Of a stretch of 64,000 bases of DNA, positions 1 through 64,000 are shown in pieces; position 1 is the stretch's first letter; the number at the start of each line of letters is the position of its first letter. Both the position numbers and the translations under genes were made by a program. The DNA is taken from the NCBI RefSeq assembly GCF_025024155.1, contig NW_026251709.1, positions 992,001-1,056,000 of the forward strand, written 5' to 3'. A model generated the notes under the pieces. The model saw only the letters and a list, made by a program, of their open reading frames with translations, was not told the origin of the DNA and did no database searches. This DNA comes from Gamsiella multidivaricata. Taxonomy: Eukaryota; Mortierellomycota; Mortierellomycetes; Mortierellales; Mortierellaceae.

Positions 1-97
1 ATGTTTCTTCATTGTTTCCACTAGATGATAAAAACAAAAACATGACGACAACCAGGAGAGTGTCAGTAACAAGAGAGGAAGAAGGTCATGAAAGACT

Positions 98-649
98 TTA
101 GGACGGTCCAAAACAAGACTTGCCGAGATCTTCGGGTGGCGATAGTAGGCGATCCACGACATGAACGACGCCATTGTCCGCCTGCCAATCCTTTTCTAGC
201 AACTCGGCGCCTCCGACAAGCAGGCGCACCTTTCGTCCGGGTCTCCAGCTCGGCTTTGAGACTGCAACCAATTGGCCCTCGTTGTGCTCACCGAGATAGC
301 CTTCCCGCACGAGGAGGGTCTCGAGCAGCATGGCATCCCGCAGATTGTCCGTTAAGGTGTTGTCGGGGAGAATATGATACAGGAGTGTCGCCTGGTCCAT
401 GCGTCTGCCGCTGTGTTCGGCATCCCACCTGTCGAACGCGGCATTGGTCGGGGCGAAAAACGTGCAGGTCTTGCGTCGGTTGAGGAGGACAATCAGTCTG
501 AGACGCTGTAGCTCCTTGACGAGGCGCGAGAAGCCTGGGTCGGAGGATATGAGGTCGACGACGGTCTTTGTGGCGAGGACCGGGGCGGTGACCGCAAGAC
601 AGGAGAAGAGCAGCAGCAGCAGTACTGCAACCGAATTCTGTGGTCTCAT
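98..649 (-). CDS. secreted fasciclin (FAS1) domain protein
   Basis: Single-exon reading frame of 183 residues. Residues 1 to about 26 form a signal peptide: a basic start, a run of leucines and a small-residue end (VTAPVLA). The remainder is one FAS1 domain. It shows the conserved box FFAPTNAAF near residue 63, a central YHILP, and the closing box VHVVDRLLSPP near residue 161. FAS1 proteins are extracellular or cell-surface adhesion proteins; that role is family knowledge, not shown here. Many fungal members carry two FAS1 domains, so this one is short. I saw no good splice donor before the stop that would extend it. The start at 649 is the only Met ahead of the signal peptide. Confidence 0.85.
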   Translation of the reverse strand: MRPQNSVAVLLLLLFSCLAVTAPVLATKTVVDLISSDPGFSRLVKELQRLRLIVLLNRRKTCTFFAPTNAAFDRWDAEHSGRRMDQATLLYHILPDNTLTDNLRDAMLLETLLVREGYLGEHNEGQLVAVSKPSWRPGRKVRLLVGGAELLEKDWQADNGVVHVVDRLLSPPEDLGKSCFGPS

Positions 650-2765
<2,116 letters not shown>

Positions 2766-4904
2766 ATGTCCGCCTCGGCCTCTCATATACTGCACCGCGG
2801 TCGCAGCGTCTTCTCCAAGCTCAACAAAAAGTACCGACTCCCCGCCTCCGCCGCCCTCACCTCCGCCACCTCCGCCTCCACCATCTGCTCCCTCTCCGCG
2901 CCCTGCTCCCATGCCGGAGACCTCTTCATCTCCCCGGAACACCCCGCCCTCGACCCCTATGAATCCTCAGCCGACCAATCGACCCACCTCTCACCATCCC
3001 TCGACCTCTCCAGGGCCCGGCATCTCTTCGACCTCGGTCAGCGCCTGCTCTTTGGCCGCAGCGGCCATCCCAAGGACGAGCCCGCAGCTGTGGAATACTA
3101 CCGCCTAGCCTCACAGCTCGGCCATCTCGAGGCCCAGGGCGTCCTGGCCTTCTGTTACGAATTTGGCCTGGGTGTCCAGGCTGATTATGTCGAAGCCGAG
3201 CGTCTCTACATCCTAGCCGCAGAAAAGGGCAACGGCCTCTCTCTCTCCCGCCTTGCCTTCCTGCGCAAATACGGTCGTCCCTCCGTCAAGATCGATCGCA
3301 TCGAATCCGAGTACTGGCAACAAAAAATCAACCAGCAAGGGCCTTCAGCACTCGCTTGGCTCATGGAGGCCGCAGCCGTCGACAGCCACGACTGCTGCCA
3401 GTTTGCTCTTGGAGTGTGCTACCACGACGGCGTCGGCGTCGAAAAGAATGCGACCGAAGCCTTTCACTGGTACAGGAAATCGGCAGAGCAGGGCAACGCA
3501 CGAGGCCAGGGCATCCTTGGTTACTGCTACGGCGAGGGCTTCGGCGTCGAGCGAGATCGGCAAAAGGCCATGTATTGGTATCGCATCGCTGCAGAGCAGG
3601 GAGAATCCGTGGCACTCTACAACATCGGGTACTGTTATGAGGATGGTCTGGGCGTCGAGCGCAACCCATACGAAGCCGTCAAATGGTATCGACTCTCTGC
3701 AGAGCTCGGCAACGCTTTCGCTCAAAATTCGCTCGGCTATTGTTACGAGGACGGAGTCGGTATTGAGCAGAATCTAGAATTGGCAGCTCTGTGGTACACA
3801 AAATCCGCAGAGCAAGGATATCCCTGGGCAGAGTGCAATCTCGGATACTGCAATCAAAACGGAATTGGTGTTCCCAAGGACGACGCCAAAGGCGCTTATT
3901 GGTATCGCAAGGCCGCCCTCCAGGGACATGCTCGTGCACAACATAACCTCGGTTTCTGCTACCAGAACGGCATCGGTGTCCCCAAGGACCCTGTCGAAGC
4001 AGTCAAGTGGTACATGAAGTCAGCAGAGCGCGGCAACATCTTTGCGTTCCATTCGCTCGGCTACTGCTATCAGAACGGCATTGGAGTCCAGCAAAACTTG
4101 GACGAAGCCGTTTATTGGTACTACCTTTCTGCAGAAGAGAACCACGCCCCAGCACAGCTCTCTCTTGGTTACTGCTTCCGTAACGGCGTCGGTGTCCCCA
4201 AGGAGCCCAAGGAAGCCGTCAAGTGGTTCTATCGCTCGGCCATTCAAGGAAATGCACTAGCGCAAAACTCGCTTGGATTCTGCTATGAGGAAGGTTTGGG
4301 CGTAGAAAAGAGCCGTGAAAAAGCCGTGTTCTGGTACGAAAAGTCGGCGGCTCAGAGCAACCCATGGGCACAGTGCAACCTCGGCTTTTGCTATGCGAAC
4401 GAGATCGGAGTGCCCCAGAACTACGAGATGGCCGTTAAGTACTACTCCCTGGCTGCTGCCCAGAACCACGCCCGCGCCCAGGATAAGCTGGGGGTCTGTC
4501 TTCAACTCGGGCAGGGCATTGCTCAGGATGTCAAGCTTGCAGTCCGATACTTCCGGCTGGCAGCAGAACAGGGACATCTGGCGGGACAATACCATCTCGC
4601 CAATGCACTTGTAAGCCTTGATTGATTGTCTTGTTTGATCTTCTTCACTATCCTCCAGATGGTTTTCCATGATCCTGACGGTTCGTTACATTTTTTCCTG
4701 GAAACATAGGAAAAGGGCTTGGGCTGCGAAGTCGACCTGGAGGAGGCATCGATGTGGTTTGAGCGTGCAGCAGCGAACGGCTGCAGGACCTCGCACGAGC
4801 GGCTGCAGCGCCTCCTCGCACGTTCGTGTCTTGAAAGTGGACTGGGAGTCGCCGAAAGCGGCCTCTTCCTCGGTGCCATCGGGCATTGTGCCCCAGCAGC
4901 ATAA
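2766..4904 (+). CDS. Sel1-repeat protein
   Basis: Two exons, 2766-4610 and 4710-4904, give a 679-residue product. The intron (donor GTAAGC, acceptor TAG) is phase 0, and splicing completes the last repeat. The N-terminal part is basic and Ser/Ala-rich. From about residue 90 there are 13 to 14 tandem Sel1 units of 36 residues, each with an LGYCYxxGxGV core and an AvxWYrxSAEqGn second helix. Sel1 repeats form alpha-solenoids that scaffold protein complexes, for example Skt5/Chs4-type chitin synthase activators or ER-associated degradation factors. Nothing here decides between those roles. I chose Met 2766 over the upstream in-frame Met at 2685 because the added residues are low-complexity leader sequence. 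Confidence 0.9.
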
Positions 4905-5635
4905 GGCGCCATTCGCCCCTTATGTTGCCCAGGTTCAGATCCGACTACAGCAAACAGCGGCTACTGTAACGGAGCCAGCAACATCAATATCAGCATCAAT
5001 AGCGCAGGAACAGGAGCTGGACCAGCACGGACAATTTACGTAACGGAGGTCCGTCCAAGAAACCGATCATAGTCAAGGACTATTATTGTCCCTGGCAGTG
5101 TCATTTATCATCCACACCATCTTCACGTTCCCATTATCCTTCTTGGACTCTGGTTCGTCTTTTGCATTGTTGGTCAACAGCCACACTGCCTGTATTACTT
5201 CCTGTTGTTTCTGCATCCGTTTCCGTAATCTTTGTGTTGTATCCCTATGTCGCTTCCCCCACCATCACCACTCTAAAAAAAAAAAAAAAAAACCTTTGCT
5301 TTCACTGCATCCTTGTTTTTTCATCGCATGATACCATTCAATAGACCTATACTCATAATAAACACTCAATTGCCCACTTAGTAATAAATAACGAACATTT
5401 GAAAGATCGATCTGTCCCATCTACCAGTCTGATCGTCATACGGGTTGCGCGATGGCTAGAACCGAAAGGGATAAACATTAAAACAACTAGCCTGGGCCAA
5501 GGCCGTTCCCGGGTATTGCCCCAAAGCCATCTCACGCTCTTCTTCGATCTTCGATCGATTTTACTCTCTCCTCCACTCTTCAAATAATTCTACTCCCCTT
5601 GTTCTTTTGCACCCGAAAAGTGACAGCAAAGAGAT
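4905..5635. other. intergenic spacer between Sel1 and PQ-loop genes
   Basis: Holds the Sel1 3' region, a short A-run (about 5275-5291) and the 5' leader of the PQ-loop gene. No reading frame with protein-like features was seen. Confidence 0.6.
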
Positions 5636-6492
5636 ATGCCAACTGCCAAGGTCATTCTCGAAAATGTCTTTGGCATGCTGGGTATCATCTTCTGGAGCTT
5701 CCAGCTATTGCCCCAGATCATAGACAACTATAAGGCCAAGACGACCAAGGGACTTTCGCCCATCATGTTCCTGCTCTGGACACTGGCCGCACTCGGTTTT
5801 GGATCATACAGCATTGTCGAGGATCTGTCTGTCCCTATCATTATCCAGCCCCATGTCTTTGGTCTGTTCTCGACCATCTGCTTTTTGCAGTGCTTGTATT
5901 ATGACCGAAAAGCACGCTGGTCGATGAACCATACCATCCTGATTAGTTTTCTGTTGCTTATTTCTCTGGCTGGCATGGAGGTCGGGGCGTACTATGGCAC
6001 ACGAGTAAGTCATCTGCCGCCTCTGTCACTTGCTCTTCGTCCTTTGACAAGTGCAGCTAATTCATCTACTGACTGTCCTCATTGCAGTAGAGTGAATGAG
6101 GTACGAATGAGGTATTGAGATCAACGACTCCTAACAACTCTCTCCGTACCATGTCCTAGGCGGGCCTGCGGCATAGCGTTCCTGGGACGATCCACGCCGC
6201 CGGAATTATCCCTGTGGTCCTACTCGGTTTGGGATTCCTTCCCCAATATGTTAATTTTTTGCAACACCACACCGTCCAAGGCGTGAGCATGGTCTTTATT
6301 TCCGCCGATGCCGCTGGCTCGGTCTTCTCGCTTATCAGTCTGGCCTTTCGTGAGGCCTTCGATCTGTTGGCAGCCCTGAACTATGTGATCGTCCTCGTCT
6401 GCGATCTCATAGTCATTGGATTCTACATTTACTACAACAGATTCAAAGGGCCAACACAAACCCCTACGGACGATGGCGAGCAGCGAACTTGA
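5636..6492 (+). CDS. PQ-loop repeat membrane protein
   Basis: Exons 5636-6004 and 6160-6492 (donor GTAAGT, acceptor TAG, phase 0) give 233 residues. The protein is almost entirely hydrophobic, with about seven membrane segments. It has two PQ motifs, near residues 26-27 (FQLLPQIIDNY) and 151-152 (GFLPQYVNF), each in the usual loop after a helix. PQ-loop proteins include lysosomal or vacuolar amino-acid exporters (cystinosin, Ypq/PQLC2 types) and other small transporters; the substrate cannot be read from sequence. The length is short compared with Ypq proteins and fits the smaller fungal members. The hydrophilic C-tail is short. Confidence 0.9.
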
Positions 6493-6679
6493 ATCCATAT
6501 GCACTACAACGCACTCTATTGTCTGTCGTTGCGGACACTCTCCACTCGTCCTTGTACTTGTATTCACACTGAACAAAATTACATATTACTAGACCATACC
6601 ACTAGACTATATCACTAGACTATACCACTGTCGCAAGTTCTTGGGTTTAAAGGGTATATTTAAAGAAGAGTCAAATGCT

Positions 6680-8901
6680 CTATGTATGTATTATATTGTA
6701 TTGTACATTTGCCGCAGTCCAGATGTTAAGGCGCGGATCCTGAGAGTGGGCCTGAAAAGAAGGACAGGGACGACAGTGCCTAAGCAGTTAAGTGCGCGGG
6801 ACAGATCGAGAAGAGAAAAACAAAATAGTGAGCGAAAGATGTCTTCTAGGCTCGAGCAGAACCATTCAAAGCGATATGAAGGGTCATATGAGCACATACC
6901 TCAGCAAACTTGGCGACGAAGCCTGGCTCCTGATCGCTTCCTGAGTCTCCAAATTCAGAGTGGAGCTCTGCTGGGTCCCAATGCTCGTCCACTTTACGGT
7001 CATCAAAATCGCGATCGCTGCCAGAGTCCAGCATATCCAGGTCCGCGTCCGTGTAGAGCGACTTTTTCCCACGGCTTCTTGAGCAATGAGCATCACCTCC
7101 GTCGTCCGCACGGGCTTTTGCATCATCCATGGAATGTGGAGCATACTTATGTCCTTGGATGGGTCCTAAACCTCGGCGTACTTCTGATGTCGATGTTGAT
7201 GTCGATACCGTGGCCGTTGTTGTTCGTGCATCGTGATGGGTGTGGTGTGCGTGTATATGCCTCGGGTGCGAGGTTCCAGCGTGGTCTCGACTAGAGCGCC
7301 TACCGTGTGATTCTTTTTTAGAAGAATGTCTGTGTCGCCGCTTAGCAGACGATCCTTGCTGCTGATCCTGGTTGTAGCGCCGCTCCAGTTCACCAAATAT
7401 GTTGCCACGTACTCCAGGTAGATGAAAGTGGTGATGCAGATGCTGCTCAGTCGGAGGCGCTACAGGGGTCGTCATGTATGGCGGAGGCGACCCTGACAAT
7501 TCACCTGAAAGGTCCTTTGACTGCTGAAGACCAACATCGAGCGTGGCCAAGGCATTGAATGTGCTCTTTGATACCGCAATGTCGGAAGGCGAATCATCTG
7601 AGAAGCCCTGGCCACAACAATCAAACGCATGGCCTTGCTCGTAATCCTCGACTTGTGAACGCAAATTGATCACTTCGTTCCTGGCATCTTGCAAGAGGTC
7701 GCGGTACTCACCTAGTTCTGTCCGCAGCGTCGAATTAGCAGTAGCGAGTTCTTTGATTAGGGAGACGAGTTGGTTTTGGGCCACCAGTGGTGGGTCCGTG
7801 ATGACTGAGTGGTACGGGGGCGAGGAGGAAGGAGATGTCTGGTATATGTTGATGGGTGTCGATCCCTGTGATGCCTTCTCCTGCTGAATTGCCTGACCGA
7901 GACTTCCTTGGGGTGGTGAACACAACCGATCTGTTGTTTCCTTGAGCCATGCAAGAGCCTCTCTGCTCTCCCTGACGAGGTCCAGTTCCTGCTGCTGTCT
8001 TTTCAGGAGTTCATGGCGCTTGCCGATGGCCTCGTATTTTGTCTGCATGATAAAGAGCTTTTGTTGTAGAGATCGCTCTGAGCGCTGGACCTCATGGAGC
8101 TCATCCTGCAGTGCCTCGATTTGAAGACGTCCAGCATCCTCGCGCTCCTGAAGGGCTTCCCGCTTGATTCTTTCGACGCGAAGCAAATCTGAGTCTTTTT
8201 GACCGTCATTGATCTCCTTGGTCAGATTGAACAGCTGCTGTTCCGTGTGCTCGAGCTGGCTAGAGACGAGCAAGAGGCGCTTCGCTGTCCTGGCTTGATC
8301 ACTGACAGCGACCATCCTTGACTCTTCCAGCTCCTGATTTGCTTTGGCGAGGCCCCGACTGGTCTTGTTCACCTTTTCGATCTCCATCATGGCGACGCGC
8401 AGCTAGCAAAAAGGAAGTGACCCACATTGGCGATAAGTATTTGTGTCTCCAATATACGACTGACAGAGGAAACATGCAGCAGAGAAGCAATCGCTCATCC
8501 TGCATAGCGTTCCCTAATTCGATGCAGCTTTTAACGAGGCATTTCCTCACGCCGTGCTAAATACCTCACGCTGTAGCTCGTTGGTCAACATTCGGTGATG
8601 GTCTTGATCAATTGGTACTTGCTCTAGATGACAAGATAGAGTAAAGTCAGCAGCACGGACTATTCAATCAGCTTTCTCATTTGCCAATTGTATCTGAATC
8701 CGACTGGTTCACGAAGAAGAGAGATTGCGCGAAATGGAGCAACTGAAACATACCGTCGTCCAGAGAATATTGCAGCAGGGCGTGGGGGTTGGCATGGCGC
8801 CTAGAGACAATCCAGTGGGGACACCTGCATGCCTGCAGGCAGTAGCATCCTTGAATAGCAGGGTCTGTGTCTCGGTCGGGGTCCAGAGAGTGCGAATCCA
8901 T
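6680..8901 (-). CDS. coiled-coil protein, function unknown
   Basis: Main exon 6900-8402 (501 codons). Phase-consistent upstream exons are 8565-8623 and 8754-8901, and a possible 3' exon is 6680-6751; together they give about 593 residues. The exon 2 to exon 3 junction continues a heptad pattern, which supports it; the first and last exons are weaker. Roughly residues 60-250 and 300-360 are long coiled coil rich in Leu, Glu, Gln and Arg. The C-terminal half is disordered, with a His/Ser/Arg-rich tract and an acidic tail. I do not recognise a named family. The shape fits a cytoskeletal or vesicle-tethering scaffold, which is only inference. Confidence 0.65.
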
Positions 8902-9778
8902 CTTTTTCGAGAGCACAAAAGAAAAAAAAAAAAAGAATCGGTAGATCTGATTCAGATGATGATCGAGTGTTAAGATGAACTTCCTCTGAGGCAAGAAAGT
9001 TGAGGAAGGACAAAAAGTTGATGAAGAGCAGAAAGTTGATGAATTTGAAGACGAGGAAGGGCAGAAGGAAAGTAAAGTGGAAGGAGCATGGTCAATAAGA
9101 GGTTGGGGGAAAGGTTTATTTTCAATGCATAACACTGTTGCTTCCAGGGGTAAGATGCTCTGTAGTCTAACCCCAAAGGTGCCTGTCTGGCCTTGGCACC
9201 CACGTGGCATACAATACATCTCCACGCGGATCCGAAGAGTAAAGGCATATTCGGGATTGTAGACGCTAACGTCGCATTGATTCCTGGCATACTTCTCTCC
9301 AGTGTGAACAGGACGAATATCGGCATGTCATGAATCAAAATAGTTTCACCAGATAGGCCCTAGGAAGGCAGCCTTACGATTCGGATATCGGTTGATGTGG
9401 GCTCGGCTTCGCCACAATTGGGTCGGTAACCTTAGCCGTGATCTGGATCGATCAGCCCCAGAGAGCACTGCCAGAAACAGGATGAGGAATCCTTCTTTCT
9501 CTTGATATGTATGCTTTGACAAGAATGAGGAAGAAGAACAAAAAAAAAAAAAAAAAGATAGGGAAGAGGACTATTAATGATTACGGTAGAAAGACTCAGA
9601 CAGCGAAGGACGAAGCCCGTTACTGTGTCTGTGAACCGAATCGGAGTCGCTCTCGTTGTTTAAGAGGCCAAATCATCAGTTTTGCAACGATGGCTATACA
9701 GGTGCAGATGAGAAATAAATATCTTTATAACGAGATTAATGTACCGCATCAGTTTGACAGCGCTTATGGCTGGAAACA
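8902..9778. other. intergenic, nothing recognised
   Basis: A-rich runs at about 8922-8934 and 9540-9556, and short GAGGAAG/AAAGTTGATGAA-type imperfect repeats near 8995-9060. No protein-like frame on either strand. Confidence 0.5.
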
Positions 9779-12700
9779 CTATGCTGATAAAGTTGATGTT
9801 GGGGACGCTTCCCCACTCGCGAGCCAGCGCATCATTAAGGCCGCGATATAGGCCATCCATTCATCTAGGCCCAACGTTGGGGGCATATCATTCCAGGCAA
9901 GATCGAGATCTTCATTTTCCCGTTCCCCGCAACTGGGGCCGTTGCAAATCTGACCCGAAGCCTCTGTCGGCGCGGTTTGGTGGAAAGCAAACGGCTGTCT
10001 CTTTTCCTCCTGGCCGCACGGTCTATGCATCGACAACAACGTTTCAGCCCTTGCGATCGCGCGCTGTGTATGAGCATCCGTGGTCCACACAGTATTGGAT
10101 TGAGGACCGGTATAGTGGACACCTCCGCCATTGCAGGCCTGCCGGACATGATTCTGTTCGGGAAAAGTGATACTGCTCGGCATTGAGAAAGGGTCCAACA
10201 TTGCCGCCTGCTCTGCTGCGAAGGGCCTTGAAGCTGCAGTTGCGGATACTGCTCCATCATGGGATGAGTTGTAGTGGCTGGATCCATTGGCTATGGAGGC
10301 GTTATTAATTCCCAGGGTTGTCAATGTCATCGGCGTCATGGCCTTCCCCGAGCCATCGGCCAAGCCTGCTGAATCGAGCAGAAACGTCTTTTCAGCAGCC
10401 AGCGGCCGCAGATCACCGTCGCGATGATTTGAGGAGCCAAAGGTCACAGTTGAGATAAGCATCATTGGATCGGCATCCAGTTGATGTTGCTGTTCCGGCC
10501 GTCGGTCAATCTTCATTCCAGGCGCTGAGGCCTGAGATACGGACGAAAAGATTTTCACAGTTGGATGGCCATATCTGGCTTTGAAAGGAGCAGCGGACAT
10601 GTCTGTTGTAATATCCATCGCCATTGTATCATCGCCGCCTCCTTGCTGGTGCGCCAAATCCTCTGGCAGATCGTCCATGCCTTGATAGTTGCGCTCGATT
10701 CCGCTCTCCTCCATACTAGTGCTCCTCCGACTCTGCATCTTTTCAAACTCATCGTCGGTTGCCAGCAAAGATTGAATCGCCATGATTTTAGAACGGCATT
10801 TCTGTCTCAAGCGATCGTGGCCTTCCCTAGGCGCGACCAGGACCCTGCCGTATCCTGACGGCTCCACCGCCCAAGATGGCAGCAAGGGTACATTCTTGAA
10901 CGAGTTTCCCTCCAAGTCCTTCAGGCTGACATGCTTCAGATCCAGCAAATCCTCAAGGACCTTGGCACGTCGGGCGGCACTGACCCAATGCGTCGAAAGG
11001 TGCTTGAGGGCATCGATGCACCGCTTAAGGTTGGCTTTGGCCGCGAATGCATGATGAGAGGGCTCTGGATGAACCGAGGACATGACGGGGCTGGGACTGG
11101 ACGAGCGAGACGTGCGTTTGGCGCTGGGAATATTGATGAAATGAATCACTCCGGCAGAGAATATAGCGTAAATGCAGCTGATGAACATCGATGTCAGGGA
11201 TTTTGTCTGCATCAGCATTTCAGTGATGTCTGTGATTGTCGCCGCGGCTTGCGTGCACAGCGAAGCTGAATTTGCAGAGCAAGGAATCTCCGGTCGATGG
11301 AGGAGGATGATCAGGGTATTGTAGGTCATGTGGAGAAAGAGCCCAAAGTGTGGAGATTCAGCAGTTGGGTTCTGGAGGAGCTCTGGAAGACTTTGTCGCC
11401 ATTTTACCAAGGACCTGTCAAGTGCTGAAAATGCATTGTGGCTAGTATCTACGCGGTATCCATGGTCTGAATCTCCTCCGATGTTCAGTTTAGGCGAGAA
11501 GCCATCGCTGCTGTCGTCGGATTGAACGGCTCTGGCCTTGATGAACTGCAGAATGTTACCCTGGATCCTGGAGAGCGTGATCAGGTGCACAAAATTGGAA
11601 ATCAAACTTGATGGTCCTCGAAATGGTATCCCAGCAGCCATATCCATATCCTCCTCATCGAACTGAGGGTAGCCTGTTTCGCACTCTTGCTGGGTAATTG
11701 TAAGGGGTCTGAGATAACGCCATGATCGTTATTTCAGGGACGGTGGTTAGTACTCAAAGATATTTTTTGAGATGGCGAAGGTAGAGGGAAATAGCAGCGA
11801 TCGCTATAACGCCTACCTTCCGAGTCCGGCACAAACAAGCCGCTCCACGACGTAGCAAGACCACCATGTTCGCTTCCGCAGCTCTACCCAAAGTCGGTTA
11901 CGTGATTGCTCTTGTTCTGAAAGATCCTGGTTGAGTCCTAAGTCCTGCGCCATGCGGATTGCCATACCCACATAGAGCCAAGCCCTCTGGCTTTCACAAA
12001 AGCCCATTTGCTGGATCGACATGAGGAGGAGCGCTTGTACAGTCTCGATCTGCGAATTATCGTATTCTTCCTTGATCAAAAGTTTCGCACGCTCATAAAA
12101 GACGGTGCATGGCGGTCGATCTGCTCCTGGCTGAGGCGTCCGAAAGAGTGGATTGTCACTGAAACGGGAGGCTAAGCCGAGAATTGCAAAGAGCAGGTGC
12201 GATGGTAGGGATTGATGTCGATGAATCTGGTCATACAGGGTCCTTTGATGCAGCATGGGCAGCACTGGGTGGACAAATCGAAAGTGTATGTTCATAAGAT
12301 GATAGATGACATTTGAGGGCGGCAAAATAATACTCAGGTCATGTTCGATTGTTGCCTGAGGTATCGACATATACCCTGTCAGAGGATTGGCGATCGGGTG
12401 CTGATCTGCAAACGAGGCGCGTCGATTACCCCCAAGACCTTGTCCACTGAATTCAGTTATCGAAGCGTTTCCCTCGGACCTTGTCTGATGACTTGCAGTA
12501 GTAAATATTCCAAGAGAGTCGTGATCTGGGTCGTGCGACTCTGAGTTGGCCATATGCTGGCTCAGCTGATGTTTCTGTCCCACGTGGGTATCATGAGCAT
12601 GAGAGAAAGAGATGTTCTGTTGACGCCGGGACGGATGATACTGAGGCGAGTGAGCTAGTCCTTGGTCGAATCCTACGAAGGGACTTGGTGGGAATGCAGC

Positions 12701-14138
12701 TGCATCGACGAAGGATGGTGACAAACAAATAGCCATGGCGGAGTGCTGTAATTGAGACTGTTGATGCTGTTGATGCTGTTGATGCTGTTGATGCTGTTGC
12801 AAAGATTGGAGCGGCATTGGCTGAATATGCTGCTGCCGCCTACTGGTATTGTATGCGTTCTGTGGCGATGTCGGAGGGATTTGTGAAGTCGCTAATGCCG
12901 ACGTGTTCCCTTGAGACAGCGATGTCAATCCTGAGGCGCCGGAGATGTTCATGGCCTTGATAGAAGAAAAGCAAATGTATCGGCGTGGTGAACAATGATG
13001 GACGCCTTTCATGCTAGAATGCCTACATTCCTGTCCAAATTTAGATCCAACGAGGTATTTACATGGTTGATCTCCTCATATGCCTTGGATCTCCTCAGCT
13101 TCAGTCCCGTCATCTCAGCCTCCCGTGCCATGGCGTCAAGTTCCGCTCTGACGATTTCTGCGCGAGGATCTTTGTCCTTGATCAGTCCGCCGAGCAATCC
13201 CTCCATCCGATGAAGTCGAGCCTCAATGGCCTCAATATATCCTAAGAAGTATTTAAATAAGGATGAGGATATGTCTGACCAACAGGATCACATATACTAG
13301 TGCCTCCGAGAACGAATCATCCATGCATTCATTCACCGCTGATTAGCGTGATTGCAACAAGAGAAGGGCGTGAGATGATATTGTCAGCAAAAATATGCAC
13401 ACCTTTGGGAGGTCCTCGTTTCTTGGTGGGATCGTTATAAGTGCCTAATATTATATCGACAGGCAATACTGAGTCAGCACCAAGTGATTATTGGCATAAT
13501 GACGATGAGAAGATGGATAAGTTTTGCAATTTGCACACATCGCCTCACTTACATTCGTACTTGAATGTCTGGCAGTTGGTGCAGAGCGGATGTATCGCAT
13601 CTATTGGAAAGACATGAATATGTATTTCTTAATATCTGCTTAATTCGACAACCCGTTCATTGCGTGGCTGTCTGTTGTTGGTTAGGCTGTACATCCACGA
13701 CAAATGTAGGATTCAATCACACGTTCTATCTTAGCATATCCAAAGAGTTTTCATTCTCCTTCATACCGCACTTGACTTTTTTGCGCCGGCAGGAATCGCA
13801 TGCCTGAAGGATGAACGAAGGAGAAGAAGAAGAAGAAAAAAGCGGTATGAACAATTACGAAATCTGCTAGGTAAAAAAAAAAGAAGAGGTATAAACAGTA
13901 ACATTCTCCTGCTGCTAGATATGCCAAGAAAGTCGACCCGAGGCCTCCTACGAGGAGGACAGGCTTAAGTGCATTCACTGGGGTGCAGCTGAGCTGATAT
14001 GGGCTGTAAGTCGGAGCAATGGAGCCAGATGCCGTTATGTGTATGGTGTCCTTTGCCACTCCATACTTGTGATACCCCTGTGCCCTATATTTCATTCCTC
14101 CTTACCTTTGAGACCCTAAGCCGTTTAATGTCAGTCAT
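9779..14138 (-). CDS. Zn2Cys6 fungal-specific transcription factor
   Basis: Seven exons on the minus strand: 14106-14138, 13767-13803, 13553-13600, 13403-13444, 13063-13241, 11817-12955 and 9779-11708. All junction phases agree and the product is 1135 residues. The 33-nt first exon encodes a basic start. Cys 13, 16, 23, 30, 33 and 40 form a canonical CX2CX6CX6CX2CX6C binuclear zinc cluster, split over four exons. A basic linker (KKRGPPKGY) and a short coiled coil follow. After a Gln/His repeat near residues 163-178 comes the fungal_trans regulatory domain, about 330-600, including FVHPVLPMLH and the CYVVERLVCAGLGRP motif across the last splice. The rest is Ser/Thr/Gly-rich. Predicted role: DNA-binding activator; target genes unknown. 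Confidence 0.92.
12756..12802. repeat. trinucleotide-type repeat encoding Gln-His tract
   Basis: Tandem TGTTGATGC units on the plus strand read as repeated Gln-Gln-His on the minus strand, inside the Zn2Cys6 factor. Likely length-variable between strains. Confidence 0.85.
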
Positions 14139-15387
14139 TGAGGATTGAGGAAGATAGAGGGAAGATCCAGACAGCAGAACCGATGCCTAGGTCTATAGTG
14201 GGGTTGGATACAGGCGAGTATTCTTCTGTTGTTGTCGGCAAGTGTACGATCAGGAACAAAGTTTTAGCGCACAGCCAAAGCCAAAGCAGTTCTTCGGAGC
14301 AAGAAAGAAGGAGGAAGAGCGAGCTGCAGAACTGGTTCCGAGGAAGGCGAGGGTGGGGCAGATGAGATGAAAGGTAAATTAGATTAGATGAGATTCATAA
14401 GAGTAAGGATGCTGTTGATGAGGAATGGCGATGGGTTGTTAAAAAAGAAGCACGAAGAAACAAAATAAGGTGGTGTGGTAGAGCTTCCTCATTTTTTTTA
14501 GACGCAGACGGGTGAGAAGGGAAAAAACTTTACTTATCCGAGCAAATAGGGTTGCAGATTGATCTTACGCATATCCGGATGGATCCGATGGCGTTTCGAG
14601 CTGCAGAGAGACAGAGCCAACTCTGCTCTGGGGTGCCAGGCCTGGGGATGTACTCTATGGTTTCCAAGAGACAACCCAGACAAATACAAACAAGCACTGC
14701 AGGTCGAGTTGACGATGGGGGCGATAGAGAAAAAAGGGTAATTGTTTTGCCTGCAGAAACAGTTGCAATGCCCAATGTCTCTACGATGCGAGTGATACAT
14801 CGCACAATGGTACATCGCACAATGGTACTACTACTGGCTGCCGCGATCAGTGGCGAGACAAAGTACTTTGGGGAAAAGGCTGCAGGCGCGGAAAGAGGGT
14901 TTCCCGGCACTTCTACAGCCATTCGATGACTGATATGCCACATGTATGCGATAGAGCACGCAATGTCAGCGCGGTAGTAGTCTAGTACTGGAGTACTGTA
15001 TACGAGCCATTGTCTCATGGAGGTATACCTCGATGTTCTTGATTGACCGATCGGATGAGGCGAAGAAGGCGCCTCGGAGCAAATTTTATTGCTTGTGGTT
15101 CTGCATAGAATATGACCCTTCTCTGCCGTGTTCCTTGCACAAGGTGTTTTGATGAGCAGTTGAATGGAGATCCTATACAGAGACATTCGTATATCCAAAA
15201 TCCTACGTATGCAGCATGGCGGAGTTTAATGTAACACCCCCCCCAAAGAGGCACATCGGTGGCGGTGTCATCTTTTGGTCATGAACGCCACCACTCATAC
15301 ACCATGTTCTCTTCATCATGTTGATTTCTCCGCTTCCTTTCATCCGCCTTTTCTCATCCATTTCCCCCCTCACAGACGCAAACGCTC
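14139..15387. other. divergent intergenic region between Zn2Cys6 factor and HMCES
   Basis: About 1.2 kb shared upstream region of two divergently transcribed genes. A 222-codon minus frame (14530-15198) is open but shows no domain, signal or composition that I can trust. A short tandem of TGGTACATCGCACAA type occurs near 14798-14827. Confidence 0.5.
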
Positions 15388-17497
15388 ATGTGCGGCAGGA
15401 CAGCCCAGGGTCTGGTAAGCTACCATTATTACTTTTACGCAGCCCTCTTGCCAACACTCTAAGGCTGACTACAGCACGCCTTCGCATTGCTAGGCATCAG
15501 CGCAAATCAGACAGCAGCTCGACAAGACTCTACCGAGCAAACCAAGAGACTTTTGGATTGACGAGGAAAAGTACCGAACTTCGTATGTCCGTATATTTGT
15601 AATTTCAAAAAAAAAAAGTCGAAGAAACAACGTTTGAATTTAATTTCCTTGACTGAACCTGCTCATTACTCTTGTCAAAATGATAGATACAATGTTGCAC
15701 CCACCAGATACCAGCCAGTGGTTCGGGCTGACCCAAAAACCAATTCATATGTCGTTCATTTGATGGTGTGTTTCCATCGTAGTGTATTATTTACACTTTG
15801 CTGGCAGTAGCACAGATTCAAAGTTGGTCAACTTACCACTTTTGTACGCTATACTTTTTTAGAGATGGGGCTTGATTCCAAGGCACACAAAGTCCATGCC
15901 GGACTACAGCTCTGTTTTAAAGTCCATTAACGCACGTGATGATTCACTCTTCATGGGGCCGACGGGAAAGGCCATGTTCAACCACTCTAAAAATCACAAA
16001 AGATGCATCCTGCTTGCAGAGGGGTTAGTTTAACCACACATATTTTGGCGGTGATATCGCGTCTATTTATATTATCATATTTTTAATGCCTATTTTGTGA
16101 ACAACGTCAGGTTTTACGAGTGGCGAAGACGAGGGAAAGATAGGGTGCCGTTCTACACAAAGCGTAGGGACGGCAACTTGATGTTGATGGCGGCTATCTA
16201 TGACGTAGCCCAGATTCAAGGATCGACGGAGCCACTGTATACCTATGCAACCATCACCACCAACGCCTCTCCACAGCTCGACTGGCTTCATGACCGCATG
16301 CCTGTCCTTGTCCCCAACAATGACCACGAATTAATCCGCATGTGGCTGGACCCCAACCTAAAATGGAATACTACTCTGGAGGCGATGCTGAAGCCCTGTG
16401 ATGAATTTATCGATATAGAGGAACCCGATGAGAGTTGCGAAGGAGCCATGGTCATCAAAAGAGTCTACGCTTTGGAGACCTATCAAGTGGACGAGAAAGT
16501 CAATAATGTTCGGAATGATTCTCCCGAGTTTGCTAAACCATGGAACTCGAGCTCTAATAAGCGAACACTCAACAGGTTTTTTGTCCCCAAAGCCTCTTCA
16601 AGCGACGCCGCCGCGTCACTAAAACTTTTTAGAAAGATGAAGCATGGCCATGGCACAACGGAACATGAGAAATCCAGCGAATTCAGCGACAGCGAAGGGG
16701 ACAATGTTCATCGGAAACCAGAGGACAAAATCAAGTCAGACTCTTTGGATTGGGAGCAAGAGCAGAACAAGGTCTCTGTTTTGGCGGAAGATTCACAGCG
16801 AGATACAGGATTTGCACAACAGGAAAAAGTCCTATCGTACTCAGCGGTTCCGGACGACGAAGGACCAAAAGACGAAGAAGAGGAGGACAGCGATTTCAGG
16901 CTGGCCTTGGAGTTGTCGCGTCAAGAGCAGACAGACAGCACGTCTAATATGGCATCGACAAGGACTGGCTACCGTGGAACGCATCCAAACTTGAGTTCTA
17001 CTCCAACTGGAGGGAGCGCAACATTTTGTGATTTTCCTGGATCTGTCGACCTTTTGGAAAAGAGGCGAATGCAACTTCAGGAACAGGATGAAGAAATGAA
17101 AAGGGTTTTGGAGTTATCGTTGTTACAGGCTATCGCTAATGGTCATGAAGACGTTCACGCTCACAGCGACACAGAGACGCCACAAGGAGGACATGCGCAC
17201 GAATCGGCAAGACGGGAGCAAGAAGAGCTTGAAATAGCCATAGCAGCATCCCTAAACGACTTCGACAATCCTCCCGAACTTCAACTGCCACAACAGTCCG
17301 TGCAATCGACATCTTCGACGACAACGGCGATGGGGTCTTCAGCATCAAAAAAGACAAAGGTCTCTGCCCCATTGACGCCCAGGAAGCGAAAGCCTAACGT
17401 CAGTACGCCGGCTTCGCCCTTGAGTGCTTCCAAGAAGGGAAGACTAGGTCAGGAAAACAAGATCACTGACTTTTTCCGGCATGCGGCTCCTCCCTGA
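15388..17497 (+). CDS. HMCES-like SRAP protein with UIM motifs
   Basis: Exons 15388-15414, 15494-15582, 15687-15765, 15863-16023 and 16111-17497, all phase-consistent; 580 residues. It starts MCGRTAQGL, with Cys2 as the SRAP catalytic nucleophile. Other SRAP marks are YNVAPTRYQPV, the Asn in INARDDS, the Glu in EGFYEW and the His in LHDRMPVLV. In HMCES/YedK proteins Cys2 makes a thiazolidine crosslink to abasic sites in single-stranded DNA and protects forks. The C-terminal half (from about residue 230) is disordered. It carries three UIM-like helices (residues about 376-392, 445-459, 488-504), a PIP-like KRTLNRFF near 269, and ENKITDFF near the C-terminus. UIMs bind ubiquitin and PIP boxes bind PCNA; both are predictions here. 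Confidence 0.95.
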
Positions 17498-17706
17498 GTT
17501 TCTTGGGCAATGGCCTCCTAATGAGAGGAATAAAGCTTTGTACATATTCGACTACATATGATCCATCTGCCATTGACAGGTCCAATGTGTATTATGAACG
17601 CGAAGACTTTACTTTAGTTATTTGTTGAGTATTGAAAAGCAGATGGGTTTGTAGGACGTAGATCAAGAATAGTAAGTGGATATCGAGGAGCGCATGCAGA
17701 CACTGC
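17498..17706. other. short convergent spacer
   Basis: About 210 bases between the stop codons of two convergent genes. Must hold both 3' ends; no further feature seen. Confidence 0.5.
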
Positions 17707-18962
17707 TTAGAAGAGGGTGACATATCCGAACTTTTCGTTGTAGCCCTTGGTATCCCATTTGCTCCTGGCCAACAGGGCATCGACCTTCTCGGCAATCTCG
17801 GGGCGGGACTTGAGGACATCATCAGCCTATAGTTGTGACATGAAGTGTTGGGGATGTCTTGTTGTCAGCCAAGTCTAAATCGATAGACAGATATATTGTC
17901 CGCAAAGGTGCTCTCCATAACGCCTTGTTCCCTGTCCATGAGTCCAAGATTCAAGGATATTTGCTGAAGATGCCTGACGTGTAAGTCAAACTTCAATATT
18001 GGACGCTGAGCTCTGTACTGGCCAAGATGAAGCAAGTTGTGTCCCTGCATGCTTTACAATCCATGATCCTCAGTATCGCCTGGCGTTCGCCTATCCATGG
18101 TCATCCTGCCCAGAATATACTTCAGGGTATATAAAAAAAAAAAAAAAAAAAAAAGGGATGCGTACAGTGAGCTCATCGATGGGGCGGGAGGTTTCAATGT
18201 TCTTCAGGGTGGCCTGAAGATCAGCGAGCTCAGACTCGACCTTGGTGGCAGTCGATTTGGCGCGCTCAAGCTAAGCATGGAACACAACGAAATTGGGGCA
18301 TGTATAAGTTGCATGTGATTTTCAGATAGGTCCTTCTTTCGGTGCCTATTGCCGATACGAAGTGTAGCGCCGTAGTCGACTTTGACTCATAAATCCAGAC
18401 CAGCAGTGTGTTCATGGTGTTGACAAACGTATCCTGTCCTGCCCGGCCTACAGTATCCCGAAGTATTGTGGAGCCAATGTAAGGCACACGATATGGAACG
18501 CCCATTCGCAGCGTTGATAAATATGGTACTGTCCTGTCTTCCCTGTTCGGCGTCGGTATGTTATAAAGCCAGCAGACGCATATCATGAAGCGAATGTCGG
18601 TCGAAGTGGCGCAGAGTGCCCGGAGAGTATTTCCTGGACGAATGTAGTAACAATTAACATACAGCCTTGGCCTCCACGGTCTCAATAGACTTGATCTGAG
18701 CTTTGACATCGTACGAAGTGGGCTTGAAGGACTTGAAGGACTTCTCGAGCTCATCCACGACGGCTTGGTTCTTGAGAACCTTGCGATAATGAGCAAAGTC
18801 AACGGCAGTCTTCTGCTCCCTGAGATCGGTCAGAACACGTCGCGCTTCTTCGTTGCGTTTGCGGAACGCAGCCAGGGCGGCGACGGTCTCAGTCTTAAGA
18901 CCAAGCGATGTGGACAGCTTGGTCCAGTCGATGTGAATAGCAGCAGCCTTGACAGCGGACAT
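17707..18962 (-). CDS. ATP7: mitochondrial F1Fo ATP synthase subunit d
   Basis: Exons 18663-18962, 18166-18270 and 17707-17826, all phase 0, give 174 residues, the same length as yeast Atp7. The start [13 protein letters not shown] and the end [17 protein letters not shown] are typical of the family. Subunit d is part of the peripheral stalk that holds F1 static relative to Fo at the inner mitochondrial membrane. The protein is charged and helical with no cleavable presequence, as in other fungi. The introns are large for this window (339 and 392 bases), and the downstream one contains a run of about 22 A near 18132. The start lies only 84 bases downstream of the stop of the GATA gene on the same strand. 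Confidence 0.96.
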
Positions 18963-19046
18963 GATGAAAAGAGAGAGAGTGATGAAGCGTTGCGCAAATC
19001 CGATCAAAACAAAACGTTTGTTCGCACTATTCATTTTTCACGTGAT

Positions 19047-22000
19047 TTATTGTAGCATGGCGATTGGAGAACTGCCAGAATCTGAGCACGACCCTGCGCT
19101 AGGCTTAGATCCAGGAGGGGCCGCAACTGGGATCTCTGTCTTTAGCCATTGTTCCAGCAAAGGCTTCACCGGTGGCCCACCACCATCCAGACGCTCTCGG
19201 AAGCGAAAGACAATCGCAGACTCGTTCTCGTCTGGATTCAAGAGCTCCTTGTCAAACCTTGGAGAAAAAGCAAAAACAGAAAGCGTTAGCGACATACATA
19301 TGGCAAAGATCACTCCAAGGACAAGACGATGGATTGAACTAACCTCGACAGGTGCTGCCTCAGCAGCGCCCTCATGACAATCATACTCTCACCGTCGCCA
19401 ACATCCACGACCTGAAACTCTGTACTCACGATTCCCTCCTTCCAGACATCAATATCCGTACGCTCGCCCGCATTGATCAGCTTGATTTGGAAATGATTCT
19501 CAAACAAGACAACGGCGCAATTGGGGTACATGTAGTAGGCGTTGTTCGGTCCAAACGCAATCGAAATGGTCGGAAAGTGCAAAGGAAAGGTCGCCGTGTT
19601 GTTTGTATATAGGTTCTTGGTGGCATAGAGCGAGAGCCCATCGTCGGCCAAGCTAGCGGTGGACCCTGGCGTAGAATGGCTGATCTGGTACCTGGGGGTG
19701 CTGGCAAGCGATTTGAGAAGCGACAGTTTTGCAGCTGCAGAGGTCGGAAGTGAGGGCTTGGCGATTGCCGGTGTGGTGGTGCCAATGGCCGGAGTCTTTT
19801 GCTTTAATGCTCTGGATGTCGCTGCTGTCGACTTGACAATAGTAGCAGTAGCCGAGGTCTTTGCCGCAGCCACTTTCGTGGCTGTAGTTCTTGATGCTGC
19901 TGTTGCATTTGCTGGTGCAGACACTGAGGCTGGTGATGACATACTGTTTTCAGCAGATAGTGACACGTTTGAAGTAGAAGTATCGAGGTTTGCGTTTGTA
20001 GCCATGTAGCCTAGAACGTCCTGGAGGGAGGATGCATCTTCCTGTGTCGAATGCAATGCTAGGGCTGATGCTGCTTGGATTTTGTTACTGGTTGCAGCCT
20101 TGACCTTATCTTTGCCTGTGTCCCTGTCCCTGTCCTTCCTTGAGCTCGCACCGACTCTGCTTGATTGCTTGACTGTCCCTCCAATCTGATGAATGGGTAC
20201 CAGTTTGGGTCCTGCTGCTGTGGACGGTGACGCTAAGTACCGCAGAAATCAGCCATCTCAGTCAAGATGAGTATATCATAAACATGTATTTCTGAGAGCC
20301 ATGATTAGTCGAAGTTCTGTATCTCACCCTTTGCACTGCCGCGCTTTTTGCCGGGCGCTGTCTTGTCCTTATCACATGTCTTCGATCTACCTGCGGTTCC
20401 AATTTTCGAGTCTTCAGTCGATATAACCTTGCCAGATGGGTTCTCCGATGATGGTAAGCCCTCCATCTTTTGATCCACCTGTCCCGAGTTCTCTCCACTT
20501 GCAGGTAGATTCTGGTGCAGTCCAGTTGCACTTTCTGCCGCTTTTGTTGATGTCTCAACGGCACCAAACGATGATGGTGCAGAAGAAACGGTCGTAGCGG
20601 ACGAGGATGATGTTTTTGCTGTTGCGGCTGATGGCGCGGTTGGGTTTTGAACATCAATAAAGATCTTTCCGTGCCTCCACTTGACTCCACAGGCATTACA
20701 AAGATTATGTGATCCATCTGGACCACGCCTCCACATGGGCGTCGATACGCTACCACAATACGCGCACTGCTTTTGATGAGGCGAGCCAGATGGATTGTTG
20801 GGTGTCGATGTATTCCTTCTGGACGTGGTCCCTCCCTTTGAAGTGGCAGCGGCGGCGGTAACAATGGTATTCTCATCCTGATTTGTCTTTAGTCGCTTCA
20901 CCTTTATTGTTCCTAAAGGATGATCGACCTAGTAATACAAACGCACAAAAAAAAAAAAAAAAAAAAAAGAGTGAGCGATGGAAGACTTGAGTGCAGAACA
21001 TTCTAGCGCAACACAGGTTTGAATAACAACGTGGCACCTACCCCTCCTATTGTCCGCTTAGAAGGCTCGAGGGTTGACAACGGAACAACTCTGTGATCTG
21101 GCAGTTTCTTAAGACCCATAAGCTGCAGCTGATCGTCTGGAAAGTCGAGAGGCAGGTTGTATTGGACATAAACGCGCGGAGGTATCTGTTTCATCTTTTC
21201 CATCATGAACCGATATGTTGCTGCGGAGTCGCTAATGGATCGCTGCAGTTCAAACCAAAGTTCCAGTGTCGCCTGCAGGATGACGAGTGTTGTTGCTTGA
21301 CCTGGCCCTGGTATCGGACCCTGTGCTGTGCTCTGGCCTGTTCCTGCCAAGCCTGGTCGTGGCTCCTCCATCGTAGGCACATAGAACGACGCAGAAATCT
21401 TTGCTGCACCTTCACCTTCGGCTGGTGTGAACTCTACTGACGACTCGTATGGAAACAGCCACCGCACTCCAGAATTCTCCTTGAATTCAAATACCATCTG
21501 GTGCATGGGTCTCAAAGGTCGAGCCGCTGGTGTTTTGACTTTGGCACCTGAGGACGTTAATGTGGTTGGACGTGATGAAGTGGCGGATTTTTCTGAAGGA
21601 CCTAATGGCGATACTGCTGGCGAGGCTGTCCCATCCATCTTTATCGGTGTATTAGTTGATTCCGATTTCGATTCCGACTCGTTTGGCGTCGCTGCTGGTG
21701 TGTTAACTATTTGATCCTTGTTGTCGCTGCTTGAGCTCGCTGCCACATTGGTATTGCTGGCATCAGAATCGATATCCATGGGTGTAGGCGATGATGATTC
21801 CCCCGCTACCATATCGGTTCTCGCCGCGGCCAATTCAACGGTCTTCTCTGGTGCAGGTGATCTCCCCAAGGCAGCAGGCGGTGTTGAAGATGGGGAATTG
21901 AGTGAGTCCTCTGTAGGTGTCGACACAGCAGTATTGAGAGCAATTGTGGATCCCGATATTGGGATAGAGGGTGGAGGCGGGGTAGGGTTGAAGACGGCGA

Positions 22001-22434
22001 AAAACTTTGTGTCGAAAAAAAGATGTGGTCCGATACAGACAGTGTAGGATCCAACAGGCGTCAGTTCTGAAGCGTACTTTTTGCCGCCGGGAGCACGCGC
22101 GGGAGGCTCGGGGATAAACCGAGTGAATGCTGTGTTAGACCATGCATACCGCGACTGAGCCAGGGTGGCCTGAAGAAGGGCGCTTTCCAATGCGATGGTC
22201 AACGGGCATAGAAGAGTATTAGTGGAGGGTTGATATAGTGGGACTTCCCAAAGTGGAGCAAGCCCCTTACCTGTCTGCGATGCTCATGGTCGGGATACGG
22301 TCCTGGGCATCCGGCTGCAACGTTGTTGGAAAGAACATCCTTGGTCTCTTGGCAGCATCTACAGCCAGTCTTTTCCTCTGCGAACCCCCTGACGAGGTCC
22401 TCTGGGTCATGGTCGTGGACAGAGTGTTGGTCAT
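19047..22434 (-). CDS. GATA-type zinc finger protein
   Basis: Five exons: 22271-22434, 21042-22182, 20328-20928, 19344-20232 and 19047-19257; 1001 residues, every junction in phase. Residues about 50-435 hold a conserved-looking N-terminal region ([16 protein letters not shown], and later [14 protein letters not shown]) around a Ser/Thr/Pro-rich insert. A single GATA finger uses Cys 490, 493, 512 and 515 (CX2CX18CX2C) with the motif [20 protein letters not shown] long Ala/Ser/Thr linker follows, then a C-terminal domain with [18 protein letters not shown]. Predicted nuclear DNA-binding regulator. The flanking domains do not match nitrogen-type (AreA/Gln3) or light-type (WC) GATA factors that I know. 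It resembles, at most distantly, histone-gene or chromatin-linked GATA proteins; I do not assign a symbol. Confidence 0.9.
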
Positions 22435-23324
22435 GTTGTAGAGATCTAATCAGGCACTGCGTCCACTCGTCCAATAGCAACTGTTGATGAAGTGATCCGA
22501 CTGATGTCGTTCCTCTTGGTCCTGACTGACTCTGGTAGGGTATCCTATGGCTCTGCAACTACTCCTGAGTCTGGGTGCAGTGCTGATGGCCAGTCTGTGT
22601 GGACGTGTTGGCGCGGAGAAAGAGATCAGCTGGAAAATAAAATAAAAAGCCAGTGAGGACAGACCAGTGGTGTACATTCAGAAAAATTGGGTCATTCGGT
22701 CTCCACAGCGCGGTATCCTCACTCTGCTCCATTGCTCCCACTCTGCTTTTCTCCACCACCACTACTCCTTTTATCTTTTTGTCTGCTTTGTCTGCTTTGG
22801 GGATACCCCAATGTAGATACATTAGGCAACAGCGAATGACGAGAAGACACAGCACTCTGTCCATCAAGCATACTGCTTCCGGACAAAATAGCCGCTTACT
22901 TTGGGATGGTCCTTACGAGGCGCTGGTTGTAATTTCAGGTTCAGAACAGGACGCCATTTTTTGTGTGTACATGCATCTGATAGATTGATGTCCATTCAGG
23001 ATAACAAAGTACAAGCTGCTGCTGTGCTACATACCGCGCATGATTGTGCACCATAGATTGGGCATACCTCTAATATGCAAGTCAGGCGAGATAAGTGCGG
23101 GTGGAGCGTTAGACGGTGTAGACTCCATGAGCCGTGGCCGTTTGTGCCTGGGAATTGTTGAACCTGCTTGGCAGACGATCCGAGCCGTAGGGCTCCAAAT
23201 GCACCACGCCCTTTTCCTTCGCTCTCCTTCCTCTTTTCCACACTCGCGCTCCATTCCCCATCTCTAGCCGCAATAAACTCCCTTCTACTGCTCATCGGAT
23301 TCATTCTCGAGTTCTCATTCAACC
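22435..23324. promoter_or_regulatory. divergent upstream region of GATA and FAT1-like genes
   Basis: About 890 bases separate two start codons facing away from each other, so both promoters must lie here. No TATA box or known operator stood out. Confidence 0.5.
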
Positions 23325-26318
23325 ATGGGCAAGTTGACGTCTCTTTTCTCCTCTTCATGTGCAGGCACGCCTCTCCTGAAAAGGAGGAGGAGGACTCCTT
23401 AAACTGTGGCAATTAACCCGTCTGTTGTTGTTTGTGGTTCATAATCCTTGCTATCTTGTCTTCTTTACACAGCCCCGATTATAGCAGGCGTTGCGGCAGC
23501 ATTGGCCACAGGATACTATGTCAACGATAAGTACCAGCTCACAAAGGACCTAACCTTTGTCAGGGGCGCATTCAGAGCACGCAAAAAGTACTTGATTCTC
23601 TTGCCACCTTCTTTCAATGAACTGTGTGGTGAGAAACGAGATTTCTGGGAATATACTCTAACGAATTTCCTCTTCCGCGAACTCCCAGATATGAAGCCTG
23701 CATCAAGGATCAGGACTGTAGTCTTTACAACCGCTTTGAGGAGCAGTGTCAAATCAGACCCTTTGCAATCGCGCTGGCCTTCGAGGGTGCCTCCTACACC
23801 TGGCGCGACCTGGAACTGGGTATGTCTCGAGATCTGCCCGCTATTCCTGCTTCTTTGCCCGGCTCATATCACCCTATACTGATTCAAGTATTGGCCATCT
23901 CTCCCACACCTATCAATAACCATAGCCTCAAACCGAATGGTACGCGCCCCTCACAGAAAACAAAGAATAGCGCACTGCATAGCGATGCTCAACGGTGCTA
24001 TCCAGAGTATCTCTCATCCGGTCACGTTTCCTCACATCGACTTGCGATTCTTTTTCTCTACGTAGGCTCATTGGTTCGTATCCAAGGGCGTCCAGAGCAG
24101 CGACCGCGTTGCGATGATGATGCACAATTCACCCTTGTTCCTGATCGTCTGGCTGGCCCTGCTCAAGATGGCGGCTATCCCAGCCTTCATCAACAATCAA
24201 ATCACCGGTCCTGTCTTGCTGCATTCACTCAAGGTCACTTCCGCTAACCTCCTTGTCTTTGACTATGAGCTCGCACCTGTGGTGGAAGAGTGCCTGGAGG
24301 ATATCAAAGGGCTTGGATACAATGTCTATACTGTCACGCCCAAACAGCACATCCTTGGTCAATTTTACGGCCATCTGTCAGAAGCCGCTCGTCAGAAAAT
24401 CGAGATTCCCACCTTTTTTGATTATGCCGAGTGGGGGCATTTGAGTACTGAAGGTTTCCCTAAGAGTGTCCGCAAGCACGTCGAAATGAAGGATCCCGCG
24501 GCCCTGATTTTCACCAGTGGAACCACTGGCTTTCCCAAAGCAGCCGTCATGGATCACGGACGATGCACCGGTATGTCTTTGAATCGATCTGCAGAGCCTA
24601 TACAGCGATCTGCATTAAAAATAGAAGCACTATGCTTACCATAATATCTAATACCTGCCTCACCTCAATTAGTAGCCAGCGTCTCCTGGTCAATGTTCGG
24701 CGAGATCACAGCAGACAGCAAGGTCTATGTCACTCTTCCACTTTACCACTCTGCTGGATGTAAGTGTTCTGTTTAGGAGAATCGTGAGCAAAGCTTACAC
24801 GCACCGTAGTCCAGCGCATCTGATCTGCTTCCTTGTAACATTTTAGCGATCGTGGGTGTGGGCCAGAGCTGGACCTCGGGTTCCACTATAGTGTTGGCGC
24901 GAAAGTTCTCTGTCACCAACTTTTGGAAGGACTGCATCGCGTACGACGTGACCCACTTTCAGGTAATCATCTCCGCATTGCTCAGCATGGGGCGACAGCA
25001 CTTGGCCATGAATCAAGCCAAAGGCACTGATAATACATCGCTTGAATAACATCATAGTACATTGGAGAGCTCTGTCGTTATTTATTAAACGCTCCAGAGA
25101 GTCCTTTGGACAAGAAACATAAGGTCAGACTGGCTTTCGGCAACGGAATGCGTCCGGATATCTGGGCAAAGTTTCAGGAGCGCTTCAGCATTCCCACGGT
25201 ATTTGAGTATTATACCATGAGCGAAGGTAATGATCTGATTCGATATCCGATTGCCATCCCTTCGATTACTTTGCTCACTCTGGAGTGAAGGATATAAAGT
25301 CTCTCCGTTTTAACGCGGATGTGTTAACGATACACTACTCTTACTTTGTTCTCATCTTTGCTTTGCTGCAGGTACCGGTGCGCTGTTCAACATTGCAAAG
25401 AACAAGCGAGATCAAGGTGCTGTCGGGTTCAGAGGGCCAATCGTCAGGTACCAAGTAATTTTGTTAGATGCAAGTCTATGGGAACTATTCCGTAATTAAC
25501 CACAGATTGCGCTACACCCTATTTTTTTTATTGCTGCCGTTAATGCAATAAGGACGCTGGCACCTGGATTCAAATTGGTCAAAGTGGACACCGACACGGA
25601 GGAGCTCATCCGTGACAAGAAGACGGGCTTCTGCATCGAGTGTGGACCCGACGAGATTGGGGAGCTGCTGACGCTCGCCGACAACAAAACACCTGGAACG
25701 CGTTTTGTTGGGTATTTCAACCAACCAAAGATGTCACAGGCTAAGCTGGTTCACGATGCCTTGGCCAAAGGCGACATTTATATGCGCACTGGCGATCTCC
25801 TCTATAGAACCAAGGATCAGTACTGGTACTTTGCGGACCGCGCTGGCGATACATACCGCTGGAAGGGCGAAAACGTCTCGACAGCAGAAATTGCAGATTC
25901 GATGGGCCGGGTCGACGGCCTCACTTCGTGCACGGTCTATGGTGTTTCTGTCCCTGGTCAAGATGGGCGCGCAGGAATGGCGGCATTAGTCTTGAAGGAC
26001 TCTATCATTCAGCCTGCGAGCGATGGTCGAACAACCGCGCTAGTAAACGAAGACGCACTCGCAGATTTTGTGCAGCGAATGGGCGACCATGTAGCTAAGA
26101 GTCTGCCTCCCTACGCCGTGCCTCGATTCCTCCGCATCTGTGAGCACGAATTGGAAACGACTGGCACATTCAAGAACAAGAAAGTGGAGCTTAGGAAGGA
26201 AGGCTTCGACCTACATCAAGTCAAGGACCGCATGTACTGGTGGACACCGCAGGGCTGCTATAAGCCATTCGGTCATCCTGAGAACGGAATGATCGTCGCT
26301 GGACGCGCTCGACTTTAA
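23325..26318 (+). CDS. FAT1: very long-chain acyl-CoA synthetase (FATP family)
   Basis: Ten exons: 23325-23358, 23473-23623, 23689-23819, 23926-23939, 24066-24570, 24673-24759, 24847-24962, 25058-25226, about 25372-25447 and 25553-26318; close to 682 residues. Exon 4 is only 14 nt, yet it restores the conserved SNRxAHWF region. The AMP-binding signature LIFTSGTTGFPKAAV and the FATP/VLACS motif YRWKGENVSTAEIAD are both present, with VTLPLYHSAG between them. An N-terminal hydrophobic segment (residues about 10-30) suggests a membrane anchor. Family role: activate long and very-long-chain fatty acids to CoA esters and couple this to import, at ER, peroxisome or lipid droplets. The exon 2 donor (GTGTGG), the exon 1 donor (GTGCAG) and the exact start of exon 9 are the least certain points. 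Confidence 0.92.
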
Positions 26319-26612
26319 GTCGCTGTCGCCTAGGAATGGATTTAAATCTCATAGAGACGAAAGAAAATAAACGTGCACAAAATGCACTTTGCTTACGCAC
26401 CTCCGTACTTGGGCAAAAAAAGCGTGCCATTGGTCCGATAAGTCAGTACCAATTCGCAGATAGAGCTCTGATGCGATTAAAGGATGCCACGCCTCCACAC
26501 TCGGAGAGCATATATATTAAAGCGCAAATTTGTAGCTTCCAATAAATACGTCGCCGAATCCGTCTGGCTTTTATGCCTACAACTTGAACCCTCCTTCCGT
26601 CACTGCCGATAT

Positions 26613-27020
26613 CATGGGAACATTGCTAGATCCTCACACCTTCCTTACATATATGTAACCAATTGCCGCATGACAGCGATATCAATGGTGCCTTTTTCCG
26701 CAGACAGGGAGACGTCTACACATCCACACATCACTGGTGCTTCATCGGAGAAATCGTAGATGATTCGTGTGCCAGAATTCCCTTTCTACGCCATCGACTT
26801 ACTGTGAGAGATCGGGATGGTGCAGACATCAATGTTCAATGTCTTCTATCTATCACCTGGTGATATCTTGAACACTTCGCCCTTGAAAACCGGCAACATT
26901 ACCTTTGTACGTTATGCCATGCAGCATTTCTTCCTGGGTATGTCAGAGAGCCTCCGCATCGAGGACACAGCCTATACCTATGTACTCAAAGCTAACGTCT
27001 ACTCGCTCCATTCTGGATAA
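26613..27020 (+). pseudogene. frameshifted remnant of an unnamed fungal protein
   Basis: Two overlapping frames read as one protein when joined by a single base shift near 26830. The first runs through HWCFIGEIVDD and RHRLTVRDRDG; the second through VFYLSPGDIL and ESLRIEDTA. A Met-led stretch at 26613 (MGTLLDPHTF) is in a third phase. The block GEIVDD...VRDRDG...FY...LRIED is one I associate with the N-terminal part of MYND-finger proteins common in Mortierella-type genomes. That association is from memory and no MYND finger follows here. Most likely a decayed, truncated gene copy. Confidence 0.4.
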
Positions 27021-27163
27021 AAGATGCATTTATTCCGTTTTGCAATCGGTATAAGCTGCTACTTATACGAAAATGAATAATACAGGCTGTATCCCTTAGA
27101 CCGTCTCAGCTGGAAAGAGAGACAACCACCTAGGATAAATATTAACTGATACGACCAGTACAG

Positions 27164-30100
27164 TTATTCTTGCTGGGGTCGGCGAAGGGGCTCTGGGCAA
27201 GACAGGCTACTGATCCATTCGAGGCCAATATTAGCTAAATTCTGAGCCCCACGCAGTCCCTGTCTAGCCATCTCTGGCACCCATCCTCAAAACAGACGAA
27301 CGCCCGATTCGATGGCTTTGCCATTCTTCGGTCCTTGTTTTGTCGTACACAGCTTGGGCGTTTCGATGACGTGAGATACTCATCCGAACAAACGGCGGTG
27401 TACCCGAGGCTGTTTGCCTATGTAGTGCAATGACATGCGGAAACATGGCATCAGTATCGATACTAGACTGAAAACAAGCAAATCGCAACGAATATCTACA
27501 TACCTTGTGGAAATAATACCCCTTGAAGCTCTCGTGTAGCGATGCCAGCCTGGTATGAGTGTTGAACTTTCCTGGCTCGTATACAAACATTGCTGGTCTC
27601 GTTGGCCCAGTATGCATCCCGCCTTGTGAGTCTACAGTTCGCAATGCCCCATGCACGGCATGATCCTTCTCAGCCCGGTTCGCCTTTTTGAGCTCCCACA
27701 GCTTTTTTTTCATTGAACGGGATCCGTAAAAATCGCGAAGTGGTTGTAGGACATAGCTGAACTGTCGGAGGCCATGCCGGTGTTCTTCCATGCTTACGAA
27801 CGACGACGACGGTAGCGAGGCTTCTAATTCGGATATGCTAGGCGTCTCGCATGTGTGCCCGCTTAATCTTGTATCGTCTTTGATTGTGACAGTGGTCCGT
27901 TCGCGTTTTTTGGCCTCCAGCGCGGCTCTGAGTGACAAGTTGGGACTGTAGAGAGCGGAGTGTCTGATAGGCAGGTTCGTGACTTGGTTCGGTTTTCGGA
28001 GGTCCAGCGTACAAAATGATGCTGAAATTACTTCGCCGGGGTCCACTCCCACCCCCACAACATTCTGGAGGTCTTGATCGAAAGCCTTTGCGAGAGACCC
28101 TTTGTTAGGAAATCGCGATGTAATCTCCGGGATCCGCGCCTTAAATTTGGATGACTGCCAACATCGTCGTATGTCAAATGCCATTAGGTGGAGCTGGACT
28201 CCGTCTGTTCTCATCATATTGCTGATGGCATAGTGTTCCTTGACGCTGTCATTACTTGGGAGGTCGGGGGGCACGGGGGGCTCCGTGCCTTCGGCAGCTG
28301 CTTGCTTCCTAGCCTTGTGATTTGCAAAGACCCTCTTCATGTGCCCATCGAGTGCAGCTTGGCCGTATGTGTTTGGATGGTCCTTCAGCAATCGGCTCAT
28401 GGTCGTTGTTTTCTTGCCATATGAAGTCTGGTTCTTGAGGGGATCCGCCTTGATCTCGACCTTGTCTCCAATAAACAGTAGTCGGAAAAGCTCCCCATAT
28501 TTCTCTGCTGCAAGTTCGTGGGCCGTCTCGGAAGAGCAGACTTGAGATTCCATGATATGCCGCGTAGGGTGCGTCTTTGAATGTGGACTACCCCAAAGAA
28601 GTGAAAGAATGGCAGCCTCAGAGCACAAGATGAAAGAGTCTCCCAACTTCGACACTGGACAGAAAATAGGATGCAACTCCGACGGCACACGGAGAAAGTA
28701 CCTCCACCAAGTTTGGATGTGCCCCTTCTTAAATGACACCTTGTCTTTCTGTTTATCGCCGTCGGAGCTCTCGTCATCCTCAACTGGAGGTATATCATCC
28801 GTGAAGAAACGAGCACGCTTCAGCTAATAGAAACAAGAAATAAACGTAAGTTCACAGTGGAAAAGCAAATCGACGCGAGATATATCTTGTTCCGGACAGC
28901 GGAAATGTTACCTTGTTCACAATGAGCTTGGGCAGTCTCTGGAAATGCTCCCGAACCGCGGTCCGGACCTCCACCGCCAGTTCCGCCTGGATGACACTCA
29001 GGGGTATATCTTGGCAGTCCTTTGTCGATGCGCAATCTGCAAGAACGCTCAGGAAATCGTCATAAATCGAGCGCGCAGTTGTTTTCGCCTGAATTGCCGC
29101 CGGGTCTTTAGGTGGTCTTCCGCGGGGCGCTACTGGACCATTCAGAATCAAAGAGATCAGATTTCTGATGATAGTTTCTCCATGTTCCTTGTGCAGAATG
29201 AGATCAAGTGGGTCCGCGTTCTTGTCCTCCTTGTGCTGGACTTCCGGAGTACTCGCTTGATTGACATCAATGTCCATATTATGTTCTGGTGCCGGGCGCG
29301 CTTGATCTGAGTTAGATATGGTGGCAGTGCTGACCTCCTTGTAGAGAAAGAGTTCAAGCGCTTTAAACACGATGATACGAGTTTGGCTCATGATGCGGAC
29401 CGCCTCGCTGATGCGTTCCGCGACGATCTTGGTCTGGACTACGTTCAGCTTCGTCGCGCGATGCAGACATCCTGTGATCGACCCTGCAGTCATTGTGAGA
29501 GCCTTGAAAGCCTCCCCGAACAGGCGCTTAGTCAGGTTAGCTCCAGCTCGCCTCTCCGCTTTTTCACCATTCTCCCCGTCCTCCTTGGACATCGTCTTGG
29601 TTTCACTCGCAGCCTTAGGATTGTCATCCATGCTTCCGTCCTTCTTCTTCCGCGGGCGCGGTTCCTCGATGGACATCTTTTCCAATGCGATCTTGCCGAC
29701 CGGGCATGACTGGCTGACGTCCATGACAACGTGAGGGGAATAACGAGGGTTGGCATATCCGTTCCTGCTTTTGTACCTAAGGGACAATCCCAAAAATTAA
29801 AAAAAAAAAAAAAAAAAAAAAAATATCAATAAGATGATTGTATCAAAGCGACAAAGCTGTAAAAGGTCGTAATGAATTTGAACCCGCTAACAAAGTCATA
29901 CGACAATCATACCTGCTTCGTCTCCATTTCGCCTTCCGGACTTTCTTACGTCTTGCTTTGCCTTTGGGACGTCGCTTTCTCCGTTGCTGGGCGTTCCCTT
30001 TCTCGTGTCTGCGGCGACGGCGTCGGGCCTGAAGAATCGTCTGCAGGCTGTGTTGGACAAGGGAAGAAAACGCCAAGCCTGCAGAAGTATCGCTGGCGAG

Positions 30101-31630
30101 TGTGTCGGCTGGAGGATTTGTCCGCAAGGTTCGAGTCATATTTCTCCTTTGCAGCTTGCACTTCTCGAGCTTCTGGAGTATGCCCAGTATTCTCTCGTGG
30201 GTCGTGCACGATGGCGTAGCAGAGTCAAGATAGTCCTCACGTACTTGAACAAAAGCCAAAATGGCGTGGGTGTAGTCGTCCACACTCTTGTTTTGTCCTC
30301 CTCTCGCCCGTTGCAAATACTCTTGGATTAGCTCCTTGATAATCTCAGCCCCAGTCGTCTTGGATCCTGGCGCGTCCATTGTTGATCCATCGCCTGCTCT
30401 GGTCTCGGTCCTCATCTCTCGGATGATCTTGATATTTCTTTGGAAGCCGTGCCACGGGAGTGCCTTGGAGTAGTCGTTCCCAGTAATGATTGATGCCAGC
30501 AACAGCTCACGGTCGCATGCGAGGTCCAGAGACCCGAGCAGGTCAGCCTTCTTGTACGTGGTAAGCTCTCGGTACTTTCCGACGGGTATAGTGATTTCTC
30601 TAACACCTTGATATACCATCATATCATTGTCGGCGGTAATGATTGCGAGGTCGTCTTCGTTGTTATCAGCTTGATACAACTCGGCAATGTGCGTGTCTGC
30701 TTGGAAGGGACATTCGCAGGTGTGCCACTCCAAGGTCTCCAGCACATTTCTTATGTCTGCCAGCGCTGCCTTGGATGTCTTGTACGCGTTTCGACATTGC
30801 TTGTACAGGGGACCCAAAGAGCCGCTGTTTTTTCCTATGGCATTGTCAGCTCGCTCCTCCAGAGTCTTGATCCGGTTGCTGAGGGATATGGCCCGATTTT
30901 GTCGCTCCTGGGACTTTTGTATCGAGGCCTTTCCGTCAAAGTGTAGAACCGTGGTTGATTTGCTAAAGTGCTTTGACATGATTTTGTTGAGATCGTGCAC
31001 TATATGGCCGTAATTCTGTGACTAGAGATGAGGCAGGATCGAGGGATGAAACAACAGAACATGTGTCAGCACTTGGTTGCTATGCTGCGTAAGCTAATAC
31101 GAAACCATTGGCACATTTAATTACCTGCTCTGTTATTCCAGGTCGGTCTGGTGTCAATCGTTCGTTAGGGCCAATGAACAGTGCAGGATGTTGCGCCCCG
31201 GCAGCCTGCACCTCGCTCGCATAACTAGGGCATGCCTTTCCTCGCTTGAATGGAGCCTCGGAGGAACTCAGGGCGCGCTTCTTGATGTTGCTTCTCCTGC
31301 TAGTGCTGGCGTCTGCAACAGAAGGCGCGTCTTGCGCTGCTGAGGCTGTGGAGACTGCGGGGGCTGTGGGAACTGCGGGGGCTGTGGGCACTGCGAGAAA
31401 AGTTGCCGTTGCTGTTAGGATAGAAGCCGCTGATGCGCTGGTAGTTGTCGTAACCGTTGCCTCAGCTCTCGCTTCCTTGGCGACTCTGTTACACGTCGCT
31501 TTGAAGGTCCTTGTTTGCAAGAATCCAAGTACAGACTTAGGACACCGACATGAACTTTCTTGCTCTGCAGATCATAAGCTAGCGTTCCTTTGGTGTCTTT
31601 TATAGCTTTGGGTAGCCCAGTGACTCCCAT
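27164..31630 (-). pseudogene. FEN1-like / Fanzor-like (TnpB RuvC) fusion, copy A
   Basis: Exons: 31125-31630, 29913-31021, 28912-29776, 27504-28823, and 27417 down to a stop at 27237-27235 (or 27164 if a lost base in a G-run is allowed). Internal junctions are phase-consistent, so both domains belong to one transcript; about 1330 residues. FEN/XPG-like part: start MGVTGLPKAIKD, HFDGKASIQKSQER, ADTHIAELY, ITADNDMMVY, ITGNDYSKALPWHG. After a Lys/Arg-rich linker comes the Fanzor-like part: RuvC-I GVDPGEVISA near 28040, RuvC-II SDEYLTSSK near 27380, and a zinc-ribbon remnant ending LDRDCVG. Damage: frame change near 31530, frameshift near 27243, Gly where FEN1 has its first catalytic Asp (VHVGVLSLY), Gln at a catalytic Glu, and Arg at the first ribbon Cys. 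Probably inactive. Confidence 0.8.
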
Positions 31631-31654
31631 CTGGTACGATAAAGGCCAAGTCAA

Positions 31655-32486
31655 AGTAGACAGTTAATGAGGATCAAATTTGGTACATGTATCCATTTGC
31701 AGAAGCATTCAAGACTCACGTTGAGAATATGCGACAGTGCTTGAGAGCTGATAAGGGAGTAGATGAGGAAAGGAGTGGGGTCAAGGATGTGCGGAATGAT
31801 GTTTCTTTTAAGGCCCCGAAATCTACGTCCAAAATGTGTGTATGTTCATGCACTATGCTATAGAAATTGCAGTGTTCACGCTGATTATCGATTATTTCAT
31901 TCGCATCTAACAGTGATTGATCACTGTTCTCATAAACCACCTAGACTGAGGCGGCGAAAAACTGCTGTAGGATAATGTATTTCGCGTCAGGAGTGGGCCG
32001 ACGAGAAAATAATGGCGCCATAAGCTTCTATACTGTAATGAAGGCAATCATTAAAGACACCTTTCTCCTTATTCAGTCGAGGGGAATATGCTAAATCACA
32101 TGATTTAGCCCAAAAGTAAGGCTGCTCTCTTCAACTGCTTGCGAAAGGGGGGAGTGTGCAATCGATGGAACTACGGTACATGTAGTGTGCAGTAAGCATA
32201 CCAGTTGCTCAATTACAATTGCGCGCTTTCTTTCCCCACAAACAAGTCTCTCCCTTTCTTAATACGCCTTTTCCCTCCCTCTCTTTCCCTCTCTCTTTTC
32301 CTCTCTCTTTCCTTTTCTATTCACCCGCCTTCTCACAACTGCAGATTACAAATGGCCCATCATTCCAGATACATATGCGCCTGTGTATACTAAAAGAACG
32401 TACATAGTAATATATATGGCATGGCACTGACTCTGATGAACATACGACACACAATAAAATTATTTTACCAAACTGTGATCTATCCC
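31655..32486. other. spacer, nothing recognised
   Basis: Contains CT-rich stretches around 32255-32330 and no protein-like frame. It separates FEN-Fanzor copy A from the next gene on the same strand. Confidence 0.5.
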
Positions 32487-34273
32487 TTACTCTGTACTAT
32501 GCAGCTCGCGGAAGAGATCCACGTTTGATTCCACAAGGAACTTGGGAGACTTCTGGTCCCATGTGCGCATGCTTTCGACAATGAACCAGTCCTCTTTTCG
32601 GATGAAATTCCTCGCCACAAGATCTAGCTTGCACCCGATACGTCGCCTGGAAGAAGCATCATATTCAGTTTTTCTATTCTTATTCCTCCGGAGCGTAGAT
32701 TCGATACCAGCCTTTTCGCCATCGACCATTAGAATCCCATTCACATCGTCCAATAGCTCTTTTAGGAGTGGCCATGACGTTCATGCCCAATAAGCCTCCG
32801 AGAGATTGTCTGCAATAAACGGCGAGGGGTCCTTCTTGTAAATCCGAGCCCTGCAACGAAGAGATTCAGAGACAAGACACGATGTTATTCAGAAGCTCAA
32901 AAAAAAAGGAAGTAAGCAAGTATGTCATAATAAAGAGAACAACAAGCGACCTTGCCGCTGATGTAATAACAACAGTAGCGCCAGCTGTCGATAGCCTTAC
33001 CACTTCATGCATGTTGTCATCGCTAGCTCGCAAGTGAACCTGTCATGCTCAGGTAAAGGAATTTTGGAAACATGATCGCCTTCCAACATTGCTCGTCGCA
33101 CCTGCTTCAGATACTCAGTGGTAGTGACTGGCGGATGCGGTAGGGTGAACTTGTTATGAGCTTGCAGCTCACGCCATTCTTTATCTGTAAAGAGTGCTTT
33201 GGTCGACTTGCAGTCAAAGTCAATTGTACATGAGCGGAATCTAGATGAAATCGGTAATTTGTTAGTTTGACGTGCAATACAATGATCTGGTTCTGTAGCA
33301 TGCCAGTATGCTTCATTACTCACGCCACAGGTGCACTTTCCATTAAGCTGGCGTTAAACATCACATCTTCTACTGTACGCCCCGACTGCAGCTTCCAAAA
33401 GCGAGCACGATCAAGACTTTGGAAGCGCTATTTTGAATTGCCATTAGAATAGCGTAAGCAGACACAGTTACTTACATGACAACACGGAATAAAATTCTAA
33501 TCTCACCTGTTGGCGTCGACCAAGCTTTGCCTTGCTACAGGTCGCATGCTGTCCAAGCGGCCATGATGTTGATGGCGATGATAATGATGATGATGCCACC
33601 GGTGATAGTGCTGATGCTGACGCTACCTCCGCCTCATTCAGGCTATCATATAGCAACGCGTCCAGATCGTCATCATTTTTGTCCTTGTCTCCAATGTCTC
33701 GTACTAGCCAAAATTCTTCAGACCGATCATCACCATCATCGCTGTTGACATCCTTAGTTTCTTGGACTTTGCGGGCTCGCTTTGAGGACTTAGTTCGAGA
33801 AGTTGTTGCATCAGTTGTTGTTCCTGATCCCGTCAGATCTGATAGATGAGGGTTTAGCCCAGAGGCTATCACACCCAGCTTGACTTCAGTATGCTTGATG
33901 ACAGCCCCTGTTACAGTAGCAAATGTTCTGTCCACTGTGTCGACGGCATCATTGACATTTCGACGTGCAATGTCCTCAAAGCGCTTAGTTGTAGCCTGAC
34001 GAAAACTGACAAACCAACTATCAAATGATTTAAATTGAAAACAATTCGTTACTTCAGTATATCATAATGCAACCTGTACTCAACTTAGTACCTTGAATAC
34101 ACATAACGCACTTGAACAGCTGCAATCAAATCCATTGCCCATTTCGATAGCTTGTCTGATTTGTTTTCGAGCTTTATGTGATTTGCAGATTTCTTCAGCG
34201 CGTCAGCCAAAGCGCCTTTCTCGTTCATCTTGAATTGTACAGCGAATGCAACCCAAAGATCTGTCCAAGGCAT
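32487..34273 (-). pseudogene. unnamed multi-copy family gene with one nonsense codon
   Basis: Exons 34112-34273, 33507-33995, 33324-33427, 33001-33240 and 32487-32850 splice in phase to 453 codons including the final stop. A TGA at 32783-32781 lies in frame between YWA and TSWPLLKELL, so the product would be cut about 95 residues early. The N-terminal part is helical; the middle is Ser/Asp-rich (SDDGDDRSEEFW, DDDLDALLYD). The C-terminal part (RRRIGCKLDLV, DWFIVESMRTWD, KFLVES) resembles a large unnamed family that I know from Mucoromycota and Mortierella proteomes. Function unknown. An upstream Met may exist beyond 34273; Met 34273 follows a plausible acceptor, so the 5' end is uncertain. Confidence 0.55.
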
Positions 34274-34533
34274 ACGTCGCCTGTCCATGAGAAAATTGCG
34301 CTGGAGTTCGTGAGTTGAGGACTGACTTTATGCTTGACTATTTGAGTTGAAATCAATATCAGCAGAAAAAATAGCTTACTCAGAAGCGTGCAAGCAAACA
34401 AAAGGTTTAGCTTTGGACGTACTATTATGAATTTGACGTGGACAATACTATCCTCCAAGCGGAGCTTCGGACCACATGGGTGCAGAATTAACATGAGGAA
34501 AACAAGTGGGATCGAAATATTAGTGCTTATCAA

Positions 34534-34890
34534 ATGATGGACCTCATTGCCTTCTTGGAAGAAAGAAGAAATGGAAGAAAAGAAAATGAGGACAGAGCCC
34601 TTGCTACCATTGGATCACACCCAACCGTCGCTAGGCGCAAGGGGCGTCAAAGCAGCCTCTCTGTCAACGAACACTACGGTCGATGGTGCCAGGCACATGG
34701 CCACAATTCATCACCTGCATACTTGTTAACCAGTGGAATGCCACAGCAGAGATCTGAGCTGTACGAATTTATGCTTTTCCAACACGTGCTGGAGGCAAAA
34801 CAGGCGCGAGCTGCATGTAAAATGGTCTCAAACCTTTTGACCGCTTGTGAAAAACAGACATTCAGCAAGCGATATACAAGAAAGGAGTAG
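34534..34890 (+). CDS. uncharacterised ORF, possible remnant
   Basis: A 118-codon plus-strand frame with protein-like composition (NEHYGRWCQAHG, ELYEFMLFQHVLEAKQARAACK) and no low-complexity tract. No domain is recognised. It sits between an unnamed-family pseudogene and a hAT transposon, so it could be a fragment of an integrase-like or host gene. Low certainty that it is expressed. Confidence 0.25.
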   Translation: MMDLIAFLEERRNGRKENEDRALATIGSHPTVARRKGRQSSLSVNEHYGRWCQAHGHNSSPAYLLTSGMPQQRSELYEFMLFQHVLEAKQARAACKMVSNLLTACEKQTFSKRYTRKE

Positions 34891-34959
34891 GGCTATTGCT
34901 TGTTAACACTTCACCGACTCACCATTCCTCCCATGTTTCCATTGTCAACCATTGCACTG

Positions 34960-37900
34960 CAATTTAACAATCAGTTTATTGCTTGGGACCTTAGAACTTC
35001 CTCAAAGCTGTTAAAAAAAACAATATTGCGGAAGTTGTGATCAGAGAGGTTGATCTTACGTGCTGAAAGGACTAGCCCTAGCCCTGTCTTACTGAACAAT
35101 CGCTCTGATTCAGTAGATGTTGCCTGAGTGCACAGGTATGAACGCGCTATTGTTGTTAGTACTGAAGATTCGGAATAGCTTTCGCGTTCCTGCCAATAAG
35201 TCTGAGGAGTACCCATTCAGCGGCCTCCGGGTTCGCTTTAACCTGGGGACTATAGGCTTCCACCGCAAACGTTGCTTGCAGTTTTAAGAAAGCCATACTG
35301 AGTTTGTCTGGTTGACTGGCCCGCTGCCCTGATCCGCTCTGCTGTCTTGATTTTTCCTCCATCAATAAAACTTGAGCCTCTATCGCCAGGTTTTTTGCTT
35401 TGTCTCAGAGACAGTCATCACTGTTATCGTGAGGTCCAGCATGGCGACTGACGCACAAGCGGGGTTGAGAAATATCGCAAGAAGCATGACTTCTGGGATG
35501 TTTTTGAGGGGCGACGAGCCCTTGATCAATGCGTCCAGATTCCGACGCAATTCTTACGCCTGTTCCGTGATCAACGAGTCGGGCGCCGAGATCAGACTGT
35601 GAATCCCGGGATAGATTTGCGAAATTGTTGAGTTGTCGACTTGAGCTGTCCAATGTGTGAATGGCCACATGGTGTAAAGAGGGTGAGGATTTCTTGAAGA
35701 GCCGCGATCTACTCGCTGAGCATACTTGGGCCGAACTCCGCGGCTCTCGCTTTTTCATCCGTTGTTCCTGTTTTCATTTTGTTGAAAGCTGCAGTTACTC
35801 CGTCAATGATTTGGAGAACTTTTGTTGCCATGCTGTAGTGTGAATTCCATCGTGTTGCATTCACTGAAAGCAGTTTGTACTGTCATTCGTAGAGTCTGTC
35901 ATGTTCCTTGTTGAGGACATTCATCGCAACGCTGCTGCCTCTAAAAAATGTCGAGATCTCCTAACACTTGTCAATCACCGCTTTAGCTATCTAACTTTGA
36001 TTCAATGCCTTGTTGATGGATAGCTGTATCTTGTGGGACGAACAGGGGATCTAGCTAATGTCTGCGTGCTTCCGATAAAGTTCCATTATTTTTTTTTTAT
36101 GTTCGTTCCTTGATCCGTTGCTCCACAGACCAGTCTCTTTTCCAAATCCCACCTGTTGATAATAGTCTCTATAGTATGAAGTTCAAGAAGAGCAATAAAC
36201 GTTTAGTTCTCACATACACAATAGGCTAACGGAGCTGAAACAGTATTATACTTACCAAGCCTTCCCAGTAGGTTTTCTGCCGTTTGACTCGTTCCGCGCC
36301 ATTGATCGCTGAAGCCATCTCATATTGAGGCGCCAGAAAATTAAGCGCGACTCCGAAGAGCTTCCTTTGATCTATACTTGTCCAGCCGTCCGCGGTCGTA
36401 GCACCATGAACTACATGTTGATGAACGTAGTTTTTGATGTGAAGCCTCTGGACCCTAACTGCCGCATCTAGTTTTTGTTGCGAGGAATCGGTGCTTGGGA
36501 CCTGGTATAATGGGTTGAGTTGCCTATATATACTCCTAAAGATATCCGGGTCGATTAATCCGAAGATCGATTCCTAGATAGCGATGGGTTTTATGAGTAA
36601 GTTGTCGAAGTTGTCCTTTTCATTTGGAAGTGATTGCTTCATGTTCTTAAGAACAATTCGTCCCAAGCTGTTTCGAATCTCGAGTTCTTTGGTGTAAAGG
36701 GTATCTCGTCGTCTTCCTGCTCCTGTGGTAGTTCAATGCCCTGGGCCATACATTGATAGGTGCGGAATTCGTGGAAGGCGTCATCCAACGCGGAATGCTG
36801 GTTGGTGATGTGGTTTGTTCGTGCTTTGCCGCCCCCTGACTTGCATCGTTGTTCACAGATATCACCAGAGTCATTCACAACCTGGCATTGAAACTCCGTA
36901 TCTAGGTACGAGTTGTAGAAATGGCCCAGAGTGCTGCTCTTGCGCGAGGACTTCGGTCTTGGGACCTTCGCTAACAGTCTTTGCGACGGAGGTGCGTCGT
37001 CGCATTGTTCAGGCTTGGGTATGGTGCTAAGTTCGAGGGATTAATATAACCGATACCATCGGTCTGGTGCGCTATGACTGTCTCGTACGTCACGTCGACG
37101 CTGTTCAAAAGAATTTGCTGCAGGGAGAGCTGTATCTGGTGCGGGAAAGGGTGAAACATTGGCGAGGTCGCAAGAGGATGAAGGAGGCACACGCGAGCGG
37201 GAGGGTGAAGCAGGTGCTTGGTAGAGCATGCGTTGAGCGAAGGGGGAGTTGGGACGAGCGCTATGCACACGTCTATGCTGCGTAGTGTCGGATGAGGTCC
37301 TTGTGGAGGCAGAACTGGAGCAAGCTTGCAACTCCCGATAATGACTGAAGCTCACATGTAACTGCCCATGCCGAGGTGGCAGTGGAGTGGGCTGCAATAC
37401 GCGCTGTTTGATGAATGTGTTCTTGTTGAAGCGATTGTGGGGTTTGTGGTGTACCGGGTTGCGTGGAAGAGGAGAGTGAGCCGAATAGATGAGGAGATGA
37501 AATTGAACGGTGAAATCTTGCCGATTTGACATTTAAAGGCGGTTGTTGCTACACTGCAAGAGAAGGAGAAGGAGTTTTGGGGGGCCCTCTTTTGCCGCGG
37601 CAGGACGTAGCATAGATATTGGCCTCGCTCCTTGCAGACGCTTCCAGCGACTGCTGTGTTGTGATTTCCACGTCTTCTGGCGCGTCCTAGACTTCATATG
37701 ACCCACCACAAAGTTGGTCTTGTGCAAGGCTGTTGTAATCGGAGGATTATAAACCTTCTCCGCATGTACGCTGATAGCGTCGGGTCGAGAGAGTCTACAG
37801 AAGCAATGAAGCGCGCAAAAAACGTGTTAGCAATAAATTTGGGGCCAGCAGATTTCGGGCAGCATTTGGGGGATATCGAGTTACAGACTTACAGGTGATA

Positions 37901-38040
37901 GCCTTGCAGAAGGCCCACTGTAACTGTCCTTGCTGACCACTAGATGTTCGTCCTCGTCATGGTAATCATCGTCGACATCGTCAACATCGTCGTCAAAAGG
38001 GAAATCATTGTCATCTTCGTTCTGATTAGCCATTGTAAAA
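34960..38040 (-). mobile_element. degenerate hAT-family DNA transposon
   Basis: Minus-strand remains of a hAT transposase. The C-terminal dimerisation region at about 34980-35200 has the diagnostic ATSTESERLFSK block. A BED-like zinc finger lies at about 36800-36910 (CEQRCKSGGGKARTNH) with the start of the catalytic domain after it. An in-frame TAG at 36576-36574 and further frame breaks between 35.4 and 36.5 kb show decay. Upstream frames at 37.0-37.7 kb (Ser/Pro-rich) and an acidic Asp-rich start at 38036-37890 (MANQNEDDNDFPFDDD) may be its N-terminal exons; that part is inference. I could not locate terminal inverted repeats or a target duplication with confidence, so both boundaries are approximate. 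Confidence 0.65.
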
Positions 38041-38513
38041 TATGTCTGAAGTGGAGAATTGCGTGTGTTGTGTGAAAAAGGTGGCAAAAAGAGTTTTATT
38101 GAGAATGGACTAAAGACATGCTTCTACATTTCCCCCAGCACGTGCTGGAAAAACTTCTTTTTATCAGCTCATGACACCGCTTTTTGTTCCTCATTGAAAA
38201 TAAAATTAGCTTGAGCGTCAGCATCAACTTCAGACACCGGTCGATTTTTGTTCGATCAGTCTTGGTTCTTGGGGGGGATGTGATCACCACTTGAACCCAG
38301 TGATAAATGCCGTTGCTTAATGCCATCTTATACATCGCCATTTCGTGTCCTCTAAGGCTTTGAAGACCCTCACTCCCTCTTGCCTGATATTTCTTTGGCC
38401 GATCTTCATCTTTGTTGGGCTTGCGACTATTCTTTTCTCTGATCATTTCGTCTTTGGTGCCCTTAACGCGCTCGAGGGCCGCTAGTCTGTCCCAGCTGCT
38501 ACCGAATTAACCA

Positions 38514-40438
38514 TTACACCGAATTTTTACGCTTTCTGGTAGGCGATAGGGTAACATTGTTCTCGAACCTCCTCACAACAGTGCGAGGTGTTTCGGCCTC
38601 CGGTCGTTCGAGCCCCAGCTCCAGTTTGGCCTTAGAAACTGCCGTTACATGTCGATCCTTCGACCTGCGCAACTTCGGGCCCTGCTCCTCCAGATGATGC
38701 TAGATCACAGTAGACACATTGGAAAAAAAATCATGAGAAGTAAATCCGGTTCTGGATGAAGCCGAAAATTCTTTTTAATGAATACGTACCACATAATTCC
38801 AGATGATGGCTAAGGAAGGGGAGAAGAGGAACTCCAAAAGGTCTCCTTCTGTGGACGGAAGATGGACAAGATGACGGGTGGCCTTGCCCGCCACTGCTAC
38901 GTTCCCCATTTGCACCACCTGGTAAAAAACAGCAACATATCCTGTACGAGGAATGTGAAGGAAAAGGATCAAGCCCTAGCATTGATACGCACATCAGGTA
39001 TATAAAAAAAAAAAAAAAAAAAAACGTACCTGAAACGTCTGCCATCAACACCGACGGCGCCTCAACCCCAAATGCCGCACGAGCTTCCAGCAGGCACCGG
39101 CCAAGACGAATATTCTTCCTGTTTTGGACGCCCAACTCAGTCTGACTGATATTTGGTTTTTTGAACTCAATATTGGAGAGTTCAATGTCTCCGAACATGA
39201 AAAGGCAGTCCGTCTTGCGGCCACTATCCGAGGTATCCCCAAACTCTGCAGACTGCATTTGGCGCATAGTCTTCGAAGCCAACATGACCTTCTCGCCACT
39301 AGGATTCATGCCGGAAGTAAATGGTATTAGAATACATATCTCTTTTGCTCACTAATTTTGAGGGCCGAGCACTCTACTTACGTGTGAATGGTTATCTTCT
39401 TGACAAGCACAGAGAAGATAGAGACCCACAACGCTAAGACGTCGTTCTCTGAGGGTGTCGTTTGCCCAAACGGTGGTTGGATCACAAACTTACAGCTATG
39501 ACCGAGATTTTCGCGTCAGTAAAGCCGCACATGGTTCACGGAAAAATAAGCAAGCGTTCGTTTTGAAAGGAACGTGGCTAATAATAGCAAGACACAACAA
39601 CTTACAGCAAGATGAGAACTTGGAGGGTTCTATCTTCAATGTCTGCAGCGGCAGGTATGGTGTTCTCGTCCAAGAACTCTGAACTTAATTTGCCCCAATC
39701 CGCCGCCAGACGCCTTAGTAGATGATGGACCCCCTTCTCTACAAGTGCGCCCTCGTATTTTTTCAGAATGGCAATCGCAGGGTGCACGTCGATGTGCTTG
39801 ACCTCACACATTGCTCGCGCGCTGTTAAGGAGGTCAATGTCCATTTGATTAAAGAATGTGTATGCATGTCCAGACATGGTGTTTATCACGCAGGACATCG
39901 CCACTCTATTTCCAGGAAAGCAATCGTAGCTTAATTCCACCATGCCATATGTGCTTCGAAAAGTAAACGGTATATGCTGATGTTTCAACTTACTGCGCAT
40001 TTTTGATATGTATAATGTCTTTTTCCTGGCTGTCCTGTTCCTGAATTTTTTTCAAAGAATCCACAGCGTGTTGAAACAAAAGAGCGTGCACGGAGGGCAT
40101 TGTTGGACATGGACGTGGATATACGATGTTCTTCTCGCCATTAACCTAACGATCATATATTCGCAGATTAATCAACGTGAAGATTGTCAAGTTCCCAAAG
40201 CCAGACATACATTGCTTACGATTTTTATCAAGCAGCGCATAAGCGATTGCAAAGGCTCCTCGGCCTCGAAAACACTGTTTTTTCTCTTTCGTGTCGGTGT
40301 AGTTGCTCCAATTGACGAGGCGGATGGCGATGTCGGAGATGGTGCTGAGGATGTGGAAGACGATGAACACGGCGAAGATCTTGATGGCTCTGCAACGGCT
40401 GTCGATATTGGTGGCAGTCGTGATACGGGGCGTATCAT
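38514..40438 (-). CDS. unnamed-family protein, intact, 463 residues
   Basis: Seven exons: 40220-40438, 39994-40145, 39606-39905, 39382-39495, 39030-39298, 38790-38941 and 38514-38699. Every donor, acceptor and phase agrees and there is no internal stop. The N-terminus is Ser/Pro-rich and low complexity, with a basic TRKRKNSV patch that recurs exactly at the C-terminus. Middle motifs: HIDVHPAIAILKKYEG, PSENDVLALWVSIF, GRKTDCLFMFGDIELSNIEF, QNRKNIRLGRCLLEAR, LVHLPSTEGDLLEF. I know this architecture only as an unnamed, highly copied family in Mortierella/Mucor-type fungi. The ELSNIEFKK block has a faint restriction-nuclease feel, but no catalytic set is clear, so no function is assigned. Its ATG lies 4 bases from the edge of a large palindrome. 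Confidence 0.75.
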
Positions 40439-40441
40439 CAA

Positions 40442-41166
40442 TGTTGCGCTTGGAGATAGTTCTTTTACAATTGTATGGAGTAAGGAAACTCCCAATCTGA
40501 ATGCTCGAATAATTTGTGTTCCACACTGAATACAAGGGTCTGACGCACAACTACGCACACTGTAGCGAGTGATCAGCACAACGGTCTTCTTGTTCAACTG
40601 GAACCGTAATTCATTATTGATATATCTAAGCAAAAGGTACCTGTAGCGAGTGATCAGCACAACGGTCTTCTTGTTCAACTGGAACAAGGAACAAAAGACC
40701 GCTGGCTTCGATCCTCCTTTTATACAGGCACAACCCCAAAACCTAATATCAAATCCTGCGTACCCTCGGTGGCTGCTGGCCAACATTATTCGAGATCGCT
40801 GTGGTATTGTTGTTGTTGGTGTTGTTGGCCAGCAGCCACCGAGGGTACGCAGGATTTGATATTAGGTTTTGGGGTTGTGCCTGTATAAAAGGAGGATCGA
40901 AGCCAGCGGTCTTTTGTTCCTTGTTCCAGTTGAACAAGAAGACCGTTGTGCTGATCACTCGCTACAGGTACCTTTTGCTTAGATATATCAATAATGAATT
41001 ACGGTTCCAGTTGAACAAGAAGACCGTTGTGCTGATCACTCGCTACAGTGTGCGTAGTTGTGCGTCAGACCCTTGTATTCAGTGTGGAACACAAATTATT
41101 CGAGCATTCAGATTGGGAGTTTCCTTACTCCATACAACTGTAAAAGAACTATCTCCAAGCGCAACA
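40442..41166. repeat. near-perfect palindrome, 344-bp arms
   Basis: Arms 40442-40785 and 40823-41166 are reverse complements of equal length with one difference seen; the spacer is 37 bases. Each arm also contains an internal direct repeat of about 45 bases (GTAGCGAGTGATCAGC...) and a TATA-like TATAAAAGG pointing outward (right arm near 40885). The left arm abuts the start codon of the 463-residue gene, so the palindrome is an inverted duplication of that gene's upstream region. The right arm ends exactly where DIRS-derived sequence begins. Confidence 0.95.
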
Positions 41167-41196
41167 ATAATATGAAGAGAAGAGCATATTATCCGA

Positions 41197-41330
41197 GGGA
41201 GCCGACCTATAATGTGTCACTTCTTTTCTTTATTTTCTGCACCGAAAATCTAAAGCAAATAGACAAAGGAAAAAAAGAAAAACAAAAACAAAACTACTCG
41301 GATGCTCTGGATACACCTCATCTTCTTTGC
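41197..41330 (+). repeat. DIRS left inverted terminal repeat
   Basis: Matches the reverse complement of about 47490-47618, with small differences including a 9-base insertion near 41305. Carries GAGCCGACCTATAATGTGTC at its outer end. Confidence 0.85.
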
Positions 41331-41369
41331 TTGAGCGAGAGAACGATGGCGACTGGGGAGTGGTGAGGA

Positions 41370-41466
41370 GGGACATTATAGGTCGGCTCTCTCGGATAAT
41401 ATGCTCTTCTCTTCATATTATTCGAGATCGCTGTGGTATTATCACAGCTGGAGCCGACCTATAATG
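41370..41466. repeat. DIRS internal complementary region
   Basis: Contains the inverted copy of the left edge (GGTCGGCTC...GCTCTTCTCTTCATATTAT), a middle ATTCGAGATCGCTGTGGTA, and a copy of the right edge (TTATCACAGCTGGAGCCGACC). This junction structure is expected as the template that rebuilds the ends from a circle. Confidence 0.75.
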
Positions 41467-42769
41467 TGGATCCAGAGCTTTTACTGAGTGTTATCTCAGT
41501 AAAATTGGACCTGGTCCTACTCGCGAGACGGTAAAAATTTTGGAACGTGTCGGGAGAGGACCAATTTCCGTGTGCAATGATGTCGTCAATAGACATACCC
41601 GACTCGGCGGCGATGGTAGATCCAATGGCTCGGGGCTTGACACGACGGGTGGGGCGTTCAACCTCAGGTATCAAGGTCGAGATCGAATCCATGTGATTGG
41701 AGATGGTTTGCATAGAGACAGCTGCATGTAGGCGAAGAGTATTACGAATGAAAGGGCAGATTGTAAAATTCTTGTCCTTGGGATGCGGAACCGTCACTGG
41801 GTGATCCTTGATACGCGAGGTGTAGAACTGATAAGCAGCCAAGGGGCAGAGTTTGGGGTCAGAGTTGGCGGATATATACACCACCTTCTCAATCCTCTTG
41901 CCCTTGCGTCTCTCCTTAGGAAGAAGAACAAAGAGCTTCAAGTACCGCTTGTCAAAGGTCGTCTTGTTGATGTCAACGCAATGAATGTCGTCCGCGCGGA
42001 GGAAGCTACAAATGTCCAGGAGCCAGCAAAGTTTGCGCGTCAACTGGACTAGTGCCATATCGTCATTGTTGGGCAGCGATTGCAAGTAGGCAAGTGCAGG
42101 CGAGATGTCCAGGCAACCGATTTCTGCGGGCTTTATGTCCGTAGCCTTCAGCGCAGCGATATAATCTTTGTAAACCATGCTCTCCGTGATTGGCGATCGA
42201 TCGCTGAACAGGTCTAAAATTGTGGAGCGTTTAGCGAGGACGGTGGTCGGCTTCCAATCTCTTGTGCGGCGTTGGTGGGCGAGATAGTTGATGAGGAGGG
42301 CTGGATCTGGGTGAAACGGGTCCTCATCCCGCTCTTGTGCCCATCGGATGTAGACTTGTTGGGTAGGACCGTAAGCGACGTGTCGGCGTTGGGCTTGTGG
42401 CGAGTCCAATATCGTATGTGACGCGTCTGAGCTGAGTCCTATTTCCGAGTATAGGCGCCGCTTACGCGCCATGCCTGGAGCCTCGAATGCGGGTTCTTCT
42501 CGAGCACGTTTGGTGCCGCGCCCGGAGGCGAAAGTACTGCATTTCTGGGGATCGTGAGAGGGTCCTCGATTGCCATTGAGAGAATTGTCGGATACCAAAT
42601 CGCACTGGTCCATGCCGGTGCCACTATTGTCGCCTCTAATTTCTCCAACTGAAGTTTCTGGAGAATCTGTGGGATGAGATTCCAAGGGGGACAGATGTAA
42701 AGGTTGCCCAGTTTGGTCCATGGTCGTTGGAGGGCGTTGAAGTTGAGCGCTTGGGGGTGAGGTTTCCAC
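41459..42769 (-). CDS. DIRS tyrosine recombinase
   Basis: Uninterrupted 436-codon frame. The first 110 residues are hydrophilic and Ser/Pro-rich with a basic patch. From about residue 140 it has the DIRS phage-integrase-like fold: YIRWAQERDEDPFHPDP, SFLRADDIHCVD, IRNTLRLHAAV, then HGNWSSPDTFQNFYRLAS, where the final Tyr is the expected nucleophile and HGNW holds the His. It cuts and joins circular cDNA at the target without making the target duplications of DDE integrases. It overlaps the RNase H frame by about 330 bases in a different phase, which is usual for DIRS elements. The only DIRS gene here without visible damage. Confidence 0.88.
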   Translation of the reverse strand: METSPPSAQLQRPPTTMDQTGQPLHLSPLESHPTDSPETSVGEIRGDNSGTGMDQCDLVSDNSLNGNRGPSHDPQKCSTFASGRGTKRAREEPAFEAPGMARKRRLYSEIGLSSDASHTILDSPQAQRRHVAYGPTQQVYIRWAQERDEDPFHPDPALLINYLAHQRRTRDWKPTTVLAKRSTILDLFSDRSPITESMVYKDYIAALKATDIKPAEIGCLDISPALAYLQSLPNNDDMALVQLTRKLCWLLDICSFLRADDIHCVDINKTTFDKRYLKLFVLLPKERRKGKRIEKVVYISANSDPKLCPLAAYQFYTSRIKDHPVTVPHPKDKNFTICPFIRNTLRLHAAVSMQTISNHMDSISTLIPEVERPTRRVKPRAIGSTIAAESGMSIDDIIAHGNWSSPDTFQNFYRLASRTRSNFTEITLSKSSGSTL

Positions 42770-43344
42770 GTCATGAATTGGGGAAGCTGGGCGTTCCTAG
42801 GAGAGGCAAATAGGTCGATCGAGTGAGGGCCCCATATTGAATCCAGCGTTTGGAAGAATGAGCGGTCGATACTCCACTCTAGTTGGGTCATCAGCCTCCT
42901 GGATGGTGCGTCCACTGGGTTGAAGGCTGAAGGAACGTATGTCGTTTGGAGTCTGGTTCCTGTTGTCAAACAATGGCGCCATAGTTGATCCGCCAGGTCC
43001 ATCAGTTGCGGGGAGCGGGTCCCGCCGAACCGTTGGATGTGAGCCAGGGTCGTCATGTTGTCGCATATTATGTTCAACGTCTTCCCTTGCAGTTGTGGTA
43101 ATCGAGTCGCCAGTAGGACTGTCCTGAGTTCCTTGCAATTGATGTGTTCCATAGATGTGGAGGGTGACCATTGCCCGGCAAATGTCGAATCGTTGTACAC
43201 AATGCCCCATCCCTGATCCGAGGCATCGGTGTAAACGTCTATCTGAGCCCGTTGAGGGAGCCAGCTCAATCCGTTCCAATGCTGAAGGTTGTCGATCCAC
43301 CATGTTAGGTTGTCCTTGGCTTCCTGAGATAAGGGGATCTTGTC

Positions 43345-43604
43345 TGTCACGAACCTATGCTTATTCAGAGTCAAGATGAACTTCTTAAGCGTGGCAGGAC
43401 AGAACAAGGGGGAGGAGATGCAGTTTGGGAAATAGGGTCAAGAAAGCGTAGATATATTGAAGTTGCTAGATAAGGAATAAAAGATACAGAACTACGGGAT
43501 ATATATATATGTTTCTCATTGCCTTCGTGTAACGGTCGTACGCGTTGCCAAGAGTCGACCGATCACTTGCCAAGTATCGATCGATCGTGTCGTGGCACGC
43601 GACA
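43345..43604. mobile_element. solo LTR-like insertion 1 (260 bp)
   Basis: Starts TGTCACGAACC and ends CGCGACA (TG...CA form), flanked by the direct repeat TTGTC at 43340-43344 and 43605-43609. Contains a TATATATATA stretch. It splits the DIRS RT-RNase H frame between WKD and KIPLSQEA; excision restores the frame. Confidence 0.85.
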
Positions 43605-43889
43605 TTGTCCTTCCAACCGGATCCGGCACGCAGAGCGCTGTTCTTGATTTGCATGAGACGCTGGCACATCAGACGTGCTGGAAAGACGGCGGCGGTCATT
43701 GCCATGTCCTTGCCGATGAACGAACTTAAAGCTTTTAATGAGCTGACGCCGTTGTTCCTGAGTTTGCGCGCTTCGCGACGGATATCTCGAACCTTGTGAC
43801 GGGGGACGGAGAGAGTCATGGATCTGCTGTCTATTGTGAACCCCAAGTGCTCGATGACCTGAGTGGGCTCCAAGGTGGATTTTGCTTCT

Positions 43890-44103
43890 TGCAACAGGAT
43901 TACCACTCGGTTACCAAGCTGCACGGTTACGACACACAGAGCCAGGATGGGAGCCCGGCATCATGACAACACCACTACGACACTGTACAATAGGCCCCAG
44001 ACATGTATATATAGACCCTACTTACGATCATTAAACAGCATTCATTTCTACGCATTCCTACTTGACCACTGCCCTTGACCCCTTGACTCTGCTGCTGTTG
44101 CAC
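43890..44103 (-). mobile_element. solo LTR-like insertion 2 (214 bp)
   Basis: Starts TGCAACAGG and ends CTGTTGCA, flanked by CTTCT at 43885-43889 and 44104-44108. Nearly identical to the insertion at 46948 but inverted. Splits the DIRS reverse transcriptase after GFLIKE. A TATATATAG motif inside suggests a promoter. Confidence 0.9.
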
Positions 44104-44775
44104 TTCTTTTATCAAGAAGCCTAGTGATTTTAGCCGTCCCAGGACCATCTGGGTGTGTTGAGCTGCCTTGGGCTTGGAGGAGGCGATTATCAGAAGATCG
44201 TCCAGGTATGCGGAGATGCGGATGCCACGGCGGCGTGCCCATTTGAGGACTAGGCGTAAGACCTTGGTGAACACCAACGGGGAGAGAGAGAGGCCGAATG
44301 GGAGTACTCTGAATTGGTACCTCTGTCCCTTCCACTGGAACTGTAGGTAACGACGAGATGAGGGATGGATTAGAATGTGAAGGAAGGCGTCCGAAAGATC
44401 TATGGAGGTCATGTAATCCTTTTTGGTCATAAGTGAGCAGACGGTCTTTACTGTTTCCGTTTTGAAGTATCGCTCTGGCAGGTACTGGTTCAGTTTCTTC
44501 AGATTCAGACATGAGCGGAGGTCTCCCGTCTTCTTGGGTACTAGGAAGAGCTGACTGGAAAACCCGGTGTTCGATGTGGCCGTCTCGATGGCTTTCTTTG
44601 TGAGTAGAGCCAGGATCTCCTTCTCGATGATCTCCGTCTCCTTCTGGGAGAGTCTTGTTGAGCCTATTGACGAAGATGACAGAGGGGGTGGCGTAGAAAA
44701 TGGGATCCTGTAGCCCTGTGAGATCGTTTCTCAAATCCATTTTTCGTCCGTTAGGAGGGTCCACGAGTGTTGGTA

Positions 44776-46355
44776 CAGTGCCGTTCAAATTTTTACTCGG
44801 AGAGCTGATACTCACAAACTAGCGATCGGATTACCTTGAGACTTTGTAAAAATGTTCTTTGGCCATTGCAGAAGACCTTTATAAAAGTTGAAGTCGGTAC
44901 CAGCAACCGTTATAAAGTTATAGTCGTTGGTAGAGGCCACATCATTGGCTCAGTTTTGAACCATACCCGTAAAAAAATACTAAACGTAGTGTTATAAATA
45001 TTTTTACATAAACAATGGATCGCTTTCTTTTGCAAATAGTTACACCTTTCTACGGTACATCATTCTGCCAAAAATGAGGCCGATCCCTCCACTCAAGGTC
45101 AAGGAAGCTATAAGCCTGATGATGGATAATGTTTCGACTCGGGAAACCGCTCGTCGACTCGATATTTCGCAAAGAGCAGTCGCAAGGACCTATTCCGCCA
45201 ATAAGGAAAAGATGCCGATCAACAAGGGAGGCCGTCCAAGAAAGATTGGCAAGGAAACTATCGAGTTTCTCAAGCTAAACCTGAAGAGAGGAATTTTCCG
45301 GAGCGCTGTCGACGCCAAGAATCGAGCAAATGCTATTCTTCCGGAGCCTGTTTCCGTTACGACAGTTCGACGACGTCTGAGTGAAGCTGGATTGATTGCC
45401 AAAAAGAATGTCAGGAAGCCAAAGCTCACCAGAAAGCACATAAGAGGGCGAATTACTTTCATGCACAAGTACAAGGAGTGGACCGTCGACGACTGGGCCG
45501 AAGTGGTGTTCTCCGATGAGTCCAAAATCAACCGGATTTGCTCGGATAGCATGCAATGGGTGTGGGATGACGCGCCAGGGGCAGTAACGGGCCGAACTGT
45601 GGAAAGTACCGTCAAGTTTGGTGGAGGGAACGTCAAGGTGTGGTCCTCTTTCTCATGGCACGGGCCTGGATATATCACGATGATTGACGACACTTTGGAC
45701 TCCCAGCTGTATATCCAGATTCTGCAAGAGGATTTGAAGATGTCTGTGGAGGAATGGGGCATGGCACAGGACGAGTTTATCTTCCAGCACGACAACGATC
45801 CCAAGCACACCGCCAAGGTCACCAAGCAATACCTCAAGTCCGCCAATCTGACTGAGGAGGACGGACGCTTGCTGTTCTGGCCGGCACAGTCGCCCGACCT
45901 CAATCCGATCGAGAATATGTGGGCGTACCTCAAGAAACAGCTGGCAAAGTACCGGGAACCGCCGAAAAGTTGTAAAGAGCTATAGGAGCGCATCTCGAAG
46001 GAATGGTACAACATTCCTAAGGAGTACTGCCAAAACCTTATCAGCAGCATGCCCAGACGGCTTTGTGCCCTTCATAGGGCTAAGGGAAAGCACACCAAGT
46101 ACTGAAAAAGATGAGTTTTTTAATAAAAATGGAAATTTTGTGGGTATGGTTCAAAACTGAGCCAACCACGTGGCCTCTACTGACGACTATAAATTTACAA
46201 TGGCTACTGGTAACGACTTCATCTTTTATAAACGTCTTCTACAATGGCCAAAGAACATTCATACAAAGTCCCAAGGTAATCGGATCACTTGTTTGTGAGT
46301 ACCAGCTCTCAGAGTAAAAATTTGCAAAACATTGGCTCAGTTTTGAACGGCACTG
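44776..46355 (+). mobile_element. Tc1/mariner-family transposon
   Basis: 1580 bases flanked by TA on both sides (44774-44775 and 46356-46357). Ends are CAGTGCCGTTCAAA and its inverse TTTGAACGGCACTG. The terminal inverted repeats extend about 200 bases inward, but the right one carries about 20 extra bases (TTGCAAAACATTGGCTCAG) near its tip. It encodes one DDE transposase. It sits between the DIRS gag-like gene and reverse transcriptase. Confidence 0.95.
45074..46105 (+). pseudogene. Tc1/mariner transposase with internal TAG
   Basis: Frame of 344 codons from MRPIPPLKVKEA to TKY with a single TAG at 45983-45985 after codon 303. N-terminal helix-turn-helix: ETARRLDISQRAVARTY, then the linker GRPRKIGKE. 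DDE triad: Asp in VVFSDESKINR, Asp in FQHDNDPKHT, and Glu in SPDLNPIENMW. The spacing fits the DD34E Tc1 class. The TAG removes only the last 40 residues, beyond the catalytic Glu, so partial activity cannot be excluded, but the family normally needs that region. Everything else looks intact, which points to a recent insertion. Confidence 0.9.
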
Positions 46356-46374
46356 TATAGGTATAGCCGTCCAC

Positions 46375-47425
46375 CTACTGAGGGTTGGTTGTCTGCCCTC
46401 GGCCGCGGCCCCGACCGCGTCCCCTGTATGTGTTGCCTTGGGCTTGCTGAAAATTTTGGTTAACGTTGTCTGGCTGTTGGGAGAATGACTGCTGCTGCTG
46501 TTGATATGGCTGCTGAGAGTCCGAAGTTTGGTAACTCTGAGAGTGCTGAGTGTTGTTATTCCGATTGTTGCCGGACCGACCCCTTCCACGTCCTCGATTG
46601 TTGGAGAGAAGGCTGTTCCTGACGCTGTTGAGGAGTTTCTTGCGTTCCAGGAGCGAATTGGTGTCCACAATGGCTGGACGTGTGCTTTTCTTGGATAGCA
46701 TACCAAGTCCGTGTGCTCTTTCGAGATTTTGGACACGGGTCTCGTTGACTGTGTGGCTAACTTTCTGTAAGAGACGGCGCATCTGATCGCCGAAGGTGAG
46801 GAGTTCGTCTGATTGCATGTCGTCATAACGGTCATCGGTCAGAGTGTCGAGCATGAACTTGTCGATAGGACGGGTGAGTTAGGCCAATTGGGCTTGGATC
46901 GAAGCCAGCTCACTGTCGAAGTGCTGTCGTGCTTTCTGGTGGTCAGGTGCAACAGCAGCAGAGTCAAGGGGTCAAGGGCAGTGGTCAAGTAGGAATGCGT
47001 AGAAATGAATGCTGTTTAATGATCGTAAGTAGGGTCTATATATACATGTCTGGGGCCTATTGTACAGTGTCGTAGTGGTGTTGTCATGATGCCGGGCTCC
47101 CATCCTGGCTCTGTGTGTCATAACCGTGCAGCTTGGTAACCGAGTGGTAATCCTGTTGCATCAGGCCAAGGGACCTCAGTGATAGGCGGAACGGTGTATT
47201 TTGGCAGCTTATTTCTAGGACATGACGCGAGAAGTTGGTCGAGCTCTTCTTTCTCATCGTCTGCACCACCGCTTTCAGGGGTAAAGAAATGTTTTCCGTC
47301 CAAAGATGGGCATAGCGTGAGGAGACGCTGATCTGGTTTGAGATCACAGATCTGAGGGCGAGGGATAAGATATTGTGAGAGGGAAAATTCCTCTTGGGCG
47401 AGAGGGAGTTCGTCGTCGAAGTCAT
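46375..47425 (-). pseudogene. DIRS gag-like gene, interrupted
   Basis: The downstream part (46854-46375) is charged, then Gln/Asn-rich, ending in Arg-Gly repeats (RGRGRGRSG, YRGRGRGRGRG) typical of nucleic-acid-binding gag tails. The upstream part (47425-47161) reads through SQYLIPRPQICDL, DGKHFFTPESGG and TEVPWPD. A 213-base LTR-like insertion splits the frame, and a TAA lies in frame just before LTRPIDKF (near 46878). So this copy is disabled by both an insertion and a nonsense codon. Confidence 0.75.
46948..47160 (+). mobile_element. solo LTR-like insertion 3 (213 bp)
   Basis: TGCAACAGC...CCTGTTGCA, flanked by TCAGG at 46943-46947 and 47161-47165. Same family as the insertion at 43890, opposite orientation, differing by about one or two bases. 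Interrupts the DIRS gag-like gene. Confidence 0.9.
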
Positions 47426-47489
47426 TTTGTAAGGAGGATATAACGCGTGTCGAAATTCTGTTCGTATAACAGGATGAGTTCCGGTGCGA

Positions 47490-47618
47490 AAGAAAAGAAG
47501 ATGAGGTGTATCTCCGAGTAGTTTTGTTTTTGTTTTTCTTTATTTCCTTTGTCTATTTGCTTTGGACTTTCGGTGCAGAAAATAAAGAAAAGAAGTGACA
47601 CATTATAGGTCGGCTCCC
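47490..47618 (-). repeat. DIRS right inverted terminal repeat
   Basis: Inverse partner of 41197-41330. Includes ACATTATAGGTCGGCTCCC at its outer end. Confidence 0.85.
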
Positions 47619-47630
47619 GCTGTGATAATG

Positions 47631-48708
47631 ATGCTAAAGGACAAGCATCGACTTTTAAATACTTTATTTCCTACAAATGAACCTAAATAAAATTTTATGA
47701 TAGTCACCTTCTGTTTACAGTTGAGTGAACCTTAAACAAAATTTGCGCTGTGTGTCGCGTTTCTTATCTTACTAGAGAGTTTTCGCAATCCAAAATTTAC
47801 ACATCAGGGGACCGGGATGAAACCTTAATTTCCCTCCGTAAAATCCCTGATGAAAACAGCTCATGAAATTTACATCAGGAAAATAAAATACTGGAGTCAA
47901 TTTAAACGCCTGACCAATATAAGGGATGTTTGTTGATTCCTCAGCGAGCCTCACTGCAAGCTCCTCATTAGCCTCTTCAGTCTCATTCATGAACCAACCA
48001 AAAGACGAGCACAACAGCTACGAGGACCGCGAAAGCCTTTTAGAAGAGCGGCAAGAAGAGAAGGAGGCATGCTTGATTTTTCAAGCAGAATGGGAAAAGC
48101 AGCATGTTGGCGAGGAGAATGAGGAGGAGGGGCTGCACAGCTCTCAACCTATGCAGGAAGCATATTCCACCGAGGAGTGCGAATCGAACGAGGGATCAGT
48201 CAACGGGGATACTGACGAACCAAGTTCCTCTTTCAAGTTCAGTCGCAAGGTTCCTTTCCGTTCTCTCACATCAAGAAGCGACTAGTCAGTAGCTCTTCTG
48301 AAAGCTATGCTTCCCAAGTCACCCTTTCAATGGACAATTTTTGATGGCGAAACTAGTTTTGCTGTTTTCAAATTTACATCAGGAAGGAAATAGAGTTTCG
48401 CCGCCCCGATGTAAACGTTCGACCTCTCTGTTGCAATGTTTGGAATGAAGTCAAAAATCTATCCTGCCTCGACCCCTCTTGGCACACCATTCGACTACAA
48501 AAACATGACGACGCCCCAGAAATCGAGCCCGACAGGAACAGGCTCGCTGGCGATCTTTCCGGCATTTCGAGACAGTAATAATGATTTCAATATAAAACCA
48601 AATGTCTGGTGTTCTTAAGAGCACACTAAAGTCGATCGTTGGTGCGACTGGCGCTTGTGGATCGAGAAAGGGATCAGAGAGAATTTACACACAAAGATTA
48701 TTTGGCAT
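47631..48708. other. region without recognised gene
   Basis: A 119-codon Glu/Ser-rich plus frame (47926-48285) is open but has no recognisable domain. The 15-mer AAATTTACATCAGGA occurs at 47866 and 48370, with a related copy near 47795, suggesting the edges of a small unidentified element. Confidence 0.4.
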
Positions 48709-48742
48709 AGTCTTATGGCAGCCAAGCGTTCATAATGACGTT

Positions 48743-48775
<33 letters not shown>

Positions 48776-49240
48776 GATGCTGAAAATTCAGTAAGCGTTG
48801 GATTGTTCACCCGCTAATAGGGAGCGTGAGCTGGGTTTAGACCGTCGTGAGCCAGGTTAGTTTTACCCTACTGATGAAATGTTGTTGCAATAGTAATTGA
48901 ACTTAGTACGAGAGGAACCGTTCATTCGGATAATTGGTATTTGGGCCTGCCTGAACAGGCAATGGCCCGAAGCTATCATCCGTTGGATTATGGCTGAACG
49001 CCTCTAAGTCAGAATTCGTGCTAGAACGCAACGATTACCGCCTTTTCCGATTTTTAATTGAATACGAATAGACTCTCGGGTCCTGAATCATACTATGTGG
49101 GGTCGTCTTGTGGAGCGGAAAGGCTTCATGAGGTGCCTGCTAATGTTAATTTCAAATATTGGAAGAGATAAATCCATTGCAGACGACTTTTATTGAACGG
49201 GGTATTGTTGAGATTAAGCCCATTGTTCTATAGATTTGTT
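48709..49240 (+). rRNA. truncated 28S (LSU) rRNA 3' fragment
   Basis: Matches the conserved 3' part of eukaryotic LSU rRNA: GGCAGCCAAGCGTTCAT, TTTTTGATCCTTCGATGTCGG, TTTACCCTACTGATGA, the sarcin-ricin loop AGTACGAGAGGAACC, and GGATTATGGCTGAACGCC. It runs to the GGGGTATTG...GAGATTAAGCC block near the mature 3' end. The 5' part (over 2.5 kb) is missing, a block before GAGATTAAGCC is deleted, and several usually invariant positions look changed. It is therefore an rDNA-derived pseudogene fragment, not a working gene. Confidence 0.9.
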
Positions 49241-49608
49241 CGTAAAGAACAGCAGCATCTTTTTCTTTTTCTTTCTCACTTGTCATGGCACTGTTAAGGG
49301 GCATTTGATAGCACTTGTCCACTGACAATGGCATTCAAGCGACAAAGCCGAAGAGATTAGCTGCCAAGCGCGGAATCAGTTTTACATCATCACTTTTTAT
49401 TTGTCTTTTCAACATTGCAGCCAGGGGCAGAGTTGGACGTATACCAGACTTTGACTTTGACATATCCATAATAAAAACAAAAAAAATAAAATAAACGATT
49501 GACGGGCGTAAACAGGAGAAAGAACGAGGGAAAGTGGAAGGGAGGAAAGGTACAGAGACAAAAGGGAAAGAGGAAGGGGAAGGGGAAGAGACAATGAAGC
49601 ATGTTGAT

Positions 49609-50220
49609 TTAACAGGTCTGAAGGTCATCCAGGTTATATGTTGCCTTCCAAGCCACTCCATCCTTTGGCTTTTTAAGCACCCACTTAAATTCCTTGTCTG
49701 CACAATTTGCGCCCACAAGATGCAAGTATCCGTCCGAGGCATAATTGGCGATGGCACCATTAACAGGTTGGTCGCCAGTCAGCAGACCAATCTGATAACA
49801 CCATTTCGACGTGCACTGACCCTCATCCCATTTTCTGAATTCCAGGAAACCGCCACCATTACAACCGTCGGGGGCCATATACCGACCGCTATGACCAAGC
49901 CATGCCTTATTTCGGACAGAGCAGTTTTCGCCCACCGTGCCCTTTAGATACTTGATGGTCGGGTTACTGGGCGAAGCCTGCCAGAAAAACCCTGCTGGAG
50001 CAGTCTTGGTCGGCGTGAGCCAATTCTTTTCACCGCTGCCGATATAGTTGCCGTTGATTTCGTCGTACAAGACAAACACGTCGCCCGACTTGACAATGTT
50101 GCCGCATTCGTCTTTGAGATCGGCGAAGTCAATCGCGTCTTTGTCATTTCCGTTCATGCACCAAGCGTGGGCAGAATGAGCAAGGAGTGACAGGACAGCC
50201 AGGGTAGCGAAGCTCTTCAT
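49609..50220 (-). CDS. small secreted cysteine-containing protein
   Basis: Single exon, 203 residues. Residues 1-19 (MKSFATLAVLSLLAHSAHA) are a clear signal peptide with an AHA cleavage site. The mature protein has nine Cys, many aromatic and Gly residues and repeated turn-like segments (GDVFVLYDEINGNYIG, SGRYMAPDGCNGGGFLEF, YLHLVGANC). That pattern suggests a compact beta fold such as a beta-trefoil or lectin-like domain; this is inference only. Length and composition fit a fungal small secreted protein. It stands alone next to the rRNA fragment in a repeat-rich region. Start codon and signal peptide are unambiguous. Confidence 0.8.
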   Translation of the reverse strand: MKSFATLAVLSLLAHSAHAWCMNGNDKDAIDFADLKDECGNIVKSGDVFVLYDEINGNYIGSGEKNWLTPTKTAPAGFFWQASPSNPTIKYLKGTVGENCSVRNKAWLGHSGRYMAPDGCNGGGFLEFRKWDEGQCTSKWCYQIGLLTGDQPVNGAIANYASDGYLHLVGANCADKEFKWVLKKPKDGVAWKATYNLDDLQTC

Positions 50221-52412
50221 GTTTGTTTGCTATTGGGTGCCAAAGAATGAAAAGAAAAAAAGAGGTCAGTTTATGAATAAGCACTGCTACACCCAAGTGC
50301 AATCGCAAAAGTCTAGTCAAATATCTTTACGTGGGGGGGGGGGGGGGGGAGGTTTGTGTTTTGGAGAGGGTTGTGCTTGATAGGTGTAGGCGTCGGTGGC
50401 GCTCTTGCGACGGTGCTTGCGATGGTTCTTGGAGTAGTTGTTGGGAGTGCTGAGAGTGCTTTTGCGAATCGAGGGTCTTGAGGTAGGATAGGATGTGTGT
50501 CGGTGCAGGACGTTGGGTATGCGCAACTTATATACGTGAAGAGAGATATCAGAAACAATGACTCGAAGTAAACGTTCTTTCTTTGGGTACGGGGAGTGCA
50601 AATCCCCTGCGACACCATTCTTAACTATGCCACAATTGAAAGATCAAGGGCGAGTATAGAAGGAAGGACAGAGGAGGCACGCAAAAAAAATCAAGGGGTA
50701 GCCGAAAAGAAGGGGACAACACCAGGGACGTAAGAGGATCAAGGACGGGAGAACACCAGGAATGTAGGAGGTCAAGCGCAGGAGAAAATCGCAGCAGCTC
50801 ATTCATCAGCATCTAGGAATTCTAAAACATCAGAAGAATCATGAGGATATCCACCGCCAACGACTTTCTTTGGCCGGGCTATTGTAATCATGCGGGTAAC
50901 CTTGTAGCTACGAGACAATGAGATTCAGGCTTTTGTTCTATAGATATAGCGCAGAAGAGCAATTGTAGGGGAGACGAGAAATTCAAGGGGGAAAGAACAG
51001 AAAGGGACTATTTGCGAGAGACAAGGAAGAAGAGAGGAAGAACACTGTGTGGAATAAATCTTCACCTTTTACACACCTTCTCGACTTTACTCAGGCTTTC
51101 CCTCACTCCTGTTTCCTTGACCTTCACAACCTAAACCCTATCAAATTGAGCTAACGAATAGTCAGTTTGGTAGTTAAGGATTAAGTTAATGCAGGGGCAT
51201 CCAGAGTTGTCCTCAGTATCAATGAGAGAATTTTACGAAAGCGGTTACTGTTCCCAAAAATGGCGTTGCGAACTGGACTACACTCCTTTTTGCAAAAAAA
51301 TCCACTTTTCATAGTAAAGGTGAAAGTAGTCAGTGTCATTTTTTTTCCAACTCCACATCTCCTTGTTTGCGGTCAGAGCTAATATCTTCAAATTGATTCG
51401 ATTTATAATCTTGCGGGAACTTGTCAACGGTCTACATTCGAGAAAAAAATGGCAAAAGGATAGTGAAGAAGAAATGGACATATCAGTGATTTAGTACTTC
51501 TCTTCAGATTCATATTTCACGTCCTTGGGCTCACACTCACCAAACAAATTGAGAATATCGATGAGCGAGCTGAACATAGACAAATAGGACATGGTTTCCA
51601 ATAAAGCATAAGAACCAGTCTATGTTGGTGAGGATGGGAGAGACAGAGGCAGGACAAAATAAAAACGAGTCAACATAATTGTTCCCTCTCATATCAATAT
51701 CTCCCCTCATGTTCGCCATGTTCTGATCTTACCAACCTGATTTTCGACTGCGAAAGTATAGAGAGAGGAGGTCGAGTATCATTGAAATCAATTCATTCAA
51801 ACTATAGGAAAAAAACAAAACGAGGACGAAGAGGGTTAAAAAAAGGAAGGAGAAAAGGAGAGATGAGAGGAAACCAAAATGAGCCATCAGTTTTTTTAAC
51901 TCGACATCTAGTTCATATTGTACCGGTCATGGATGGATCGCTGTCCAACTTACCAAATGAACAGGGGATCATCGCATGTGTTCAAAAATGCAGGGAAGAA
52001 AGTAGTCGAAACCGCCGAAACAAGACAGCGGTCGAAGGAAAGCATCACAAATCAGCGATGGACAAGTAACCCGACTGTTTTTTTTAAAAAAAAAAAGATG
52101 CATGGGGTACTGTCAGTTATCTGTGCATCTCTTCATCTTTTTGTACTAGTCTCGTATTTGCCTGTATATGAACTCTTTCAAAGAAAAGGGACGTGTTGTG
52201 CCTGATGAGGAGTCAGACCAATACTTCAAAAAAATCGTCTTACCTGCACGGGGCCATCCTGTCCAGTATGTCCAGCCTGTCCGTCCTGTCTGTCGTTGGC
52301 GTTTTGTTGGGTATCGGGAGGATCGTTGGTTGTGCTCTTCCGCCTAAAAAATGCTGCTATTAGAACCAAGGCGCTATATGCCAATACAGCAAAACTAATA
52401 TTGAACATTTCC
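50221..52412. other. spacer with poly-G tract, nothing recognised
   Basis: Includes a run of about 16 G near 50334-50349, pyrimidine/purine-rich low-complexity frames, and A/T-rich sequence from 51.2 to 52.2 kb. Some short frames are open, but none shows a domain or splice continuity. Confidence 0.5.
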
Positions 52413-55204
52413 TTACATTTTCTGACCACTATTGGGTCGTTGAACGAGAGCTTTCTTGGACTTGTCGAGGTCTTGGTAACCCCATGATCTCTTGAGAACA
52501 TTGAATGAGCCCTTTGCAATATCCTCGATGTCTTTCTACAACAGAGAAATAAAAAAATGTCAATGAGAATAACTTAAAAAAAACTCAAACATAGCTAAAA
52601 TACATACCTTTGCGATCAATAGAGTGGAGAAGGTTGCGATCAGTGAGGCGACCGCGGCAGTCGTGGTTGGGATGGTGAACTTGCCCACTTCATGAAGGAC
52701 ATACATCCCTCGGGTTTCAGCCCGTAATCGCATGTAGTTTCCATTCTCGTAGATGATATGGAAAAGAGGTGCCATTTTAAATCCAGAGTCCAAAAAGGCC
52801 TTGCCATAGCGAACATCACGGAAGAAATCCCAAAGGTTCTTCCACTCGTCGTTCTTGTGAGCTGGACCAGAGAACTCGCCCCAGGCAATTTCTGTTTTGC
52901 CAACAGCGGCCGTAAAGTCGGGTCGGTCGGGCTTCAGTCCTAGTTCCTTTTGCGTTGCTGAGTCTTTGTTCGGGCTATTGGTCAACAATAAAAACATTTC
53001 TTAGAAAGGCAATTCCACCATACGTCAACAAAAGATTTTGCAGCGCATTCTTACAAGTGGCTAGTGACAGTTTTGGATTCAAAAAATGCCTGCATGACTG
53101 GCCCAATATGCTTAACGGTATACTCGTACTCAGAAATCGAACGGTCTTCATCCTTCGGGAGATATTCCAACCTGAGAAAAAAGGATACAAAAACAAAATT
53201 AGCTTGATTTTACAGCACCAATAGCATCATGTGCTTTGTAACATCGAATCCTACAGCGTTTCAAGCATGATACGGATGGGCCTGTGGTCCTTGTTCATAG
53301 GGACAAGAGTCGCCGCCACATCGTCCTTTCGGTCTTGCAAGCAAAGCTAGAAAAAGAGGGAAAAACATTAGTGAGCATCAACAAAATGAGCGTGAAGCAA
53401 ACAATATTGAACGTACCTTAACAGCTTTCATTGCCAAACTATCGTTAAACTCAACAGAATCCCACTCCGCATTTGTGATCTCGCGCGATTTGATGAAAGC
53501 TTGAAGAATTTCATCTGAAAAAACGGATTTCATCCTTTCGGTTGGTCTCGAGGGCACGAATATCCCCATCAAAGATACCACGTCTGCAATTTCCATGATC
53601 TTCAGCTGGCTTTTCACAAGGGCATCCACACTGAGCCGCTGGTACTTCTTGAAGAGGCAAGTTGAGCATGCCTTGCCTTCCTGCGGTGCACAAGTATGCG
53701 TGATCTTCTCGATTTGTGACAGGAGAATCGCTCGTTCATCTGCGTTGATGATTGTTGATTGATCATCTGATGGCGGTGCGGCTAGGACCGTTCCGGGGGA
53801 TCCTGGAAGTATGTCTGACGCGCCAGTCATGATCTGGCTTGAATGAGTAGTGGGGAGTCCATCTGTGGTTGATAATGATCCAGGAACTGAGCTCGAGTCA
53901 GTAACGCGTCCAAGACCTCTGACTGAGATTTTCGATTCTGATGCCAGTCCCGGAACAGCGGCCGAAGTGTTCAAGCCAGCTGCTGATCCAGTAATGGTTG
54001 TCGAGGCTATCAAATCGGTTGCGGCAGTGGTTGAGGAGGTTGAGTCGATAGCAGCTCCAAAATAAAGGGGAGGGGTTCCCAGACGCGACGATGAAGCAGC
54101 AAACGATGGTGGCATTCCTGGGGGAGCGGTTGAAGCATTTGGGAATGGCGGCAATTCGGTACTTGCGCATGAGGGTCCTGCTCTTCCTGCACTCATGCCC
54201 ACCGCTGAATCACCTGCGGTTGACGTTGTGGAGTTCGCGGCTGTTGAGCCTGATGACGTTGAAGTTAAGGGCGAAGCTGACGAGTTACGGGGAGCTTTAG
54301 GCGGTGCCTCCTCCAGTTCGACCCAGGGATCGCGTGGATGCTTCTGGCCAGCTAGTAGAGTGGTAACAAAAGGTGCCCAAGAAGTCAATGTATAAGGAAT
54401 GCAAGAGTCTCCGGACCAATCGTTATATGGCAAGTTTGCTTACCTGCGCTGGGGATGCATGTCGAATGTGCAGAGTCTTGGCCGAGCACATGAGAGTCCA
54501 AAAATGAAGCCGGATCTGTGATGCGCGTCGAGGATTCAGTGCCTTCATCAAGGTTATGAGAGGGTAAAGAGAAGGCTGGATTGGGGATATGCGTGGTTGG
54601 ATTGGCGGTCTGCGTGGTTGGACCAAGGACATGCGTGGAAGACGATGAGGCGTGGGCTGGCACCGCTATCAAGGTAATGCAGCATTGGTTAAGCATTGCA
54701 AATTATAGTCCTACGCGAGCAAATCATATGTATCCATACAGTTGTTGACATCGATTGAATATTGGGCATTGGCCCTTCCAATTTGTCTATTGCAATTGTC
54801 CACAGGACTGTACCTGAACTCGAAGAAGATGCAGGGATGTCGCCTGCATCCCGCGCAACATGGAGATACAATCCTCGCACGCTTACTTTGGCACGCGTTG
54901 ACTCAGTTTTCAATAAAAGATTTTCGAACGTCTCCATGAACTTGTCATATCGAACAGATTCACACAAGAATCTTGCGCGCTTCTGAAGTGGTTCCGAGAT
55001 GTCTTTGTGATGAGCGATTATCTTCAGGTTTTCCATGAACACCTCATGGTGTTGGTGAGGAGTTTTGGTCACGTGTCTGTAAGCGAAAAAAATCTCGACC
55101 TCACCCCAGTGTCTAGCATCGTTCTCGCGGAAGAAGGCATGAATGGTGGTGATACGCGGGTCAACAGATCCGAGGCAGCCCTGGAGAAGCCGTGTTGTGC
55201 GCAT
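52413..55204 (-). CDS. unnamed-family protein, intact, about 748 residues
   Basis: Seven exons: 54814-55204, 54444-54665, 53417-54351, 53255-53346, 53055-53171, 52608-52974 and 52413-52535, all in phase and without stops. N-terminal helical region (RITTIHAFFREND, FMENLKIIAHHKDI). Residues about 130-430 form a Ser/Thr/Ala/Pro-rich disordered tract. A cysteine pair sits in KACSTCLFKKYQRL near residue 420. The C-terminal domain has IAWGEFSGP, WDFFRDVRYGKAFLDSG, GNYMRLRAETRGMY, EVGKFTIPTT and SFNVLKRSWGY. I recognise that C-terminal block only as an unnamed multi-copy family of Mortierella/Mucor-type fungi. Met 55204 follows an AAG that could be an acceptor, so a further 5' exon is possible. Confidence 0.75.
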
Positions 55205-55257
55205 CTTGAAAGGATGCGTAATGTCGTGAAGAATGTAAGCAAATGTCAGATAGTACA

Positions 55258-56150
55258 AAAAAAAAAAAAGAAAAAGAATGTGATGGGCGAGTGTAGATGC
55301 TCCATGACCACATTTGCCATGTATGTACCTCTCGGCAGATACCATGCGCAACTGATCACTATTGCGACTGCAGCTCGAGGTGACAGAACCAAGAGTTCGC
55401 GGTTGAGCAAGCTGCACTATCCCCATCGAAAGGAACAGTCTGGCGACCCTCTGCATCGAAACGATTGCGTGTCCTCATGATGAGAAGGCGCAACAGGAAT
55501 CTCAGCAGAGTTCACCCAGACGCGCTGGATGAATGGCAGCCTAGACGGGAGGAGCAAAAAAAAAAGAAAAAGAATGTGATGGGCGAGTGTAGATGCTCCA
55601 TGACCACATTTGCCATGTATGTACCTCTCGGCAGATACCATGCGCAACTGATCACTATTGCGACTGCAGCTCGAGGTGACAGAACCAAGAGTTCGCGGTT
55701 GAGCAAGCTGCACTATCCCCATCGAAAGGAACAGTCTGGCGACCCTCTGCATCGAAACGATTGCGTGTCCTCATGATGAGAAGGCGCAACAGGAATCTCA
55801 GCAGAGTTCACCCAGACGCGCTGGATGAATGGCAGCCTAGACGGGAGGAGCAAAAAAAAAAGAAAAAGAATGTGATGGGCGAGTGTAGATGCTCCATGAC
55901 CACATTTGCCATGTATGTACCTCTCGGCAGATACCATGCGCAACTGATCACTATTGCGACTGCAGCTCGAGGTGACAGAACCAAGAGTTCGCGGTTGAGC
56001 AAGCTGCACTATCCCCATCGAAAGGAACAGTCTGGCGACCCTCTGCATCGAAACGATTGCGTGTCCTCATGATGAGAAGGCGCAACAGGAATCTCAGCAG
56101 AGTTCACCCAGACGCGCTGGATGAATGGCAACCTAGACGGGAGGAACAAA
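55258..56150. repeat. 296-bp tandem triplication
   Basis: Three copies in tandem, period 296 bases (compare GTGATGGGCGAGTGTAG near 55280, 55576 and 55872). Copies are essentially identical except at the distal end of copy 3 (GGCAACCTAGACGGGAGGAACAAAATAAAA). Each unit starts with an A-run followed by GAAAAAGAATG. Confidence 0.95.
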
Positions 56151-56342
56151 ATAAAAAGCGTTTATGCTCTCTTACCTTATTTGCCATGAATGTTCCAATC
56201 GGTAGATGCTTGCGATGAAGGAAGAGGTGAGGTGGGACGGAGTTTATGCAGCAGCGTTAAAGCATAACTTGGACTTTTACATGCCAAATATGGTGAATGT
56301 CAATCCAGACTGACGCTCTTAAGTGGTTGAATCCAGTGCACT

Positions 56343-59300
56343 TCAGGCGTAAACTAGGTCATCGAAGTGAAATAGGTGTGATACTTTTGCTTCTTTTGCT
56401 TTTTTCCCGGGCTTTCTTGGCTTGTTCGATACAGATGGTGTCCTCTTGCGACCACGGGGGAGAGCACCGGTGCTTGTACTGGCGCTGGTCATCGGTGCAC
56501 TGCTGTTGGTGTTGCTGGTGCCAACTGTGGAAGAGTTCATGTTTGGGTCCTCCTGCCAAGGGTACCGTCCATCGGCCGTCCTGGGCTGTAGATAAAGAGG
56601 TCGTTCCTGCTTCTCCAGGTGTCCTCTGACAATCCTGGATATGTTCTCAGCCGCCATCACATCTCTGTGGTGATAATGCTCGCAGTGTGGACAGTACAGC
56701 TCGCGGAGGGTCACCTGTGCCACAAAGTTTTGGCAATTAGGACACTTTTTTGAGGTATAGTACTCGTTCAGTCCCACAACAATATACCCCAATGATCGGG
56801 CCTAGATTTTTTTTAATAGATTGTGTCAACCCTTCTCTACATATGTCAAACATTTGAACACTTTGCAATCATGATAAATAGCATACATACCAATGGGATA
56901 AAGTAGTCCAGGAAGGTTGAATGGAGGGACGAAATGCGCCCTGTGCTCTTGAACTGACCAAGACCAACGCCAATCAAGACTGGATTGGCTGGGTCCCAGG
57001 GATGGCCAATGCTTCCGCCTACGATACCCAACAGACTCGCCGCAACAGCCTGGTATTCTGCTTGATTCGCCCTGTCCCGATCTCAACCATGCTTTTTGAA
57101 TCTGTTGTTGGATCCAGCATAGAACTCCAAGAGTCGTTCTCCTGCTGGACATTTTGGCTCCTCCTCCTCGTCGTCATCCTCTGGGTCTTTCTTCTTTGGT
57201 TCAAGTGCCTCCCAGTACTTGGTGATGCTCGCGCCTGGACCCCGAAGTGGTGGGAGACGAGACTCCATTTCTGAAATCGACTCTGGTTGATTGTCCTCCT
57301 TTGAGTTTTTTTCTTTCTCAAGCCATCTCCTGTAACGAAAAACAGGTTGCATGACTGCCTTTTGATTCACCGCGAGGTTGTAGTGACCGTCGGGATCCTC
57401 AGGTAGATAGGCATACGCACCAACCACGAACGCTTGACCAGCATCGAGTGTCAGGATCTTGATATCGCTTGGGTTGACTCCTGGCCAGAACTGTTCGATG
57501 TCCTCCTCGGTCCGGATAACGTTACGAACCTCTTGGAGGTAGAATCTGTGCCTCCGGCTGTCGACACGATCCTGAGCGGCAGACGATCGTCTGGTAACCT
57601 CCTGTATCGTACAGATTGCAGCTCCTTCAACTTGAAGGTCGACAGGTACAATCCCAATCCATCTGTCATTGGGGATCCCCTGGAGATATACCCGTTCTCG
57701 ACGTAGTCTCTTGGCTGGAACTCAGGTTCCTCAAGCTGTTGCAAGTGCTTCTCGAGTTTCTTGAGGGACCGTAATTTGATTTTGGCTCGGCGACCTGCTC
57801 TCCGTTTCTGGCAACCCTTCAGGCCTTTAGGATCAATATCGGCGACAAAGTTCTTGATCAAGAACCCGGGCTCTTTCTCGCCCATCCAGCTGTGGACCTC
57901 GTCGACAGAAGCATGGAATCCGTCCTCGGTTGCCAGATTTATAAGCCTCTGCATAAGCGCTCCACCTCTCTTGAAGAAGAACCCAGCCAGCTCTCTCTCA
58001 GAGAATCCGACATACGGTTGCCTGGACGACGTCATAGGGATAGTCCTTCTGGGGTTCGGAGACAACTTGTTCAGAGTCAGGTAGTTCTCGATGGCCGAGA
58101 GATCCTCCCGAATCTGGATTTTCGCGTTGGGCTTGTCCAGCTGCCTTTGATTGGCCCTCTTCATCAACTAAAAATTGAAGATTAATAAAAAAAATTAAAC
58201 ACGTTCTAGAGCCAATGAACACCTGTATTGATGACATGCCACTTCAAGTCTTACCATCTTGTGGAGATCGCAGGTTCCAGTCTTGTACATTCGTTTAAGC
58301 CCAGCCTTCAGCTGTCCGACTACGGATCGGACTAGGTCCGTGGGTGTGAACGGCATTCTTTCGTTGATCTCAGCCCGAGTCCGCGGCGGATTGTACAGAT
58401 GAAGTTCTTCAAGACGCTTGATGAACTTGACGACCTCCTGTTTTGTTGGGATGTTGCCAGAGCACAGATAAACAAGAAAGCTTGAAAGGAAATGCCGCTG
58501 CGCTTGGTCACTCCCGCCTGATCCTCCCATATCGGTGTCATCCTCCTCAACATTGCCCTCATCCTCCTCGTCCTCGTCCTCGTCCACAATGCCAGCAATC
58601 TGATTCCCATCCTCGTCTTCCTCCACGGCATCATCGGCGTTGTTCTCGACATCCTTCATGGTGACTCGCGGACATATCAGATCGAGAAAGGTCCGATCCT
58701 GAGCATCCAGTCCCTCAAGTCCTTTTTCGACCAGGCGTTCTAAGTATTCCCAATCAACATCTGGGCCTTGCGCTTGATGCGAGCCGTCTCACTTGCAGCA
58801 TCCAAGAGGACAGACTTCACCTCGTGTTGGAGACTGTTTTGGCTGGGAAGAGCTTGCTCGATATTGGCGGATAGAGTGCCGATGTGCAGAGAGGTCGCCG
58901 GGTGCTGGTAGGCCAACATCCTAGTGATTTTCAACTTGTAGGTTTCCGCTGTTAAAGTTGATAACGATTTTGGCGCAGGCTTTTGCTTTTGCTTTGGCTT
59001 CGGTTTCTCAGTCTTGGGTTCAGGCTCCTTGAAAGGCTTCCAGACGTATTGTTTCATCTTTGCTGGCGGTGATCGCCGTTTCGTTTTGGCCCGATCTTGT
59101 CGTTTAAACGAGTATCGAGGGCGGTTTTTCTTGGGAACTCAGGTTCGTGGCAAAGCAGAGTGACCGACTTCTTCCTGAGGTGAAGACGGACCTTGGGTCG
59201 TGGTTAAAGCAAGCCGCTGTGTTTGTTGGGTGACCGCGGCGAACTGCTGTGATTGCTGCCCAGTAGCTGGCTGGGAAAGGGAAGAAACCTGAGAGTCCGT

Positions 59301-59406
59301 CTGACGATCCCTAATGAACACCGGCGACTCCACAGTCTTGAAATGGCTCGGTGTCTGGGGTGATCTCAGGCGCACGATTTGCACGTTGGTTGAGCTAGTT
59401 AATTTG

Positions 59407-59437
<31 letters not shown>

Positions 59438-60599
59438 GTCAAACAAGTCTCTACAGACAACATGGAACAGAGCAACCACAACAAAAATAAAAATATTACC
59501 TCCTTTGAGGCGGACGACTTTTCTTGGGCTGCTCGTAACGGGAACAAAGGTCTTTGAACCTGTCCCAGAGATCGTTGAAAGACGGGCCTACTGGAGTGGA
59601 GGTTTGGGAGACAAGAGTCTACTTCTTATCGACAAAGACCCGCAAGGATACATGAAAATCCTCGTTTGTTGTGTTCTTGGTCGAGACCTTGACGTGGTTC
59701 AGATAGGCGGCCACAATGGCTTCTGTGTCTGAAGAAGAAACAAAAAAAAAAAAAGAAAAAAAGGTTATTTTTCCTGTTACATTGTCCCAAAACCATAATC
59801 GCTCGTCTTATTTTTTTTTTTTTTGACCTTACTGGGTGCATCGAGGCTCTTGATAATGGAAAAGTTTGTTGCTGGTCCCAGGGAATATATATTGCGGTTG
59901 TAGTCGTTCGACGACACCACTGCAAGGGCCGTGGGTTGAGTTCGAGTCAATCCAAGTACTGGCAAACATCGTTGAGCTTGTACTTCAGGACCAAGTATTT
60001 AGAGATAGGACGCCAAAGAGTCAAGGCAGAATCATAGCCCAACATGTCGCTTTCAGCAGAAATTGCGACATTCTCTGGCCCACAGTCAAACGCGATCGCG
60101 ACATCCGCCTCTGTCTCACAGATGCGTACTGACCAGCCGGCCTGCTGAAGGTACCCGATGAATGTTTGACGATCCTCCAAAGACCAGTAGAAGTGGCCGA
60201 GAGACTTATCCTAACGTCAACGAAGTGGCATTTTCGCGGCTTGCTGCCGTCCTTCATGATGCTTTCGAGCTTGTCGAGGCTTTCAGTACATTTGGAGGCA
60301 GCCTTGCTCCGAGATTCCTTGCGCTGCTTCGCCCTCTCCTGCTTCTCTAGTGCTGGCCCGCCGTCGATGTACAGGACCAGGTTCGTTTTAGAGCCAAACC
60401 CCAAGACATGCTGTTCAAGCCTTGCATGGGCCTTCTCTGCGGTACAATGGGCATAGGCGTTTTTGATGACGCCGTAAAAGGACAACACGTCGACGAGACC
60501 TCTCCGACTGCCCAGGGCAGACACCATCGCCGACTTGTGTATCACCCGAGGAGAATGGCCTTCTCTTCGTAGAAAAGCGAATCCGTCTTTTAGGCCCAT
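56343..60599 (-). pseudogene. FEN1-like / Fanzor-like (TnpB RuvC) fusion, copy B
   Basis: Same layout as copy A. FEN-like part (60599-59620): start MGLKDGFAFLRR, VDVLSFYGV, VLYIDGGPALEKQER, ETEADVAIAFD, SAESDMLGYDS, SSNDYNRNIYSLG. A Gln/Pro-rich and basic linker follows, then helical and acidic segments, then the Fanzor-like core: RuvC-I ILTLDAGQAFVVGAYA near 57445, RuvC-II VVGLNEYYTSKKCPNC near 56750, zinc ribbon CPNC...CPHC, and RuvC-III HHRDVMAAENI. So both sets of catalytic acids look conserved. Damage: frame changes near 60212, 59958, 58745 and 57565, and in-frame stops near 59622, 59125 and 57090. The basic, Ser-rich C-tail ends at 56343. A decayed copy of a formerly complete fusion. 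Confidence 0.8.
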
Positions 60600-60717
60600 T
60601 GTCGTTTACATGAGAAATAGAGAGAAGTGATGTAGAAAGTGAGCCGAGAGAATAATAAATTCGAAAGTTTGTGTGAGATAATGTATGCGTGGGGAAGTGA
60701 ATGAGAGGGTGTGGAGC

Positions 60718-60834
60718 AGAGATATCAGCGGATTGATTTTTTTGGTGAGACGCTGTCAATTATGACTATTTTGTTAAGCAAAACTCCTATAGTTGACAGC
60801 GTCTCACCAAAAAAATCAAGCCGCTGATATCTCT
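60718..60834. repeat. 42-bp inverted repeat with 33-bp loop
   Basis: Arms 60718-60759 and 60793-60834 (AGAGATATCAGCGG...GACGCTGTCAA) pair with one mismatch. The structure lies 119 bases upstream of the FEN-Fanzor copy B start codon. It could be a small MITE, a terminal repeat remnant or a regulatory hairpin. Confidence 0.9.
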
Positions 60835-60964
60835 GGTGTGGAGAAAGGGGTGCATGTGAAGATGCGTGTGAACCATTCTGTTCTTGACCCCAAGCCACCA
60901 GGAGTTTGAAGTGGCTACTTCTTGTTGACTTTACTTTTGCGCCTCTATTCTATTGACCCAAACC

Positions 60965-61356
60965 TCGAAGCTGTGGTATCCAGCCGCCTCTTCCGTTGAA
61001 TGTGCAGTCACACTCCAGAGGGGCTGGGCGAGAATCTCTTCCTCACCCTTGAAGCACACTTCGTCCTCAACATTTCCTAAAAAGGATGGAGGCCTCCACA
61101 ACCTCAGATGTCCGCTCTCTGACATGGTGCAGTCTTGGTCCACGGCGTAGCAGGGTGGGTACGAGATAAGAGACGGGTACGGAGAGAGTGAATGAAAGAG
61201 AATATCCGCGAAGTGATATTGCGCATCTGAGGTTGTGGAGGCCTCCATCCTTTTTAGGACGAAGTGTGCTTCAAGGGTGAGGAAGAGATTCTCGCCCAGC
61301 CCCTCTGGAGTGTGACTGCACATTCAACGGAAGAGGCGGCTGGGTATCACAGCTTC
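60965..61356. repeat. inverted duplication, about 135-bp arms
   Basis: Arms of about 60965-61107 and 61224-61356 are inverse copies. The left arm has 11 extra bases (CTCAACATTTC). The spacer is about 115 bases. It lies just upstream of the Mutator-like transposase start and could be part of its terminal region. Confidence 0.85.
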
Positions 61357-61461
61357 CCAAACCTCTCCCTGTCTTCCTCTCTCCCATCGGTTGCCCCTGC
61401 ATTGCCATTCCTCTCTTGTTCTCATCTTCACTATCTACACCTGTTGTCACCACATTCAAGG

Positions 61462-64000
61462 ATGAGTGGACTCAAATTAAAAGACATTTTTATTGATCCA
61501 AGTGATTTCAAATCTCGAGATCTCGTTGTGCCCAACGCATTCCCGCGTGAACAGGATGTGTGGATGGTTAGATTCACCCCGGAAGACTTCAGGGCGTTCT
61601 GGTTTCAAGAGTAAGCCGCCATTCAATTTGTTCCCTGCTCTGAACGAGGACCTAATCGCGACATCCGAAAACAGCCCGGCGACACTCTCCTCCCTCTCCA
61701 TATCACCGTTCCTGGTACCAATGGTAGACCAAAGACCTACGACTGGAGCTTCCGCTTTCAATGCAGAAGGCACGGTCCTCCCAGACCCTTGGCGCTCAAC
61801 CGACCATCTGTTGGCACTGGATGTCCTGTTGAGATTCGGATGAAAAAATTTGTCGGCATGGATGCGGTGCTTGTGGATTACCGGTGGCAGCACAACCATG
61901 ACCTTTCGGCCCAGACCTTGTCAAATATGCCCATGGGTGCGAATGAACGCAACTGGATCAAGCTGAAGGTGGCGGAAGGTAGCGACTGGAAGGGGATACG
62001 AACTATGCTGTGAATGGGTAAAAACTCGATGTCAGAGGTACAGTTTTTATGCTGTCATGTGTTATTGAGTTGAGCCGTTGTCATACAACTTCTCATTTCT
62101 ATCTCTTGGCTCTTTTATCCTTTAACAACACATAGATCAAAGCGAAGAAATCTGGCGGTATTGTCCCTCCAGCATTTTGCCTGTCCTATGAAGATGTGAG
62201 ACAAACGGTATATCGTGAACGGATAAAGAACTCTCGAAAATCATTAAATACAACGACAAGCGTGCAAACCTGGATCGAAGCTATCAACGAATACGGAGAG
62301 AACTTGGCGCTCTAAGAAAACATGTAAAGACCCGCATCTCCGGCAATTCCAACTGAAGGTACCCTTTTTTAGAAGCAAGAAGTTCTAGGGTTTCGTATCG
62401 GTCTCGATCTCTTACTCGTTCTATATTTTTCCTTCAATGATTTTTAAGGTCATGAGCGACAGCACTAAAATCGTGTGTATGGACTCAACACACAAAACCG
62501 TCAAATAATCATTGAAGCCAGATCCAAAAAACGATAAGAGATTCGTCTCCGCGTATCTGTTCACTCTTTTGGTGAAAGATGTGAAGACGCAATTGGGTGT
62601 GCCAATTGCGTTCATGGTATGCAATTCTGAATCAACGTAAGTACTACCGTTTTGTACAAAATGTATCTTTCTTTCGCCTTTCCAAAGCACAAAATATAAA
62701 AACAACTGGGTTTCTATCATGCTCTGCTGGCTCACATTCCTCATATTTTATTTCTGAACTGCAATAGGGATGTTCTCAGGACCTGGCTGACTTGGGTCAA
62801 AGACGAGTGTGGCCTAAACCCATCAAAGTTTATGATCGACTGCTCTGTCGTCGAGACTGAAGCTCTCAAGCAAACGTTTCGCTCGTTAGATATTTATTAC
62901 TGCAAGTTTCATGTTGGTCAAGCTTGGGAGCGGAAAATGCGGGACCTTCACAGTGTAAATGCATATGGCAAAGAAAAGAATTCTCCTGTCCGCCGAAGTC
63001 ACTCTGTTATTCCATTCGTCTTCTAATATTTTCAGCTCTTTGATATGCCCCAGGTTGCAGAAAGCGATGCCATGCGGAAATCACTGAACGGGATCCTAAA
63101 CGCTCTGTCGGACGAGGACCGAGGACTGAAGTGGAAGGCGTTCACAACCAATTTTTCACCATCTGCAGACGCTTTTATTACCTATCTCGAGAAATGGATG
63201 GAACCAACAAGACTTGCGAAATGGGCTCTATATCTTCGATCGGTGAGCATGAACAGGTCGTTTGTACGTTGCCAAGGTTTGTTGACGATCCAACTCTGTT
63301 AATTTTTGTATTTTTCATATTTTTCATATTTTTCATATTTTTCATATTTTTCATTTTTTTTTTTGGCGTCGTTAGGATTGCCAACACAATGATACCAACA
63401 ATTTAGTTGAGAACTGGCACAAGACGCTGAGTCACAGTACCTGAGAAGTGAGAGGAATCTGCGTCCAGATGATCTTGTGCACTTGTTGCAAGGGGTGGTG
63501 AACATCGACTTCAGGACCCTCTACTTCAAAAGACTCAACAACATGATACCGCATAAACTGTCCTCATACAATTTAAAGGAGAAAGCGAAGGCAGACGCTG
63601 TCAACTTCAACACTGCTCAGACTATGGTCATACCAAACACAGACGAACAAAAGGTATAGTATCGGTATCGATACCCCGGTTGTCAGGGCTCTGGACAATG
63701 GCATTAACGGTATCTTATTAACATTCCTATTTTACCTAGTTCAAGGTCCAGTCCTTCGCTGTTGTAAACAATCCTATAGCTGTCAATAGGGTAATCAGTA
63801 ACACGTATGACGTCCGCACAGATGAAGAATTCACCGTCCTTACTGCCTGTCGCTGCAACTATTATGCTCAACATCAGGCGCCGTGCAAACATATGTATCT
63901 AACCGCAAAGGTTTTCACATTGACATTCTCAGCTCGTTCTTTTCAGTCATTCGCCGCTGTTTCCTTCACCCTGACACAACAGTCGCATGTATCAACTTCG
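61462..64000 (+). pseudogene. Mutator-like (MULE) transposase, degenerate and cut by window end
   Basis: Starts MSGLKLKDIFID. A zinc-binding FAR1/WRKY-like N-terminal region follows (FRFQCRRHGPP, GCPVEIRM, YRWQHNHDL). The MULE DDE core shows CMDSTHKT near 62478, FMIDCSVVETEALKQTF near 62830 and YYCKFHVGQAW. A SWIM zinc finger, CRCNYYAQHQAPCKHM, lies at about 63847-63894. Stops interrupt the frame after FWFQE (61612) and after GIRTML (62010), and further breaks occur near 62310 and 62505, so it is decayed. Some breaks may be introns, for example a GTACAG donor after MSE near 62038. The 3' end and right terminus lie beyond 64000. Confidence 0.7.
63306..63362. repeat. (CATATTTTT)n microsatellite
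   Basis: About five CATATTTTT units followed by a T-run, inside the decayed MULE transposase, probably in an intron. Confidence 0.85.

Follow-up and report, generated by a model that had tools for sequence, protein, structure and literature searches.

Fanzors are programmable eukaryotic nucleases that cut DNA with a guide RNA taken from the end of the element that carries them; the substrates of FEN/EXO1 enzymes are 5' flaps and ends. The window described here, a stretch of 64,000 nucleotides from the soil fungus Gamsiella multidivaricata, holds a minus-strand gene (copy A, 31630–27164) that is read as joining one nuclease of each kind. Like the Fanzor1 proteins SpuFz1, GtFz1 and PpFz1, the FEN-Fanzor proteins have a RuvC domain with a DPG motif (families A and B) and the RuvC-III Asp, and a C4 zinc ribbon with a Glu six residues ahead of the zinc Cys, and they too are encoded in DNA transposons, near the 3' end of the element. 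Unlike Fanzor1, they carry a FEN/EXO1-type nuclease (about 350 aa) at the N-terminus and have a long middle region as well, and some families have D-L-G or D-A-G in place of DPG. The fold, MG start, catalytic acidic positions and NDY motif are shared with the FEN1/EXO1/XPG (Rad2) 5' nucleases, but the proteins described here are multicopy in transposons and fused to a Fanzor, and one Glu is replaced by Gln in clade A. PpFz1 is also a fungal Fanzor with an extra domain (FRI), but this is an insertion within RuvC rather than an N-terminal nuclease and is reported to bind a cyclophilin (PMC11423790). The MCi-2 Fanzor elements of Mucor (Bao and Jurka 2013) similarly combine a constant 3' part carrying the Fanzor gene with variable 5' parts, but their ends and target duplications differ, and the available portion of that report mentions no FEN domain. 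Fanzors are reported to be carried by transposons of several superfamilies (PMC3627910, PMC10711439). A full-text literature search, with most subscription papers and preprints outside its scope, returned no FEN-Fanzor fusion among titles and abstract openings.

Copy A consists of five minus-strand exons with GT-AG borders throughout. Exon 1 (31125–31630) codes for the FEN N-terminus, with the ATG at 31630, the MGVTGL start, the first catalytic strand and a low-complexity insert, and exon 2 (29913–31015), the frame of which is open, codes for the FEN/EXO1/XPG core with HFDGK (30943–30929), CPFQADTHIA, ITADNDM (30640–30620) and TGNDY (30484–30470), and for a basic linker. A phase-2 intron (29777–29912) lies between the FEN and Fanzor parts. 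Exon 3 (28912–29776) specifies a middle region that is conserved in three deposited proteins (P0015–P0017) and is proposed to be the start of the Fanzor RNA/DNA-recognition lobe; a profile search with this exon of the window copy gave no match. The pre-RuvC region, RuvC-I (DPG at 28043–28035) and the part that follows are found in exon 4 (27504–28823), and the RuvC-II Glu (SDEY), zinc ribbon and RuvC-III Asp (DRD) in exon 5 (27164–27417), after which the frame shifts. A 3' non-coding stretch (27090–27163) leads to the right end of the element, terminating in TAAGGGATA at 27098–27090. The FEN motifs MGVTGL, HFDGK, ITADNDM and TGNDY, along with GVDPGE and SDEYLTSSK in the second half, had been listed in the initial annotation and are all present; its phase-2 intron proved exact, with the donor following 29913 and the acceptor preceding 29776, and three additional GT-AG introns were found. 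What it called a zinc-ribbon remnant is a ribbon in exon 5 with one Cys lost. Compared with its sister copies, copy A has a 1-base deletion that breaks the frame of exon 1 and a frameshift past the RuvC-III Asp (two frameshifts in total); in addition, the Asp at the first catalytic position of FEN has become Gly, and the first zinc-ribbon Cys has become Arg. It cannot make the full protein.

The original claim that the first half is FEN-like was borne out by matches to curated profiles, by profile searches of the PDB and by a confidently predicted fold of the FEN/EXO1/XPG superfamily. Pfam gave almost no matches to the window exons taken singly, and the FEN exon by itself matched only PF02739, below cut-off. 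A profile built from exon 2 with its relatives retrieved Exo1 (5.2e-11) and FEN1 (1.9e-10) from the PDB, and five FEN-Fanzor loci exceed the PF00867 cut-off. Residues were checked by eye at seven acidic positions that we take to be catalytic in FEN/EXO1 nucleases: the set is complete in L040 (family B), P0013 and L041 (family C, over two frames), and L031 (family B) has Asn at one of them. It is incomplete in clade A, where P0015, P0016, P0017 and the window copy have Gln at a position that is Glu in families B and C, and the remaining positions hold acidic residues in the sisters and relatives of family A. The FEN halves of families A and B are only about 22–25% identical.

For the second half, the RuvC/TnpB-like assignment likewise held up in curated profiles and PDB profile searches, the predicted RuvC fold giving weaker support than the FEN fold. 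Exon 5 of the sister copy L025 matches PF07282 with 31.7 bits (cut-off 26.3), and the zinc exons of L031, L041 and the second copy in the window reach 35.9, 46.3 and 53.3 bits; the decayed copy A is absent from the 109 PF07282 matches in the genome. A PDB profile search with the RuvC half missed the known Fanzors, probably because the zinc exon was lost to gap columns, and a zinc-only profile found them. RuvC-I reads DPG in families A and B, D-L-G in family C and L043, and D-A-G in the second window copy (56346–60599). In all four zinc exons compared (A, as sister L025, B, C and the second window copy), with relaxed Cys spacing, the RuvC-II Glu stands six residues ahead of the C4 zinc ribbon and an Asp follows 4–8 residues on; a strict double CxxC is present solely in family C and the second window copy. 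The RuvC-I to RuvC-II spacing of 191 (A), 183 (B) and 243 (C) residues falls inside the 125–275 of the motif given in PMC3627910 and outside the 120–160 search pattern of PMC10711439. RNA folding of four element 3' ends gave no significant signal (z 0.10, -1.41, 0.35 and -0.54).

The association of FEN and zinc matches across the 37.5-Mb assembly is far above chance. With the first FEN query, 39 of 56 FEN loci had a PF07282 match (counted at E up to 0.001) downstream within 8 kb, where 0.65 were expected, and five pairs had other arrangements. When the matches of two window queries were merged into 80 loci, 49 were followed on the same strand by PF07282 within 6 kb (at 2.4–3.4 kb in 43 cases); three loci had a zinc match in the wrong order and five on the opposite strand. 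Pfam XPG_I alone gave nine genome matches, of which the four strong ones, apparently host repair genes, have no zinc match within 20 kb, and the five just over cut-off each have PF07282 about 3 kb downstream. FEN was not found at 60 of the 109 zinc matches, which means that there are also Fanzors that lack FEN, FEN parts that escaped detection, or copies that are truncated. The Fanzor-like complement of this fungal genome is large, with 104 of the 109 PF07282 matches above cut-off. Just past the right end of the window (C1:1056009-1056581, plus strand) lies another FEN-type match, on the opposite strand to the window copies, with no zinc match downstream within 8 kb.

Ten copies of family A, including that in the window, were compared, from nine contigs; further relatives lie, for example, on C18 and C39. 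Aligned pieces are about 88–96% identical to the window copy. At the 3' border, six of seven aligned copies end exactly in TAAGGGATA (L022 stops earlier), and the 19-base end occurs eight times in exact form across the genome, never farther than about 200 bases from a RuvC match of family A; its reversed control has none. None of the ten is intact over all five exons: exon 1 is open to its end in five (L024, L025, L027, L028 and L030) and terminates in a stop codon in L026, and the last exon is missing in three (in L029 at a contig end). Pooled pN/pS values, from pairs that are not independent, are 0.39 for exon 2, 0.61 for exon 3 and 0.48 for exon 4, which hints that both halves were once under constraint. 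In the window, the repeat has at its 5' limit a remnant right end (GTACAGAGTAAGGGATA; 32481–32498, minus strand) of a piggyBac-like element, the terminal nine bases of which are those of family A. This element adjoins family-A copies L021 (as a remnant), L025, L026 and L029, and is complete on L026, with ends TATCCCTTAC and GTAAGGGATA and an intact transposase of 623 aa (6175–8043, minus strand; DDE_Tnp_1_7, E 1.6e-59). Given the shared end bases and adjoining positions, family A may be its passenger. Domestication by the host was rejected because the copies are dispersed and those examined are mostly broken.

Both halves very probably belong to one fused gene, as judged from gene models and splice signals. 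In alignment, the junction donor is GT in all nine family-A copies read (L028 left out) and the acceptor AG in seven of ten (AA in L026, the border base missing in L028 and L030); in family B, mapping the deposited model P0010 onto L031 places a phase-2 intron at the corresponding junction, and P0010 and P0014 both splice FEN to the middle exon. The Modicella reniformis protein P0015 (1254 aa) aligns over 97% of the spliced protein of the window copy, with 39% identity, and three proteins of Mortierella sp. GBAus27b (P0016, P0017 and P0018) contain parts of both halves, P0016 without the FEN N-terminus and P0018 without part of FEN; the zinc exon is in none of these four models. It is very improbable that two adjacent genes of one transposon have merely been joined by gene-prediction software. 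Some depositor models do hold one half alone, but the phase-2 intron falls inside a codon in both A and B, no conserved start codon was found at the Fanzor part, and homology runs unbroken across the junction in deposited proteins from other species. The single gene proposed in the initial annotation is supported by the intron common to two families, fused models in two other genera and recurrent co-localisation. Scarcely more probable is that the fused protein moves the element as its recombinase, the FEN and RuvC parts acting on the ends, rather than being an RNA-guided passenger. In favor of this, no transposase was found among seven ORFs scanned upstream of family B; against it, family A adjoins the piggyBac-like element and has its terminal nine bases, and Fanzors are reported from transposons of several superfamilies (PMC3627910, PMC10711439).

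The preferred reading, that copy A is the decayed form of a gene carried by a transposon, whose functional copies specify a single FEN-linker-Fanzor protein, is probably correct as a whole. What was computed are the domains and the order they stand in, the splice signals, the conservation across several families and species, and the dispersal and decay of the copies. A functional protein would run from a structure-specific 5' nuclease of the FEN/EXO1/XPG superfamily through a basic linker to the Fanzor (middle region, RuvC and zinc ribbon). The Fanzor half would take a guide RNA from the 3' end of the element and cut the matching empty site; the FEN/Exo1-like half would then trim or resect the 5' ends there, or flaps displaced at that site, so that homology-directed copying of the element would be favored and simple rejoining disfavored. 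Such coupling of RNA-guided cutting with 5' end processing, the simplest joint role given what is known of the two families, is put forward tentatively. Slightly more tentative is the view that an RNA-guided nuclease of eukaryotes here brings along its own nuclease for resecting 5' ends: an empty allele would be cut and its ends at once resected or trimmed, which would make homing self-sufficient and steer repair to self-copying. Somewhat unlikely, in comparison, is that the clade-A FEN is a non-cutting module that binds DNA structures and positions the Fanzor on branched DNA. A Glu to Gln change of the kind seen at one of its seven acidic positions may abolish activity, and the Gln is common to P0015, P0016, P0017 and the window copy where families B and C keep Glu; against this, family-A sisters and relatives have acidic residues at the other catalytic positions, and exon 2 has a pN/pS of 0.39. 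If coupling does occur, a natural fusion that several divergent families and species have kept would illustrate how evolution ties targeted cutting to the repair outcome, give Fanzors a testable role in transposon retention, and offer a lead for genome-editing designs.

Family B ends at its 3' side in GATACTGTA and has variable 5' parts, as also described for Mucor Fanzor elements (PMC3627910); no terminal inverted repeat was found in the stretches examined. Family C (L033, L034, L035, L041 and L042, several near contig ends) is 97–99% identical where compared (L033 with L034 and L035), which suggests recent spread, and the FEN part of L041 is apparently frameshifted. One scan each of viral contigs and prokaryotic genome contigs with six exact peptide patterns from P0015 returned no relative, a weak negative in both cases. 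The second FEN-Fanzor copy in the window (56346–60599, minus strand) is of a divergent family, retains the RuvC-II Glu and C4 zinc ribbon, and has the top PF07282 score among the genome matches listed (53.9 bits). Beside it, at 54692–56066 (minus strand), are about three tandem repeats in 296-base steps, seen as recurring ORF text. On the other side of copy A, plus-strand ORFs at 23633–26318 resemble, by eye, an AMP-binding gene of the acyl-CoA synthetase type.
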